Assembly: GCA_905233345.1 (NCBI GenBank)
Contig: CAJODQ010000009.1
Location: forward strand, 1-57,914
Reading direction: 5' to 3'
Source: an uncultured Bacteroidales bacterium
GTDB taxonomy: Bacteria > Bacteroidota > Bacteroidia > Bacteroidales > UBA932
DNA: 57,914 nucleotides
Shown here piece by piece: positions 1 to 57,914 of the stretch (position 1 is the stretch's first letter; every line of letters starts with the position of its first letter). The notes beneath the pieces are model-generated. The model saw only the letters and a program-made list of their open reading frames with translations, was not told where the DNA came from and searched no databases. The translations under genes and the position numbers were made by a program.

Positions 1-293
1 TTCTGCGACCGCTCAATCCAGGCCTCGATCTCCTGACGGCGGAAGAGGGTAGTCCGGCCGGACTTGTAGTGGGGGATGCCGTGGAAGTAGAGCCAGCTGC
101 GGACGAGTTCAATCTTCGGGTCACCGGGAATCATCCTCCGGAGTTCATAGATGTCAATCCAATCCTCCTGCGGGCCGATGGTGCCGTTTAACACCGGTTC
201 GGTCTTGAGGGTAAGCCAGCCGTCGATGGCCTCCAGCTGCTTAACGATGCCGGCCAGAACTGCCGGAATCATGGCCACATTGATCTGCTCCAT
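1..293 (-). CDS. Excisionase-like helix-turn-helix protein (3' end outside window)
   Basis: The frame runs off the left edge, so the C-terminus is missing. It starts MEQINVAMIPAVL. The second half has the layout of a MerR/excisionase-type HTH domain (HTH_17): WIDIYELRRMIPG, then VRSWLYFHGIPHYKSGR, then an RRQEIEAWIE helix. It lies 5 bases downstream of a paralogue with the same order of parts: a short N-terminal helix containing IDGWL (IDSKL in the paralogue), a linker, and the HTH. Such pairs are common in Bacteroidetes integrative and conjugative elements, where they bind DNA as excision or regulatory factors; that role is inferred here. The 5-base gap and shared orientation suggest co-transcription with the gene at 299-661. 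Confidence 0.7.
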   Translation of the reverse strand, partial: MEQINVAMIPAVLAGIVKQLEAIDGWLTLKTEPVLNGTIGPQEDWIDIYELRRMIPGDPKIELVRSWLYFHGIPHYKSGRTTLFRRQEIEAWIERSQ

Positions 294-298
294 ACCGG

Positions 299-661
299 CT
301 ACCTCCTTCTGCCTCCTAAGGGATGCGTGGCGCAATACCGTTGCGCCTCCTCCATCAACTCGGTGTTGTCTTTCACGCGGGTGCGAAGCAGCCACTTGTC
401 AATCTCCGACTTCTTGAACATCAACGTCTTGCCCTGCTTGTAGTAGGGGATGGTATTGTCATTGACCCAACTGTACACGGTCGATGGAGCCGGATGCGAC
501 GGCAGATACCTGCCCAGATCCTTGACATTCATCAGCTCCGGTGTGTCATCCGTAGGGATCGGAGCAACATTCACCTTGTCCAACTTCGAGTCGATGCTCT
601 CCAGCAGTTCCGCAATCCGACCCACCAGACCCGGAACCATTTCAAAAGTATATTCGTTCAT
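299..661 (-). CDS. Excisionase-like helix-turn-helix protein
   Basis: 120 residues starting MNEYTFEMVPGL. The C-terminal half has an HTH_17-type domain (MNVKDLGRYLP, STVYSWVNDNTIPYYKQGK, FKKSEIDKWLL). The open frame continues upstream to 718, but a promoter-like pair (CAAA at 707-710 and CAAAGGTC at 679-686, read on the minus strand as TTTG-N20-GACCTTTG) lies inside that extension, so the Met at 661 is preferred. It is a paralogue of the partial gene immediately downstream. A DNA-binding role in a mobile element is likely from family and context; the operator is unknown. Confidence 0.7.
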   Translation of the reverse strand: MNEYTFEMVPGLVGRIAELLESIDSKLDKVNVAPIPTDDTPELMNVKDLGRYLPSHPAPSTVYSWVNDNTIPYYKQGKTLMFKKSEIDKWLLRTRVKDNTELMEEAQRYCATHPLGGRRR

Positions 662-678
662 ATCAGGAAGTTTTTCTG

Positions 679-710
679 CAAAGGTCACAGCTTTTGCCGA
701 TATAAACAAA
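679..710 (-). promoter_or_regulatory. Probable promoter of the two HTH genes
   Basis: Minus strand: TTTG (complement of 707-710), 20-base spacer, GACCTTTG (complement of 679-686). This is one mismatch from the Bacteroidetes consensus TTTG-N19-TAnnTTTG. The expected transcription start lies about 10 bases before the ATG at 661. Confidence 0.45.
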
Positions 711-721
711 GCGGTCAAAGC

Positions 722-903
722 CAGTTCACTACGCTAACGCTCCGTTCACTCGCTTTGGTTCCGTCCTCCGGGGCACAAAGCGCCCCTCCGAACTCCACTT
801 GTGCCAGCTCCACTGCGAGACTCTTCCTTCCGAGCTACGCCGCTCCAGTCAGAGACTCGCGGACGTTCCGCGGCGTGCTTCGCGCATATATAGTTATAAA
901 AAA
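722..903. other. GC-rich non-coding stretch
   Basis: No credible gene. It differs from its AT-rich surroundings and carries small GC-rich inverted repeats such as CGCGGACGTTCCGCGG near 853-868. It separates the terminator of the TAC operon from the promoter of the HTH genes. Confidence 0.4.
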
Positions 904-933
904 CAGGAATCTTTCTGTTTTGAAAGATTCCTG
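904..933 (-). terminator. Rho-independent terminator of the TAC operon
   Basis: Perfect 12-base stem CAGGAATCTTTC / GAAAGATTCCTG with a 6-base loop. Read on the minus strand, the stem is followed by TTTTTTATAAC. It lies 33 bases past the stop of the SecB-like gene. Confidence 0.8.
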
Positions 934-965
934 CTCTTTATAAGCCATTTATCCCCTGACGTCTG

Positions 966-1403
966 TTATTTAGGCGTCGATAAGTTGGCATTTAATTGAT
1001 TCACATCGATCATCGGAAGGGGATACTTTGACAAATTGGTACCAGCGGTTTTAACTACCAGTATACCACGCATTGTTCCGACCGCCACACTTAAAAAATG
1101 CGGCATGATATGGTTGACGGTAATGCTCTGGTTATCATTGAAAATGATAAACTGCTTGAGTTCTTTTACTTCAAACTCAAATTTGTAAAGGCTTTCAAGC
1201 ACAACTTCATCTTCCAATTCATATCGGGTGCCAAAGATCAGGACAAATAAGTCGTGATCAATGTCAGGTTGTATTTGAGTCGAGAAACCAATTTTCATGG
1301 AGTCAGGACTGATATTGTCTCCCACTTTACCTGGGGACATCATAAAGCTAACCTCGCTAACCGATGCAAGTCTTAATTGGATATTTACATTATTATCTGC
1401 CAT
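966..1403 (-). CDS. SecB-like chaperone of a toxin-antitoxin-chaperone (TAC) operon
   Basis: 145 residues. The second half follows the SecB fold pattern: a beta-rich core (YKFEFEVKELKQFIIF), then PHFLSVAVGTMRGILVVKTAG and a PLPMIDVNQLNANL tail. This matches the SecB order of PHILGI / FPYAREVI / FPPLNLAPVNFDAL. Housekeeping SecB assists protein export and is not generally expected in Bacteroidetes. Here the gene is the third of a tight toxin / XRE antitoxin / SecB-like set (6-base gap to the antitoxin), which is the TAC architecture described for M. tuberculosis HigB1-HigA1-Rv1957. In that system the chaperone holds the antitoxin C-terminus and protects it from aggregation and proteolysis. The role here is inferred from fold pattern plus operon order. 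Confidence 0.75.
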   Translation of the reverse strand: MADNNVNIQLRLASVSEVSFMMSPGKVGDNISPDSMKIGFSTQIQPDIDHDLFVLIFGTRYELEDEVVLESLYKFEFEVKELKQFIIFNDNQSITVNHIMPHFLSVAVGTMRGILVVKTAGTNLSKYPLPMIDVNQLNANLSTPK

Positions 1404-1409
1404 AGCGAA

Positions 1410-1793
1410 CTAATTAAGATATGCCATGAGGCATTCACTATTCTCCTTGTTAACATAAGTTCCTCCGAAACGCTCAGAGAGAGTAATATAGTTTTGGATA
1501 GGTACAAACACATATTGGACTTGAGGGTCCTTCTTGACCATCACAACAGGCTCACCAAGAACAGCGGAGATCTTGGCAAGTGTCGTGGTTGTAAATCCAT
1601 GGGAGCCGGTGAGCCATCTGGAAATCTCGGACTCACGCTTCCCCATAAGTGCGGCAAATTCCCGCTGTGTCATCTTCTTCTCCTTAAGAAGATCATAGAT
1701 GCGGTTCGCGATGTCAACGTTAAGGCTCACCTCCTCCATCACCTCAGGAGCGACATTGGCAACGCATTGATCAAATAGAGAATTCTTTTTCAT
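1410..1793 (-). CDS. XRE-family (HigA-type) antitoxin
   Basis: 127 residues. The HTH_3/XRE domain lies at about residues 28-82 (RIYDLLKEKKMTQREFAALM, then KRESEISRWLTGSHGFTTTTL). It is followed by an extension of about 40 residues rich in hydrophobic and aromatic positions (VQYVFVPIQNYI, LSERFGGTYV). In known TAC systems such a C-terminal extension is the chaperone-addiction (ChAD) segment bound by the SecB-like protein; that reading is inferred. The gene lies 8 bases after the toxin gene and 6 before the chaperone gene. It probably represses the operon promoter, as HigA proteins do. Confidence 0.8.
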   Translation of the reverse strand: MKKNSLFDQCVANVAPEVMEEVSLNVDIANRIYDLLKEKKMTQREFAALMGKRESEISRWLTGSHGFTTTTLAKISAVLGEPVVMVKKDPQVQYVFVPIQNYITLSERFGGTYVNKENSECLMAYLN

Positions 1794-1801
1794 AACAAGT
1801 A

Positions 1802-2296
1802 TTATATGGTGATCGTTTCAATTATTGTTTTAATGGTCTGATAATCTTCATAATCTGAATGGGCCTTCCGCGTCTCAACAAAAACCAGATGCTCTATGTC
1901 TCGAAGCTGATTCACGATTCCTAATAAAACAGGATCATCTTCAAATCGAGCTACTTTCTTTATTCCTCCATTTCCTATAATAAGAAGCCTATCAGATATC
2001 CGAATACAATACAACCGAACGGTGCCGACACCTCGTCCTCTTCTATGCTCTATAATAAGTGGGAGTGCTTTGATATTTCGTCCTTCAAGCCGAAACAAAT
2101 TCTCTCTGGCACCACAGTCCGTGAGCATTTTCTGAATACGAGCGATTATTTCGTCAAAATCTTTCTTTAATTGTGGATGAGATAGCGCGCCGTTGTTGGA
2201 CATAAATTTCTCGAACTCGGTCAGTGTTTCACCATCATACTTTGGTGAATATATACTGACATTATCGCTTTCGATTACAAGTTCGAGCTTTCCCAT
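1802..2296 (-). CDS. Putative HigB/RelE-type toxin of the TAC operon
   Basis: 164 residues from MGKLELVIES. The middle (LFRLEGRNIKALPL, then GVGTVRLYCIRISDRLLIIG, then GGIKK) resembles the RelE/HigB (Gp49-like) pattern of a basic beta-hairpin followed by a strand that reports size and shape of a small mRNA interferase. First position in a toxin-antitoxin-chaperone operon supports the call. The open frame extends to 2359, but a near-perfect promoter at 2318-2348 sits inside that extension. The start must therefore be Met at 2305 (leader only about 6 bases) or at 2296 (preferred). Toxicity is not shown; the N-terminal 60 residues are not recognised. Confidence 0.55.
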   Translation of the reverse strand: MGKLELVIESDNVSIYSPKYDGETLTEFEKFMSNNGALSHPQLKKDFDEIIARIQKMLTDCGARENLFRLEGRNIKALPLIIEHRRGRGVGTVRLYCIRISDRLLIIGNGGIKKVARFEDDPVLLGIVNQLRDIEHLVFVETRKAHSDYEDYQTIKTIIETITI

Positions 2297-2317
2297 ACAA
2301 TGCATTGTTTGAGGGCA

Positions 2318-2348
2318 CAAAGATATGTCATTATTCTGAGAAAACAAA
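2318..2348 (-). promoter_or_regulatory. Promoter of the TAC operon
   Basis: Minus strand TTTG (complement of 2345-2348), exact 19-base spacer, TATCTTTG (complement of 2318-2325). This is a full match to the Bacteroidetes primary-sigma consensus. It fixes the toxin start downstream of 2318. Confidence 0.75.
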
Positions 2349-2498
2349 GAAAAATTCACTTTTTTGTTAAGTTTTCGAGGGAAAATGGCAGGTTGGATAT
2401 TGAGCTACATAAGAATTAATTGTATATGAGGGTTTAAGCGGTCACGGCCAGCAGTCGGTTGTTTCGCTCGCTGCGCTTGCTTGACTGCTACGGCTGTC

Positions 2499-2678
2499 AT
2501 GACCTTCCAGAACCGATATTATGGCCCTACGAGGGATACTTATGCCGAAAACTACTACCAACACAACGAATCCTGGTACTGCCCCCGCCCGTTCTATTTG
2601 AGCCTCACCTGGAGATTCGGAAAGACGAGCATCAACTTCAAGCACGCCAGGAAGACGGAGGTGAGTGATAAAATATGA
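2499..2678 (+). pseudogene. C-terminal remnant of a TonB-dependent-type outer-membrane receptor
   Basis: About 55 residues ending in a natural stop. The text RPFYLSLTWRFGK followed by NFKHARKTEVSD is the usual last beta-strand and tail of Bacteroidetes outer-membrane beta-barrel receptors (OMP_b-brl_3 / SusC-like). Nothing upstream encodes the rest of the barrel; the preceding bases are a GC-rich hairpin region. It is a leftover of a deleted gene. Confidence 0.55.
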
Positions 2679-2779
2679 TTGATCAAACCTAATCACCCCC
2701 GATGAGATGTAATTTGGCAAATATGCATTTCCCGACTTGGAAAGTACATATTTGCCATTTGTGACATGGGACAATTCCG

Positions 2780-2956
2780 GTGCTAAACCTCAAAATAACG
2801 GTAGATGATCTGGAAGGACTGGACAAAACAATGGTACTTGTATTGTATTTTAAACATGTTTACGGCTACGATACAATCAGAAACGAAGATATGATAGGGA
2901 AGTACCATTTTAAAATCGCTACTTATTCGTGTGAAAACTCCGTAAAGATTTCATAA
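2780..2956 (+). CDS. Short ORF of unknown function, possibly a remnant
   Basis: 58 codons beginning with GTG: VLNLKITVDDLEGLD, then MVLVLYFKHVYGYD, ending SVKIS. No family is recognised and no promoter is evident. Amino-acid use looks protein-like (alternating hydrophobic residues), so it may be a fragment of a larger lost gene. Low confidence. Confidence 0.2.
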   Translation: MLNLKITVDDLEGLDKTMVLVLYFKHVYGYDTIRNEDMIGKYHFKIATYSCENSVKIS

Positions 2957-2987
2957 AACTGCGGTTTTGGTAACTATTTCGGTAAAG

Positions 2988-3039
2988 TGTGACAAAATTC
3001 TGTCACGGAAGGTGATTTTGTGACAAACACTGTGACAAA
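2988..3039. repeat. Three direct repeats TGTGACAAA
   Basis: Exact 9-base copies at 2988-2996, 3019-3027 and 3031-3039. The first forms a hairpin with TGTCAC at 3001-3006. They lie about 150 bases from the mnmE stop, in the accessory flank. They could be binding sites of an integrase, excisionase or repressor; no protein can be assigned. Confidence 0.5.
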
Positions 3040-3182
3040 ACCGACTAAAATCAAAGAAATCCAATCATAACCATGGAATCTCGAAGATAGTCGTATCGAA
3101 CTCGAAAAAGAGTTGTTTTCAACTAGTTTGAGATTTTTATCTCAAGCTTTATTCAAGAAATAACTAATTGAATATCAGCTTT

Positions 3183-4574
3183 TTATTTCCCGATGCAAAA
3201 ATTGCGGAAGATATTCCCAAGTATCTCATCTGTAGACACTTCGCCCACTATTGATGCGAGGTGGTAGAGGGCTTCGCGGAGGTCTTGGGCCACGAGATCC
3301 GTGGGGACGGAGCATTGTAGGCCAGTCTGGACACGGCGGAGCGCCGCGGCTGCATTCTGCAGGGCTTCCAGGTGGCGGGTATTGGTCACCAGGGTGGTTT
3401 CAGCAGCCGTGTCGAGTTGCTGCCAGGTGCTGGCAATGGCTTCCTGCAGGGCATCCAGGCCAAGGCCGGACTTCGCGGCAATGACGAAAGCGGTGTAGTC
3501 GGGCAGGGATGCCTGCACAAGCTGGATGTATTCTTCCGAGACAGCGTCAGCTTTATTCAGCAGGAAAATCAGTTGTTGCTCCGGGGAAACACGTGCCGCG
3601 ATGTCCCGGGCACTGGCCAATAGAGCGGGCAGGGGAGCTGTCAGGTCGAGCACCGCCAGCACGAGCTGGGCGGCGGACAGTTTCTCGTAGGCCCGTTCGA
3701 TGCCGATGCGCTCGATGGTGTCGTCGCTCTCTCGCAGGCCGGCTGTGTCGATGAAGCGGAAGAGCACGCCGCCGAGGTTGCAGGTCTCTTCGATGGTGTC
3801 GCGTGTGGTGCCGGCAATGTCGGAAACAATGGCCCGGTTCTCGCCCAGCAGGGCGTTGAGCAGAGTGCTTTTCCCGGAATTTGTATTACCGACAATCGCC
3901 ACAGGTACACCATTTTTAATGGCATTACCTAAACGGAAACTTTCGATCAGTTTCTGGCAGTGGGCGAGGACCTTTTCGACCAGTTCGCGCAGCTGGGTAC
4001 GGTCCGCAAATTCAACTTCTTCTTCGCTGAAATCGAGTTCCAGTTCCATGAGCGAGGCCAGGTGCAGGAGCTCGGCCCGCATGCCGGCGAGCTCGTCGCT
4101 GAAGCCGCCTTTGAGCTGTTTCAAAGCGATGCGGTGCGCTGCGGCAGTTTGGGCGGCAATCAGGTCGGCCACGGCTTCGGCCTGAGAGAGGTCCATCTTG
4201 CCGTTTACGAAGGCCCTCTGCGTAAATTCGCCGGGAGCGGCCATTTTCGCGCCATTCTGCAGCAGCATGGCCAGGACGCGGGAAACAATGTAGTCGGAGC
4301 CGTGGCAAGCGATTTCCACGGCGTTTTCGCCCGTATAGGAGTGCGGTGCCCGGAACACCGACACCAGCACCTCGTCAAGCAGGGCTCCATCGGCTTCATG
4401 CAAGCTGCCGAAATGCAGCGAATAGCCCTGGGCATCAGCCAGCGGCTTTTTCCCTCGGAAGATACGGTCCACGCAGGCCAGGGCGTCACGCCCGCTCACG
4501 CGGATGACGGCGATGGCACCGCCACGGGCGGTGGCGGGCGCACAGATCGTATTATCGAAGCGTTCCTGCTGCAT
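3183..4574 (-). CDS. mnmE: tRNA uridine-5-carboxymethylaminomethyl(34) synthesis GTPase MnmE
   Basis: 463 residues, normal for the family. With MnmG, MnmE makes the cmnm5 modification at wobble U34 of several tRNAs. An N-terminal tetrahydrofolate-binding domain (RGGAIAVIRVSG, PGEFTQRAFVNGKMDL) is followed by a helical domain with an inserted G domain: GNTNSGKS at about 229-236, DTAGLRE and NKAD. The invariant C-terminal CIGK is present as FCIGK plus stop. The upstream Met at 4586 is rejected because the -7 promoter box overlaps it; MQQERF at 4574 is used. The 3' end of this gene is a known target of SGI1-type integrative elements in enterobacteria, which matters because accessory DNA begins immediately after the stop. 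Confidence 0.97.
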   Translation of the reverse strand: MQQERFDNTICAPATARGGAIAVIRVSGRDALACVDRIFRGKKPLADAQGYSLHFGSLHEADGALLDEVLVSVFRAPHSYTGENAVEIACHGSDYIVSRVLAMLLQNGAKMAAPGEFTQRAFVNGKMDLSQAEAVADLIAAQTAAAHRIALKQLKGGFSDELAGMRAELLHLASLMELELDFSEEEVEFADRTQLRELVEKVLAHCQKLIESFRLGNAIKNGVPVAIVGNTNSGKSTLLNALLGENRAIVSDIAGTTRDTIEETCNLGGVLFRFIDTAGLRESDDTIERIGIERAYEKLSAAQLVLAVLDLTAPLPALLASARDIAARVSPEQQLIFLLNKADAVSEEYIQLVQASLPDYTAFVIAAKSGLGLDALQEAIASTWQQLDTAAETTLVTNTRHLEALQNAAAALRRVQTGLQCSVPTDLVAQDLREALYHLASIVGEVSTDEILGNIFRNFCIGK

Positions 4575-4583
4575 AATTTTCCG

Positions 4584-4601
4584 CAAAATTAGTTAAATTT
4601 G
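4584..4601. promoter_or_regulatory. Divergent -7 boxes for mnmE and cstA
   Basis: Minus strand TAATTTTG (complement of 4584-4591) drives mnmE; plus strand TAAATTTG (4594-4601) drives the CstA gene. Both fit TAnnTTTG. Clear TTTG elements at -33 were not found. Confidence 0.45.
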
Positions 4602-4619
4602 TAGGATAAATCACGGTTT

Positions 4620-6095
4620 ATGATTTCTTTCATCCTCGCATTGGTGGCTCTTGTGGCCGGCTATATCTTCTACGGACGCTTTGTGGAACGGGTTTTCGGG
4701 GCCGACAACCGGCCGACGCCCGCTGTTTCCAAGGCCGACGGCGTAGACTTCATCGTCCTGCCGCCGTGGAAGATCTTCATGATCCAGTTCCTGAACATTG
4801 CGGGCACGGGCCCGATCTTCGGGGCGATCATGGGCGCAAAATTCGGCCCTGCTGCTTACTTGTGGATTGTTTTCGGCTGCATTTTCGCCGGCGCGGTGCA
4901 CGACTACCTGTCGGGCATGCTGTCGATGCGGCATGGGGGAGCGAACCTGCCCGACCTGGTCGGAACCTATCTGGGCAAGACCACCAAGACCATCATGCTG
5001 GTCTTTTCCGTGTTGATGCTGATGATGGTGGGTGCCGTGTTCGTGTTCAGCCCGGCCAAGATCCTGGGGGGCATGTGGGAGCCGGCTTTCATGGTTAACA
5101 GCCTGGGACAGTACAGTTTTTGGATCATCCTCGTATTCGCCTACTATATCATCGCGACGATGCTGCCGGTTGACAAGATCATCGGCCGCATCTATCCGGT
5201 GTTTGCTTTCGCCTTGATTTTCATGGCCATTGCCCTGATGGTCGTGCTCTTCATCAAGTTCCCGGACATTCCGGAAGTGTGGGAGGGACTGAAAAACACG
5301 CCGGGCGGTGCACTGACGCAGAAACCGATCTTCCCGTGCCTGTTCATCTCCATTGCGTGCGGAGCCATCAGCGGCTTCCATGCCACGCAAAGCCCGCTCA
5401 TGGCCCGCTGTGTCAACCACGAGAAGATGGGACGCCCCATTTTCTACGGGGCGATGATTACGGAAGGCGTGGTAGCGCTGATCTGGGCCACGGTGGCCAG
5501 TTATTTCTTCTATGGCAAGCCGGTGCCGGCCTTTGACCTGATTCCGGGTGGGGCGGAAGCGATCAACGATGCCCCCTCGATCGTCAACCTGGTCTGCCGG
5601 GAGTGGCTGGGTGTCTTCGGCGGCATCCTGGCGCTGCTGGGTGTTGTCGCGGCGCCGATCACCAGCGGTGACACGGCGCTCCGCAGTGCGCGCCTGATCA
5701 TTGCGGATTTCCTGAAGCTGGATCAGAAGCTGGTGCGCAAGCGCCTGTATATCTGCGTTCCGCTGTTCGCGCTTGTCTTCGCGCTGCTGATGTGGGAAAT
5801 GGGTGATGCGGCTGGCTTCGAGAAGCTCTGGAGCTGGTTTGGCTGGTCGAACCAGACGCTCTCGGTCTTTACGCTGTGGGCAGCGACGGTCTACCTGGCG
5901 CGGGAAAAGAAACTGTTCTGGATTACCCTGGTGCCGGCGCTCTTCATGACCTGGGTCTGCACGACCTTCTTTTTCTATTCGCCCAACTCCCTCGGCCTGG
6001 ACCTGTATGTCTCCTACGCCATCGGCTTCGCGGCCGTCATCATCGCCGCCATCTGGTTTTCCGTCTGGCACAGAAAACTGAGCAATAGTTTGTAG
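4620..6095 (+). CDS. cstA: CstA-family carbon starvation transporter (inner membrane)
   Basis: 491 residues, almost wholly hydrophobic with about a dozen membrane segments. The N-terminal signature region of the CstA family is clear (GYIFYGRFVERVFG, PPWKIFMIQFLNIAGTGPI, GAVHDYLSGMLSMRHGG). E. coli CstA and YjiY/BtsT take up peptides or pyruvate and are about 700 residues; this is the shorter form common in Bacteroidetes. The exact substrate cannot be read from sequence. It is transcribed alone and divergently from mnmE. An inverted-repeat element begins at the base after the stop. Confidence 0.9.
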   Translation: MISFILALVALVAGYIFYGRFVERVFGADNRPTPAVSKADGVDFIVLPPWKIFMIQFLNIAGTGPIFGAIMGAKFGPAAYLWIVFGCIFAGAVHDYLSGMLSMRHGGANLPDLVGTYLGKTTKTIMLVFSVLMLMMVGAVFVFSPAKILGGMWEPAFMVNSLGQYSFWIILVFAYYIIATMLPVDKIIGRIYPVFAFALIFMAIALMVVLFIKFPDIPEVWEGLKNTPGGALTQKPIFPCLFISIACGAISGFHATQSPLMARCVNHEKMGRPIFYGAMITEGVVALIWATVASYFFYGKPVPAFDLIPGGAEAINDAPSIVNLVCREWLGVFGGILALLGVVAAPITSGDTALRSARLIIADFLKLDQKLVRKRLYICVPLFALVFALLMWEMGDAAGFEKLWSWFGWSNQTLSVFTLWAATVYLAREKKLFWITLVPALFMTWVCTTFFFYSPNSLGLDLYVSYAIGFAAVIIAAIWFSVWHRKLSNSL

Positions 6096-6250
6096 TTTAC
6101 GCTTTCAACGCGTGAGGTATATAACTTCGAAGACCCTAACCACCCTCGGTTGATAGAGGGAGGGGCCCGAAATCGGCTTGCCGATTTTGGGAGGGAGACT
6201 CGCTTGCGAGTCGGTTTGAGAAGCTATATACCTCACGCGTAAAGCGTAAA
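6096..6250. repeat. Inverted-repeat element (MITE-like) between convergent genes
   Basis: 155 bases bounded by near-perfect 26-28 base inverted repeats: 6096-6123 begins TTTACGCTTTCAACGCG, and 6225-6250 ends CGCGTAAAGCGTAAA; they differ by a 2-base indel. Inside are two mini-hairpins with TT loops, AATCGGC-TT-GCCGATT (6171-6186) and GACTCGC-TT-GCGAGTC (6197-6212). It fills the whole space between the cstA stop and the stop of the convergent regulator gene, so it may also end transcription from both sides. Confidence 0.7.
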
Positions 6251-6255
6251 GATAA

Positions 6256-7113
6256 TCACTCGATGGAATTGATGTCGATCAGGTCGTTCAGGATGGCGTA
6301 GGCCGTCAGGCCGGCGACCGTCTTGATACCGGTTTTGCGCGTGATGTTCTTGCGGTGGGTGATCACCGTGTTGATGGAGATGTTGTGCTTGTCGGCGATC
6401 TCCTTGTTGAGCAAGCCCTGCGCCACACTCACCAGAATCTCCTTCTCGCGGACCGTAAGCTCCTCGCGCTCCGGCTCTTCCGGCTCCGACAGCACGCGGC
6501 GCGGCGCATTTTGCAGGCGCACCAGCGGAACCAGCACCTCGTCTTCGATGCAGGTGTGCCGGTCGATGTCGTGCTGGAGGTTGTAGATGGCCAGCAGGAT
6601 CTCGCGGCGCAGGCGCGGGTCGCAGGCTTCGGGGAGCGATTTCAGGATCAGGTTCTTGACGTCGGAGAGCGTCTCGTGGATCTGCGTGTGGTTCGGAATG
6701 ACGGACTGCTCCTCGGAGGCGAAATGATGCTCGAGCTCGTGGCGGAAATCAGCCAGGAAACGGCGGATGACCTGCTTCTGCGCTTCCGTGCAGGGCTGCG
6801 TCAGCGCCTCGATGCCGTCGCTCAAACGGGGCAGGGCCTCTTCGAGATAGTAGTCGTGCGAGCGGTGCAGATACTCCAGCACATCCTCGACACGGCAGGG
6901 CCGCAACTGACTGACGGTCGGGCGGAAAAGGGGATCGGAATACACCTGGCAGAGGAGCAGGAAGGTATCGGGATCCACTTCGCAGGAGCGGCACAGCGAC
7001 TCCACGGTCTGCTCGCCGAAGCTCCGGTCGATGCCCAGGCGGGCGCAGAGCGTCAGCAGGTGGAAATCCTTCTCCACCAGCTCGGCCATTTTCATTTTGC
7101 CATTGAATCTCAT
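6256..7113 (-). CDS. Hemerythrin-domain LuxR-type transcriptional regulator
   Basis: 285 residues with three parts. Residues about 12-58 resemble the ScdA/DUF542 N-terminal helix pair (LGIDRSFGEQTVESLCRSCE). Residues about 75-200 form a hemerythrin-like four-helix bundle with the usual ligand pattern: H83/H86, H125, H129 with E134, H181, H186 with E190. Residues about 217-280 are a LuxR/GerE HTH (LTVREKEILVSVAQGLLNKEIA, then INTVITHRKNI). Di-iron hemerythrin domains sense or carry O2, NO or iron, so this is probably a one-component sensor of oxygen or nitrosative state; the targets are unknown. Its ATG overlaps the stop of the GNAT gene (ATGA), so the two are translationally coupled. Confidence 0.85.
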   Translation of the reverse strand: MRFNGKMKMAELVEKDFHLLTLCARLGIDRSFGEQTVESLCRSCEVDPDTFLLLCQVYSDPLFRPTVSQLRPCRVEDVLEYLHRSHDYYLEEALPRLSDGIEALTQPCTEAQKQVIRRFLADFRHELEHHFASEEQSVIPNHTQIHETLSDVKNLILKSLPEACDPRLRREILLAIYNLQHDIDRHTCIEDEVLVPLVRLQNAPRRVLSEPEEPEREELTVREKEILVSVAQGLLNKEIADKHNISINTVITHRKNITRKTGIKTVAGLTAYAILNDLIDINSIE

Positions 7114-8228
7114 AGCTCTTTCATGTAACTGCGGCGGCGCTGGAACTCATGTGTCTCCAGGATACCGTCGAAAACCGACAATACCTTGAGGTTGGTCTCC
7201 AACTGCGGATTGGTCAGCATGCGGGTGACGCCGTACTTGCGGCAGCCGTCGAGGAGATATTTGAAAATCAGCAGGCTGGCTCCTTTGCCCTGGTATTGTG
7301 GCAAAGCGCCGATCATCAGCGCCTCGATGGTGTCGGTTTTGCGCAAAGCCCGCAGGATGTGGATGAAACCGAAGGGAAAAAGCCGTCCCTTCGCCTTCTG
7401 GAAGGCACGGGAGAGGGTAGGGACGCAGAAGCCGAAACCGGCCACCTGGTCGTCCGCATCGACGATCACGGCCACGAAATCCTTGTTCAGGATGGGCAGA
7501 TAGACATTCAGGTAGGTCTCGATCTGCTTGTCGGTGAGCGGAGAGTATTCGTACAGCTCCGCAAAGGCGGTATTGATGAGATGAAACAGGTCCATGCCGT
7601 ATTTCTTGCCCATTTCTTTCATCGACATGCCCGTGACGGCATGAAGGCCGAAACGCTGCTCAATGACGGGCGCATACTGCATCTGTGGAACTTCTTCGGC
7701 GGGAATGTCCACGATCTTCTGGATCCAGTCTGCATCTTTCACGAAGCCCAGATCTTCCAGCCGCGTGGCATAATAGGGGTAATTGTAGATGACCGTGAAA
7801 GGCGCAAGATAATCGAATCCTTCGATCATGAGGCCTTCCTTATCCATGTCCGAGAAGCCAAGCGGTCCCTTGATCCTGACGCAGCCCCGGGCCTTTCCCC
7901 AGTTGGATACGGCCTGGATCAGCGCCCGGACGACTTCGGCGTCGTCTATGAAGTCTATCCAGCCGAAGCGCACCACTTCCTCTTTCCAGCGCTCGTTGGC
8001 CTTGTGGTTGATGATGGCGGCGACGCGACCCACGATCCGATTGTCGCGGTAAGCCAGATAAAGTTCCCGCTCACAGAAATCGAGTGCGGCATTCTTGTCG
8101 CCCAAAGCGTCGAATTCGTCGCTGTGCAGGGGCGGGACATAATTGGGGTCGTCCTTGTAGAGATGCTCCGGAAACGTGATGAATCTGCGCAAATCACGCC
8201 GGTTCCTGACGGTTCTGACAGTAACCAT
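7110..8228 (-). CDS. GNAT-fold acetyltransferase-like protein
   Basis: 372 residues. An N-terminal region (LRRFITFPEHLYKDDPNYVPPLHSD) typical of a conserved Bacteroidetes GNAT family is followed by two GNAT-like halves. The C-terminal half contains the acetyl-CoA loop-like QYQGKGASLLIFKYLL. The substrate is unknown. The gene is first in a two-gene operon with the hemerythrin regulator (4-base overlap) and divergent from the acyl carrier protein gene. A minus-strand -7 box TAAATTTG (complement of 8255-8262) precedes it. Confidence 0.75.
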   Translation of the reverse strand: MVTVRTVRNRRDLRRFITFPEHLYKDDPNYVPPLHSDEFDALGDKNAALDFCERELYLAYRDNRIVGRVAAIINHKANERWKEEVVRFGWIDFIDDAEVVRALIQAVSNWGKARGCVRIKGPLGFSDMDKEGLMIEGFDYLAPFTVIYNYPYYATRLEDLGFVKDADWIQKIVDIPAEEVPQMQYAPVIEQRFGLHAVTGMSMKEMGKKYGMDLFHLINTAFAELYEYSPLTDKQIETYLNVYLPILNKDFVAVIVDADDQVAGFGFCVPTLSRAFQKAKGRLFPFGFIHILRALRKTDTIEALMIGALPQYQGKGASLLIFKYLLDGCRKYGVTRMLTNPQLETNLKVLSVFDGILETHEFQRRRSYMKEL

Positions 8229-8250
8229 AATGTTTGGTTTAGGCTTTCGT

Positions 8251-8282
8251 TTTGCAAATTTAACAAATAGTCGTTAAATTTG
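8251..8282 (+). promoter_or_regulatory. Promoter of the acyl carrier protein / ligase operon
   Basis: TTTG (8251-8254), 20-base spacer, TAAATTTG (8275-8282). It places the transcription start at or after about 8288, which excludes the Met at 8287 and supports translation from 8311. Confidence 0.55.
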
Positions 8283-8310
8283 AAATTTGATAAACCAACC
8301 TGAACCAACC

Positions 8311-8553
8311 ATGACAAGAGAAATCGTCTTTGAGGGGCTCAAGGAGATCCTCGCGAATGTAAAGCCCAAACTCGACCAGACCGATATTAGTTTTGACAGC
8401 AAACTGCTCGGCGACCTGGGCATCGACTCGCTTTCGATGCTGCTGCTCTCGCTGGCGGCGGAAACCAAATTCAACATGCGTTTCGCTGCCGATACGACTT
8501 TTGACACGGTCGGTGACGTGTGCGACTATATCGTCCGGGCCACGAATCAGTAA
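8311..8553 (+). CDS. Acyl carrier protein
   Basis: 80 residues starting MTREIVFEGLKEIL. The phosphopantetheine attachment motif GDLGIDSLSML is present, with Ser of DSL as the attachment site. It is not the housekeeping fatty-acid AcpP by context: it is followed after 21 bases by an acyl-activating enzyme that probably loads it. The start at 8311 (context ACCATG) is preferred over 8287 because of the promoter position. Confidence 0.9.
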   Translation: MTREIVFEGLKEILANVKPKLDQTDISFDSKLLGDLGIDSLSMLLLSLAAETKFNMRFAADTTFDTVGDVCDYIVRATNQ

Positions 8554-8574
8554 TCACTTTATGAATCTTTCCAT

Positions 8575-10071
8575 ATGACTAACCACGACTATTTCTACAC
8601 CATGGTCGCTGCTGAGGACATGCAGCGTCTCCATTATATTCCGACCGTTTCTGAATTCGTCGACTGGATGGCCGCCGAATATGCCGACCTGCCGGCTCTT
8701 TCCGACCTGACCCAGACGCTGACCTACAAAGAGATGTGCGGGCGCATCGCCCGCCGCCGCGCCTTCATAGATGGCCTTGGGCTGCCGAAGGGTGCCCACA
8801 TCGCTGTCTTCGACCGCAACAGCCAGGACGCCATCGAGCTCTTCCTGGCCATCACCAGTGCCGGCTATGTGGCCATGATGTTCCCCTCGGCTCTGCCGGA
8901 ACAGGCCGTCATCGGCTGCTGCATGAAGTTCGACATCGCCGCCCTCTTTGTGCGCGACGAATTCGCGCCGCTGTGCACCAAGCTGCAGGGTGTAAAGGTC
9001 GTCCCGGCCTCCAGTATCGCCGAGACCCCGGCTCCCGTTGCCAAGGTCGATCCGGATAGCCCCGCCGCCATCTTCTTCACCGGCGGCACCACTGGTGCCC
9101 CGAAAGGCGCCGTGCTGAGCCACCGTGCCCTGATGCGCGGCTGCTTCAACGCCATCTTCAAACCCGGCCGCGTCATCGGCGTGCACCGCTACATCGCGCT
9201 GCTGCCGCTGAGCCACGTCTTCGGCCTGATTGCCGGCACCATGGGCTGCTTCTATACCGGCAACCTCATGCACACCTGCGAGGACATGAAAGCCACCATC
9301 GGCAAGCTCCCTGTGATCAAGCCCACGATCCTGATCATCGTTCCGGGTATCTGCGACATCCTGGCCGGCCTTTGCAAGATGTACGGCCCGCAGTTCCTGG
9401 GTGGTCAGCTTCGCATGATCATCAGCGGTGCTGCCAACGTCCCGCCGCGTCTGGTGGATATTTTCACGAAACTGGGTGTCGAGTTCTGCTTCGGCTATGG
9501 CCTGACGGAAAGCGCGAACCTGACTTCCGCCAATGCGGATGCGCTCACGAAACCCACTTCCATCGGCCGTGTCTATCCTGAGCAGGAGGCCAAAATCGTG
9601 GACGGCGAGCTCTGGATCAAGGGCGACAACATCTTCTCGGGCTACTACAAGGATCCGGAGAACACCAAGGCAGCTTTCAGCGAGGACGGCTGGTTCCGCA
9701 CAGGCGACCTGGTGCGCATGGACGAGGAAGGTTTCCTCTACATCGTGGGTCGCATCAAGAATCTCATTATCCTGGCCAACGGGGAAAATGTAAGCCCCGA
9801 GTCGCTTGAGGAACCGTTCTACGCGGATGCCTGCGTGCGTGACGCCATGGTGACGGAAGTGGAGATGAACGGAGAGAAGGTGATCGGCATTGAGATCCTG
9901 CCGCAGATGCCTGCTTTCGAAGGGAAGCCGTGGGAGGAAGTGGAGCAGTACATGAACGCGCTGGTCGAAAAGATCAACGCGAAGTTGCCGACCACGCATC
10001 GCATCATGAAGGTGACGGTCCGCAAAGAAGACTTCAAGCGTACCGGCAGCATGAAGGTAGCCCGCGTTTAA
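8575..10071 (+). CDS. AMP-dependent acyl-activating enzyme (acyl-ACP or acyl-CoA ligase)
   Basis: 498 residues of the ANL superfamily. The adenylate-forming core motif FFTGGTTGAPKGAVLSH lies near residue 165. It is followed by FGYGLTESAN, GWFRTGDLVR, and the hinge GRIKNLIILANGENVSPESLE. The C-terminal catalytic lysine region is RTGSMKVARV. The enzyme activates a carboxylic acid as acyl-AMP and transfers it to CoA or to a carrier protein. The adjacent acyl carrier protein gene argues for acyl-ACP synthetase activity. The acyl substrate is not readable. No thioesterase, KS or NRPS module is nearby. Confidence 0.88.
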   Translation: MTNHDYFYTMVAAEDMQRLHYIPTVSEFVDWMAAEYADLPALSDLTQTLTYKEMCGRIARRRAFIDGLGLPKGAHIAVFDRNSQDAIELFLAITSAGYVAMMFPSALPEQAVIGCCMKFDIAALFVRDEFAPLCTKLQGVKVVPASSIAETPAPVAKVDPDSPAAIFFTGGTTGAPKGAVLSHRALMRGCFNAIFKPGRVIGVHRYIALLPLSHVFGLIAGTMGCFYTGNLMHTCEDMKATIGKLPVIKPTILIIVPGICDILAGLCKMYGPQFLGGQLRMIISGAANVPPRLVDIFTKLGVEFCFGYGLTESANLTSANADALTKPTSIGRVYPEQEAKIVDGELWIKGDNIFSGYYKDPENTKAAFSEDGWFRTGDLVRMDEEGFLYIVGRIKNLIILANGENVSPESLEEPFYADACVRDAMVTEVEMNGEKVIGIEILPQMPAFEGKPWEEVEQYMNALVEKINAKLPTTHRIMKVTVRKEDFKRTGSMKVARV

Positions 10072-10147
10072 TCGCTCCGTTTTGCTCTGGTATTCGTCTC
10101 GCTCCCGAAAAAAGGTCGCTTCACCGAATACCACCCGCAAAAACTAC

Positions 10148-10177
10148 GCTTGCGTGCCCAGAGCGCCCAGCGCAAGC
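10148..10177. terminator. Possible hairpin terminator between convergent genes
   Basis: GCTTGCG (10148-10154) pairs with CGCAAGC (10171-10177) across a 16-base loop, between the ligase stop (10071) and the atoE-like stop. There is no clean U-tract, so this is a weak call. The surrounding 105 bases show nothing else. Confidence 0.25.
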
Positions 10178-11526
10178 TACGCCCAAAGCAATAGCCCTGC
10201 GCAGATGATCGCGCCGGAGACGAACAGGTCGATCAGGCAGTAGCCCATGATGTCCTTGGCGTTGAGTTTCGCGATGGCCAGGGCGGGGATGGCCCAGAAA
10301 GGCTGGATCAAGTTGGTCCACGCATCGCCCCAGGCGATGGCCATGCCCGTCAATCCCGGGTCTACGCCGAGGTCAGCGCCGGCTGTGAACATGATGGGCG
10401 CCTGGATGGCCCAGTGGCCGCCGCCGGAGGGCACGAACATGTTGAGAATCGCCGCGCAGAGGAAAGTGAAGAGGGGATAGGACTTCGGCGTCGAGACGCT
10501 GATGCATGCGTCGCTGATTACCGTGCCCAGGCAGATGCCGGAAGCGCCCACACCCATGATGATGCCCATGATGCCCGCGTAGAAGGGGAACTGCAGGATG
10601 ATGCCGGCGGCACCCGTGGCGGCTTTCGTAAAAGCGCCCACGTAGGCTTGCGGGGTCTTGTGCAGGATGACGCCCAGAAACAGGAAAATGAGAATGACCG
10701 TATTGAGGTCGAGCGAGCCGCCCCGGAAAAAGAGCTTGATGACCACATAGGAGAGGCCCAGCAGGGAGATGAGCCCGCTCAGGAGCCAGCTGCTCTCCAT
10801 CTTTTCGGCCGGGGTTTCGGGCTGTTTGGCGGGCGGCACGGGATCATCCTGCAGCAGCAGGGGATCGACCATGAGCACCTGGTTGCCCTTGGGGTGCATG
10901 AGCGTATTGACCACCACAAGTGCCACAATGACCAGCGTCACCATGATGAGATTGTGCGGATCGAGGATGGTCTGCGAAATGGGGATGGGGTTTGTCAGCG
11001 CGCCGCGGGTGATTTCAGCCAGGCCGTTTCCCGGCGTGGCCATGGTCAGGGGAATGGAGCCCGAAATACCCGCGTGCCACACCACGAAGCCGCTGTACGC
11101 CGAGGCGATGAGCAGGCGGTAGTCCACGCCGCGCAGTTTTTTCGCAATCTCCCGGGCGAAAATGGCACCCACGATCAGGCCGAAGCCCCAGTTGAGCCAG
11201 CAGGCCACGGCCGAGACGCCGGTCACCAGTGCAATGGCGCCCGCGGGGGTCTTGGGCAGGGAGGCCAGGGCACTAATCCCCTTTTTTATAGAAGGTGCTG
11301 CCGCCAGCGTGGAGCCACACACCAGCACGAGGGCCATCTGCATGGCAAAGGCCAGCAGCGACCAGACACCGCCGCCCCAGTGTTCGACCACTTCGACCGG
11401 GGCCTGGTGACAGACCAGCATGGCGATCACGAAGGCCAGGAGGGTCAGGATGATGGCGAAAATAAATGGCTCAGGCAGATAGCGTTGGACGAGCTTGACG
11501 CAGCCGCGGATGATTTTCTGGAACAT
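10177..11526 (-). CDS. atoE: AtoE-family short-chain fatty acid transporter
   Basis: 449 residues with about 11-12 membrane helices, from MFQKIIRGCVKLVQRYLPEPF. The AtoE/TIGR00366 pattern is clear (GGGVWSLLAFAMQMALVLV, SAVACWLNWGFGLIVGA, FVPSGGGHWAIQAPI, AWGDAWTNLIQPFWAIP). The family takes up short-chain fatty acids such as acetoacetate or butyrate. The open frame continues to 11547, but a minus-strand -7 box TAACTTTG (complement of 11545-11552) overlaps it, so 11526 is the start. Transcribed alone. Confidence 0.9.
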   Translation of the reverse strand: MFQKIIRGCVKLVQRYLPEPFIFAIILTLLAFVIAMLVCHQAPVEVVEHWGGGVWSLLAFAMQMALVLVCGSTLAAAPSIKKGISALASLPKTPAGAIALVTGVSAVACWLNWGFGLIVGAIFAREIAKKLRGVDYRLLIASAYSGFVVWHAGISGSIPLTMATPGNGLAEITRGALTNPIPISQTILDPHNLIMVTLVIVALVVVNTLMHPKGNQVLMVDPLLLQDDPVPPAKQPETPAEKMESSWLLSGLISLLGLSYVVIKLFFRGGSLDLNTVILIFLFLGVILHKTPQAYVGAFTKAATGAAGIILQFPFYAGIMGIIMGVGASGICLGTVISDACISVSTPKSYPLFTFLCAAILNMFVPSGGGHWAIQAPIMFTAGADLGVDPGLTGMAIAWGDAWTNLIQPFWAIPALAIAKLNAKDIMGYCLIDLFVSGAIICAGLLLWA

Positions 11527-11544
11527 TGCGTGAAAATTGGTACA

Positions 11545-11571
11545 CAAAGTTACTTTATTTTTCTATCTTTG
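11545..11571. promoter_or_regulatory. Divergent promoter boxes: atoE-like gene (-) and outer-membrane/pot operon (+)
   Basis: Minus strand TAACTTTG (complement of 11545-11552) and plus strand TATCTTTG (11564-11571), both TAnnTTTG. The plus-strand box lies 17 bases before the small ORF at 11589. The -33 elements are weak. Confidence 0.5.
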
Positions 11572-11588
11572 CGCCGTTAAACCGAACC

Positions 11589-11684
11589 ATGAAGAATTTT
11601 CTTTTTTCCAACGGCTATTCCAGCACTTTCGACCCGCTCGGTTCGGTGACGGGTCGCGGCCTCGTGCCGTTGGGAGCCCGTTAA
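11589..11684 (+). CDS. Small leader ORF (31 codons) before the outer-membrane/pot operon
   Basis: Starts MKNFLFSNGYSSTF in an ACCATG context, 17 bases after a -7 box, and ends GLVPLGAR, 22 bases before the next ATG. It is soluble with no signal peptide. It may be a regulatory leader peptide or a chance ORF. No homologue is known to me. Confidence 0.35.
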   Translation: MKNFLFSNGYSSTFDPLGSVTGRGLVPLGAR

Positions 11685-11706
11685 CACAAATAATACAAAT
11701 ACTCGA

Positions 11707-12696
11707 ATGAAAAGATTGTTTGTCTTGTTTGCCTTCCTCCTGCTTTCGTGTGCATTCCATGCACAAGACGTAAAAGCGCAGTCGGAGGGCACGTTGCTTA
11801 TTGTACCCCGCCTCGATGCGGAACCCGCCTATTATTTTGGTGACAAAGAATGGTCGTTCAATCTGGGCGCCACCTCGCTGTATACGGTCTTCGACGGAAA
11901 CCTGGGCGACTATTTCTCGTTCTCGTTCTCCAACCACTGGTTCGCCTATACGAATTCTTTCCAGGATACGAAGGACCTGTACCTGAACACCTGGCGGGCT
12001 GACGCGTTCAACTGGGTGGACTGGGCCAATGTCAGTGTACATTTCGGCAATTTCTCGATCACGGCAGGCAAGGATTACATCCATATGGGTACCTTTGAAA
12101 ACGATGCCTACGATTTCGATTCACACTGGCAGCTGAATTCCTCCCTTTGGAACAACTATCAGGTGTACCAGTGGGGAGGAAGCTTTGGATGGACCAGCAG
12201 TGACGAGTCAGGACACGTGCGCCTGCAGGTCACCACGGACCAGCTTCAGGAAAGACCGTTTGGCAGCCGGAACTGGAAGGACTATGCCTACAATCTTTTC
12301 GGCTATTATGGCAATGACGCCTTCAAGGTGATGGGATCGTTCATGCACTGCAGTATCGGCTTCCTTGGTTCGCTGGGCGTGGAAGGCTACCTCTCCGATG
12401 CGGTTACCCTCGGCGCTGACGGCTATATCTCCAAGAACTATGGTGGCGCTTCGCTCCGCGTCAACGCGCAGCTGGGCGAGCATGTCGACCTCTTCGTCAA
12501 AGGTGGCTTCGACAAAGGGAGTAATAGCCTGATCATCGACGGGACCCGCTTCTACTGCGGTACCGGCTTATACTGGTATCCGCTCCGGGACAACCGCGAC
12601 CTGCGCGTCCACGGCCTCTTTGCCTACGACGGCGGCGATAACGCCATCGATTTCAGCGCAGGTATCACGTATCAACTGAACCTTAAGATCTTCTGA
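11707..12696 (+). CDS. Outer-membrane beta-barrel-type protein heading the pot operon
   Basis: 329 residues. A signal peptide (MKRLFVLFAFLLLSCAFHAQ) is followed by alternating aromatic/polar strands (FSFSNHWFAYTNSF, SVHFGNFSITAGKDY, GYISKNYGGASLRVN) and a last strand ITYQLNLKIF ending in Phe, as expected for BAM-inserted barrels. No named family is recognised. Only 3 bases separate its stop from potA, and no terminator intervenes, so it is co-transcribed with the polyamine ABC genes. A role as a pore for the same solutes is an inference from position. Confidence 0.7.
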   Translation: MKRLFVLFAFLLLSCAFHAQDVKAQSEGTLLIVPRLDAEPAYYFGDKEWSFNLGATSLYTVFDGNLGDYFSFSFSNHWFAYTNSFQDTKDLYLNTWRADAFNWVDWANVSVHFGNFSITAGKDYIHMGTFENDAYDFDSHWQLNSSLWNNYQVYQWGGSFGWTSSDESGHVRLQVTTDQLQERPFGSRNWKDYAYNLFGYYGNDAFKVMGSFMHCSIGFLGSLGVEGYLSDAVTLGADGYISKNYGGASLRVNAQLGEHVDLFVKGGFDKGSNSLIIDGTRFYCGTGLYWYPLRDNRDLRVHGLFAYDGGDNAIDFSAGITYQLNLKIF

Positions 12697-12699
12697 TAA

Positions 12700-14097
12700 A
12701 TGGCCGTAAAAAACGACATCATCATCCGCCTGGACCACATCTCCAAGTCCTTCGGTGACAAGAAGGTCCTCGACGACATTTCGCTGACCGTGAAGCGCGG
12801 CGAGTTCGTGACCTTCCTCGGCCCTTCGGGCTGCGGCAAGACCACGACGCTCCGCTTGATCGCGGGCTTCGGCAAGCCCGATGCCGGCGAAGTCATCATG
12901 GAAGGCAAGGTCATCAACGACGTGCCGCCGTACCAGCGCAAACTCAACACGGTGTTTCAGCGCTATGCGCTCTTCCCGCACCTCGACGTGTACGACAACG
13001 TGGCCTTCGGCCTGAAGCTGCAGAAGGTCCCGGAAGCGGAGATCTCGAAGCGCGTGAAGAAAGTGCTCAAACTCGTGAGCATGTCGGACTACGAAGACCG
13101 CGATGTGGAGTCGCTCTCCGGCGGCCAGCAGCAGCGCGTGGCCATTGCCCGCGCCTTGATCAACCAGCCGCGCGTGCTGCTCCTCGACGAGCCGCTGGCG
13201 GCCCTCGACCTGAAGATGCGCAAGGACATGCAGATCGAGCTCAAAGAGATGCACAAGAAACTGGGTATCACCTTCATCTACGTGACCCACGACCAGGAGG
13301 AGGCCCTGACGCTTTCCGACACGATCGTGGTGATGAACGAGGGAAAGATCCAACAGATCGGAACACCGACTGACATCTACAATGAACCGGTGAACGCTTT
13401 TGTGGCGGATTTCATCGGCGAAAGCAATATCCTGAAAGGCAAGATGCTCCATGACCGCCGCGTGGCCTTCATCAAGCACGAATTCGATTGCGTGGACGAA
13501 GGCTTCGCCGACAACGAGAAGGTCGATGTGGTGGTCCGTCCCGAAGACATCTATTTCACCACCGATCCGGCCAAGTGCCAGTTCACGGCCAAGGTCAATT
13601 CCTGCACCTTCAAGGGTGTGCACTACGAGATGTGGGTCGATACAGACACGGGCTATGAGCTTATGATCCAGGACTATGACCCCTACGAAGTGGGCTCCGA
13701 AGTGATGCTCTACATCGATCCCGACGATATCCAGGTCATGAAGAAGGAACGCCTGGCCAATACCTACGCAGCCAAGGTGGTGGGCGAGGGGAGGGTGGAG
13801 TTCCTGGGCACCGAGTTTGCCTGCGACACCACTGGTTTTGCCGAGGGCGACGAGGTGACGGCGACCGTCCGTTTCGAGAAAGTGGATCTGCTCGACCACG
13901 AAGACGAGGCCGACACCACCGGCAACGTGGTCTTCATCCTCTACATGGGTGACCACTACCACCTGACGGTGAAGACCGAAAGCGGCGATAACATCTGGGT
14001 CGACACCAACGACATTTGGGACAAGGGCGATTTCGTGGGCATCAAGATCCTTCCGAAAGACATTCACCTTTCCAAAGTGGCTGCAGGCAATGAATAA
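12700..14097 (+). CDS. potA: Spermidine/putrescine ABC transporter ATPase PotA
   Basis: 465 residues, longer than typical PotA (about 370-380). Walker [10 protein letters not shown] near residue 44, signature LSGGQQQR, Walker [14 protein letters not shown]-loop [10 protein letters not shown]. After the nucleotide-binding domain the C-terminal 220 residues appear to hold two TOBE-like units rather than one, ending near YIDPDDIQV and again at [11 protein letters not shown]; this explains the extra length. It powers import across the inner membrane with PotB and PotC, whose genes follow (8-base overlap with potB). Confidence 0.93.
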
Positions 14098-14863
14098 ACG
14101 GTCGAGCTGGGCTTTGCCTTATTTCATCTTCCTGGTACTCTTCGTGGTACTGCCGCTCCTGCTGATCGTCATGTACGCGCTGCAGGACGGAAGCGGGCAT
14201 TTTACGCTCAGCAACATCACGAAGTTCTTTACCGACAAAGATGCGCTGAGCACTTTCGCCCTCTCCATTGAAGTGGCCATCGAAAACACGCTGCTCTGCA
14301 TCCTGATCGGCTATCCGGCTGCCTACATCCTGGCCGACAACAAGCTCAACAAGAGCGCTGTCACCGTGGTGCTCTTCATCCTGCCGATGTGGATCAACGC
14401 GCTGATGCGTACGCTGGCCACGGCGGAACTCTTCAACATGGCGGGCATTCCGCTGGGGAAGGGGACTCTGCTCTTCGGTATGTGCTACGACTACCTGCCG
14501 TTCATGATCTATCCCATCTACAATCAGCTCAAGAAGATGGACAAATCCTACGCCGAAGCGGCGCAGGACCTGGGCGCGACGCCCGGACAGGTGTTCCGCA
14601 AGGTCACGCTGCCGCTGTCGATGCCGGGTGTCATGAGCGGGGTGATGATGGTGTTCATGCCGACGGTCTCGACCTTCGCCATCTCGGAGTTCCTGACCAA
14701 CAACAAGATCAAGCTCTTCGGTACGATCATCCAGGAGAATATCAACAACTCGATGTGGAACTATGGTGCAGCACTTTCGCTCATCATGCTCATCATCATC
14801 GGCCTGACCACTTTCCTGCAGGGCGGGGAAGAGGCTGAAGAAACCAGCGGAGGACTCATCTGA
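14090..14863 (+). CDS. potB: Spermidine/putrescine ABC transporter permease PotB
   Basis: 257 residues with six membrane helices. The EAA loop that contacts the ATPase is [20 protein letters not shown]. It starts inside the end of potA (8-base overlap) and its stop shares one base with the potC start, so translation is coupled. Its length is near normal for PotB (about 275-285). It pairs with PotC to form the channel. Confidence 0.93.
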
Positions 14864-15675
14864 TGAACGCGAGAAAGTTTATTGCCAAGTCGTATCTGTG
14901 GTTCGTGCTGCTCATCCTGTACGCGCCCATCGCCTTCATCGTGATCTTCTCGTTCACCGAAGCCAAGTCGCTCGGTAACTGGACGGGATTCTCGCTGCAG
15001 CTATACAAGAATCTCTTCACCGGCAGCATGCAGAACGCTTCGGGACTGCTCTCCGCCGTGAAGAACACGCTGCTGATTGCCCTGGCCGCCTCCATCGTCG
15101 CCACCATGCTGGGCACGATCGCCGCCATCGGCATCTTCCACCTGCGCGGCCGCAAGCGGCGCACGATGACTTTCCTGAACAACATCCCGATGATCAACCC
15201 CGACATCATCACCGGTGTGTCGTTGTTCCTGCTGTTCGTGTTCCTGGGCATCTCGCAGGGTTACATGACCGTTATCCTGGCGCATATCACCTTCTGTACG
15301 CCGTACGTCGTGCTGAATGTGATGCCGAAGCTCCGCCAGATGAACCCCAACATCTATGAAGCCGCCCTCGACCTGGGGGCCACGCCCTCGCAGGCCCTGC
15401 GCAAGGTGCTCGTGCCCGCACTGCGGCCCGGCATGGTCTCGGGCTTCATTCTCTCGTTCACCATGAGCCTCGACGATTTCGCCGTGACCTTCTTTACTCG
15501 CGGCACCATCGGCCTCGATACGCTCTCGACCTATATCTATGCGGACGCACGCAAGGGCGGCCTGACGCCCGAGCTGAAACCGCTCATGAGCATCATCTTC
15601 CTGATCATCCTGGTCGTGCTGCTCGTCATTAATATCCGTCAATCCAAACAACAAGCTCTATTAGACAAGAAATGA
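14863..15675 (+). CDS. potC: Spermidine/putrescine ABC transporter permease PotC
   Basis: 270 residues with six membrane helices. EAA loop YEAALDLGATPSQALRKVLV. Typical PotC features: an N-terminal helix YLWFVLLILYAPIAFIVIFS and a conserved MSLDDFAVTFF segment near the end of the membrane domain. It overlaps potB by one base and potD by four (ATGA). Confidence 0.94.
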   Translation: MNARKFIAKSYLWFVLLILYAPIAFIVIFSFTEAKSLGNWTGFSLQLYKNLFTGSMQNASGLLSAVKNTLLIALAASIVATMLGTIAAIGIFHLRGRKRRTMTFLNNIPMINPDIITGVSLFLLFVFLGISQGYMTVILAHITFCTPYVVLNVMPKLRQMNPNIYEAALDLGATPSQALRKVLVPALRPGMVSGFILSFTMSLDDFAVTFFTRGTIGLDTLSTYIYADARKGGLTPELKPLMSIIFLIILVVLLVINIRQSKQQALLDKK

Positions 15676-16961
15676 AGAAATTCCTGATCCTGGCGGCGTT
15701 TTCGGCCGTCCTGCTGTCGTGCGGCGGCAACCGCGAGCAGATCCTGAAAGTGTACAACTGGTCCGATTATATCGACGAGTCCGTCCTGCCTGATTTCGAA
15801 CAATGGTACAAGGCACAGACCGGCGAAGACATCACGGTGGTATACCAGACTTTCGACGTGAACGAAACCATGCTGTCGAAGATCGAGAAGGGTCATGAAG
15901 ACTACGACGTCGTCTGTCCGTCCGACTACATCATCGAGCGCATGCTCAACGACGGGCTCATCCTTCCCCTGGATTTTGCCTCCATCCCGCAGGAGATCAA
16001 CTATATCGCGCTGAACCGTTCGCCGTTCATGCAACAGATGTTCCACAGTATCAACCCGGCCATCGATGCGAACGACTATTCCGTGCCCTACATGTGGGGT
16101 ACGACTGGCATCCTCTACAACACGGAGGAAGTGACGGCCGAGGAAGCCAGCACCTGGGACGTGATTCGCAACCCGAAGTTTTCGGGCCGTATCCTGATCA
16201 AGGACGCGCCGCGCGACGTTTATGGACCAGTGCTCATCTATCTCAAGCAGAAAGAGTTGAAAGAAGGAACCGTGACGCTCGACGATCTGATGCATGATTC
16301 TTCAGACGAATCGATCGCCGCTGTCGAGAACTACCTCAAGCAGGTGAAAGACGGTGTCCTGGGCTGGGAGGCCGATTTCGGCAAGGAACAGATGACCAAG
16401 GGCCGCGGCGTGATCTCGCTCAACTGGAGCGGTGATGCGGTCTGGGCCCGGGACGAGGCCGCCGAAGTGGGCGTCTCGCTCGATTATATCGTGCCGGAGG
16501 AGGGAAGTACCGTCTGGTTCGACGGCTGGGTGATTCCGAAGTACGCAAAGAATGTCAAGGCTGCTACCTATTTCATCGACTTCATGTGCCGTCCCGACAT
16601 TGCCATCCGCAACATGGAGGAGACGGGCTATGTTTCCGCCAATGGCGCCATCGAGGTGCTGGAATCGCAGATCGACGAGGAACTGGATCCGATCGACGTG
16701 AGCTATTTCTTCCCGGGCGCAGACAGCGTCTGTGTCGATCCGATGCTGTATCCCGACAGAGCCGTGATTGAGCGCTGTGCGCTGGAACACGACTGGGGCA
16801 AGGATACCGACAAGCTCCTGGCCATGTGGTCGCGTGTCAAGGGTGACAATGCCAGCAGCATGACCTATGTCATCATCGTGCTGGCCCTGCTGGCCATCAT
16901 CGCCGCCGTCGTCTTCAGCAACAAGAGCAAGAAGCGCCGCCGGAAAGCGCACAAGAGATAG
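15672..16961 (+). CDS. potD: Polyamine-binding lipoprotein PotD with an added C-terminal membrane helix
   Basis: 429 residues. A lipoprotein signal (MKKFLILAAFSAVLLSC, Cys17) leads into a family-1 periplasmic binding fold (VYNWSDYIDESVLPDFE, YDVVCPSDYIIERML, YMWGTTGILYN, WSGDAVWARDEA). The C-terminus carries a hydrophobic stretch TYVIIVLALLAIIAAVVFSN (about residues 398-417) followed by a very basic tail. Classical PotD is soluble and lacks this segment, so the protein may be held both by lipid and by a helix. It captures spermidine or putrescine for PotABC. The next gene is convergent, with one base between stops. Confidence 0.9.
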   Translation: MKKFLILAAFSAVLLSCGGNREQILKVYNWSDYIDESVLPDFEQWYKAQTGEDITVVYQTFDVNETMLSKIEKGHEDYDVVCPSDYIIERMLNDGLILPLDFASIPQEINYIALNRSPFMQQMFHSINPAIDANDYSVPYMWGTTGILYNTEEVTAEEASTWDVIRNPKFSGRILIKDAPRDVYGPVLIYLKQKELKEGTVTLDDLMHDSSDESIAAVENYLKQVKDGVLGWEADFGKEQMTKGRGVISLNWSGDAVWARDEAAEVGVSLDYIVPEEGSTVWFDGWVIPKYAKNVKAATYFIDFMCRPDIAIRNMEETGYVSANGAIEVLESQIDEELDPIDVSYFFPGADSVCVDPMLYPDRAVIERCALEHDWGKDTDKLLAMWSRVKGDNASSMTYVIIVLALLAIIAAVVFSNKSKKRRRKAHKR

Positions 16962-16962
16962 A

Positions 16963-18291
16963 TCAGTAGTTATACTTTTTCCACAGTGACTGCAGACGCC
17001 TGCGAATCTCCGATTCGCGGGCGTTGTAGCCTGGATCGTAGAACTTGTGGCCGCAAAGAGCGTCGGGCAGGAACTCCTGGTCGACGAAATTGCCGTCGTA
17101 GTCGTGTGCGTACTTGTAGTTCTGGTGGTAGCCCAGTTCCTTCATGAGTTGGGTAGGGGCGTTGCGCAGATGCAGGGGGACCGGAGGGGCGTCGTTCGTG
17201 CTATTGACCATGGCAAGTGCCTCATCAATAGCGAGATAGGAGGCATTACTCTTGGGCGAGGTTGCCAGATAGATGCAGGTCTCGGCCAGGATGATGCGGG
17301 CTTCCGGCATGCCGACCTGGTGGACGGCGTTGAAGCAGGCCTCGGCCAGCAGCGCGGCGTTGGGATTGGCCAGGCCCACGTCCTCGGAGGCCAGGATCAG
17401 CATGCGGCGCGCGATGAAAAGGGGATCCTCGCCACCGGCCAGCATCCGGGCCATCCAGTAGATGGCGCCGTTGGGGTCGCTGCCGCGCATGCTCTTGATA
17501 AAGGCGGAAATGATGTCGTAGTGCTGCTCGCCGTTCTTGTCGTAGAGCGCGACATTTTCCTGCAGGCGATCCGTAACCGTTTGATTGTCAATAACAATCT
17601 TGGCATCCGGCGGGAAAGACTGGACGATGATCTCAAGGATATTCAGCAACTTGCGGCCATCGCCGCCGCTGAAACGGAAAAGTGCCTCTTTTTCAAGGAC
17701 TTCGATCTGCCTTTCTTTCAGATAGACATCTTCGGTCAAAGCCCGTTGAAGAATAACATCCAAGTCTTTAACTTCCAGACTCTTAAGCACATATACCTGA
17801 CAGCGGGACAGAAGGGGAGTGATCACCTCGAATGAGGGATTCTCGGTCGTGGCGCCGATCAGCACGATCAGGCCGCTTTCCACGGCACCCAGCAAGGCAT
17901 CCTGCTGCGCTTTGTTGAAGCGGTGAATCTCGTCGATGAAGAGGACAGGAGCGCCTGCCGTGGCGAACATACGTCCGGATTTGGCCTTGTCAATGACTTC
18001 CCGTACATCCTTGACACCGGAACTTATAGCGCTCAGCGTGAAAAATTCACGCTGTAGCTGGTTGGCGATGATCCGTGCCAGCGTGGTTTTGCCAACACCG
18101 GGCGGGCCCCAGAGAATGAACGAGGAAATATTGCCGGTCTCGATCATTTTCCGCAGTACGGCACCCGGACCAACCAGGTGCTCCTGGCCGACATATTGGT
18201 CCAGCGTCCGAGGACGCATCCGTTCGGGAAGGGGAACCAGTGGTATCTGAGATTCCGGGTCAAGCCCGGAATGACGGGGATTACTTAACAT
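16963..18291 (-). CDS. rarA: Replication-associated recombination protein A (RarA/MgsA AAA+ ATPase)
   Basis: 442 residues. Typical RarA start of domain PLPERMRPRTLDQYVGQEHLVG, Walker A GPPGVGKTT, Walker B VLFIDEIHRFNKAQQDALL, sensor region GATTENPSFEV, and the C-terminal tetramerisation region (NAPTQLMKELGYHQNYKYAHD). RarA acts at stalled forks with the clamp loader and SSB. The first 15-18 residues (MLSNPRHSGLDPESQ) are not family sequence: they are the translation of a dispersed palindromic repeat at 18252-18272. A start inside the repeat-free part (for example at ERM) cannot be ruled out. Confidence 0.93.
   Translation of the reverse strand: MLSNPRHSGLDPESQIPLVPLPERMRPRTLDQYVGQEHLVGPGAVLRKMIETGNISSFILWGPPGVGKTTLARIIANQLQREFFTLSAISSGVKDVREVIDKAKSGRMFATAGAPVLFIDEIHRFNKAQQDALLGAVESGLIVLIGATTENPSFEVITPLLSRCQVYVLKSLEVKDLDVILQRALTEDVYLKERQIEVLEKEALFRFSGGDGRKLLNILEIIVQSFPPDAKIVIDNQTVTDRLQENVALYDKNGEQHYDIISAFIKSMRGSDPNGAIYWMARMLAGGEDPLFIARRMLILASEDVGLANPNAALLAEACFNAVHQVGMPEARIILAETCIYLATSPKSNASYLAIDEALAMVNSTNDAPPVPLHLRNAPTQLMKELGYHQNYKYAHDYDGNFVDQEFLPDALCGHKFYDPGYNARESEIRRRLQSLWKKYNY
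18252..18272. repeat. Dispersed palindromic repeat, copy 1 (inside rarA N-terminus)
   Basis: ATTCCGGG-N5-CCCGGAAT, perfect arms, within a 27-base core shared with the other three copies. Here it lies in frame in the 5' end of rarA and is read as HSGLDPES. Confidence 0.9.
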
Positions 18292-18330
18292 AATATAAAT
18301 TGTGTAAAAACCGGGAAGGCGTCACGATAT

Positions 18331-19602
18331 CTATTCCAGGTTGTGTTTTTTGAGCTGTCGGACGATCTTGCGTATGATGGCTTCAATCTGGGCGTCCGGT
18401 TCGATAACGTTGTAGCCTTCCCAGAAATTCGCATCGGTAAACGCCGATACTTTCTCCGTGAGCTGGTCACGGAAACGCATCCGAGCTTCTCCTTCAATTT
18501 TTCGCGGTGCCGGCAGATGATCGGTCACGGCAATCTCCGACATCACCGTATAATGATGCTTGAACAGCGAACGTTTCTTCCGCGTCGCGAATTTCATCTC
18601 CATACGGGCGTAATCGTAATACCACTTCCCGTCTTCCAGCAATTTGTAATTGATCGTGTATTGGGCGCTCTCGACTTCAAAGCGCGTATCCTGCGGTTTT
18701 TTGAGGATAAAAATGTTCACGGCGTCTTCCCGGCCCTCCACGTTCATGTTGAGCTCCACGCGGCCGAATGCCAGGCTCTCGCTGTCGATGAACGCCCGGC
18801 CGCGCATCAGAATCTGGTCGAGATACGGTTTCTGGTTGAACGACACCACATAGAACATCCGGTCGTCCAGGTATTCCACGCCGTCCATCGTGAAATCGTA
18901 ATATTGCTGGATATCAGCCATATTCACATTCGCGAACGGATTTTTCGCCTGGTCGATCTCCAGGATGGTCGTCACGCCGCCCTGATACTTGATAAACAGC
19001 GTGTCCGACGAATCGTAATTCTGGCTGCCACGGCCCTTGTAGATGCCGATGCGGTCGTTCTGGAAGCCGGTGTACGGCGCCTTATCGATATCCACAACAG
19101 CTTCATTCATAGTGAGATACTTCGTATTTCCCTTCCGGACCATCTCCCGGTAAAACGCGGTCATGCCCACGTGCTCTTCGGGATAATTCTGCTTGATGCG
19201 GAACAGTGCGGCCAGCATCAGTTGTTCCGGGTCATGGGCCCGGATCAGGGCAGGACTGAGGGAAAGCGAGATGGGATACAACTTGATTTCCAGGGGTTTA
19301 TCCAGATTTCTCCCTTGAAAATCAGCCACTTTCAGCGTGGCCGTGGCATAGCTCAGGTGGCTGACGGTCACCAGCAGAGTCGGCGGCGTGGCTGTGCTGA
19401 CCTTGAGCGTAAACACGCCCTCCGAATTGGTTACGTTGGACACGTTCGTGCCGGAGAGATTGACCGATGCATAGTGCAGCGGCTTCCCGGTCGCTCCGTC
19501 GAGCACCTTGCCCACGAGTTGCAGGAAGGAAACCGGCTCCTGGGCGCTCGCCAGCGGCAACAGCAGGAACAGGGCCAGGATCAGGGTGACAGTCCGTTTC
19601 AT
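18331..19602 (-). CDS. Exported CarboxypepD-regulatory-like domain protein
   Basis: 423 residues from MKRTVTLILALFLLLPLASAQ, a Sec signal peptide. Residues about 30-110 form a CarboxypepD_reg-like beta-sandwich (GKVLDGATGKPLHYASVNLSGT, NSEGVFTLKV). The rest is a mixed domain found in many Bacteroidetes envelope proteins (MTAFYREMVRKGNTKYLTMNEAVVDI, FNQKPYLDQILMRGRAFIDSES). It probably sits in the periplasm or outer membrane; the function is unknown. It is transcribed alone, divergent from rlmD, with a -7 box TATATTTG on the minus strand (complement of 19627-19634). Confidence 0.75.
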   Translation of the reverse strand: MKRTVTLILALFLLLPLASAQEPVSFLQLVGKVLDGATGKPLHYASVNLSGTNVSNVTNSEGVFTLKVSTATPPTLLVTVSHLSYATATLKVADFQGRNLDKPLEIKLYPISLSLSPALIRAHDPEQLMLAALFRIKQNYPEEHVGMTAFYREMVRKGNTKYLTMNEAVVDIDKAPYTGFQNDRIGIYKGRGSQNYDSSDTLFIKYQGGVTTILEIDQAKNPFANVNMADIQQYYDFTMDGVEYLDDRMFYVVSFNQKPYLDQILMRGRAFIDSESLAFGRVELNMNVEGREDAVNIFILKKPQDTRFEVESAQYTINYKLLEDGKWYYDYARMEMKFATRKKRSLFKHHYTVMSEIAVTDHLPAPRKIEGEARMRFRDQLTEKVSAFTDANFWEGYNVIEPDAQIEAIIRKIVRQLKKHNLE

Positions 19603-19626
19603 GACTAACAAGCGTGATTATTCCTT

Positions 19627-19656
19627 CAAATATACGAAATAGTTTCCGTATCTTTG
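19627..19656. promoter_or_regulatory. Divergent -7 boxes for the exported protein gene and rlmD
   Basis: Minus strand TATATTTG (complement of 19627-19634); plus strand TATCTTTG (19649-19656). The plus box lies 20 bases before the rlmD ATG at 19677, which rules out the upstream open-frame start at 19614. Confidence 0.5.
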
Positions 19657-19676
19657 TTAAAATTTTCAGAATCGAA

Positions 19677-21107
19677 ATGGCCCGCAAGAAGAAACCCTAT
19701 CTGGAGGACATTACCGTCGAGGCGACCGCCGCGGAAGGCAGCGGACTCGCCCATGTGGACGGAAAAGTGGTATTCGTAAAACAGGGTATTCCCGGTGACG
19801 TGGTGGACGTACAGATCAACAAGGTCCGCAGCGGCTACTCCCAGGGATTCATCGTTCGGATGAAGTCCCCTTCCCCCCACCGCCTCTCCCCTTTCTGCGC
19901 CCATTTCGGCACTTGTGGCGGCTGCACCTGGCAGACGCTCCCCTACGCCATGCAGACGGCGTTCAAGCAGCAGCAGGTTGTGGATCAGCTCACCCGCATC
20001 GGCCACCTGCAGTTGCCCGAGGTCTCCCCCATCCTGGGCTCCGAACACACGGACCACTATCGCAACAAGTTGGAGTTCACCTTCTCCAACCGCCGCTGGC
20101 TGCTGCCGGGCGAAGACTGGTCGACGCTCGATGAAGTGGATCGGCTGGGCCTGGGCTTCCATGTGAGCGGCTTTTTCGATAAGGTGCTCGACATCCAGGA
20201 ATGCCATCTGCAGCGCGAACCCTCCAACGCCATCCGCCTCTTCGTCAAGCAATATGCGATCGACCACGGCCTGGCTTTCTACGACCTGCGCGAGAACCAT
20301 GGTTTCCTGCGCACACTGACGGTCCGGACCACGTCGACCGGCGAGGTGATGCTGGTCGTTTGTTTTGGCGGCGAGGCGCAGGGCGAAGCGGCTCGGCCAG
20401 CCCGCGAAGCGCTGCTGGAAGCCATCCGCACCCGCTTCCCCGCCATCACGTCGCTCTATTATGTGATCAATCCCAAGGCCAACGATACCTTCGGCGACCT
20501 TCCCTGCACCTTGTACAGCGGCGCAGAGGCCATCTACGAGCAGATGGAAAACCTCCGCTTCAAGATCGGCCCCAAGTCGTTCTACCAGACCAACTCCGCG
20601 CAGGCCTGCCGCCTCTACTCCGTAGTGCGCGACTTCGTGCGGGAAGGCATCCCGGCGGACGAAAAGCCCGTCATCTACGACCTCTACACGGGAACCGGCA
20701 CCATCGCGCTCTTCCTCTCCGCCCTCGCCCGCAAGGTTGTCGGCATCGAATACGTGCCCGAGGCCATCGAAGATGCGAAGGTCAATGCGCGGGAAAACGG
20801 GATTGACAACGCGGTCTTTTACGCCGGTGACATGAAAGACGTGCTCAACGCCGATTTCATCGCCGCCAACGGCCGCCCTGACGTCGTGGTACTCGATCCG
20901 CCGCGGGCGGGCATCCATCCCGATGTGGCGCAGGTGCTGCTGGCCTGCGCCCCCAAGCGCATGGTCTACGTGAGCTGCAACCCGGCCACACAGGCCCGCG
21001 ACCTGGCCGTTTTCGCGCCGCACTATGACATCGTGCACGTGCAGCCCGTCGACATGTTCCCCCACACCACGCATGTTGAAAATGTTGTCTCGCTCGTCAA
21101 AAAGTAG
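19677..21107 (+). CDS. rlmD: 23S rRNA (uracil-C5)-methyltransferase, RlmD/RumA family
   Basis: 476 residues from MARKKKPYLEDI. An N-terminal TRAM domain (GSGLAHVDGKVVFVKQGIPGDVVDV) is followed by Fe-S cysteines C74, C80 and C83 (FCAHFGTCGGC) and a fourth in ECHLQRE. The SAM domain follows (YDLYTGTGTIALFLS, LDPPRAGIHPD) with the catalytic VSCNPATQARD. It makes m5U in 23S rRNA; RlmD versus RlmC cannot be fully separated by reading, but the TRAM domain plus Fe-S site favours RlmD. The SLC13 gene follows after 6 bases. Confidence 0.92.
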   Translation: MARKKKPYLEDITVEATAAEGSGLAHVDGKVVFVKQGIPGDVVDVQINKVRSGYSQGFIVRMKSPSPHRLSPFCAHFGTCGGCTWQTLPYAMQTAFKQQQVVDQLTRIGHLQLPEVSPILGSEHTDHYRNKLEFTFSNRRWLLPGEDWSTLDEVDRLGLGFHVSGFFDKVLDIQECHLQREPSNAIRLFVKQYAIDHGLAFYDLRENHGFLRTLTVRTTSTGEVMLVVCFGGEAQGEAARPAREALLEAIRTRFPAITSLYYVINPKANDTFGDLPCTLYSGAEAIYEQMENLRFKIGPKSFYQTNSAQACRLYSVVRDFVREGIPADEKPVIYDLYTGTGTIALFLSALARKVVGIEYVPEAIEDAKVNARENGIDNAVFYAGDMKDVLNADFIAANGRPDVVVLDPPRAGIHPDVAQVLLACAPKRMVYVSCNPATQARDLAVFAPHYDIVHVQPVDMFPHTTHVENVVSLVKK

Positions 21108-21113
21108 ATAGCC

Positions 21114-22904
21114 ATGTTGGAAACCGCTGTATTTCTGGGTTTGAGCCTCGCGGCGTGGATTACCATCGTCACCGTCGTGGGCCTGTTTCTGGTCCTGTTG
21201 CTGACCCCCATACCGGAAGACATCGCTTTTCTCGTGGCCATCTCCATTCTCGGCCTCACCGGCGTCCTGACGGAAAAAGAAGCCTTGTCGGGCTTCTCTG
21301 CCTCCTCCGTCGTCGTGGTCGCCGTCCTTTTTGTCGTGGTGGCCGGCCTTATTCATACCGGTGTCGTGAAATGGATCATGGCCACTTTCCTGGGCACGCC
21401 CAAGAGCTATCCGGTCGCCATCGTGCGGCTGATGGCCATTGTGGCAACGCTCAGCAGCGTCCTGAGCAACACGACCGTCGTGGCCCTTTTCGTGCAGGTC
21501 GTCAAGCAATGGGCGGACAAACTCGGCATCAAGCCTTCCAAACTGCTCATTCCCCTGAGTTACGCCTCGGGCATGGGTGGCGTATGTACCCTGATCGGTA
21601 CGCCGCCCAACCTGATTATTTCGGGCCTGTATGCGCAGGAAACCGGTCGGGTCATGGACTTCTTTGCCACGCTGATTCCCGGCCTTGTCTGCCTGATCGT
21701 AGGGATTATTTCCGTCTTGGCCATGCGCCGGCTGCTGCCTGAACGGCAGTCACCGGAAGAAGCGTTCTCCCAGCCCTCCGAGTATACGGTTGAGCTTCTG
21801 GTTCCTGCTGACAACCCGCACATCGGAGAAACGGTCGAGCAAGCCGGACTTAACGGGGTCCCCGGCAGCCATTTGATCGAACTCATCCGCTTCGACCGGG
21901 AGATCCTCTCCCCCGTTCCGTCCGATGAACCCATCATGGGCGGCGACCGGCTGGTCTATGCCGGAATGATCAACAACATCATCGCCATGCGGGCCCAAAA
22001 GGGACTGGTCAATGCCGACCATCCCGTCTTTTCCGTCGATGAACTGGACCGGCACCGGAGGCTTCGCATGGCCTATGTGCAGCGCAATTGCGAGCTGACC
22101 CGGAAGCCCATCTCCCAGACGACCCTGGAACGGGATTATCAGATGTCGCTCGTGGCCGTCGCCCGGCAGGGCAAGCAGATCAAGCAGAGTCCGCGCAACA
22201 TCCGGCTGCATGTCGGTGACTCTCTGTTGCTGGAGTGTTCCTCGCGATCTTCCCGGAAAGACACGATCCCGGGACTGCAGTTCTCCGATGCGTCCGACGT
22301 GATTCCGGAATACGGCGTGAAGACGGCGATCTCCACCCTGATCCTCGTTGCCATGGTGGCGCTTTCTTCGTTCAATGTGCTGACTTTGCTGCAAAGTGCC
22401 GTCCTGGCGGCCGGTGCCATGCTCTTGTTCTGCTGTTGCTCGCCTGCCCAGGCGATGCGGTCTATCAACTGGAACATCCTGATGGTATTCGCCGGCAGTG
22501 TGGTCATCGGCAATGCCATCGAAAAAACGGGTATTGCTTCCATCCTGGCCGACGGCGTCATGGACCTTTGCGGCGGCAAGCCGCTGCTGGTGATGACGAT
22601 GATGTGCCTGACAGCCACCTTCGTCACGGAGTTCATCTCCAATACGGCGGCGGGCGCCATCTTCTTCCCCATCGTGTATCATGCGGCGGTGTCCATGGGC
22701 TGCGATCCCTACCCGTTCCTGATCGCGCTGATGGTGGCGGTCTCGTCGAGTTTCGCCACGCCCATCGGTTCCCCGACACATCTGCTGGTCTATGGCCCGG
22801 GCGGCTACCGTTTCAGCGATTTCCTGCGGATCGGTATCCCCATGAACCTGATCATACTAACAGCCAATCTTCTGATCGTTAATCAAATGTTCCCGCTACA
22901 ATAA
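21114..22904 (+). CDS. SLC13-family permease with two RCK_C domains
   Basis: 596 residues. Two blocks of membrane helices of the anion/DASS-type permease flank a cytosolic insert at about residues 210-400 holding two TrkA-C (RCK_C) domains (YTVELLVPADNPHIGETVEQA; MSLVAVARQGKQI with LHVGDSLLLEC). Signature stretches GMGGVCTLIGTPPNLIISGLYA and SSFATPIGSPTHLLVYGPGGYRF are in both halves. The family moves dicarboxylates, sulfate or similar anions with Na+ or H+; the substrate is unknown. Its stop shares one base with the next permease's ATG. Confidence 0.85.
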   Translation: MLETAVFLGLSLAAWITIVTVVGLFLVLLLTPIPEDIAFLVAISILGLTGVLTEKEALSGFSASSVVVVAVLFVVVAGLIHTGVVKWIMATFLGTPKSYPVAIVRLMAIVATLSSVLSNTTVVALFVQVVKQWADKLGIKPSKLLIPLSYASGMGGVCTLIGTPPNLIISGLYAQETGRVMDFFATLIPGLVCLIVGIISVLAMRRLLPERQSPEEAFSQPSEYTVELLVPADNPHIGETVEQAGLNGVPGSHLIELIRFDREILSPVPSDEPIMGGDRLVYAGMINNIIAMRAQKGLVNADHPVFSVDELDRHRRLRMAYVQRNCELTRKPISQTTLERDYQMSLVAVARQGKQIKQSPRNIRLHVGDSLLLECSSRSSRKDTIPGLQFSDASDVIPEYGVKTAISTLILVAMVALSSFNVLTLLQSAVLAAGAMLLFCCCSPAQAMRSINWNILMVFAGSVVIGNAIEKTGIASILADGVMDLCGGKPLLVMTMMCLTATFVTEFISNTAAGAIFFPIVYHAAVSMGCDPYPFLIALMVAVSSSFATPIGSPTHLLVYGPGGYRFSDFLRIGIPMNLIILTANLLIVNQMFPLQ

Positions 22905-24181
22905 TGGACAGCATTGTATTTCTGGGATTGTCGCTACCGGGCTGGATCACCATCGCCACGGTCGTCATCCTGTTCCTGGTTCTCCTGTTTACCAAGATTC
23001 CCGAAGATATCGCCTTTCTGGGGGCCATGGCCGTACTGGGCCTGAGCGGCATCCTCGACCAGAAGGAAGATCTGGCGGGCTTTTCGTCCGATTCCGTCGT
23101 TCTGGTCGGTGTCCTGTTCATCGTCGTCGCCGGCCTGATCCATACCGGAGCCATCCGCTGGATCATGGATCATTTTCTGGGCACGCCGAAGAGTTACCCG
23201 GCCGCCATCGTGCGGCTGATGGCGCCGGTGGCCGCCCTGAGCACCCTGCTCAGCAATACGACCGTCGTGGCGTTGTTTGTGCAGATCGTCAAGGACTGGG
23301 CGAAGAAACTCGGCATGGCGCCTTCCAAGCTGCTGATTCCGCTCAGCTATGCGGCGGGCATGGGTGGCATTTGCACCCTCATCGGTACGCCGCCCAACAT
23401 GATTATCGCGGGCCTCTACGCCCAGAACACCGGGCAGCACCTCGGCTTTTTCTCGCCGACGCTGCCTGGCCTGTTCTGCCTGGCGGTGGGCATCCTGGCC
23501 ACGCTGGCGATGCGCCGGCTCCTGCCGGTCCGCGAGAGCCGGGAAGACGAGACAAAAGATGCCGCTGCCGCCGAAGCGGTGCAACCGGAAGTTGGCGTCA
23601 AGACCGCTATCTCCGCACTCATCATGCTGGGAATGATCCTGCTGTCGTCGCTCAAGGTGATGTCGCTCTTGCAGAGCGCCGTCGTGGCGGCTGCCGCGAT
23701 GCTGATCTTTCGTTGCTGTACGCCCAAGCAGGCCATGCAGTCCATTGACTGGAGCGTGCTGATGATTTTTGCGGGCAGCGTGGTGATCGGAACCGCGATC
23801 CAGAAAACAGGTGTGGCGGAGGTGCTGGCCAACAACATCATGCATCTGTGCAACGGGAAGCCGTTGGTGGTGATGATTATGATGAGCCTGACCGCGACGT
23901 TCGTGACAGAGTTTATCTCGAACACAGCAGCGGGCGCCATCTTCTTCCCCATCGTCTATCATGCGGCGGTGACCATGGGCTGCGATCCCATGCCGTTCAT
24001 GATTTCGCTGATGATTGCCGTTTCCTCGAGTTTCGCCACACCCATCGGTTCGCCGACGCACCTGCTGGTTTATGGTCCGGGCGGCTACCGCTTCTCCGAC
24101 TTTATGAAAATCGGCATCCCGATGAACCTCATCATCCTGGCCGCCAACATTCTGATCGTTAACCTCGTTTATCCGCTCTAG
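22904..24181 (+). CDS. SLC13-family permease, tandem paralogue lacking RCK_C domains
   Basis: 425 residues, clearly a duplicate of the preceding gene: FLGLSLPGWITIATVVILFLV, GMGGICTLIGTPPNMIIAGLYA, FVTEFISNTAAGAIFFPIVYHA and SSFATPIGSPTHLLVYGPGGYRF recur with few changes. The RCK_C block is replaced by a linker of about 20 residues (RESREDETKDAAAAEA). Membrane topology is otherwise the same. Overlapping start and stop codons (TAATG) suggest coupled translation, and perhaps a mixed dimer of a gated and an ungated subunit. Confidence 0.85.
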   Translation: MDSIVFLGLSLPGWITIATVVILFLVLLFTKIPEDIAFLGAMAVLGLSGILDQKEDLAGFSSDSVVLVGVLFIVVAGLIHTGAIRWIMDHFLGTPKSYPAAIVRLMAPVAALSTLLSNTTVVALFVQIVKDWAKKLGMAPSKLLIPLSYAAGMGGICTLIGTPPNMIIAGLYAQNTGQHLGFFSPTLPGLFCLAVGILATLAMRRLLPVRESREDETKDAAAAEAVQPEVGVKTAISALIMLGMILLSSLKVMSLLQSAVVAAAAMLIFRCCTPKQAMQSIDWSVLMIFAGSVVIGTAIQKTGVAEVLANNIMHLCNGKPLVVMIMMSLTATFVTEFISNTAAGAIFFPIVYHAAVTMGCDPMPFMISLMIAVSSSFATPIGSPTHLLVYGPGGYRFSDFMKIGIPMNLIILAANILIVNLVYPL

Positions 24182-24239
24182 GCAATCTTTTTTCGCAGAA
24201 ACTGCAACAACGGCGAAGATATTTCGTTTTATAGGCAGA

Positions 24240-24746
24240 ATGACACGAAAAGAGACCACATCGTTTTATCAGGCGCACAGCCGGCGGCTCTATAATATGA
24301 GCTACCGCATCGTCCTCAATCCGGAAGACGCTGAGGAAGTGATGCAGGATACCATCCTTAAATTCGTGTCCATGCCCTGGCGGCCGATGAAAGAAGCCCA
24401 GGTTTCCGCCTGGCTCGCCCGCACCTGCATCCGCGCGTCGATTGACCGGCTGCGGCAGCGCAAGCGCGAAACCCTCTTCCTCGAAGAATACGCCCGCGAC
24501 GCGGCAGACAGCGCGCCGGAAGAACCGGAGATCCCAGCAGAAGTTTCCGCCGCCCGCATCCTCGCTGCCCTGCAGCAACTCCCCGATCCCGTCCGTCTCG
24601 TCCTGACCCTGACGCTGGCCGAAGGCCTGGACTACGATGAGATCGCCCAATATACCGGCATGAAACCGGCCACCTTGCGCTCGCATTTCCTGCGCGGAAA
24701 ACAGCGCCTGATCAAAATCCTGGAAAAAGATGGAAAACAGATTTGA
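24240..24746 (+). CDS. ECF-type RNA polymerase sigma factor
   Basis: 168 residues. Sigma-70 region 2 (YQAHSRRLYNMSYRIV, DAEEVMQDTILKFV) is followed by a short linker and region 4 (QLPDPVRLVLTLTLAEGLDYDEIAQYTGMKPATLRSHFLRGKQRL) with an HTH. It is a group IV sigma factor that recruits RNA polymerase to a stress or envelope regulon. The next gene begins 17 bases before its stop and looks like its membrane anti-sigma factor. Confidence 0.92.
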   Translation: MTRKETTSFYQAHSRRLYNMSYRIVLNPEDAEEVMQDTILKFVSMPWRPMKEAQVSAWLARTCIRASIDRLRQRKRETLFLEEYARDAADSAPEEPEIPAEVSAARILAALQQLPDPVRLVLTLTLAEGLDYDEIAQYTGMKPATLRSHFLRGKQRLIKILEKDGKQI

Positions 24747-25170
24747 CCTCTATGAACTGCCCGCCGGGCACGAAGAACGCTTTCAGGCGAAACTCGCTGC
24801 CGTGCGTCCCTGGTACAAACGCCCCGCGTTCCGCGTGACGGCCCTGGCCGCTGCTGCAGCTGCCGCCATCCTCTGCTTCGTCCTGATTCCGGCCGGAAAC
24901 CGGCACTTCCTGGGCGCGCATACGCCCGAAGCCGTCTATTGCGCCTATCTCGACCAGGTCGGCCATTACTATGAGCAACTGGCCCGGACCGGCGCCACGG
25001 AAGCGGACGAATGGGCTGAGAGTCTCTCGGCGCTGACCGAAGAGACGATTCCCCTCTACGACCAGCTCCCCGACGACATGCCGGCCCGCGAAAAGGTCAA
25101 AGTTCTCAAACAATACTACGGAGAACTGCTCGACGGAGCGGAACGCCTCCGGAACGATTGGAATATATAA
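24730..25170 (+). CDS. Putative membrane anti-sigma factor
   Basis: 146 residues: a short cytosolic N-terminus of about 35 residues, one membrane helix (VTALAAAAAAAILCFVLIP, about 36-54) and a periplasmic C-terminal domain with acidic helices. No zinc-binding anti-sigma motif (HxxxCxxC) is seen. Its place directly after an ECF sigma gene (17-base overlap) and its topology are the grounds for the call. The periplasmic part ends LLDGAERLRNDWNI. Confidence 0.6.
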   Translation: MENRFDLYELPAGHEERFQAKLAAVRPWYKRPAFRVTALAAAAAAAILCFVLIPAGNRHFLGAHTPEAVYCAYLDQVGHYYEQLARTGATEADEWAESLSALTEETIPLYDQLPDDMPAREKVKVLKQYYGELLDGAERLRNDWNI

Positions 25171-25189
25171 TGAATAAAAACATAACACG

Positions 25190-26098
25190 ATGAAAAAGAC
25201 TTTCCTTCTTCTGTTGGCACTCGTAGCCACGATTTCCTTCGCCTTTGCCGGCGAAAATCCGGTCAAGAACACCTACTCCCACCATTACAACTTCGAAGAT
25301 TTCACGGCGCTGGCCGTATCCAACGCCTTCCGGGTGGACTTCACTTTCTCGGACGACTGGACCGTCGACGTCACCGTCCCCGACTTCATCCAGCCCTATC
25401 TGAAGGTTACGTGCAGCAGCCATAAAGTCCACATCGGGCTGAGCAAGCTGCCGAAAGATGTCCAGCGCAAGCTGAGCGACCTGAAAGATCCGCTCCAGGC
25501 CACGGTGCGCATGCCGAAACTGCACGCCCTGTCGCTCTCCGGCGCTTCCCGCATGGAAGTCACGGGCCAGCAGCAACTGGGCAGCGAGGAGATGTTCATC
25601 GACCTGAGCGGCGCCAGCCGGCTCAAATCAATGGCAGCAGAGGGCAAAGGCAGCCTTTCCATCGGGCTCAGCGGTGCTTCCAGGGTCGAGATGCAGGCCG
25701 ATTTCAAGGCGATCCATGTCGACGTGTCGGGCGCTTCCAAGCTCGATCTGACCGGCAGCGCCGAACGGCTCCGTCTCGGTTGCTCCGGCGCTTCCAACTG
25801 CGACTTCACGGGCGACTTCCAGAACGCAGACATTGACCTGAGCGGCTCTTCGAAGATGAAGATGAACGGTAAGACCGGAAGCCTGCAACTGGGACAGTCC
25901 GGCGCGACCAGCTTCACGTCCAACGGCGAAACGGCCCGTGCAGATGTGGATCTCTCCGGCGCGTCAAAAGCCCGGCTGACCGTCACCGAACGGCTGGACT
26001 ATGAGCTCTCCGGCGCCTCCACCCTTCGCGTGAAGGATCTGGGTGCCCGCATCACCGGCGAACAGAGCCGTGGCTCCAAAATCGAATGGGATCGCTGA
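25190..26098 (+). CDS. DUF2807 head-GIN domain exported protein
   Basis: 302 residues. A signal peptide (MKKTFLLLLALVATISFAFA) is followed by a long beta-solenoid with repeated LSGAS-type turns (LSGASRMEV, LSGASRLK, LSGASRVEM, VSGASKLDL, SGASNCDF, LSGSSKMKM, LSGASKARL, LSGASTLRV), about one every 23 residues. This is the putative auto-transporter adhesin head-GIN family (DUF2807), common in Bacteroidetes beside ECF sigma/anti-sigma pairs. It is likely in the periplasm or on the outer membrane, and may be a target or sensor of the sigma system. A strong terminator hairpin overlaps its stop codon. Confidence 0.88.
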   Translation: MKKTFLLLLALVATISFAFAGENPVKNTYSHHYNFEDFTALAVSNAFRVDFTFSDDWTVDVTVPDFIQPYLKVTCSSHKVHIGLSKLPKDVQRKLSDLKDPLQATVRMPKLHALSLSGASRMEVTGQQQLGSEEMFIDLSGASRLKSMAAEGKGSLSIGLSGASRVEMQADFKAIHVDVSGASKLDLTGSAERLRLGCSGASNCDFTGDFQNADIDLSGSSKMKMNGKTGSLQLGQSGATSFTSNGETARADVDLSGASKARLTVTERLDYELSGASTLRVKDLGARITGEQSRGSKIEWDR

Positions 26099-26112
26099 TT
26101 AGCGATCCCATT
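26085..26112. terminator. Hairpin terminator overlapping the DUF2807 stop codon
   Basis: Perfect 12-base arms AATGGGATCGCT / AGCGATCCCATT with a GATT loop, followed by TTC. The stop codon lies at the base of the loop. It may serve the convergent prsW gene as well, since the arms are symmetric. Confidence 0.75.
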
Positions 26113-26157
26113 TTCATAACGGAGATTGTGCTCGCTTTGCTGCGCATTCCCTTCGGG

Positions 26158-26178
26158 ATTCCGGGTCAAGCCCGGAAT
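26158..26178. repeat. Dispersed palindromic repeat, copy 2 (intergenic)
   Basis: ATTCCGGG-N5-CCCGGAAT with perfect arms, between the DUF2807 gene and the prsW stop. The flanking bases differ by two positions from the 27-base core of the other copies. Confidence 0.9.
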
Positions 26179-26190
26179 GAGGGAAGAAGG

Positions 26191-27192
26191 TTAGATCAGG
26201 CTGGAAAGCGCCCACTGATTGACCTGACTGCGGTCGACGATGGGCTGCAGCGCGGTCTCCGCAGTGGGACCGATGCGCTTGCGCAGCGTCCGCATCTCGA
26301 CCAGACGCTCCTGATTTTCCGGATCATGCACCGGCTCGATGCCTGCCTCTTTCAGGATCAGATTGCTGCGGGCCGCGATCGACAACTCAAGATAATTCTG
26401 TACGTAACAATACATGTCGAAGAAGACCTCCGGATCGAAACGCTCCTTCAGGGTCAGCATGTACTCCCCTGCCCGCGTCCCCGCAAATTCGCCCCGCTTG
26501 AGCGCACCCAACAGATTGATCTCGTTGTTGATGCCCTCGTCGAGCCACTCGTGCACAAACTTGCTGTTCTTCTTGAAAAGCGAACGCTTGCTGATGAAAT
26601 AGTAAGCCACCAGCAACGCAGTCAGAATGAGCGGATTGATAGGCTCAAGCGCATGCACGTAATGGACCAGGATGGTGATTGCGAAACTGATCACCGAGCC
26701 CAGGACCTTGGCACGGCGGCTGCTGCCGAACTTGCCCTGGTGCACCATCATCAGGGCCATGGCCAGCAGCGACGTACAGCCGATGTGCATCACCGCAGCT
26801 TCGAAGCCCAGGAAAATCGTGTGCCATACATTCACACCACCGCCGACAGCCAGCAGATGATGGAGATGGAAAATATTGGACATCAGGCCGAAACCGGCAC
26901 CGATGGCCGAACCGTAGATGGTTGCATCTCCCAGCAGCCCCACTTTGTGCCGGTTGATCAACAGATAGAGGATCGCGCCCTTGCACAATTCCTCTACGAC
27001 CGACACCAGCAATTTGCTCTCGCCAATCGCCGGAATGCGGCAGATCAGCCAGGATACGACATACATGACCAAACCCGCGCCGATGCTGAACACCAGCGTG
27101 GGCCATTTGGTCAACTTGAAAGAGTCCATCACCAGCAAATAGACGATGAACAGGGCCAGCGGGGCTGCAGTCAGGAGATATAACCAAATCAT
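26191..27192 (-). CDS. prsW: PrsW-family intramembrane metalloprotease
   Basis: 333 residues, with about seven or eight membrane helices in the first 200 residues. The glutamate pair is in VVEELCKGAILYLL (EExxK, E67/E68/K71); candidate metal histidines are H136 (EAAVMHIGCT) and H177 (ILVHYVHA). The soluble C-terminal 120 residues (FVHEWLDEGINNEINLLGALKRGE) are usual for the Bacteroidetes form. B. subtilis PrsW makes the first cut in the anti-sigma factor RsiW. The gene shares one base with upp (TAATG) and faces an ECF sigma/anti-sigma cassette. Confidence 0.82.
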   Translation of the reverse strand: MIWLYLLTAAPLALFIVYLLVMDSFKLTKWPTLVFSIGAGLVMYVVSWLICRIPAIGESKLLVSVVEELCKGAILYLLINRHKVGLLGDATIYGSAIGAGFGLMSNIFHLHHLLAVGGGVNVWHTIFLGFEAAVMHIGCTSLLAMALMMVHQGKFGSSRRAKVLGSVISFAITILVHYVHALEPINPLILTALLVAYYFISKRSLFKKNSKFVHEWLDEGINNEINLLGALKRGEFAGTRAGEYMLTLKERFDPEVFFDMYCYVQNYLELSIAARSNLILKEAGIEPVHDPENQERLVEMRTLRKRIGPTAETALQPIVDRSQVNQWALSSLI

Positions 27193-27824
27193 TATTTTGT
27201 ACCGAAAATACGGTCGCCGGCATCACCGAGACCAGGGAGGATGTAGGCGTCGCTGTTTAATTCTTCGTCGAGGGCTGCCGTGTAGATGTCCACGTCCGGA
27301 TGATCCTTCTGCAACTTCTTCACGCCCTCCGGAGCAGCCACCAGGCACATCAGGCGCAGGTGCGTGCAGCCGTAGTTCTCCTTGAGCATCGTCAGCGCGT
27401 CGGACGAGCTGCCGCCGGTGGCGAGCATCGGGTCGGTCACGATGACCAGGCGCTGGTCGATGTCAATCGGCATCTTGCAGTAGTAGGAAACCGGCAGGTG
27501 CGTCGTCTCGTCGCGGTACAGGCCGATGTGGCCCACCTTTGCGACGGGCAGCAGGGTCAGAAGGCCGTCCACCATGCCGAGTCCTGCACGCAGGATCGGC
27601 ACGATGGCGAGCTTCTTGCCCGAGATGACACGGGCGGTCATCTTGCGCATGGGGGTTTCAATTTCAACGGGCTCGAGCGGAAGGTCACGGGTGACCTCGT
27701 AGCCCATCAGCAGCGAGATTTCGGTCAGCAGCTGACGGAAGTCCTTGGAACCGGTGTGGATGTCACGCATGATGCTCAGTTTGTGCTGGATCATGGGATG
27801 GTCGATGATGTGAAGCTGGCTCAT
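27192..27824 (-). CDS. upp: Uracil phosphoribosyltransferase
   Basis: 210 residues, the usual size. It joins uracil and PRPP to give UMP in pyrimidine salvage. The PRPP-binding loop is [15 protein letters not shown], and the N-terminal region [14 protein letters not shown] is typical. It ends [15 protein letters not shown], the conserved uracil-binding C-terminus. It sits between an M16 peptidase gene (12 bases upstream) and prsW (1-base overlap). Confidence 0.97.
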
Positions 27825-27836
27825 AGTCTCTGTGCG

Positions 27837-30656
27837 TTACTTGGTTTCACCATACATGATCACGCGGGCCTGGTTGTTCTGCGCCAGGATCTCGCGCACG
27901 GCCTGGGCCACATCCTGGGCGGTGATGGAATCCAGCACCTTCAGGTAGTCGGTCATCTGGTCGACGCCGTACTTCAGATAGCCCGTGAGGACACCGTTGT
28001 AGAAGCTGTTCTCGCGGAGATTCTCCTGATATTTCTTGTGCATGTAGTCTTTCACCTTGGCCAGGTTTTCCTCGGAAGGACCGTTCTGGGCGAAGTCAGC
28101 GAGGAGCTCCTCGATGCGCTTGTTCAGGCGTGCGTATTCCTCGGGGTTGGTCTGGTATACAATCTGGACATACGACTGGGTTTCCGGCGGATACGAATAT
28201 CTGTAGCCACCCGCCGTGCTCACGCCGTAGGTACCGCCTTCCTTCTCACGGATCTCCTCGGTGTAGATGATGTCGAGGATCTGGCTGGCGATATCGAGCG
28301 TCAGGTCGTTCTTCAGGTTGTACACACCCTTGGCGGTCTCCATGTACACGACCACGGCCATCGGGACCTCCATCTCCTTGGCGAAGACGACGTCGTTCTC
28401 ACCCGTGGCGAAAGACAGGTTCAGGGAGCGTGCCTTTTCGGGCTTGCCCTTCGAAGGCAGCGAAGCAATGTACTGCTCGACCATCGGCAGCATCGTGGCC
28501 TCGTCGAAGGCACCGGTGATGACGAAGGTGAAGTCGGCGGCATTGGCGAAACGTTCGCGGCCGATCTGCATGATGCGGTCATAGTCCACGTTGTCCACTT
28601 CGGCGGCTTTCATGCGGGTGGTGAGCGGATTGTCGTTGTACAGGACGCTGGTCAGCGAATCCTGCAGGGCCGTCATGGGCTGGGCTTCCTGGTTCAGGAG
28701 CTGGGCGCGCATCTTGTTCTGCCACGACTTGAAGGCATCGTAGTCGGTGCGCTGGGCCGTGAAGTACAGGTGTACCAGCTGCAGCATCGTCTCGAAGTCT
28801 TTCGGCGTGGAGCTGGCCCGGACACCTTCTTCATATTGGCCGATGTACGGATAGGCGCTCACCTGCTTGCCGGCCAGGACCTTGGTCAGGGCCGTGGAGC
28901 TGAAGTTGCCCACGCCGCCCTCGCTGATCAGGTCGATGTTCTTGAGGTTGAGCGCTTCGTCGAGCGAGTACTGCGACTGTCCGCCTTCGCTGAAGGCGCG
29001 CAGCAGGATCTGGTCTTTGTTGAAGTCCGTGGTCTTCACATACACGGTGGCACCGTTCGAGAGCGTATATTTGACATAGCCGAACGGACCGGCCTGGGTC
29101 TTCTTTACCTTGCCGGCCTTCGGAAGGACGGGCATCAGCGGCTCGTCGGACACCTTGTCCTCATACGGGGCAATCTCCTCGGCGGCCACGTCGGCGAGCA
29201 TTTGCTTCATCTGCGCTTCGGTGGGATAGGTCACGCCTTCTTTCTCCGGAAGCATGCAGGCCAGCACGATGTTCTTGCCTTCTTCCACCATCTGGCCGAA
29301 GATCTGGTTGACCACATCCACGGGGATGTTCGGGCAGAGCTGCTGCGAGAGGGCGAACTGGTTCTCGATGCCCATGATCGGCTCGCGGTCGATGAAGTGG
29401 CGCACATACTCTCTGCAGTACGCGCCGCTGCTCTTCTTCTCGCGGGCGTTGTAATCCGATTCGACCTGGCTCAGGTACTCGGCGCGGGCGCGCTCATATT
29501 CGCTGGCGGTGAAGCCGTTGCGTTTGGCACGCAGGATTTCGCGCCACAGCGTGGCGATGGCGTTCTCGAGCTTGGTCTCGTCGCAGACCGTGATGCCCAT
29601 GTAGCTCTTCACGGTCTTGGCGATGAAGAATTCCTCGTCAGCGCCGAACTGGGCCATCATGAACGGCGGCTCCGGCAGCTGGGTGAATTCTTCGAGACGC
29701 TGGTTGAGCATGATGTCGGCCATACCCATGACGTACTTGAAGATCAGGTAGTTCATATCGCCCTTCATCGCATCGGGGTAGGCCTCGTGCTTCCAGAAGA
29801 GGAAGCTCTGGGCATACGGGAATTCCTTGTCGGTGGCCAGGCAGACGATGGTCTCGTCGTTGTCCTCGACCGGCACGTAGTAGCGCTCAGCGGGGTTCTC
29901 CGGCATCTTGATGGGACCGAAGATGTCTTTGATCTTGGCTTCCACCTCGTCCACGTCGATGTCGCCGACCACCACGATACCCTGGTTGTCGGGGCGATAC
30001 CATTTCTCATAGTAGTCGCGCAGCACCTGGTACGGGAAATTGTCCACGACCTCCATCAGACCGATCGGCATGCGTTCCGCATACTTGTTGTTCGGATAGA
30101 TGGCCGGCAGGATCTTTTCGTACAGACGCATCTGCGCGTTCTGGCGGCTGCGCCACTCCTCGTGGATCACGCCGCGCTCACCGTCGATGTCCTCGTCGGT
30201 CAGCAGCAGGCCGTCGGCCCAGTCGTGCAGGATCCAGAGGCAGGAATCAACGGCCGAGGGAACTTTCTCCACCGGAACGTTGTCAATATTATAAACGGTC
30301 TCGTCGATGCTGGTATAGGCATTCAGGTCCGCGCCGAATTTCACGCCGATGCTCTCGCAGTATTTCACCACGCCGTTGCCGGGGAAATGTTCGGTGCCGT
30401 TGAAGCACATGTGCTCGAGGAAGTGGGCCAGGCCGCGCTGCGACTCATCTTCGAGGATCGAACCTACTTTCTGGGCGATGTAGAAGTTGGCCTGCCCCTT
30501 CGGCTCCTCATTGTGCCGGATGTAGTAGGTCAGTCCGTTTTCAAGCTGGCCGATGCGCACCTGCGGATCGACCGGGATCGGCGGCATCTGCTGGGCAGAT
30601 GCAAAAATGCCCGCGCCAATGGCGAAGGCAGCGATCAGGGTAAAGACTCTTTTCAT
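27837..30656 (-). CDS. M16-family zinc metallopeptidase (two-unit, exported)
   Basis: 939 residues. A signal peptide (MKRVFTLIAAFAIGAGIFASA) is followed by two M16 units. The first carries the inverted zinc motif HFLEHMCFNGTEHF (HxxEH, near residue 78); the second lacks it, as in PqqL-like and pitrilysin-like enzymes where only one half is catalytic. It is periplasmic or on the outer membrane and degrades peptides or unfolded proteins. Its leader contains a strong hairpin, and a -7 box lies at 30700-30707. First gene of the M16-upp-prsW operon. Confidence 0.92.
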   Translation of the reverse strand: MKRVFTLIAAFAIGAGIFASAQQMPPIPVDPQVRIGQLENGLTYYIRHNEEPKGQANFYIAQKVGSILEDESQRGLAHFLEHMCFNGTEHFPGNGVVKYCESIGVKFGADLNAYTSIDETVYNIDNVPVEKVPSAVDSCLWILHDWADGLLLTDEDIDGERGVIHEEWRSRQNAQMRLYEKILPAIYPNNKYAERMPIGLMEVVDNFPYQVLRDYYEKWYRPDNQGIVVVGDIDVDEVEAKIKDIFGPIKMPENPAERYYVPVEDNDETIVCLATDKEFPYAQSFLFWKHEAYPDAMKGDMNYLIFKYVMGMADIMLNQRLEEFTQLPEPPFMMAQFGADEEFFIAKTVKSYMGITVCDETKLENAIATLWREILRAKRNGFTASEYERARAEYLSQVESDYNAREKKSSGAYCREYVRHFIDREPIMGIENQFALSQQLCPNIPVDVVNQIFGQMVEEGKNIVLACMLPEKEGVTYPTEAQMKQMLADVAAEEIAPYEDKVSDEPLMPVLPKAGKVKKTQAGPFGYVKYTLSNGATVYVKTTDFNKDQILLRAFSEGGQSQYSLDEALNLKNIDLISEGGVGNFSSTALTKVLAGKQVSAYPYIGQYEEGVRASSTPKDFETMLQLVHLYFTAQRTDYDAFKSWQNKMRAQLLNQEAQPMTALQDSLTSVLYNDNPLTTRMKAAEVDNVDYDRIMQIGRERFANAADFTFVITGAFDEATMLPMVEQYIASLPSKGKPEKARSLNLSFATGENDVVFAKEMEVPMAVVVYMETAKGVYNLKNDLTLDIASQILDIIYTEEIREKEGGTYGVSTAGGYRYSYPPETQSYVQIVYQTNPEEYARLNKRIEELLADFAQNGPSEENLAKVKDYMHKKYQENLRENSFYNGVLTGYLKYGVDQMTDYLKVLDSITAQDVAQAVREILAQNNQARVIMYGETK

Positions 30657-30660
30657 TATT

Positions 30661-30700
30661 GAGACTCGATTTAGAATGGTTTTTCTAATTATCGAGGCTC
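30661..30700 (-). promoter_or_regulatory. Stem-loop in the 5' leader of the M16 peptidase mRNA
   Basis: Minus strand: outer arms GAGCCTCGAT / ATCGAGTCTC (one mismatch) and inner arms TTAGAA / TTCTAA around a 6-base loop. It lies between the -7 box and the ATG at 30656, within the predicted untranslated leader. There is no U-tract, so it is not an obvious terminator; mRNA protection or translation control is possible. Confidence 0.55.
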
Positions 30701-30707
30701 AAAGATA
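30700..30707 (-). promoter_or_regulatory. -7 box of the M16-upp-prsW operon
   Basis: Minus strand TATCTTTG (complement of 30700-30707), full match to TAnnTTTG; a CTTG lies 20 bases upstream, inside the end of recQ. Confidence 0.55.
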
Positions 30708-30715
30708 AGTTATTC

Positions 30716-32419
30716 TCATGGATTTTGCAAGCGGCAGACGTCGCATTTTCCGCAGGGCTTCGTGTCGGGCTGCCCGAAGTAGCGGTACATCTGCGTGCAG
30801 CGGCATTCCGTGTCGTTTTCCACCACTTCGACAAAAGCGTCGAGGCGTTCGGTGCGGCGCTGCACGCGTTCGTCCCAGTCCTGCTGCGGGAGGCGCAGGT
30901 TCTTCGGGACCAGGCGCTCCGTATGCAGCGTGAGCATCGGCGCATTGATGGACGGGATGTATTTGAGGATCTGGCGGCGCGAGAGCTCGCGGAGCTTCTC
31001 TTCCACGACGGCGGGCGCGTAACGCCCTGCCTGGGCGATTTTGGCGGTGTCCACAGGGACATATTCGGTAAACAGGCCGGTGTACATGCGCAGCAGCAGC
31101 TTCACGAAGCGGTCGGTGTCGGCGTTGCCCAGCTGGATGCGGTAGAGCTCGTCGCGGCCCACGGCAAACTGGATCTTCGCCGGGATCTGCAGCGTCTCGC
31201 TGAGGGTCCAGTAGCCGGCGGTCTCGAGGTATTTGACGGCGTACCAGGCGGTGCTGGCAGGCACGTGGAAGCGGCGGGCGAATTTCTCGACCTCGAACTT
31301 CACGCAGGCGTCCTTCCCCTCCTCGTAAGCGAAGCCCAGGTAGCTGCACACCTGCTGGTAGATCTCGCGGATGGAGTCGAGGGGTGGAAAGGCTGTGCGG
31401 AGGGTCTGGCGCAGGCGGGCGACGTCGCTGCGGTTCCAGAGCAGCACGGCGAAAGCATTGAGCCCGTCGCGCCCGGCCCGGCCGGCTTCCTGGTAATAGC
31501 CTTCAAGGGTATCGGGCATGTCATAGTGACAGACCAACCGCACGTCGGGCTTATCGATGCCCATGCCGAAGGCATTGGTCGAGACGATGAGGCGGGCCTC
31601 CCCTGTTTTCCAGGCTTCCTGCACGCGGTTGCGGGCTTCGTGCGGCATGCCGGCGTGGTAGGCTTCGGCGGCGATGCTGCGGCTGCGGAGGAAGGCGGCG
31701 ATGTCTTCGGCGCTCTTGCGGCGCGCCACGTAGACGATGCCGCTGCCTTCCACACTTTCGCACACCTTCAGCAGCTGGCCCATCTTGTCGTCGGTCTTCC
31801 GGAAGATGTAAGAAAGGTTGGGGCGCGCGAAATCGCCTGTGAGCAGATTCTCCCGCCGGAAGCCGAGCTTCTCCTGGATGTCCTTCGCCACGACAGGGGT
31901 CGCGGTGGCGGTCAGGGCGATGACGGGAACTTGCTGCCCGATGAGCTGGCGGATGGCCGCAATCTCCAGATAGTCAGGGCGGAAGTCGTAGCCCCACTGC
32001 GAGATACAGTGCGCCTCGTCGACCACCAGGAAATTGACGTGCATGCGCTGGAGGCGCGCCTGGAAGAGCGGGGTGCGGAGCCTTTCGGGCGAGACGTAGA
32101 GGAACTTGTAGTCGCCGTAGATGGCATTGTCGAGCGTGATGTCGATCTCCCGGTAGGTCATACCGGAAAAGACGGCGAGGGCCGGGATGCCTCGGTCGCG
32201 CAGATGCTGCACCTGGTCTTTCATCAGGGCGATCAGGGGCGAGACGACCAGGCAGATGCCCTCGCGCATCATGGCCGGCACCTGGAAGCAGATGCTCTTG
32301 CCCCCGCCGGTCGGCAGAATGGCCAGCACATCTCTCCCCGCGAGCGCCTCACTGATGATTTCAGCCTGCATCGGCCGGAATGCATCGTATCCCCAATATC
32401 GCTTCAGCGTCTCTTGCAT
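30716..32419 (-). CDS. recQ: RecQ-family ATP-dependent DNA helicase
   Basis: 567 residues from MQETLKRYWGYDAFRPMQ. Helicase motifs in order: Walker A LPTGGGKS, motif Ib SPLIALMKDQV, DEAH box VVDEAHCISQWGYDFRPDY, motif III ALTATATP, motif V VSTNAFGMGIDKPDVR, motif VI YYQEAGRAGRDG. A RecQ-Ct/winged-helix part follows; the typical zinc cysteines seem displaced to the C-terminal end (CRCTQMYRYFGQPDTKPCGKC, then DVC). No HRDC domain is present. This short form is common in Bacteroidetes as a second RecQ. The open frame reaches a GTG at 32428, but ATG 32419 fits better. Confidence 0.93.
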   Translation of the reverse strand: MQETLKRYWGYDAFRPMQAEIISEALAGRDVLAILPTGGGKSICFQVPAMMREGICLVVSPLIALMKDQVQHLRDRGIPALAVFSGMTYREIDITLDNAIYGDYKFLYVSPERLRTPLFQARLQRMHVNFLVVDEAHCISQWGYDFRPDYLEIAAIRQLIGQQVPVIALTATATPVVAKDIQEKLGFRRENLLTGDFARPNLSYIFRKTDDKMGQLLKVCESVEGSGIVYVARRKSAEDIAAFLRSRSIAAEAYHAGMPHEARNRVQEAWKTGEARLIVSTNAFGMGIDKPDVRLVCHYDMPDTLEGYYQEAGRAGRDGLNAFAVLLWNRSDVARLRQTLRTAFPPLDSIREIYQQVCSYLGFAYEEGKDACVKFEVEKFARRFHVPASTAWYAVKYLETAGYWTLSETLQIPAKIQFAVGRDELYRIQLGNADTDRFVKLLLRMYTGLFTEYVPVDTAKIAQAGRYAPAVVEEKLRELSRRQILKYIPSINAPMLTLHTERLVPKNLRLPQQDWDERVQRRTERLDAFVEVVENDTECRCTQMYRYFGQPDTKPCGKCDVCRLQNP

Positions 32420-32488
32420 TTTTAGCACAATTTTTGCATAATTAACGCGTCACCAAAATTAGTGATTTTTTGTTTGAATAAAAAAGAA

Positions 32489-32496
32489 TATCTTTG
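32489..32496 (+). promoter_or_regulatory. -7 box of pckA
   Basis: TATCTTTG, full match to TAnnTTTG, 39 bases before the pckA ATG (context ACCATG). T-rich sequence with TTTG elements lies upstream at shorter than ideal spacing. Confidence 0.5.
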
Positions 32497-32535
32497 CGAC
32501 ATCAAAAAGTCTATATTTTTTAATTCATCTATACC

Positions 32536-34155
32536 ATGCCCAGCATTGATCTGAAACAGTACGGAATCAAGAGCACGAAAGAGGTGCTCTACAACCCCAC
32601 GTATGAGGTTCTCTACAACGAAGAAACCAAACCCGGCCTCGAAGGTTTCGACAAAGGCGTCGTCACCGAACTGGGTGCCATCAACGTGATGACCGGCGTG
32701 TTCACCGGCCGCAGCCCCAAAGACAAATACATTGTCTACGACAAGACCACGAAGGAAGGCGCTCCGGGCGAGATCTGGTGGACCACCGAAGATTACCCCA
32801 ACGATAACCACAAGATGAGCGAGAAAGTGTGGAAGGAAGTGAAGAAGATGGCCCAGAAACAGCTCAGCGGCAAACGCCTGTTCGTCGTCGACGGCTTCTG
32901 CGGCACCCACGCCGACACCCGCATGAAGGTCCGCTTCATCATGGAAGTGGCCTGGCAGGCCCACTTCGTGACCAACATGTTCATCCGTCCGAAGAACCAG
33001 AAGGAATTCGACCAGGAGCCCGACTTCGTGGTCTACTGCGCTTCCAAGGCCAAAGTCGAAAACTACAAAGAACTCGGCCTGCGCAGCGACACCTGCGTCG
33101 CCTTCAACGTGACCAGCCGTGAGCAGGTGATCCTGAACACCTGGTATGGTGGCGAGATGAAGAAAGGCATGTTCTCCATGATGAACTACTACCTCCCGCT
33201 CAAGGGCATCGCCGCCATGCACTGCTCGGCCAATACCGACATGAACGGCGAAAACACCGCCATCTTCTTCGGCCTCTCCGGCACCGGCAAGACCACCCTT
33301 TCCACCGACCCGAAACGCCTCCTGATCGGCGACGACGAGCACGGCTGGGACAACAAGGGCGTGTTCAACCTCGAAGGCGGCTGCTATGCCAAGGTGATCA
33401 ACCTCGACAAGGAAGCTGAACCGGATATCTACGGCGCCATCCGCCGCGACGCGCTCCTCGAGAACGTGACCGTAGACAAGAAGGGCAAGATCGACTTCGC
33501 CGACAAGAAGGTCACCGAGAACACCCGCGTTTCCTACCCGATCTACCACATCGAGAAGATCGTGCGTCCGGAGAGCCAGGGTCCTGCCGCCGAGCAGGTG
33601 ATCTTCCTGAGCGCCGACGCTTTCGGCGTGCTGCCGCCGGTGAGCATCCTCACCCCTGAGCAGACGAAGTACTACTTCCTGAGCGGCTTCACCGCCAAGC
33701 TCGCCGGTACCGAGCGCGGCATCACCGAGCCGACCCCGACCTTCTCCGCCTGCTTCGGCCAGGCCTTCCTGGAGCTCCATCCGACCAAATACGCCGAGGA
33801 ACTCGTGAAGAAGATGAAGAAGAGCGGCGCCAAGGCCTACCTGGTGAACACCGGCTGGAACGGCACGGGCAAACGCATCTCCATCAAGGATACCCGCGGC
33901 ATCATCGACGCCATCCTCGACCATAGCATCGACAAGGCCAAGACCAAGAAGATCCCTTACTTCGACTTCGAGATCCCGACCAAGCTCAAAGGTGTCGACC
34001 CCGCCATCCTCGATCCGCGCGACACCTACGCCAATCCCAAGCAGTGGGACGAGAAAGCCAAAGACCTGGCCGCCCGTTTCATCAAGAACTTCAAGAAATA
34101 CGAATACAACAAGGCAGGCAAAGCCCTCGTGGCAGCCGGCCCGAAGCTCGGATAA
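32536..34155 (+). CDS. pckA: Phosphoenolpyruvate carboxykinase (ATP)
   Basis: 539 residues, normal length. Kinase-1a loop [15 protein letters not shown], metal/kinase-2 region [19 protein letters not shown], and the substrate arginine region [16 protein letters not shown]. In gut Bacteroidales the enzyme mainly carboxylates PEP to oxaloacetate, saving ATP and feeding the succinate/propionate route; direction is inferred from the group's physiology. Very strong codon bias and a good promoter suggest high expression. The next gene starts 3 bases after the stop. Confidence 0.98.
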
Positions 34156-34158
34156 GCC

Positions 34159-34752
34159 GTGGGCGACATCCGACTTCCTGAAGCACAGCGCAGCGGCGGT
34201 TTGCCGCTGCGCGATGCTATTGGGGCACGCCGTTCCGTGCGCAGTTTCAGCCCGCGCCGCTTCCGTCTGGACGATACGGCAGACCTCCAACTGCTCGCTG
34301 ATATGCTCTGGATGGCCTTTGGCTTCATCACGTCGAAGCGCCGTGCTGCCCCCTCTTCCCACAACCGGCAGGAGACGGAACTCTATGTGCTGCTGCCAGA
34401 AGGAGCGTTCCGCTTCGATCCGGAAGGCAATAAGCTGGTACAGGTGAGCGACGCAGATTTGCGCGCGGCTTCCGGTGCCCAGGACTATGTGGGGACCGCT
34501 GCCGCCGAAATAGCTTTTGTGGCCGATACTACCAAGGTGACGGGAAAATCGCCCCGCGGCCTGGTTGAGACCATCTACGTCGACACGGGCTTCATCTCCC
34601 AGAATATCTACCTGTTCTGCGCCGCCGAAGGCCTGGCGACCGTCGTCCGGGCCATGGTGCCGAAGGAATCGCTGGCCGCAGCCCTGGGCCTCTCCCCGAC
34701 GCAGGAGATCACCCTGGTGCAGACCGTGGGTTGGAAAGCTGAAGAAAAATAA
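34159..34752 (+). CDS. Nitroreductase/SagB-type flavin oxidoreductase
   Basis: 197 residues, apparently starting with GTG three bases after the pckA stop; no ATG lies in a suitable place. The family pattern is visible: RDAIGARRSVRSFSPRRF (FMN phosphate-binding arginines), LLADMLWMAFGF, and C-terminal GFISQNIYLFCAAEGLATVVRAMV. The enzyme probably uses FMN and NAD(P)H; the substrate is unknown. It may be read through from pckA. The next gene has its own promoter. Confidence 0.8.
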   Translation: MGDIRLPEAQRSGGLPLRDAIGARRSVRSFSPRRFRLDDTADLQLLADMLWMAFGFITSKRRAAPSSHNRQETELYVLLPEGAFRFDPEGNKLVQVSDADLRAASGAQDYVGTAAAEIAFVADTTKVTGKSPRGLVETIYVDTGFISQNIYLFCAAEGLATVVRAMVPKESLAAALGLSPTQEITLVQTVGWKAEEK

Positions 34753-34761
34753 TTATCTTTG
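34731..34761 (+). promoter_or_regulatory. Promoter of the kinase-RapZ / MurU / Pnc operon
   Basis: TTGG (34731-34734), 19-base spacer, TATCTTTG (34754-34761). It overlaps the end of the nitroreductase gene and lies 18 bases before ATG 34780, ruling out the open-frame start at 34759. Confidence 0.55.
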
Positions 34762-34779
34762 AAGGATAAACCAAGAACC

Positions 34780-36195
34780 ATGGATCCTGTCAAATCGCTC
34801 TTCGAACAATATACCGGCCAGCCTGTCCGTCAGATGGAGGAACTCCCCTCTTCCGGCAGCAACCGCCGCTATTTCCGCATTACCGGCAACGACGTCACGC
34901 TGATCGGCGCCCGCGGCACCTCCGTGCCCGAGAACATCGCCTTCTGGAAAATGGCCGAACACTTCCTTGCCCAGGGACTCAATGTGCCCCGCGTCCTGGC
35001 CCACAACCGGGACTTCTCCTGCTACCTGCAGGAAGACCTGGGCAACGACACCCTCTTCAGCCTGGTGGCGGAAGGCCGTGAGAAAGGCAATTATTCTCCC
35101 GCTGAGAAAGCGCTTATCTTCAAGGCAATCCGCGCTTTACCTAAAATTCAGTTTGAGGGGGCGAAGGGCCTCGATTTCTCGGTCTGCTTCCCGCAGCCGG
35201 AGTTCGACGAGCGCATGATCTCGTTCGACCAGAACTATTTCAAGTACTGTTTCCTGAAGGCCACGGGCCTCGAATTCAGCGAGATCGAGCTCGACAAGGA
35301 TTTCAAGACCATGTCCGACGTGCTCATGCGCAGCATGTCCGACACCTTCCTCTACCGCGACTTCCAGGCGCGCAACGTGATGATCCGCTACGGCGAGCCC
35401 TACTTCATCGATTTCCAGGGCGGCCGCAAGGGCCCGATCTATTACGACGTAGCTTCGTTCATCTGGCAGGCCAAGGCCGCGTATTCCGAGGAATTCAAGA
35501 TGGAGCTCATCGACGCCTACCTGGACGCCCTGAAGCCCTATATGCCCATCAGCAAAGCCGACTTCATGCGCACGCTGCGCCACTTCGTCCTCTTCCGGAC
35601 CCTGCAGGTGCTGGGCGCCTACGGCTTCCGCGGTTACTTCGAGAAGAAACCGCACTTCCTGCAGAGCGTGCCCTACGCAATGGAGAACCTGCGCCGGCTG
35701 CTCAAGGAGCCTTTCGAAGAATATCCCTACCTGAACAAACTGCTGGGTGACCTCACTTCCCTGAAGGAGTTCTCCGACATGAACGTGGAGCGCGGCCTCG
35801 AAGTGGACATCTTCAGCTTCGCCTACAAGAAAGGCATCCCCAACGACGCCAGCGGCAACGGCGGCGGCTACGTGTTCGACTGCCGCGGCCTGGAGAATCC
35901 GGGCAAGTACGAGCACTACAAGCACTTTACGGGCATGGATCCCGAAGTCATCAAGTTCATGGAAGACGACGGCGGCGTCCTGACCTTCCTGGACCATGCC
36001 TACGCGCTGGTGGACGCGCACGTGCAGCGCTTCATCGAACGCAAGTTCACGCACCTGATGGTGAGTTTCGGCTGCACCGGCGGCCAGCACCGCTCCGTCT
36101 ATTGTGCCGAGCACCTGGCCGAGCACCTGGCGGCCAAATTCAGCATCCGCGTGCGCATCACGCACCGGGAGCTCGAGATCGAGAAAGAACTCTAA
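34780..36195 (+). CDS. Aminoglycoside-phosphotransferase-fold sugar kinase (AmgK-like) fused to a RapZ C-terminal domain
   Basis: 471 residues. Residues 1 to about 325 are an APH/choline-kinase fold: N-terminal lobe SGSNRRYFRITG, catalytic loop LYRDFQARNVMI (D194, N199) and metal motif IDFQGGRKGPIYYD (D211). Residues about 335-471 match the C-terminal half of RNase adapter RapZ (VDIFSFAYKKGIPNDA, FDCRGLENPGKYEHYKHFTGMD, and FGCTGGQHRSVYCAEHL at 430-446). In Pseudomonas, AmgK phosphorylates MurNAc/GlcNAc at C1 and its partner MurU makes UDP-MurNAc; the next gene here is MurU-like (2-base gap). In E. coli the RapZ C-domain binds glucosamine-6-phosphate. Kinase activity on amino sugars is inferred from the MurU neighbour. 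Confidence 0.8.
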   Translation: MDPVKSLFEQYTGQPVRQMEELPSSGSNRRYFRITGNDVTLIGARGTSVPENIAFWKMAEHFLAQGLNVPRVLAHNRDFSCYLQEDLGNDTLFSLVAEGREKGNYSPAEKALIFKAIRALPKIQFEGAKGLDFSVCFPQPEFDERMISFDQNYFKYCFLKATGLEFSEIELDKDFKTMSDVLMRSMSDTFLYRDFQARNVMIRYGEPYFIDFQGGRKGPIYYDVASFIWQAKAAYSEEFKMELIDAYLDALKPYMPISKADFMRTLRHFVLFRTLQVLGAYGFRGYFEKKPHFLQSVPYAMENLRRLLKEPFEEYPYLNKLLGDLTSLKEFSDMNVERGLEVDIFSFAYKKGIPNDASGNGGGYVFDCRGLENPGKYEHYKHFTGMDPEVIKFMEDDGGVLTFLDHAYALVDAHVQRFIERKFTHLMVSFGCTGGQHRSVYCAEHLAEHLAAKFSIRVRITHRELEIEKEL

Positions 36196-36197
36196 GC

Positions 36198-36923
36198 ATG
36201 AAAGCCCTCGTTTTCGCTGCCGGCCTCGGCACGCGCCTCAAACCCCTGACCGACACCATGCCCAAGGCACTCGTGCCCGTGGGCGGTGTGGCGCTGCTCG
36301 AGCGGGTGATGCGCAAGCTGGTGGCTGCCGGCTACGACGATATCGTGATCAACGTCCACCATTTCGCCGACCAGATCCGCGATTTCGTGGCGGCGCATGA
36401 CAATTTCGGCGTGAACGTGTCGTTCTCCGATGAGACCGACCTGCTGCGCGAGACGGGCGGCGGCATCCGCCATGCGGCAACGCTGCTGGCGGGGGACGCG
36501 CCCTTCCTGGTGCACAATGTCGACATCCTGTCGAACCTGGACCTGGATTGGTTCCGGGCACAGCACCGTCCGGGCGACCTGGCCACCATCCTCGTGAGCG
36601 ACCGCCCCACGCAGCGCTATTTCCTCTTCGACGAAGCGGGTCTGCTCGTGGGCTGGACCAACCTGGCCACGGGCGAGGTGCGCAGCCCCTATTCCGGCAT
36701 TGACCCGGATTGCTGCACGCGCCTGGCCTTCTCCGGCATCCACTATATCTCGCCGGCCATCTTCCCGCTGATGCAGGACTGGCCCGAAAAGTTCGGCATC
36801 GTCGACTTCTATCTCTCGGCTTGCCGCACGCACGCCATCCGTGCCGCCGTGATGCCGGGCCTGGAGCTGCACGACGTGGGCAAAGTGGCCGAACTCTCCC
36901 TGCTTGAAAATTTAAACTTCTGA
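36198..36923 (+). CDS. murU: MurU-like sugar-1-phosphate nucleotidyltransferase
   Basis: 241 residues from MKALVFAAGLGTRLKPLTD, the nucleotidyltransferase signature with PKALVPVGG. Further typical segments are VINVHHFADQIRDFV, ETGGGIRHAATLL, VHNVDILSNLD and FSGIHYISPAIFPLM. MurU converts MurNAc-1-phosphate and UTP to UDP-MurNAc in peptidoglycan recycling; related enzymes make other NDP-sugars. The partner kinase directly upstream supports the MurU reading. The start is the ATG two bases after the kinase stop, not the upstream frame start at 36102. Confidence 0.8.
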   Translation: MKALVFAAGLGTRLKPLTDTMPKALVPVGGVALLERVMRKLVAAGYDDIVINVHHFADQIRDFVAAHDNFGVNVSFSDETDLLRETGGGIRHAATLLAGDAPFLVHNVDILSNLDLDWFRAQHRPGDLATILVSDRPTQRYFLFDEAGLLVGWTNLATGEVRSPYSGIDPDCCTRLAFSGIHYISPAIFPLMQDWPEKFGIVDFYLSACRTHAIRAAVMPGLELHDVGKVAELSLLENLNF

Positions 36924-36927
36924 TACG

Positions 36928-38970
36928 ATGCTCAATATCTCCTATTGCTCTGACAAATACCAGTATACGATGGGCAAGTCCTTCTACGAGAACGGTATGA
37001 AGGACAAAATCGCCGTCTTCAACCTGTTCTTCCGCAAGGCGCCCGACAACAACAACTGGGCGGTGGTCAGCGGCACGCGCGAAGCGATGCAGATGATCGC
37101 GGGCCTGGGCAGCGAAGACATCTCCTTCTTCGAGCAGTTCCTGCCAGGCGAAGAATACCGCGAATTCCGCGAGTATCTGGCCCACATGAAGTTCACGGGC
37201 CAGGTCTATGCCATGAAGGAAGGTGAGATCGCTTTCCCGAAGGAACCGATCATCACGGTCGTCGGCCCGATCATCGAGGCGCAGGTGCTCGAGACGCCCC
37301 TGCTCTGCATCATGAACCACCAGATGGCCATTGCAACGAAGGCTTCGCGTGTCACGCGCGCCGCCTCGCACCCGGTCAGCGAATTCGGCTCCCGCCGCGC
37401 CCACGGTCCCTGGGCGGCGCAGTACGGCGCCAAGGCGGCCTTCATCGGCGGCTGCGCCAGTTCTTCGAACATCCTCGCCGGCGTGGAATTCGGCTTTCCC
37501 TCCAGCGGCACGATGGCGCACAGTTACACCACTTCGTTCGGCTGTTCCATCGAGGGCGAGTACAAGGCTTTCGACACCTACATCAAAACGCACACGGGTG
37601 AGGGCCTCATCCTGCTCATCGACACCTTCGACACGCTGAAATGCGGCATCAAGAACGCCATCAAGGCCTTCAAGGCCAACGGCATCGACGACAGCTACCC
37701 GCAGGGTTACGGCGTCCGCCTCGACAGCGGCGACCTCGCCTACCTTTCCGTGAAGTGCCGCGAGGCGCTTGACGCGGCGGGCCTGAAGAACTGCAAGATT
37801 TTCGCGACCAACTCGCTCGACGAATACATTATCTCCGACCTGGAGAAGCAGGGCGCGGCCATCGACAGTTACGGCGTGGGCGACGCCATCGCCACGAGCA
37901 AGCACAATCCGTGTTTCGGCAATGTCTACAAGCTCGTGCAGGTGGACGACGAGCCCATCCTCAAGCGCAGCGAAGACAAGGCGAAGCTCATCAATCCGGG
38001 CTTCCAGGTGACGTACCGCATCATCCAGGACGGCAAGTTCAAGGCCGATGTCACCTGCCTGCGCGGCGACACGTTCTCGAAGATCATCGAGGCCGGCGAG
38101 GAGCTGCACATCACCGACGAGGCCGATGAGACGAAATACACGACCTTCCCGGCGGGTTCCTACACGTGGAAGAAGCTGCAGGAGCTCTCTTTTGAGAACG
38201 GGAAGATCATCGAGGACCCGCGCACGATCTACGAGAAGCGCGACTACTACAAGGCCAACCTGGCCGCCTTCAACGAGACGCAGACGCGTATCATCAACCC
38301 GCACTACTACAAGGTGGACATCTCGGACGACCTGTACGACCTGAAGATGCGCCTGATCAACCGCCTCATCCACCAGATCAACAAGATGCAGGAAGAGGAA
38401 TCTGGTGTGCAGGAGCGCTATACGCACGTGGTGGTCGACATGCTCTACGATTTCATTGACGGCACCATGGCCTGCGCCAATGCGGAAAAAGCCGTGGCCG
38501 AGAGTGTGCGCGTCATCAACCGCTACCCGAACGACCAGGTGCTCTACGTCATGGACCACCACCCCGTGAACCATTGCTCGTTCAAGGAGCAGGGCGGCCC
38601 CTGGCCGGCGCATTGCGTGATGCAGACCCATGGCGGCGAGATCCACGAAGCCTTTTACAAAAACGTGGAATTGGAAGATCACCGTCCGTCCCGGAACAAC
38701 ATGTTCTTCAAGGGCGTCAATCCAAAGAAGGAGCAGTACTCCGGTTTCGAGAGCCACAACGCAGAGGGTATCGAGCTCAACAACTTCCTGACGAAGAATG
38801 TGTTGGTGAGCGGTATCGCAACCGAATACTGCATCCGCGAGACCTGCTACGACCTCGTGAAAGCCGGTCACAACGTGTTCCTCCTCGAAGCCGGCCTGGC
38901 CTACATCGACAAACAGGGCCACGAGCGCACCCTGAACGAACTCGCCCGCATTGGCGTGAAGATTGTATAG
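36928..38970 (+). CDS. Nicotinate phosphoribosyltransferase-nicotinamidase fusion
   Basis: 680 residues. Residues 1 to about 488 are nicotinate phosphoribosyltransferase (YCSDKYQYTMGKSFYENG, GSRRAHGPWAAQYGAKAAF, LIDTFDTLKCGI, YGVRLDSGDLAYLS). Residues about 497-680 are a nicotinamidase/isochorismatase-fold hydrolase: VVVDMLYDF with D504, metal motif DHHPVNHCSF (D543, H545, H549), K595 in FFKGVN and C635 in GIATEYCIRETCYD. The fusion would turn nicotinamide to nicotinate and nicotinate to NaMN, two successive steps of NAD salvage. Both catalytic sets look intact. It lies 4 bases after murU. Confidence 0.93.
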   Translation: MLNISYCSDKYQYTMGKSFYENGMKDKIAVFNLFFRKAPDNNNWAVVSGTREAMQMIAGLGSEDISFFEQFLPGEEYREFREYLAHMKFTGQVYAMKEGEIAFPKEPIITVVGPIIEAQVLETPLLCIMNHQMAIATKASRVTRAASHPVSEFGSRRAHGPWAAQYGAKAAFIGGCASSSNILAGVEFGFPSSGTMAHSYTTSFGCSIEGEYKAFDTYIKTHTGEGLILLIDTFDTLKCGIKNAIKAFKANGIDDSYPQGYGVRLDSGDLAYLSVKCREALDAAGLKNCKIFATNSLDEYIISDLEKQGAAIDSYGVGDAIATSKHNPCFGNVYKLVQVDDEPILKRSEDKAKLINPGFQVTYRIIQDGKFKADVTCLRGDTFSKIIEAGEELHITDEADETKYTTFPAGSYTWKKLQELSFENGKIIEDPRTIYEKRDYYKANLAAFNETQTRIINPHYYKVDISDDLYDLKMRLINRLIHQINKMQEEESGVQERYTHVVVDMLYDFIDGTMACANAEKAVAESVRVINRYPNDQVLYVMDHHPVNHCSFKEQGGPWPAHCVMQTHGGEIHEAFYKNVELEDHRPSRNNMFFKGVNPKKEQYSGFESHNAEGIELNNFLTKNVLVSGIATEYCIRETCYDLVKAGHNVFLLEAGLAYIDKQGHERTLNELARIGVKIV

Positions 38971-38973
38971 CGT

Positions 38974-41280
38974 ATGCGCGTGTTTCGGAAATATCTGCTG
39001 TTGATTCTGCTTATTGCAGGCATGCTGCTGCCCGGTTCCGCATCGGGCCGCGGCCACAGCCGGTATTTCCGTCAGCTGCAGGATTCGATTTTCCAGAAGC
39101 TGGATTCATTGGCTGTACAGGATACCCTGGCGGTCACCGATACCGTGCCGGTGCTCGATTCCGCAACCCTGGCCCACATCGCCGACTCCCTTCGCCTGAA
39201 GGCCGTCTACGACTCACTGGACCATATCTTCTGGACCGAGATCGATACCACCACCCTGCCACAGTTCGACACCCTCACCCGCGCCTACTACGACTCCCTT
39301 GCCCGATACCTGCCCGATACCAACGACATCAAGCGCGCCATGCGGCGCATCCGGAAAGAAGAACGCGACAGCCTCCGGGCCGCCAAACCCCGTATCCTCG
39401 AAACCTTCGTCGTGCCAGACTCCATGTACTATAGGCACTTGCTCGTCTGGACCTCCGACAAACGCTTCAACGAATACCACGAAAGCCACCTCGACACGAC
39501 GGCCGACATCAACTTCTACGAAGCGCCGATGATGCGGAAAGACATCGACGGCACCTACCTGGGAACGGCCGGCTCCGCCGCCCTCTACCGCAACTGGTTC
39601 AAGCGCGAGGAAGCCCCTGACGCGCCGATGTTCACCCCGTATATCGGCGACGCCCTCACCGACGAGACCGTCCAGCAGTTCAACGTCAAGATGCCCTATA
39701 CCGAAATGGGCTTCTGGGGCACGCCGCTGGCCGCCAAAAACGTCGAAGAATCGAACCTTTGGCTGCGCTCAACGCAGAACATCACGCCCGAATTCAACTT
39801 CACCCTAGCCTACCGGCGCCTGGGCTCCCGCGGTATGCTCCTCAATGAGAACACCAACCACCGCAACACCTACATCCTGGGCAACTACATGGGCAAGCGC
39901 TACTTCGCGAATTTCGGCCATATCCGCCAGCGCGTCGAGCGCCAGGAGAACGGCGGCGTCCAGGATTCCTTCTGGATCCGCGATACCTCCGTGGATGCCA
40001 AGTCCATTTCGGTCAATCTATCCGACGCCAGCAACCTCTACAAGCGCCGCAGCACCTTCATCCACCAGACCCTCGCCGTCCCGCTCAACTTCTTCCGCAA
40101 GGACCGTGACTCGCTTTCGCTGGGCGAAGGCACCATGGCCCACATCGGTCACAGCGGCGAATACACCACCTACAGCAAGGTCTACACCGACAATATCGCC
40201 GCGAACGACACTTACGGCCGCGAATTCTACCACAACCAGTTCTACATCAACGAGACCACCTCGTCCGACGAGCTGGCGGTGCGCAACTTCGAAAACCGGC
40301 TCTTCATCAAGCTGCAGCCCTACGCGCCCGACGCGCTGCTGGCCAAGATCAATGCCGGCGTGGGCTACCAGATCCTCTCGACTTACGCCTTCAAGCCCTC
40401 CGACTATGTGACGGGCAAGAAATGGGACACGCAGCACAACCTTTACGTGTACGGCGGTGTGTCGGGGCAGCTCAAGAAATACATTGCCTGGAACGCAGAT
40501 GCGGACTATTATTTCGCGGGCTACCGCATGTTCGACTTCAATGTCGATGCGAAGCTGCGCCTGTCGGTCTATCCCCTCGCCCAGGGCATCCATCTCACCG
40601 GCAAGTTCCACACGGGCCTGCGCACGCCGCACCCCTTCGAGCAGCACATCTATCTGAACCACCACAAGTGGGACAATGATTTCTCAAAGGTGTCGAAGAC
40701 CACGATCGAGGCGCAGCTGGAGATCCCGAAGTGGCGGCTCGACGCGCAGTTCGGCTATGCGCTGGTGGCGAACATGCTGTACTACGACACGCTGGCTGTC
40801 ATCCGGCAGTACGACAAGCCGGTGAGCGTGCTGAGCGCCTATTTGCGCAAAGATTTTACGATCTGGCACCTCCACTTCGACAACCAGGCGCTCTTCCAGC
40901 TGTCTTCGGCGCCGGACGACGTCCTGCCGCTGCCGAAGCTGACGCTCAACCTGCGCTGGTATTTCGATATCGACGTGGTGAAGAATGTGATGAATCTGCA
41001 GCTCGGCGTCAACGCCATCGCCAACACGCTCTGGTATGCGCCGACCTACAGTCCGGACCTCGGGCAGTTCTACGCGCAGAAGCGCGAGCTGATCGGCAAT
41101 TTCCCCTACATGGACATCTTTGCCAACATTCAGTGGCACCGGGCCAGCATCTTCGTGAAATACACGAATGCGTTCTATGAGTGGCCGGAGCCGGGCTATT
41201 TCTCGGCTTACCACTACATCCGGCCGCGGCGGGGCTTCAAGTTCGGCATCATGTGGCCGTTCCCGTTCCCCATCCAGTAA
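38974..41280 (+). CDS. Putative porin of the Bacteroidetes outer membrane
   Basis: 768 residues. An N-terminal membrane segment/signal (LLLILLIAGMLLPGSASG) is followed by a periplasmic stretch of repeated Asp-Ser/Asp-Thr (DSLAVQDTLAVTDTVPVLDS). The barrel region (FNFTLAYRRLGSRGML, LRSTQNITPEFNF, YVYGGVSGQLKKYIAWNADADYYFAGY) ends in RRGFKFGIMWPFPFPIQ. This is the PF14121 putative-porin type. It lies 3 bases after the Pnc fusion gene, so it is in the same operon. The solute is unknown. Confidence 0.85.
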   Translation: MRVFRKYLLLILLIAGMLLPGSASGRGHSRYFRQLQDSIFQKLDSLAVQDTLAVTDTVPVLDSATLAHIADSLRLKAVYDSLDHIFWTEIDTTTLPQFDTLTRAYYDSLARYLPDTNDIKRAMRRIRKEERDSLRAAKPRILETFVVPDSMYYRHLLVWTSDKRFNEYHESHLDTTADINFYEAPMMRKDIDGTYLGTAGSAALYRNWFKREEAPDAPMFTPYIGDALTDETVQQFNVKMPYTEMGFWGTPLAAKNVEESNLWLRSTQNITPEFNFTLAYRRLGSRGMLLNENTNHRNTYILGNYMGKRYFANFGHIRQRVERQENGGVQDSFWIRDTSVDAKSISVNLSDASNLYKRRSTFIHQTLAVPLNFFRKDRDSLSLGEGTMAHIGHSGEYTTYSKVYTDNIAANDTYGREFYHNQFYINETTSSDELAVRNFENRLFIKLQPYAPDALLAKINAGVGYQILSTYAFKPSDYVTGKKWDTQHNLYVYGGVSGQLKKYIAWNADADYYFAGYRMFDFNVDAKLRLSVYPLAQGIHLTGKFHTGLRTPHPFEQHIYLNHHKWDNDFSKVSKTTIEAQLEIPKWRLDAQFGYALVANMLYYDTLAVIRQYDKPVSVLSAYLRKDFTIWHLHFDNQALFQLSSAPDDVLPLPKLTLNLRWYFDIDVVKNVMNLQLGVNAIANTLWYAPTYSPDLGQFYAQKRELIGNFPYMDIFANIQWHRASIFVKYTNAFYEWPEPGYFSAYHYIRPRRGFKFGIMWPFPFPIQ

Positions 41281-41292
41281 TCTCCCGTCTCC

Positions 41293-41934
41293 ATGGTCCA
41301 TACGCACTGGTTCAGAGTCATCGTGTGTCTGCTCGTGCTCTTTTCGCTGCAGGGGCTGCGGACCTGTGACCGAACGGTCGGTCCGGCTTCGGAGGAAGGT
41401 GCCTGTCCGGCGGCTTCATTGTATTGGATGCAACGGAAAAATGTACGGGAGCGGCGCCTGTCGCGCTATGATTTTCTGATCAAAAAATATGCGGACCGGA
41501 TCGACATGGACTGGCGGCTGCTGGCGGCGATCGTCTACCACGAGTCGAAGTTCGACGAGCAGGCTACTTCTCCGGTCGGTGCGAAGGGCCTGATGCAGTT
41601 AAGAGACATCACTGCTTTGCACTTCGACATGCCGGAAGCGGATCTCTACGATCCGGAGACAAACATGATGCTGGGTACCATGCTTTTAGAGGAGTTGTTC
41701 GCGAAGTTCCGGAAAGAAGGAGTTGCCGATGAAGACATCCTGCGCTTTTCACTGGCCTCCTACAACGTCGGTGGCGGAGCGCTAGCGCGCCGTCGCGCCG
41801 AGGCTGACTCCCTGGGGATGGATTCCAACGACTGGGCCGCCGTCGCCACGATCTTCGACCGCGAAGACCACTCCACCCCCGCCTACATCGACGCCGTCGA
41901 ATCCACCTACGCCCGCTACTGCCAGCGCTACTAA
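41293..41934 (+). CDS. Lytic transglycosylase (SLT domain)
   Basis: 213 residues. An N-terminal hydrophobic signal or anchor (WFRVIVCLLVLFSLQGL) is followed by an SLT domain: MDWRLLAAIVYHESKFDEQATS with the catalytic Glu of ESKF, GAKGLMQLRD, and FSLASYNVGGGAL. It resembles the catalytic half of MltF without its solute-binding half. It cleaves peptidoglycan to anhydro-muropeptides. It lies 12 bases after the porin gene, making it the last gene of the recycling operon. Confidence 0.9.
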   Translation: MVHTHWFRVIVCLLVLFSLQGLRTCDRTVGPASEEGACPAASLYWMQRKNVRERRLSRYDFLIKKYADRIDMDWRLLAAIVYHESKFDEQATSPVGAKGLMQLRDITALHFDMPEADLYDPETNMMLGTMLLEELFAKFRKEGVADEDILRFSLASYNVGGGALARRRAEADSLGMDSNDWAAVATIFDREDHSTPAYIDAVESTYARYCQRY

Positions 41935-41936
41935 CG

Positions 41937-43169
41937 CTATTCCACGCGCATGGTGCGGTCGGGAGAGATGCGGGCGATGAAGCGAGTAGCGATGGAGATC
42001 AGGAGCATGAGGAGAACGGCGGCGCAGACATTCAGGAGCAACAGCTGGCCGATGCTCAGATCAATCGGAACAGCATTGACGAAATAATTGTGCGGATCCA
42101 ACTTGATCAACTTCGTATATTTCTGGACCAGACAGACCGCAATGCCAATGATATTGCCCCACAGCATGCCTTTCGCCACCAGGCGCCCAGCCCGCAACAG
42201 GAACACCTTCCCCACCTCACGCGACGTCATGCCCAAAGCCTTCAACAGACCGATCGCCGAGATCTTCTCGAAGAGAATGATCAATAGCGCCGAAATCATG
42301 TTGAAGCCGGCCACAACCACCATCAGCGCCAGCACCATCAAGACATTGAAATCCAGCAGCGCCAGCCAGTCGAACAGATGCCCGTACAGCTTCTTGACAT
42401 GCGTTACGAAGAGCGACGTATCGTCTTCTTCAGCATATTCATAAATCAACGCCTCGATCCGACCTGCCATGCGCTCGATCGAAGCCCCCGGTGCAATCCG
42501 GATCTCGACCGACGAGACCTCGTCTTTCTCCCATCCATTCAGCCGCTGGATGTGCCGGCGATCCGCCAGCGCCATTCGCGTGTCGATCTCCTCCAAACCC
42601 GCCTCAAAAAGCCCGCAAAGCCGAAATTTCCGCACTTTCACCTCCTCGCCGATAAAGTAGGCCACCACGTCGTCGCCCACGCGGAAACCGAGTTTCTGCG
42701 CCGTCGGGCGCGAAAGCAGGATATCGTTGGAGATGCGCCCGTGATAGTCCGGCAGTTCGCCGTCTACCAGACAAGCTTGGAAGAAGGCCAGGTCGTAGAG
42801 CGAGTCCACGCCCTTGAAATACAGCCCGTCGATGTTTTCCTCGGTCTTGATCAGGCCCGAGCGCCAGGCCACGCCGTCGAAACCCGTGACACCGGCTTCC
42901 GACAACACACGCTCGCGATAGGATAATTGCTCAGAGAAAGGATACAGTTCGTTCATCGGCGCCTGGCCGGGCTGCACCAGCAACACTGATCCCATGAAGC
43001 CCGTGACGCGCGAGCGGATCTCCTGTTTGAAACCCGCCACTACCGCGATGGCCACGATCATGATGGCCACGCTCAGGGCCACGGAGATCCACGCGATGGT
43101 GTTGCTCGTCCGGCTCCAGCGCTCGCCACCCTGGGCTAGCCGCGTTGCGATGAAACGCTCCGCACTCAT
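41937..43169 (-). CDS. LolC/LolE-like ABC transporter permease
   Basis: 410 residues. An N-terminal helix (TIAWISVALSVAIMIVAIAVVAGF) and three C-terminal helices flank a periplasmic MacB-type domain. The FtsX-fold segment LIILFEKISAIGLLKALGMTSREVGKVFLL is clear. LolCE sends lipoproteins from the inner to the outer membrane with the ATPase LolD; no lolD is in the window. The start overlaps the galM stop by 4 bases (ATGA), so it is read from the galactose operon, although no functional link is evident. Confidence 0.85.
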   Translation of the reverse strand: MSAERFIATRLAQGGERWSRTSNTIAWISVALSVAIMIVAIAVVAGFKQEIRSRVTGFMGSVLLVQPGQAPMNELYPFSEQLSYRERVLSEAGVTGFDGVAWRSGLIKTEENIDGLYFKGVDSLYDLAFFQACLVDGELPDYHGRISNDILLSRPTAQKLGFRVGDDVVAYFIGEEVKVRKFRLCGLFEAGLEEIDTRMALADRRHIQRLNGWEKDEVSSVEIRIAPGASIERMAGRIEALIYEYAEEDDTSLFVTHVKKLYGHLFDWLALLDFNVLMVLALMVVVAGFNMISALLIILFEKISAIGLLKALGMTSREVGKVFLLRAGRLVAKGMLWGNIIGIAVCLVQKYTKLIKLDPHNYFVNAVPIDLSIGQLLLLNVCAAVLLMLLISIATRFIARISPDRTMRVE

Positions 43170-44188
43170 TCAAAAGCGAACACAATGGTGTTCTCGTACA
43201 CCTCGCCCGGTTTCAGCGTCTCGAACGGGAAGTCCGGCCGGTTGGGCGAGTCGGGGAAAAACTGGCACTCCAGCGCCACGCCGTCGTAGTCGCGGTATTC
43301 CTTGCCACTCTTCGACAGCGGACAGCCCGCCAGCCAGTTGCCCGTGTAGACCTGGATGCCCGGCGCGTCCGTGCTGACCGTCAGCCGGCGGCCCGTCGTG
43401 GGTTCGGTGAGCCGCGCTACGGGCTGTACCAGCCCCTTCTGCCAGTCGTCCACCAGGAAGCAATTGTCGTAGCCTTTGCCATAGTTCAATGCGGGGAAAT
43501 CGGCTTTCAAGTCGCGCCCAATGGGCTTGGCCGTGGTGAAATCCATGGGCGTTCCCTTGACCGATGCAGGTTCCCCCGGCAGTGGGATCAGGTTCTCGTC
43601 GATGGACAGATAACGCGAAGCAAAGAGCTTGAGCTCGTGCGCCGTCACGTCACCCGCATCCTCCCCTTTCAGGTTGAAGTACGCATGATTTGTCAGGTTG
43701 ACAACGGTCTCCGCATCGGACACCGCGGACAGATGTAGCGTCAGCTTGTGGTCATCGCTCCAGGTGTAGCGCGCCTCCACGTGCAGATTGCCGGGATAGC
43801 CCGCATCCCCATCCGGGCTGTCAAGCAGGAAGATCACGCCGTCGCGGATCTCCCGGGCCTTCCAGATGCGGTTGGCGAAGCACTGCGCGCCGGGACCGCC
43901 GTGCAGGTGGTTCGGGCCGTTGTTGATGGCCAGCGCATATTCTTTGCCGTCCAACGAGAAGCGGCCCTTCGCAATGCGGTTGGCAAAGCGGCCGGGCACC
44001 TTGCCCATGCAGGGACCGTCCGTATCGTAGTCTTCCGGATTGTGGTAGCCCAGCACCACGTCGGCCATGTTCCCGTTCTTGTCGGGCACCACCACCGACA
44101 CGATGCCGGCGCCCAGATTCGACAGGATGACTTCGGAACCGTCGGTATTGACGATGCTGAACAGTTTGATGTCGTCGGGGTTGATCAT
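43166..44188 (-). CDS. galM: Galactose mutarotase (aldose 1-epimerase)
   Basis: 340 residues, normal length. The catalytic histidines lie in NGPNHLHGGPGAQCFANRIW and NLTNHAYFNLKG; the catalytic Glu is in VALECQFFPDSPNRPDFP. It interconverts beta- and alpha-D-galactose so that galactokinase receives the alpha form. It has no signal peptide, so it is cytosolic. It follows galK after 5 bases. Confidence 0.96.
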   Translation of the reverse strand: MINPDDIKLFSIVNTDGSEVILSNLGAGIVSVVVPDKNGNMADVVLGYHNPEDYDTDGPCMGKVPGRFANRIAKGRFSLDGKEYALAINNGPNHLHGGPGAQCFANRIWKAREIRDGVIFLLDSPDGDAGYPGNLHVEARYTWSDDHKLTLHLSAVSDAETVVNLTNHAYFNLKGEDAGDVTAHELKLFASRYLSIDENLIPLPGEPASVKGTPMDFTTAKPIGRDLKADFPALNYGKGYDNCFLVDDWQKGLVQPVARLTEPTTGRRLTVSTDAPGIQVYTGNWLAGCPLSKSGKEYRDYDGVALECQFFPDSPNRPDFPFETLKPGEVYENTIVFAFE

Positions 44189-44193
44189 GGCGT

Positions 44194-45348
44194 TTAGATT
44201 TCGCGGGCGCCGTCGGAGATCTCCACCTCAATGACGCGCGGATCCTTGTCGAATTTGACCATGTATTTCTCTTTCACGTCGGCGATGTAGTCGGCCACGC
44301 CTTCTTTCTTCACCAGCGCGATCACGCAGCCGCCGAAGCCGCCGCCCATCATGCGGGCACCGAGCACGTCCTTGTGTTCCCGGGCGATGTCGACGATAAA
44401 ATCGAGCTCCGGGCAGCTCACGCCGTATTCCTGGCTCAGGCCGTCGTGCGTGGCATAGATCTGCTTACCCACTTCCACGAAGTCGCCCTTTTCCATGGCA
44501 GCGCAGGCCGCCATCAGGCGCTTGTTCTCGTTGATGACGAAGGCGCAGCGCTTGAACGACATCGGGTCCATTTCAGCGTGATGGGCTTCCAGCTCCTCCA
44601 TCGTGACGTCGCGCAGGAGTTCCACTTCCGGACGGTATTTCTTGATCACAGCAACGCCTTCCTCGCACTGGGCGCGGCGCACGTTGTATTCCGACGAGGC
44701 GAGCGTATGCTTGACCATTGTGTCGATCAGCACGATCTCGATGCCTTTGGGCTTGAAGGGAACCAGATCGAACATCAGGCTGCGGCAGTCCAGGCGCACC
44801 ACGTGGCCTTTCTGGCCGAAGATCGAAGCGAACTGGTCCATGATGCCGCAGCGCACGCCGATGTAGTGGTGTTCGGTCATCTGGCCAATCTTGGCAAGTT
44901 CCTGCTTGCTGAACTTCAGGTCGAAGAGTGCGTTCAGGGCTGTGCCAACGCACGATTCCAGGGCCGCTGAGGAAGACATGCCGGCGCCCAGGGGCACATC
45001 GCCCCCGAACACGGCGTCAAAGCCGCCCACATTCGCGCCGCGCTGGCGCATTTCCTCGATCACGCCGAAGAAATACGACGCCCACTGCTCCTTCGGCTGC
45101 GGGCCTCCGATGCGGAAGAAGAGCGCCGCATCGTCATGGTCGATGGAGATCAGGTTGACCAGCTGCGTACCGTTGGGCCGGATCGCCATGCTGATGGCCT
45201 TGTCCACGGCACCCGGCAGCACATAGCCGCCGTTATAGTCGGTATGCTCGCCGATGATGTTAATACGTCCCGGCGCCGTGAAGAAGCGCGGTTTTCCTTC
45301 GCCGAAATAGTTCGCGAATTTGTCTTTGAGGATTTTCTTGTCAATCAT
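44194..45348 (-). CDS. galK: Galactokinase
   Basis: 384 residues of the GHMP kinase family. Galactokinase signature GRINIIGEHTDYNGGYVLPGA, ATP loop PLGAGMSSSAALE, and C-terminal GARMMGGGFGGCVIAL. It makes galactose-1-phosphate, the entry to the Leloir pathway; galT and galE are not in the window. It stands between the GH2 gene (40 bases) and galM (5 bases). Confidence 0.97.
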   Translation of the reverse strand: MIDKKILKDKFANYFGEGKPRFFTAPGRINIIGEHTDYNGGYVLPGAVDKAISMAIRPNGTQLVNLISIDHDDAALFFRIGGPQPKEQWASYFFGVIEEMRQRGANVGGFDAVFGGDVPLGAGMSSSAALESCVGTALNALFDLKFSKQELAKIGQMTEHHYIGVRCGIMDQFASIFGQKGHVVRLDCRSLMFDLVPFKPKGIEIVLIDTMVKHTLASSEYNVRRAQCEEGVAVIKKYRPEVELLRDVTMEELEAHHAEMDPMSFKRCAFVINENKRLMAACAAMEKGDFVEVGKQIYATHDGLSQEYGVSCPELDFIVDIAREHKDVLGARMMGGGFGGCVIALVKKEGVADYIADVKEKYMVKFDKDPRVIEVEISDGAREI

Positions 45349-45388
45349 AATTATCTATTTTATTGTTATTATCGCCTTCATTCCGATC

Positions 45389-47836
45389 TCATTTCACCCT
45401 AAATACCAACGACCCTGCCGTCAAGCCCTCGGATACGGCCATTACCTTGATCGTGCCGCGGTTGGCGGCCGATTGCACGATGGCCGTGAGCTGGCCGCTG
45501 AAGGCCGGCATCGTCCGCGACTGGAACGGCACCAGGCAGGTGGCGTCACCGTTGGCGACCGCCCGCAGGCTGCCCGCTCCCGATACTTCAAACGTCACGT
45601 CGTTCGTCGCCATCGGGCAAAGATTGCCGTCTTCGTCGACGATGCGCACCGTGATGTACGCCAAATCGAGGCCGTCGTCATCGAGCACCTTGCGGTCGCA
45701 GCTCAGCTCAATATGGTCGGGCTCACCCGCCGTGCAGATGATTTCGCGCTGCTGCGCCTTTCCCGCGGCATCATACGCCACCACTTCCAGTTCGCCGGGC
45801 GTAAAGACCACGTCGGGCCACATCAGGCGGTAGCGCGGCATCGTGGCGGCACTGTTTTCCACGTCGTTCATGCCCGAGTTCACCGTATCGGCCTTCGCGA
45901 AGCGCTGCACGCCCTGCGACACGCCGTTCACGAAGAGTTCCGCCATGGGATAGCTCGTGTAGCAGAACACGGGGACCTTCTCCCCTTCCGCCCAATTCCA
46001 GTGCGGCAGCAGGTGCAGCGTCGGGACATCCTTGCGCCACTGCGAACGGTAGAGCCAGTAGCGGTCCTTGGGCAGTGAGGCCAGGTCGAAGATACCGAAA
46101 TAGGAGCTGTGGCTCGGCCAGGCATCCACGTCGTAAGGCGTGGGCTCGCCCAGGTAGTCGAAGCCCGTCCAGACGAACTGTCCGATGGTCCAGGGATAAT
46201 CGTCCATCATCGCGAAATCGATGTCCGGCACATTCGACCACCAGCAGTATTCCACATCGTAGGCGGAGCTCTGGTTGTCGGGATAGCGGGCACCGGCTTT
46301 CAGTTCGACGGGCAGCTTGTACACCCCGCGTGAACTCACGGTCGAAGCGGTTTCCGAACCCAGCAGCAGTTTCTGATGTAACAGTTCGTAAGCCTCTGTA
46401 TATTTGTGTGTTCTGTAGTTAAAGCCAACGACATCCAGCAGCTGGGCAAAGCCGTTCCGCACCACACAGTCGGCCCGGTCCATGCCCGCCGTCACCAGGC
46501 GCGTCGGATCTTCCCGGTGGCAGATTTCCTGCAGGAACGAGACCACCAGGAAGCCTTCGTCTTCGCATTGCGTCGGCACTTCGTTGCCAATCCCCCACAT
46601 CACCACGGACGGGTTGTTGCGGAAATGCCGGATCATGTTGACCATGTCTTTTTCCGCCCAATGGTCGAAGTACCGGTGGTAGCCGTTTTCGCACTTGGGG
46701 AGGTCCCATTCGTCAAAGGCTTCCACCAACATCATGAAGCCCATCTCATCGCAGAGTTCCACGAGTTCGGGCGCGGGCATGTTGTGCGTCGTGCGGATGG
46801 CGTCGCAGCCCATCTCTTTGAGGAGTTCGAGCTGGTGCTGCAGGGCAGCTTTATTGACTGCGGCGCCGAGCGGGCCGAGGTCGTGGTGGTTGCACACGCC
46901 CTGGATTTTGCGGCGTTCGCCATTGAGATAAAAGCCCTCGTTGGGCACAATCTCGACTTGGCGGAGGCCGAAGCAGGTGGTATATTCGTCGAGTTTCCGG
47001 TTGCTCTCCGCTTCATAGATTTGCGTCACGGCGCGATACAGGTCCGGGTGTTCGGGCGACCAGAGCTGGGGTTTCGGAATCCGGATCCGTTGCATTAGCG
47101 GAACGGATGCCTCGCCGTCGTACATGGCCTTGACGGAGCCGTCGGGGCCGTAGATCGTGGTCAGGACGCGGAGCCCTTCCCGACAGCCCTCCAGCGTGAC
47201 ATCGATGGTGATGATGGCTTCCTGCTCGGAGAGTTTCGTCGTGCGCACGCAGGTGCCCCAGACGGGGATGTGCGCTTTGTCGGTCCGGATCAGGTGGACG
47301 TTGCGGTAGAGGCCGGCGCCGGGATACCAGCGGGAGGAATTGGGCAGGTTTTCGAGGCTGACTTCCAGGCGGTTGTTTTTGCCGTCGGGGTGCAGGTATT
47401 CCGTGATGTCGGCGTGGAATGCGTTATAGCCGTAAGGCCATTCGGTCACGAACTTACCGTTGACGCGCACTTGGGCGTTGCTCATGGCGCCGTCGAAAAG
47501 CAGCGCGACAGACTGATTTGTCGGGTCGAATTCTTCCAGGTCGAGGGTCGTGCGATACCAGCCCTTGCCCACGTACGGCAGGCCGCCGGTGCGGCCGGTG
47601 TGCTCGGTGATCTGGGTTTCGAAGTTCTGGGTCACGCGGACGGCCTGCAGGTCGTTGTTGCGGTCGAAGGGTCCGTAGATGGCCCAGTCGTGCGGCACGG
47701 TGACCGCTTGCCAGTGCACGCTGTCGCGGCTGAACTCCCACTGCGTCAGCAGGGTCTCCTGCCGCGGCGACGACTGCTGGCCGCATCCGCCCAATAAGAC
47801 GATGGCCAATAAGCAAACTATGTTAATTCTTTTCAT
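45389..47836 (-). CDS. Glycoside hydrolase family 2 (beta-galactosidase type) lipoprotein
   Basis: 815 residues. Lipoprotein signal MKRINIVCLLAIVLLGGC, with uncharged +2 residues (QQ), which favours retention facing the periplasm. GH2 sugar-binding, immunoglobulin-like and TIM-barrel domains follow in order. The acid/base Glu is in MWGIGNEVPTQ and the nucleophile in LLLGSETASTVSS; GVCNHHDLGPLGAAV is typical of the barrel. A C-terminal bacterial Ig-like domain (DHIELSCDRKVLDDDGLDLA) ends the protein. Position between GH53 and galK points to beta-galactosidase activity on galacto-oligosaccharides. Confidence 0.92.
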   Translation of the reverse strand: MKRINIVCLLAIVLLGGCGQQSSPRQETLLTQWEFSRDSVHWQAVTVPHDWAIYGPFDRNNDLQAVRVTQNFETQITEHTGRTGGLPYVGKGWYRTTLDLEEFDPTNQSVALLFDGAMSNAQVRVNGKFVTEWPYGYNAFHADITEYLHPDGKNNRLEVSLENLPNSSRWYPGAGLYRNVHLIRTDKAHIPVWGTCVRTTKLSEQEAIITIDVTLEGCREGLRVLTTIYGPDGSVKAMYDGEASVPLMQRIRIPKPQLWSPEHPDLYRAVTQIYEAESNRKLDEYTTCFGLRQVEIVPNEGFYLNGERRKIQGVCNHHDLGPLGAAVNKAALQHQLELLKEMGCDAIRTTHNMPAPELVELCDEMGFMMLVEAFDEWDLPKCENGYHRYFDHWAEKDMVNMIRHFRNNPSVVMWGIGNEVPTQCEDEGFLVVSFLQEICHREDPTRLVTAGMDRADCVVRNGFAQLLDVVGFNYRTHKYTEAYELLHQKLLLGSETASTVSSRGVYKLPVELKAGARYPDNQSSAYDVEYCWWSNVPDIDFAMMDDYPWTIGQFVWTGFDYLGEPTPYDVDAWPSHSSYFGIFDLASLPKDRYWLYRSQWRKDVPTLHLLPHWNWAEGEKVPVFCYTSYPMAELFVNGVSQGVQRFAKADTVNSGMNDVENSAATMPRYRLMWPDVVFTPGELEVVAYDAAGKAQQREIICTAGEPDHIELSCDRKVLDDDGLDLAYITVRIVDEDGNLCPMATNDVTFEVSGAGSLRAVANGDATCLVPFQSRTMPAFSGQLTAIVQSAANRGTIKVMAVSEGLTAGSLVFRVK

Positions 47837-47847
47837 ATTTCGACGTC

Positions 47848-47868
47848 ATTCCGGGCTTGACCCGGAAT
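47848..47868. repeat. Dispersed palindromic repeat, copy 3 (between GH53 and GH2 genes)
   Basis: ATTCCGGG-N5-CCCGGAAT with perfect arms, in the 39-base gap between the two glycosidase genes of the galactan operon. Confidence 0.9.
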
Positions 47869-47875
47869 CTCTTCA

Positions 47876-48913
47876 TTATTTAAATGCATCCAACGCTTCC
47901 GTTGGCTTGCCACTGTTGTCAAACGCACACTTAGAATACTTGCTCCAGGCCTCATAGCCTTCCGGCTCCCAGTACAGGACGCCAGTGCAGTGGCTGTTGC
48001 TCTCCAGCGAACGGGCGATCAAGTCGCTCAAGAAGCTCTTGCAGGCCGCCGCCTCCCGCCAGTCCATGCCCACCTCGCAAACGATTGTCTCCTTCCCCAA
48101 CAGATCATATAATTTCTTGATATTCTCGCAAATCTGCTGATTGTACTGCTGCCAGTTCGATTTCTCCGGATAGAGCGACAGCCCGATCAGGTCACACTGA
48201 CCTCCGTTGATCTTGAAGCTCTTGAAGAACCAGTCCAGGGTTTCCCACTTCCAGCCGTTATCCACGTGTACCATCACTTTTGCGCTGGGGAACACGGCCT
48301 TGGCCGCCGTGTAGCCTGCATTGTGCAGCTGCACGTAGCTCGCGAAGCCCGCATCCGTATAATTCTGTCCGTCCGGCCAGAGCATACCGCCGGTCGTCTC
48401 GTTGCCCACTTGGATCCATTCCGGCGTGACGCCAGCAGATTTCAGTGCGTTCAGTATGTCAGTGGTATGGTCCGCCACGGCTTTCTTCAGGCCCGCGAAA
48501 TCCAGATTCTTCCAGGCCGCGGGCTTGTTCTGCTTGCCCGGATCCGCCCACGAGTCGCTGTAGTGGAAGTCGATCATCACGCGCATACCCAGGGCGTTCG
48601 CGCGTTTGGCCTTGGCCACCACGTCGTCCTTCCCGCACCAGCCGTTCTCCGGATTGACCCACACGCGCAGGCGAATGGCATTCATGCCCAGGCTCTTGAG
48701 CAGCGCCATGCACTCGCTCTGCGTGCCGTCCGCTTTATAGAATTTGCACCCCGCCTGCTCCATCTCGGTTACCCAGCTCACATCGGCGCCTTTGGCAAAG
48801 TCGCTTTTGACGGGCGTAGGCTCCGGCTCCGGTTCGGGTTCTGGTTCGGGCTGTTCGCAACTGGATGCAGAAAGGATCAGCAGCGCGAAGGCGAGGGCGA
48901 AGAATCGTTTCAT
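47876..48913 (-). CDS. Arabinogalactan endo-beta-1,4-galactanase (GH53) lipoprotein
   Basis: 345 residues. Lipoprotein signal MKRFFALAFALLILSASSC followed by EQ and a (PE)n linker, an acidic start that in Bacteroides marks surface export. GH53 TIM barrel: FAKGADVSWVTEMEQAG, GMNAIRLRVWVNPENGW, acid/base in WIQVGNETTGG, nucleophile in IVCEVGMDW. It cuts beta-1,4-galactan (pectin side chains). First gene of the galactan/galactose operon on the minus strand. No SusC/SusD pair is in the window. Confidence 0.94.
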   Translation of the reverse strand: MKRFFALAFALLILSASSCEQPEPEPEPEPEPTPVKSDFAKGADVSWVTEMEQAGCKFYKADGTQSECMALLKSLGMNAIRLRVWVNPENGWCGKDDVVAKAKRANALGMRVMIDFHYSDSWADPGKQNKPAAWKNLDFAGLKKAVADHTTDILNALKSAGVTPEWIQVGNETTGGMLWPDGQNYTDAGFASYVQLHNAGYTAAKAVFPSAKVMVHVDNGWKWETLDWFFKSFKINGGQCDLIGLSLYPEKSNWQQYNQQICENIKKLYDLLGKETIVCEVGMDWREAAACKSFLSDLIARSLESNSHCTGVLYWEPEGYEAWSKYSKCAFDNSGKPTEALDAFK

Positions 48914-48969
48914 GCGGCGGAATATTCGAATTAACCTTTAAAGATAGTAATTAATTTCGAATTTTTTGA

Positions 48970-48977
48970 TACATTTG
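48970..48977 (+). promoter_or_regulatory. -7 box of tRNA-Gly
   Basis: TACATTTG, full TAnnTTTG match, 11 bases before the tRNA 5' end. On the other strand TATCTTTA (complement of 48939-48946) is a weaker candidate for the GH53 gene. Confidence 0.5.
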
Positions 48978-48987
48978 CAATCCCATC

Positions 48988-49060
48988 GCGGTAGTAGCTC
49001 AGTTGGTAGAGCGTTGGCTTCCCAAGCCGAAGGTCGCGAGTTCGAGACTCGTCTACCGCT
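48988..49060 (+). tRNA. tRNA-Gly (anticodon CCC)
   Basis: 73 bases. Acceptor GCGGTAG pairs with CTACCGC, discriminator T. Anticodon arm TTGGC-TTCCCAA-GCCGA with anticodon CCC; T arm with TTCGAGA loop. CCA is not encoded. It is followed by a strong terminator. Confidence 0.95.
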
Positions 49061-49062
49061 CT

Positions 49063-49100
49063 AGAAAAAACAGCAACGCCCCAGCGTTGCTGTTTTTTCT
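49063..49100 (+). terminator. Terminator after tRNA-Gly
   Basis: AGAAAAAACAGCAACGC pairs with GCGTTGCTGTTTTTTCT around a CCCCA loop: a 17-base perfect stem with A-tract and U-tract. Confidence 0.9.
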
Positions 49101-49166
49101 TCCGCTTTTCAAAAAAAATTGCGGACATTCAGAAAATTTTTGCATCTTTGCAGTCCCGAACGATGA

Positions 49167-49241
49167 AGGGGCGTAGCTCAGCTGGTTTAGAGCGCTTCAG
49201 TCACATTGAAGAGGTCATCGGTTCGAATCCGATCGTCCCTA
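49167..49241 (+). tRNA. tRNA-Val (anticodon CAC)
   Basis: 75 bases. Acceptor AGGGGCG pairs with CGTCCCT (one G-T pair), discriminator A. Anticodon arm CTTCA-GTCACAT-TGAAG gives CAC; T arm ATCGG-TTCGAAT-CCGAT. CCA is not encoded. A -7-like CATCTTTG lies at 49143-49150. Confidence 0.93.
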
Positions 49242-49242
49242 C

Positions 49243-49276
49243 AAAAAAAGCCTGGCACTTGTGTCAGGCTTTTTTT
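49243..49276 (+). terminator. Terminator after tRNA-Val
   Basis: AAAAAAAGCCTGGCAC pairs with GTGTCAGGCTTTTTTT (one G-T pair) around a 2-base loop, directly after the tRNA. Confidence 0.9.
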
Positions 49277-49495
49277 GTAGGGAGATTAGATCGGATGAGG
49301 ACCGAAGGTTCGAACCGACGCAGCGAGCGAGCGCAATCAAGCTTGCTTGAATTGCCGAGCCGCAAGGAGGAACAGCCGCGCAGCGGCTGAATCCGATCCC
49401 CTTCCCCTCGCGCTTCGCGCGATTTATGCCGCGATATTCGCGGCTATATTCGTGTAGGGACGCGAGATTTCTACCGCAAAATCGCGGCTTTTTTG
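49277..49495. other. Non-coding stretch rich in small inverted repeats
   Basis: No gene. The first 45 bases mirror the tRNA-Val 3' part on the other strand (complement of TAGGGAG, ATCGGAT and GGTTCGAACC). They are followed by mini-hairpins: TCAAGC-TT-GCTTGA near 49339, CAGCCGCGCAGCGGCTG near 49373, and CGCGCTTCGCGCG near 49409. Confidence 0.45.
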
Positions 49496-49503
49496 TATAT
49501 TTG
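49496..49503 (+). promoter_or_regulatory. -7 box of the transaldolase-like gene
   Basis: TATATTTG, full TAnnTTTG match, 22 bases before ATG 49526; it rules out the open-frame start at 49493. Confidence 0.55.
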
Positions 49504-49525
49504 CCAAAACGAAAAATCAAAGACC

Positions 49526-50179
49526 ATGAAATTCTTCTTAGACACAGCGAATGTCGACGACATCCGGAAAGCCAACGACATGGGCGTCATCTGCGGCGTC
49601 ACTACCAACCCCTCCCTCATCGCCAAGGAAGGCCGTGATTTCAAACAGGTTGTGGCGGAGATCGCCTCCATCGTAGACGGCCCCATTAGTGGCGAAGTCA
49701 AGGCCACGACAGTCGATGCGGAAGGCATGATCCGCGAAGGCCGCGAGATCGCTGCGATCCACAAGAACATGGTCGTCAAGATCCCGATGACCGTCGAAGG
49801 ACTCAAAGCCTGCCACGCGCTGGCCGCCGAAGGCATCAAGGTCAACATGACGCTGATTTTCACGGCCAATCAGGCCCTGCTGGCCGCCCGCTCCGGTGCT
49901 GCCTTCGTCAGCCCCTTCGTCGGCCGCCTCGACGACATCAGCGAACGCGGCACCGACCTCATCGCGGAAGTCGCCCAGATCTTCAATGCCCACGGCATCC
50001 AGTGCGAGATCATTGCCGCCAGCATCCGCCATCCCATGCACGTCACGGAATGCGCCCTCGCCGGTGCCGACATCGCCACCGTGCCCTATAAAGTCATCGA
50101 GCAGATGACCAAGCACCCGCTCACCGACCAGGGCATCGAGAAGTTCCGCAAAGACTACGAAGCAGTTTTTGGGAAATAA
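49526..50179 (+). CDS. Transaldolase / fructose-6-phosphate aldolase family
   Basis: 217 residues, the short (about 215-220 residue) class. Signature [31 protein letters not shown], the Schiff-base lysine in [15 protein letters not shown], and [31 protein letters not shown]. Members are either transaldolase (pentose phosphate pathway) or fructose-6-phosphate aldolase, which sequence reading cannot separate. In Bacteroidales this short form usually serves as the cell's transaldolase. Confidence 0.93.
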
Positions 50180-50182
50180 ACG

Positions 50183-50296
50183 ATGAAACAAACCGCTGAA
50201 CCCTACGAGCTCGTCTACACCGTCAAGCAGGAAGCGGATTTCACCCTGCGCATCGTCGCAGAGGATTGCCGGATCGTCGTCAGTACTTCCAAGTAG
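50183..50296 (+). CDS. Small ORF (37 residues) of unknown function
   Basis: Starts 3 bases after the transaldolase-like stop (MKQTAEPYELVYTV) and ends RIVVSTSK. GC-rich codon use matches the neighbours. Alternating polar and beta-branched residues suggest two short strands. It may be a small protein co-translated with the aldolase or the stub of a longer gene; no family is recognised. Confidence 0.4.
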   Translation: MKQTAEPYELVYTVKQEADFTLRIVAEDCRIVVSTSK

Positions 50297-50320
50297 ATCA
50301 GGATTCCGCTTCCTTAGAGT

Positions 50321-50405
50321 GCGGGTAACGTCCCATTATCTGGCAGGCTACCCGCAAAAACGGCCATTTTGACGGTGGCGGTCCAATGAATGGGACGCTA
50401 CCGTC
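50321..50405. terminator. Paired inverted repeats between convergent genes
   Basis: GCGGGTA / TACCCGC (50321-50327, 50349-50355, followed by AAAAA) and GACGGT / ACCGTC (50371-50376, 50400-50405). In addition AACGTCCCATT and its near-complement AATGGGACG lie in the two halves. Fills the gap before the rubrerythrin stop; probably a bidirectional terminator or a small repeat element. Confidence 0.4.
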
Positions 50406-50410
50406 ACCCG

Positions 50411-50950
50411 CTAATAGTTCTGAGCCAGTACCTGGAAGTAGCTCTGCGGATGGTCGCATACCGGACAGACTTCCGGTGCCGAAGGACCAATCACGATGTG
50501 CCCGCAGTTGCTGCACTGCCAGATCGCGTCGCCGTCTTTGGAGAATACCTTCTTGTCCTGGATGTTCTGCAGCAGCTTACGGTAGCGCTCCTCGTGATGC
50601 TTCTCGATAGCGCCCACCATTTCAAACTTGGCTGCAATTTCATCAAAGCCCTCCTCGCGGGCCTCGCGCGCCATCCGGGCATACATATCCGTCCACTCGA
50701 AGTTCTCGCCGGCAGCAGCGTCGGCCAAATTCTCAATGGTTCCGGGCACCGATCCGCCATGCAGATATTTGAACCAGATCTTTGCGTGCTCCTTCTCATT
50801 AGCGGCCGTCTCCTCGAAGAGGGCGGCAATCTGCACGAAGCCGTCTTTCTTGGCCTTGGAGGCATAATACGTGTACTTGTTCCGGGCCTGCGACTCTCCC
50901 GCAAAAGCCTCCATCAGATTCTTTTCAGTCTTGCTTCCTTTCAGATTCAT
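50411..50950 (-). CDS. rbr: Rubrerythrin
   Basis: 179 residues. An N-terminal di-iron four-helix domain ([54 protein letters not shown]) and a C-terminal rubredoxin domain with CSNCGH and CPVCDH. It reduces hydrogen peroxide in anaerobes. It is transcribed alone, 64 bases downstream of sodB. Its leader shares a conserved element (50954-50971) with the sodB leader. Confidence 0.96.
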
Positions 50951-51014
50951 GGTATTGATTATTAGTGGTTTTTAATAGTAGAATCACGCTTCTGCTTGTG
51001 GCGCGGTCCATCGT

Positions 51015-51656
51015 TTATTTGCTGTAGCGATGCTGGATTTCCGCCCAGTCGACAATCTTCCAGAGCTCCTTTAGGTGATCGGCACGACGGTTCTGATAGT
51101 CAAGATAGTACGCGTGCTCCCAAACGTCGAAGGTCAGCAGCGGTTTGAGGCCCTTGGTCACCGGGTTGTTCGCACCGGGCTCCTGCGAGATCACCAGCTC
51201 GCCCTTGTCGTCGGCCGACAGCCAGACCCAGCCGCTGCCGAACAGGCCCGCGCCCTTCGCCACGAACTCCGCCTGGAAAGTCTCCAGACTTCCCCACTGC
51301 TTCGCAATCTGGTCCGCCAGCTTCCCGGTCGGCACGTTGTCTTCCGCAGCCGCCCCCCTTCCGTCATTCCGGGCTTGACCCGGAATCTCCTTGAACTGCG
51401 TGAAATACAGATTATGATTCAAGATCTGCCCGGCATTGTTGAACACCGCCGCATTGCCCGACGGCCCGAAGGCCGGATTGGCCCGCTGCATGATCTCTGC
51501 CAGTCCCAGGCCCTCGTACGGGCTTCCCGGCAGTGCCGCATTCAAGTTATTGACATAGCCCTGCAGGTGCTTCCCGTGGTGGAAGCCCAGCGTCTGCGCG
51601 CTGATCACCGGCTCCAGCGCCTCCGGCGCGTAAGGTAATTCGATAAGTGTAAACAT
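51015..51656 (-). CDS. sodB: Superoxide dismutase (Fe/Mn) with a repeat-derived insertion
   Basis: 213 residues. Metal ligands: His in GFHHGKHLQGYVNNL, His in ILNHNLYFTQF, Asp and His in FDVWEHAYYLDYQNRRADHL. It removes superoxide. Between YFTQF and TGKLADQI, about 12 extra residues are found compared with typical Bacteroides enzymes; the segment EIPGQARND is the translation of the palindromic repeat at 51366-51386. The frame is kept. The insertion lies in the link between the N-terminal helical and C-terminal domains, so activity may be preserved. Confidence 0.95.
   Translation of the reverse strand: MFTLIELPYAPEALEPVISAQTLGFHHGKHLQGYVNNLNAALPGSPYEGLGLAEIMQRANPAFGPSGNAAVFNNAGQILNHNLYFTQFKEIPGQARNDGRGAAAEDNVPTGKLADQIAKQWGSLETFQAEFVAKGAGLFGSGWVWLSADDKGELVISQEPGANNPVTKGLKPLLTFDVWEHAYYLDYQNRRADHLKELWKIVDWAEIQHRYSK
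51366..51386. repeat. Dispersed palindromic repeat, copy 4 (inside sodB)
   Basis: ATTCCGGG-N5-CCCGGAAT with perfect arms, in frame within sodB, read as IPGQARN on the minus strand. Confidence 0.92.
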
Positions 51657-51731
51657 TGATTTCTAGTGGTTTATTCTGCCAATAAAGATACAATAAAGAA
51701 TCCGGATTTGCAACATCCGGGACGCGGGAAC

Positions 51732-52031
51732 CTACTTGATGAACGGCCAGGACAGCGCGCCGAGAACCGCATAGCCGAGCCGGATATACCAGGGCTGGGG
51801 CCAGTTGAGATCCGTATCTTTTGTCCGGTCGCGGAGAACGCCCAGCGCATACAACGCATTGTGTGCCGCCCACTCCAGCTTGAGCGACAGCAGGCTCCGC
51901 TTCCACACCCGGCACTTCGGATGCTTCTCGCGGATCTTCGCCAGCTCCTGCGCAAACGCCTCCTTCTTCACTTTGAAAGAAGATTTGAGCTGAATGTCGT
52001 TCGGTGAGACGTGGTACTGCATACGCTTCAA
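51732..52031 (-). CDS. Small conserved-looking protein of unknown function
   Basis: 99 residues, start overlapping the S41 stop by 4 bases (ATGA). It is basic in the first half (FKVKKEAFAQELAKIREKHPKC), then WKRSLLSLKLEWAAHNALYALGV, and ends with a hydrophobic stretch (WYIRLGYAVLGALSWPFI) that may be a membrane anchor. I recall similar short proteins in Bacteroides but no function. Third gene of the Fic-S41 operon. Confidence 0.6.
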   Translation of the reverse strand: MKRMQYHVSPNDIQLKSSFKVKKEAFAQELAKIREKHPKCRVWKRSLLSLKLEWAAHNALYALGVLRDRTKDTDLNWPQPWYIRLGYAVLGALSWPFIK

Positions 52032-53887
52032 TGCTCCGTTGCGCGTTGCGCATACCAGTTTACTATCTGTTCTCCTACGCTGGGCGCGTAGAAGGCCGAA
52101 AAGTCGGAATACGCCACCTCGTCGCCATCATCATCCTGCCCCGTTGCCTTTTTCACTTCAAGGGCGATGTGCGGCACCACACCGCTGTCGATGTTTTCAC
52201 CCGCCTTGTTGACGAGTCGCGCGCGGGCCGAGGAAAGCTGATAGCAGAAGCCCTCGGGCGTGCACATCCGCTGGATGCTGCAGGAGCCGCCGCCCGACTG
52301 CTCGCCGATAATCAGACAGCCGAAATCCTTCATCTGCGAAGGCATCAGGTTGCCACACGAGTAAGCGTAATGGCTCGTCAGGATGGCAATGTTCAGCTCG
52401 GGATGGCGAGGACCCTTATTTTCAAAAGTGCGGTCAAAATTGCTGTCCACCAGCACATCCACCACAACGCGCTGTTGGGTGAGGACGTTATCCCAGCTGA
52501 CGGCGGTTTTTCCCGCCAAAAGCGTTGTAACAGCCTGTAGCACGCTGAGCTCTCCCCCATTATTGCACGTGAGGTCCAGCACGAAGTTCTTCACCTCGGG
52601 GTCGGCCGCAGCCTTGTCCAGCGCTTCCACGATGCCGCAGATATCGCCCTTGAATTCTGGATTATAGGTAGGCAGCGGCCCGGTTCCCTTATAGAATGCC
52701 GTCCAGCCCTTGCTGTCGATGGGGCCGAAATCGTCATAGATACAGTACATCGTATTGCCGATCTTGATGTAAGTATCCGTGCCCAACAGCTGCTTGCGTG
52801 CCTTGGCGGCCATCCCACTGCCATCGTTTCGATTGATGTTTGCACTGACTGACGCTGCCTCCATAGGATAATCGGCTGTAAAAGGCGTGACAAACTTCTT
52901 CACATATTCCCCAAGTACTTTCATATCGGTTATGCCGATAACCGAGCAATTCACGATGGGTGATATCAGGGTATGGCTGCCGTCGGCAAGCAGGGCAGCC
53001 AGATACTCCAGGCCGAAGATGTATTCATCCATCTTGGTAGATTTCAACAACTTGCGGTGTGTTTCGCTGAGCGCCTGGTCCAGGCCTTGCGTCTGGATCA
53101 CGTTATCTATCTCATTGCGCCCGGGCCTGCCATAGAAATGGTCGATGGCAAAGCACAGCTCGCCATAACTGTAGGCGGCCATGTCGGCCGGGCGCTCCGT
53201 GGCCTCGTAAGGCTTCATAAAGAAGGCCTCATCCATAGAGATGGGCGTTGTCTCAAAGTCGGTCAGTATGATCTTCTCGCCATTGAAAAACACGTGCTTG
53301 CCGTCCAGATTGCTGTATATGTCGGACAATGTGGAAAGCGGCACATACACCATCTGGCCGTCAGCGCGGAGGTCAATCCCGTATTTTTTCAGGTCGAAAG
53401 TAGCCGATGCCGCGGCAGGCGTATACGCCATCGGCTTGCTGCGGACGTAAAAAGGCTCGTCGTCGTCCTCATCTATAGCGCTCAAGGAGACGAAATTCAT
53501 ATAATCCTCGAACGCCATCGACTCCTCGGCCGTATTCACCTTTGCAGTCTCGCCCTTGATCGTCTCCAGTGTGTATTGTGAAGCAGCCGTTTTGCTCATC
53601 TTTATGCTTTTGCCGGGCACGAGCAAATTTTGGAAGTCGGATACCGCGATGTAAGCCACGTGCGGCATATCTTCATAGTAGCGCAGGCTCACCGTCTTCG
53701 TGCCCCTCCCATTGTCGTTCACGGAGGTCTGCGTCACCTTAAACGGCATCTTGTCCGATGCATCATCGCCCGTGGGCGTCTTCTGCCCAGGATCCAGCGG
53801 CTCCACACAGGCCGTCAGGACTACAGCCACGAGCGCCAGGACGGTAAAGGGCCGCCAGCGTATGTTATAATGACGCATCCGTATCAT
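52028..53887 (-). CDS. S41-family peptidase-like lipoprotein
   Basis: 619 residues. Lipoprotein signal RPFTVLALVAVVLTAC. A long N-terminal domain of about 230 residues is not recognised. The S41 core follows: FVLDLTCNNGGELSVLQAVTTLL, the nucleophile region ILTSHYAYSCGNLMPSQMKD (Ser of YSCGN), then IIGEQSGGGSCSIQ and SGVVPHIAL. In CtpA-type enzymes the GEQSGGG position carries the catalytic Lys (GKG); here it is Gly, so this is a tricorn/IRBP-like branch or an altered enzyme. The start overlaps the fic stop by 23 bases. Confidence 0.8.
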   Translation of the reverse strand: MIRMRHYNIRWRPFTVLALVAVVLTACVEPLDPGQKTPTGDDASDKMPFKVTQTSVNDNGRGTKTVSLRYYEDMPHVAYIAVSDFQNLLVPGKSIKMSKTAASQYTLETIKGETAKVNTAEESMAFEDYMNFVSLSAIDEDDDEPFYVRSKPMAYTPAAASATFDLKKYGIDLRADGQMVYVPLSTLSDIYSNLDGKHVFFNGEKIILTDFETTPISMDEAFFMKPYEATERPADMAAYSYGELCFAIDHFYGRPGRNEIDNVIQTQGLDQALSETHRKLLKSTKMDEYIFGLEYLAALLADGSHTLISPIVNCSVIGITDMKVLGEYVKKFVTPFTADYPMEAASVSANINRNDGSGMAAKARKQLLGTDTYIKIGNTMYCIYDDFGPIDSKGWTAFYKGTGPLPTYNPEFKGDICGIVEALDKAAADPEVKNFVLDLTCNNGGELSVLQAVTTLLAGKTAVSWDNVLTQQRVVVDVLVDSNFDRTFENKGPRHPELNIAILTSHYAYSCGNLMPSQMKDFGCLIIGEQSGGGSCSIQRMCTPEGFCYQLSSARARLVNKAGENIDSGVVPHIALEVKKATGQDDDGDEVAYSDFSAFYAPSVGEQIVNWYAQRATEH

Positions 53888-55166
53888 ATTTCTCCCCTTT
53901 TACATAGTTGAACTGGCGTCCATTGACCTGCACACGTTCCAACAATCCCCTTTCCACCAACTTGTCAATATCTGCTTTCGCTGTGGGCTGGCTTACCTGG
54001 AACTTCGCACATATATCGGATATCGATAAGATGATGCGCGGATCATCTCTTACCATAGCCAGGATCGCTGCCTGCCGCTCGTTCACAAAACCCAATTTCA
54101 AGAAGTCCACGGCTTTTTGCTTTTGGGTGATTTTCCTTTGGATATAATCTTTCAGCTCTTGAAATGCCAAATCCAAAACCCTTAAATTATAAGACAGAAA
54201 GTAGCCGATATCCATCCGATCATTCTCAGCATACAAGAAGGCTTTCTCATATGAATTCTTTGTCCTGTAAATGATACGGGAAATGGAAAGATACTCGGTT
54301 AACCAATAACCTTTTTTCAGCATATACCAGTAGAACACCGCCCTGGCGGTGCGACCGTTCCCGTCTACGAACGGGTGCATATACGCTATCATAAAATGAG
54401 CCGTCAGCGCCTTGATGATCGGGTGAATAAACGCTGCCTCCTCTTCTTTGTTCAAAAAGTCATTCAATCGGCCGATAAATTCCGGAATCTCCGCATAGGA
54501 CGGCGGCGTATGAACGATCTCCCCCGTGAGACTATTCTGGACAACCACATTGTCGTCCTTACGAAATTGACCCACTTCATTGGGATTATCCAGCGTGTTC
54601 TCTGTCATAAGCCGATGTAACTGGAGCAACAACGATTCTGACATCGGCTCATCCTTATGCTCTGTAATGAAACGAATGGCCGTGTAGTTATTATAAATCA
54701 TCTGCTCAGAGCGGGTTTTGGGCGGGATATTGCGTTTAAGCATATCCTTTGCCACTTTTCGGGTAGTTGAAGCACCTTCCATCTGACTCGATGAAATCGC
54801 TTCCTCCATCAGCGAGGAGACCAAATATTTTTCCCTGTCCTGATCGGGAATGACAGCACTATTTCCCCACGCTCCGCCAAAATTCAAATCAAACTCGTGG
54901 CACAGGCGCTGCATCTGGTTAGTCACGGTAACCAGAACATTATACTTGGGCCAGGTATAAATACCCAGCATCTGGCGCGAAAGCATCACCAAAGCCCACA
55001 ATTCCTCAGCAGACATATTCTCCGGCCGATTTCTGTACTTTATCTCAGACCAGTACAGATAGCGGTCATTGATGGGCTCGAGAACAGACTTTATTTCCGG
55101 TTCTCTAACCCGATTCAATGCCGTTTGCAAAGCCCTCATCGTCAGTTTTGGCGGTCTCTCAATCAT
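53865..55166 (-). CDS. Fic-family AMP-transferase-like protein with winged helix
   Basis: 433 residues. Residues about 100-150 carry an N-terminal inhibitory helix motif SSQMEG (S126-xxx-E130-G131), which places it in class II Fic proteins. The catalytic motif HPFVDGNGRTAR begins at residue 264. The C-terminal 70 residues form a winged HTH (LSISDICAKFQVSQPTAKADIDKLVERGLLERV). Fic enzymes usually transfer AMP to proteins. The gene is AT-richer than its neighbours and first in an operon with the S41-like gene. Confidence 0.92.
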   Translation of the reverse strand: MIERPPKLTMRALQTALNRVREPEIKSVLEPINDRYLYWSEIKYRNRPENMSAEELWALVMLSRQMLGIYTWPKYNVLVTVTNQMQRLCHEFDLNFGGAWGNSAVIPDQDREKYLVSSLMEEAISSSQMEGASTTRKVAKDMLKRNIPPKTRSEQMIYNNYTAIRFITEHKDEPMSESLLLQLHRLMTENTLDNPNEVGQFRKDDNVVVQNSLTGEIVHTPPSYAEIPEFIGRLNDFLNKEEEAAFIHPIIKALTAHFMIAYMHPFVDGNGRTARAVFYWYMLKKGYWLTEYLSISRIIYRTKNSYEKAFLYAENDRMDIGYFLSYNLRVLDLAFQELKDYIQRKITQKQKAVDFLKLGFVNERQAAILAMVRDDPRIILSISDICAKFQVSQPTAKADIDKLVERGLLERVQVNGRQFNYVKGEKYDTDASL

Positions 55167-55183
55167 ACAGTATCATTTTTCTG

Positions 55184-55213
55184 CAAAGATATAAAGATTC
55201 ATAAATTTTCAAA
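55184..55213 (-). promoter_or_regulatory. Promoter of the Fic/S41 operon
   Basis: Minus strand TTTG (complement of 55210-55213), 18-base spacer, TATCTTTG (complement of 55184-55191); 18 bases before the fic ATG at 55166. Confidence 0.65.
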
Positions 55214-55228
55214 ACATTTTGCAAAAAT

Positions 55229-55500
55229 TTATAGGTTTTTATCAAAAAGGCCGATGCCCTTGTAGGCACCGGTCCTCATACCCGCCCTTGAAAGGAAAAT
55301 ACCGTATGTAGAAGCCAACCTATAAATTAGACGTCCATGCAATTTTGCCAGCTCATCGAAAGTCACATACGTACCCGTCAATTTGCTCCTGAGCTTTAAG
55401 TACGTGATTGTTGTAAGGATACACCACCTCTGCTCCTTCAAGGTCAAAAGCTCTCACAAACATGTACTCCAAAGCTTTACCATCCGTTTCTGGCGCATGC
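55229..55500 (-). pseudogene. Remnant of a PD-(D/E)XK restriction-like endonuclease gene
   Basis: Two pieces in different frames join near 55360-55380. Upstream piece: GKALEYMFVRAFDLEGAEV and then AQEQIDG, like the N-terminus of Mrr/PD-(D/E)XK nucleases with the catalytic Asp of EQIDG. Downstream piece: FDELAKLHGRLIYRLASTYG, IFLSRAGMRTGAYK, like the later segment IAKLRNQLLRRPxxTxGxIFS of the same family. The segment between, with the E-x-K, is missing. It fills most of the gap between the fic promoter and the purine permease gene. Family assignment is by memory of the pattern. Confidence 0.4.
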
Positions 55501-55549
55501 CCTCCACTTCCCGGGCGTATCCGCTGCCCCTGGCGAAAAAAGCCGAAGC

Positions 55550-56869
55550 CTATGACAGGCTCTTCTGCACGTAGCGAAGCACGAAAATCACGAAAAGCAC
55601 CCACACGGTGGGGCTGATCTGGCGAAGGCCTTTCATGCCCTTGCCGGCCTTCATCAGCACATACATGATGATGCCCAGCATGATGCCGTCGCTGATGCTG
55701 TAGCTCAGCGGCATCATGATTATGGTGACAAAAGCGGGAATGGCCTCGGTATAATCGTCCCAATCCACACTGGTGGTGTTGGCGAGCATCATGACACCCA
55801 CAATCACGAGCGCGGGGCCCGTGGCAGCGGCGGGGATGGCGAGGAACAGCGGACCCAGGAACAGGGACAGCGCGAAGCAGGCCGCCACGACAAAGGCCGT
55901 GAGGCCCGTACGCCCGCCCACCGCCACACCTGCAGCACTCTCCACATAAGTCGTGGTGGTAGAAGTGCCCAGGCAGGCACCGGCAGCCGTAGCCACCGCA
56001 TCCGCCATCAGCATGCGCCCGACACCTTCCACCTTCCCGTCCTTGCCCACCATACCGGCCTTCAGCGAGACGGCGATCACGGTGCCGATGGTGTCGAAAA
56101 GATCCACAAAGAGGAAGGTAAGCACCACGATCAGCATGTCCCACGAGAGGATATGATGCCACTCGAACTTGAGGAAGATGGGCGACAGCGAAGGCGGCGC
56201 GGAGAAAACTGTATCGAGGTGCGTCACGCCCATCGGGATGCCGATGAGCGCCGTCAGCAGGATGCCCCAGAGGAGCCCTCCCCGGACGTTCCGGACCACC
56301 AGCAGGCCGCAGATCACCAGGCCGATGAGCGCGAGGACAATCGAAGGCTTGTCGAAATTGGCGAGGGCCACCTGCGTACTCTCGTCGGAGATGATGATGC
56401 CGCAGTGCTGCAGGCCGATAAAGGCGATGAACAGGCCGATGCCGCCGCCGATGGCTGCCTTGATGCCGGGAGGAATGGCATTGGCGATCAGCTCCCGGAC
56501 CTTGAAGAGCGAGAGGAGAATGAAGAGGACACCCTCGATGAAGACAGCCGTCAGCGCGAACTGCCAGCTGTAGCCCATCGCGAGGCACACGGTATAGACG
56601 AAAAACGCGTTGATGCCCATGCCGGGCGCCAGCCCGAACGGTTTCCGGGCATAGAACGCCATCGCCAGGGTTCCGACGACGGAGGCCAGCACGGTGGCGG
56701 TGAATACCGCGCTGGTCGGCATTCCCAGCGGCTCCAGCGCGCTGAAGATGCCCGGATTCACGGCCAGGATATAGGCCATGGTGAGAAAGGTGGTAATACC
56801 CGCATAAATCTCCGTGCGCACCTTATGCTGCGCAGGATCGAATCCGAATAGTTTCTGTAGCATCGTCAT
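55550..56869 (-). CDS. NCS2-family purine (adenine/guanine/hypoxanthine) permease, AzgA/PbuG type
   Basis: 439 residues with about 12-14 membrane helices. AzgA-branch signatures: LTMAYILAVNPGIFSALEPLGMP, PGMGINAFFVYTVCL, AIGGGIGLFIAFIGLQ, LFVDLFDTIGTVIAVS and GTSTTTTYVESAAGVAVGGRTGL. It imports purine bases with protons into the cytosol. It ends LRYVQKSLS. Transcribed alone or with the DUF4143 gene upstream. Confidence 0.93.
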   Translation of the reverse strand: MTMLQKLFGFDPAQHKVRTEIYAGITTFLTMAYILAVNPGIFSALEPLGMPTSAVFTATVLASVVGTLAMAFYARKPFGLAPGMGINAFFVYTVCLAMGYSWQFALTAVFIEGVLFILLSLFKVRELIANAIPPGIKAAIGGGIGLFIAFIGLQHCGIIISDESTQVALANFDKPSIVLALIGLVICGLLVVRNVRGGLLWGILLTALIGIPMGVTHLDTVFSAPPSLSPIFLKFEWHHILSWDMLIVVLTFLFVDLFDTIGTVIAVSLKAGMVGKDGKVEGVGRMLMADAVATAAGACLGTSTTTTYVESAAGVAVGGRTGLTAFVVAACFALSLFLGPLFLAIPAAATGPALVIVGVMMLANTTSVDWDDYTEAIPAFVTIIMMPLSYSISDGIMLGIIMYVLMKAGKGMKGLRQISPTVWVLFVIFVLRYVQKSLS

Positions 56870-56901
56870 TTTTATTTTTTACTTCATAACTATTTCTTTA
56901 G

Positions 56902-57914
56902 CTATAACTTCAGTAAGAACTCCCTTGCCGGGCAAGCCACGATTCCCGAGTCGTGAATCAGCCCCACATTCGGATCCATCGTCACCACATACTTGGGATA
57001 ATTGTCCTTGATCAGCTTCAAGTTGCCAAACTCGCGTTCGTATGTTTCTTCACCTGTCACCTGCAGGGCCACCTGCACATAAATCACCTCATCACCCCTG
57101 CGGGCCACAAAGTCAATCTCCTTACCGTTCAACTGCCCCACACCTCATAACCACTGCGCTTGAGTTTCAGATATACAGCACCCTCCAGCACTTTTTCAAT
57201 ATCCAGGGCCCGTTTGTCACGACACAAGTAATTACGCAGGCCCAAATCCTCGAAATAGTATTTGTCCTGCTGCTCAAACACGCTCTTGCCCTTGATGTCA
57301 TAACGCTTCACGCGGTCTATCATATACGTGTCGCACAATGCGTCCATATACTCACCCACCGTGTTGGCACTCACAGCCATCTCGTTACCCTTCAGGTACT
57401 TGGCAATACTGTTGGCAGAAAAGACCTTCCCGCTGTTGTCAGCCACAAACCGGGCCAGATTGTCCAGCAGCGATACGTTGCGCACGTTTCTCCTGCGCAC
57501 AATGTCCTTTACAAAGATGGTGTCATAGATGCTGCCCAGATACTCCGTCCTCGTTCGCTCATCCTCCAGGGGGATGCGGTATAGGAACGGCAGTCCACCC
57601 CAGCGAAGATACAGCGAGAAAGCATTGTCAGAGTCTTCCAAACCATAGAACGTCAGGAACTCCCTGTAGTCCAGACTGCTCACGTGAACCCGATGGTAGC
57701 GTCCGGCAAACGAGTTGGCGATATCGCTCGACAGCATAGCCGCATTGCTACCCGTCACCACCACATCCACGCCATCCTGCTTCACCCAGTAGCGTAGGGC
57801 CTTCTCAAACTCCTCCACCTCCTGCACCTCATCTATCAGCACATAATTGCGGCCACCTTCTACCACGCCAGCCTTAATCTTCTCCGACAATTCACGGAAC
57901 GACGTCAGGTCTGC
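56902..57914 (-). pseudogene. DUF4143-type AAA ATPase, frameshifted; 5' end outside window
   Basis: One gene in two frames. The upstream frame runs from the window edge through NYVLIDEVQEVEEFEKALRY (Walker B), VVVTGSNAAMLSSDIANSFAGRY and YREFLTFYG to LKRSGYEVWGS and a stop at 57129. The downstream frame gives GQLNGKEIDFVARRGDEVIYVQVA to a stop at 56902, which is the DUF4143 nuclease-like end. They join if one G is added to the GGGG run near 57135-57138. The Walker A lies beyond the window. This could be a real pseudogene or an assembly error in a homopolymer. Confidence 0.75.

Follow-up and report, generated by a model that had tools for sequence, protein, structure and literature searches.

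A probable toxin-antitoxin-chaperone cassette with a HigB-fold toxin in an uncultured Bacteroidales bacterium

Toxin-antitoxin-chaperone (TAC) switches are known from other bacteria to stop growth, for example upon phage attack. Near the start of a 57,914-nucleotide stretch of DNA from an uncultured Bacteroidales bacterium (contig CAJODQ010000009.1; the entire stretch is termed the window here), three minus-strand ORFs at positions 966-2348 lie in the operon order of a toxin, an antitoxin and a SecB-like chaperone. The toxin gene (1802..2296) encodes a protein of 164 residues with a predicted HigB/RelE fold, and begins at an ATG at position 2296 (a start at 2305 is possible). It is followed, after a gap of 8 bases, by the antitoxin gene (1410..1793), whose product of 127 residues combines a Cro/C1-type helix-turn-helix (HTH) domain (HTH_3, 2.3e-10; PDC-M64C, 5.2e-28) with a C-terminal tail, and then, after a further 6 bases, by the chaperone gene (966..1403; 145 residues). 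The last 37 residues of the antitoxin (1413..1523, minus strand), of which 16% are F, W or Y and which end in AYLN, constitute a candidate chaperone-addiction region. An initial annotation of this DNA had described three tightly spaced genes with gaps of 8 and 6 bases, and the same ORFs and gaps were recovered here. The GTG at 2359 that opens the toxin frame in the ORF list was rejected as a start; because that codon lies upstream of the promoter, and because close relatives of the toxin align from MGKLEL (that is, from the ATG at 2296), the protein is taken to comprise 164 residues and not 185. When the trio was sought in other Bacteroidales it was found in 33 distinct loci (the window included), contiguously in 32 and interrupted in one, which indicates that the arrangement is more than chance; the toxin gene is thus linked to the other two in related genomes, as the initial annotation's reading demanded.

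The promoter and terminator that had been ascribed to the operon were both located. The former, TTTG-N19-TATCTTTG, occupies positions 2318..2348 of the minus strand, so that its upstream edge is the end coordinate (2348) originally given for the operon; its assignment follows the Bacteroides promoter consensus, and a promoter whose TTTG and TATCTTTG elements are 18 to 20 bases apart lies upstream of 12 of 22 loci, including the window. The latter is an inverted repeat at 894..943 (minus strand) with the features of an intrinsic terminator: the minus-strand RNA from 965 to 885 folds at -31.9 kcal/mol (z = -8.1 relative to shuffles) and carries a U run. Just upstream of the promoter, at 2351..2374 on the minus strand, is a 24-bp inverted repeat, AAACTTAAC-AAAAAA-GTGAATTTT, that is a candidate operator for the antitoxin; in relatives it takes the form AAACTTAAC-AAAAAA-GTGAAGTTT, from which the window differs by one mismatch. 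With up to two mismatches allowed, the 2.32-Mb genome (89% complete) holds a single copy of the repeat, and all 22 of the 22 near loci carry its 20-bp core to within two mismatches. In two of these (L028 and L039) the core is present in the same place as its reverse complement, a natural inversion of a near-symmetric, operator-like site upstream of the toxin that is as expected of a symmetric operator. At up to four mismatches, the repeat was found near the toxin start in 24 of 33 loci with a chaperone and in 11 of 84 without (L003 and L041 being counted among the 84), with five other matches in 947 kb. Scored out of 12, a looser form of the motif reached 10.7 in the loci with a chaperone and 9.4 in those without; the corresponding values were 8.1 and 8.0 elsewhere in the loci, and 8.4 and 8.3 for Markov resamples. 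The conserved 24-bp repeat is likely to be the operator of the cassette. A 12-bp palindrome, ACAATGCATTGT, located between promoter and start (2297..2308, no strand assigned), had been a weaker candidate for that function, and was rejected upon finding no perfect 12-bp copy there in 21 other loci.

The DNA that the window shares with its nearest relative (L032, 93%) extends over positions 941..2398 of the minus strand, with no similarity found outside it; similarity to other relatives is confined within 966-2383, and the flanks beyond the cassette gave no match to relatives at E 1e-10. The travelling unit thus runs from the terminator to the operator. In the window this mobile cassette adjoins the 3' end of a gene identified by its sequence as mnmE. 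A repeat marking integration at that position was sought and rejected: apart from two 16-nt copies without apparent significance, positions 1-3400 hold no direct repeat, in a search bounded by base 1, where the contig begins and beyond which the far end would lie. Beside the cassette, at 299-718 and 3-395 on the minus strand, is a pair of HTH genes that share 29% identity over 105 residues, the first of which displays excisionase-type HTH matches and scores 60.4 bits against the MADS1 defence HTH model (cut-off 80); together they point to a mobile segment that lies between mnmE and the beginning of the contig. Short ORFs on the plus strand at 2459-2680, one of which (...YLSLTWRFGKTSINFKHARKT...) looks by eye as if it ended an outer-membrane protein, are perhaps a remnant between the cassette and mnmE. 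At another locus (L158:1191-1911, genome G130), the antitoxin HTH is fused to a SecB-like domain in a protein of 206 residues, preceded by a short toxin-like remnant (by eye) and situated directly downstream of mnmE (47% identical over 401 residues); it may represent a disarmed TAC that occupies the insertion site used in the window.

Examination of mobile-element collections yielded seven toxin relatives on IMG/VR contigs (L112-L118), two of which (L117 and L118) are complete TAC trios, so that phages or other mobile elements may carry the cassette. One toxin relative was also found in a Bacteroides thetaiotaomicron plasmid, and none in the phage collection. The chaperone, searched as a single sequence, gave no match in the viral contigs and, as an alignment, matched one contig; it had no match in the phage collection and one weak match (39% coverage) in the plasmid collection. 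A scan for defence genes, covering 83 of 132 flanking ORFs from 19 loci together with two window proteins, returned Vsr (two members), Drt3a (two) and PDC-S01 (three) amid many housekeeping genes, these being raw counts among the first 25 of 104 and of 77 families.

The predicted structure of the toxin is a confident model with a HigB/RelE fold, in agreement with the earlier description of the first protein as RelE/HigB-like. That description had also left the N-terminal 60 residues unrecognised, which was in part a consequence of the wrong start codon; the remainder of that region belongs to the HigB-like fold, the nearest structures (HigB proteins) aligning from residue 12. At the level of sequence the relationship is far less evident: the window toxin matched neither the Pfam nor the NCBIfam models of RelE/HigB, none of 16 family members had a Pfam RelE/HigB match, and no relevant structure emerged from the PDB by phmmer or by profile search (the best matches being 40S ribosomal protein S3 at E 0.0087 and, in the other search, E 0.89). 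The family is nonetheless well populated, since a scan of genome contigs with the toxin alignment returned 532 candidate stretches and 501 relatives, and, of 393 genomes scanned in the order, 57 contain a match to the toxin profile, its own genome included. In place of the HigB E-x-R motif its members display the signature FRxEG...A[LI]P...RLYCxRxS...GNGGxK, within which R94 is invariant in both alignments (of 16 and 39 rows) and K113 is at least 90% conserved in the 16-row alignment and less so in the 39-row one. A comparison of the toxin profile with 11 Gp49-type HigBs of the same order reached a probability of only 5.2% and 3.7%, and nonetheless proceeded in the order expected of the fold; this weak alignment sets R94 and K113 upon the HigB arginine and lysine, and lets the HigB E-x-R pair fall on the invariant A77 and on P79. 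That HigB arginine and lysine are taken to match R77 and K95 of the Mycobacterium tuberculosis toxin, both of which its toxicity requires. Cleavage of mRNA by the window toxin is considered likely, and an altered chemistry or target is a real alternative; the ParE family of the same superfamily includes gyrase inhibitors as well as mRNases (PMC11980606, in excerpt).

The third protein, which had been annotated as SecB-like, adopts a SecB fold in a confident predicted structure. Its sequence falls below the family cut-off of the Pfam SecB model (PF02556), a single-sequence search of the PDB found no match, and a search with the chaperone profile gave marginal SecB matches (E 0.016, 0.28 and 0.29). 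Across the 393 genomes, that profile identifies 66 places, spread over 59 of them; only one of the 66 is overlapped by a PF02556 place; the family therefore corresponds to a SecB lineage missed by Pfam, and an excerpted review similarly counts 33 TAC chaperones absent from PF02556 (PMC4257090). For thirty of the 66 places, a same-strand match to the toxin profile is found upstream at a distance of at most 2.5 kb. Those of the other 36 that were inspected have more distant RelE-like neighbours (as in L171), an antitoxin without a recognised toxin (L168), or are apparently solitary; in five loci (L159, L163, L164, L169 and L172) the window-type SecB-like gene has no recognisable toxin or antitoxin just upstream, and these are possibly solitary Bacteroidales chaperones.

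The relationship between the antitoxin tail and the chaperone was analysed across 117 loci, assembled from the best 80 of the 501 toxin relatives, the profile-match loci and the viral contigs, after removal of L001 (a repeat of L030, the window's own locus) and of L119 (a repeat of L117); seven rows were dropped before tree construction (toxins below 130 residues or identical), leaving 110, and five more lacked a complete antitoxin. Among the best 80 relatives, 62 have no chaperone, at least six of these through a contig end. The long tail described in the initial annotation, defined here as at least 30 residues beyond the HTH core, goes with the chaperone: it is present in 33 of 33 chaperone loci (the window and L003 included) versus 3 of 72 without a chaperone (L057, L084 and L086), and in 32 of 33 versus 0 of 72 when at least four F, W or Y residues in the tail are also demanded. 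On the toxin tree the chaperone label requires six changes, at least five of them on starred branches, versus 28.7 in shuffles. In five independent pairs the tail changed in the same direction as the chaperone in 4.8 on average and never in the opposite one (p = 0.0625, the floor for five pairs), or in 4.0 with the aromatic condition (p = 0.125). Toxin and chaperone distances correlate at 0.95. Such joint appearance and disappearance is the pattern predicted by chaperone addiction, which was demonstrated by laboratory tail swaps (PMC5105189, in excerpt). A near relative, L041, exhibits neither a chaperone (with no tblastn trace) nor a normal tail. An apparent case of a tail without a chaperone, L003, was rejected as such when its chaperone turned up further along the same strand, 1.3 kb downstream of the antitoxin and beyond a 349-residue, opposite-strand gene that is transposase-like by eye; the search for a displaced chaperone covered this locus only. 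The transposase-like gene (by eye) that parts antitoxin from chaperone in this way, in one of the 33 loci, is at L144:990-2039 (genome G335).

Among near relatives the tail is variable, yet a hydrophobic-aromatic patch after the HTH and the very end are conserved: a Y-x-N end occurs in 15 of the 33 chaperone-linked antitoxins, all of them among the 21 near ones (L028-L030, L032-L040 and L042-L050), 19 of which have N as the last residue. Only 1 of the 33 (a set that includes the window's own AYLN) ends in AA; given the scarcity of such ClpXP-type tags, the route by which these antitoxins are degraded is probably different from, or less direct than, that of CmdA and HigA1.

The PF02556-type SecB genes of the order constitute a different lineage from the window chaperone, and belong to a second TAC-like group with a HEPN or CmdT-like toxin and a CmdC-type SecB (L177, L182, L195, L197, L200, L202 and others of L174-L203). 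In the 30 loci examined, of 40 PF02556 places in the order, the gene just upstream of SecB ends in AA in 24, and a HEPN-like protein is found further upstream in 13 by a home-made profile. Among 590 background ORFs, each of 150 residues or more and taken from other loci and the window, a single one ends in AA. Pfam HEPN exceeded its cut-off in both of the two proteins tested, PD-T4-9_C was matched by both SecB genes tested, and L200 carries a CmdT homologue instead (PD-T4-9_A, 1e-42), with a weak match in L180 (2.4e-5). The antitoxin ends were compared with host ssrA tags in 12 genomes, which were hand-chosen, several for a tag-like end, and so give no frequency; nine were comparable. In three of the nine, the antitoxin ends in the host's complete tag, including the tmRNA-borne alanine (AGNDYNYALAA in G306, AGENNYALAA in G191 and G165); three others are close to the host tag (G351, 9/11; G184, 8/10; G238, 7/10) and three are unlike it (G020, 5/11; G196, 4/11; G013, 3/11). 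Upon random re-pairing of hosts and antitoxins, the shared suffix gave p = 0.0011 and identity p = 0.0056, with four of the nine sharing one tag. In three of the nine, then, the antitoxin carries a genome-encoded ssrA tag, and the match to the host exceeds chance. TAC antitoxins ending in LAA have been published (PMC11618068, in excerpt), and no full host-matched ssrA tag on a TAC antitoxin was present among the literature matches listed. Phylum-wide, PF02556 was matched in 10 of 375 genomes; of the ten loci, L225 repeats L197, the upstream gene ends in AA in L218, in LAS in L221 and in LAG in L226, the other six show nothing similar, and the exact ssrA tag was not found outside the order.

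Comparison with characterised systems places the window trio within the TAC architecture and apart from each known example. The higBA-secB TAC of M. tuberculosis (Rv1955-Rv1957) yielded no sequence match from the window in PDB searches; in the weak alignment the window toxin has no E-x-R pair, and its antitoxin lacks the Val-Ala ClpX degron with which the mycobacterial antitoxin ends (PMC8165232, in excerpt). The mycobacterial tail, with its two tryptophan-containing patches (PMC5105189, in excerpt), is comparable in layout to the tails of the window family. The phage-sensing CmdTAC (PD-T4-9) of Escherichia coli has the same architecture and a third protein with a SecB fold. It was rejected as the nearest relative, given the HigB/RelE fold of the window toxin, which is not ADP-ribosyltransferase-like, and an antitoxin without an LAA end; CmdT is an mRNA ADP-ribosyltransferase and CmdA ends in LAA, according to the excerpted text of PMC11618068, and none of the PADLOC PD-T4-9 profiles, including PD-T4-9_A (CmdT), matched the window proteins. 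The higBAC system of E. coli C496 (Mets et al. 2024) similarly comprises a HigB toxin, a HigA antitoxin and a SecB-like chaperone, and, according to PMC11980606 (in excerpt), executes abortive infection triggered by the lambda major tail protein; PMC11980606 files TAC toxins under PF_HigB and PF_gp49, whereas the window toxin matches no Pfam family. All three window proteins do match profiles of the PADLOC candidate PDC-M64 (M64B/M64C), which by profile describes the same set of families; its toxin profile also picks up two-gene systems without a chaperone, and the profiles carry no description in the copy consulted. The string PDC-M64 was not found in the literature searched, and no description recognised as this family was met in the literature on TAC, SecB-like chaperones, Bacteroidetes, phage and PADLOC, a search outside which most subscription papers lay.

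The gene order, the modelled folds, the coupling of tail and chaperone across at least five switches, the conserved inverted repeat and the mobility of the unit make it probable that the trio is a type II TAC cassette that works as follows. The first gene would encode a toxin of the HigB fold that most likely cleaves mRNA in a ribosome-dependent manner, and the second an HTH antitoxin that would bind the toxin and repress the operon at the 24-bp inverted repeat. Owing to its extra C-terminal tail, the antitoxin would be stable only while bound by the SecB-fold chaperone that the third gene encodes; were that chaperone drawn away (for example by a phage structural protein in abundance, a trigger reported for CmdTAC and E. 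coli higBAC), the antitoxin would be lost and the toxin would stop translation. A role of the cassette in phage defence is plausible.

The lack of a chaperone in 62 of the 80 kept relatives (at least six at a contig end), and the apparently solitary members of the chaperone family, would also fit a two-gene toxin-antitoxin system in which the third gene is a passenger with an unrelated job, such as export. That is improbable, because the long tail accompanies the chaperone in 33 of 33 loci versus 3 of 72, with at least five switches, because toxin and chaperone distances are so closely correlated, and because the DNA shared by the nearest relatives extends across the whole trio and breaks off near the terminator. 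A TAC whose HigB-fold toxin has another target or chemistry is somewhat less remote, albeit still unlikely: the family signature stands in place of the HigB E-x-R motif, none of 16 members matches Pfam RelE/HigB, and the ParE family holds both mRNases and gyrase inhibitors (PMC11980606, in excerpt), while HigB proteins are the nearest folds and the weak alignment does place R94 and K113 on the HigB arginine and lysine. The most serious competitor, though still held to be the lesser prospect, is a selfish addiction cassette that plays no part in defence and is kept because its loss harms the cell; a discrete unit that moves between genomes with different flanks, and of which broken copies exist (L041 and L158), would suit it well, and the PADLOC entry that speaks for defence is a listing and not a test.

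Within the TAC reading, a more ambitious version may be offered tentatively, and with doubt as to the whole: that this is a Bacteroidales TAC lineage departing from known systems at both ends. Its HigB-fold toxin would possess an active-site signature of its own (FRxEG / A[LI]P / RLYCxRxS / GNGGxK), whose target or cut may be new, and its antitoxin would be turned over without a C-terminal ClpXP tag, by way of an aromatic tail (with a Y-x-N end in near relatives) that is maybe both the chaperone's grip and the signal for destruction, the cassette sensing gut Bacteroidales phages by capture of its chaperone. The family is common in the order, yet neither its toxin nor its chaperone is named by Pfam. 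The repeated switches between two- and three-gene forms of one toxin family make addiction testable on natural pairs, and if the cassette does defend its host, phage sensing by chaperone capture would be extended to the Bacteroidales.
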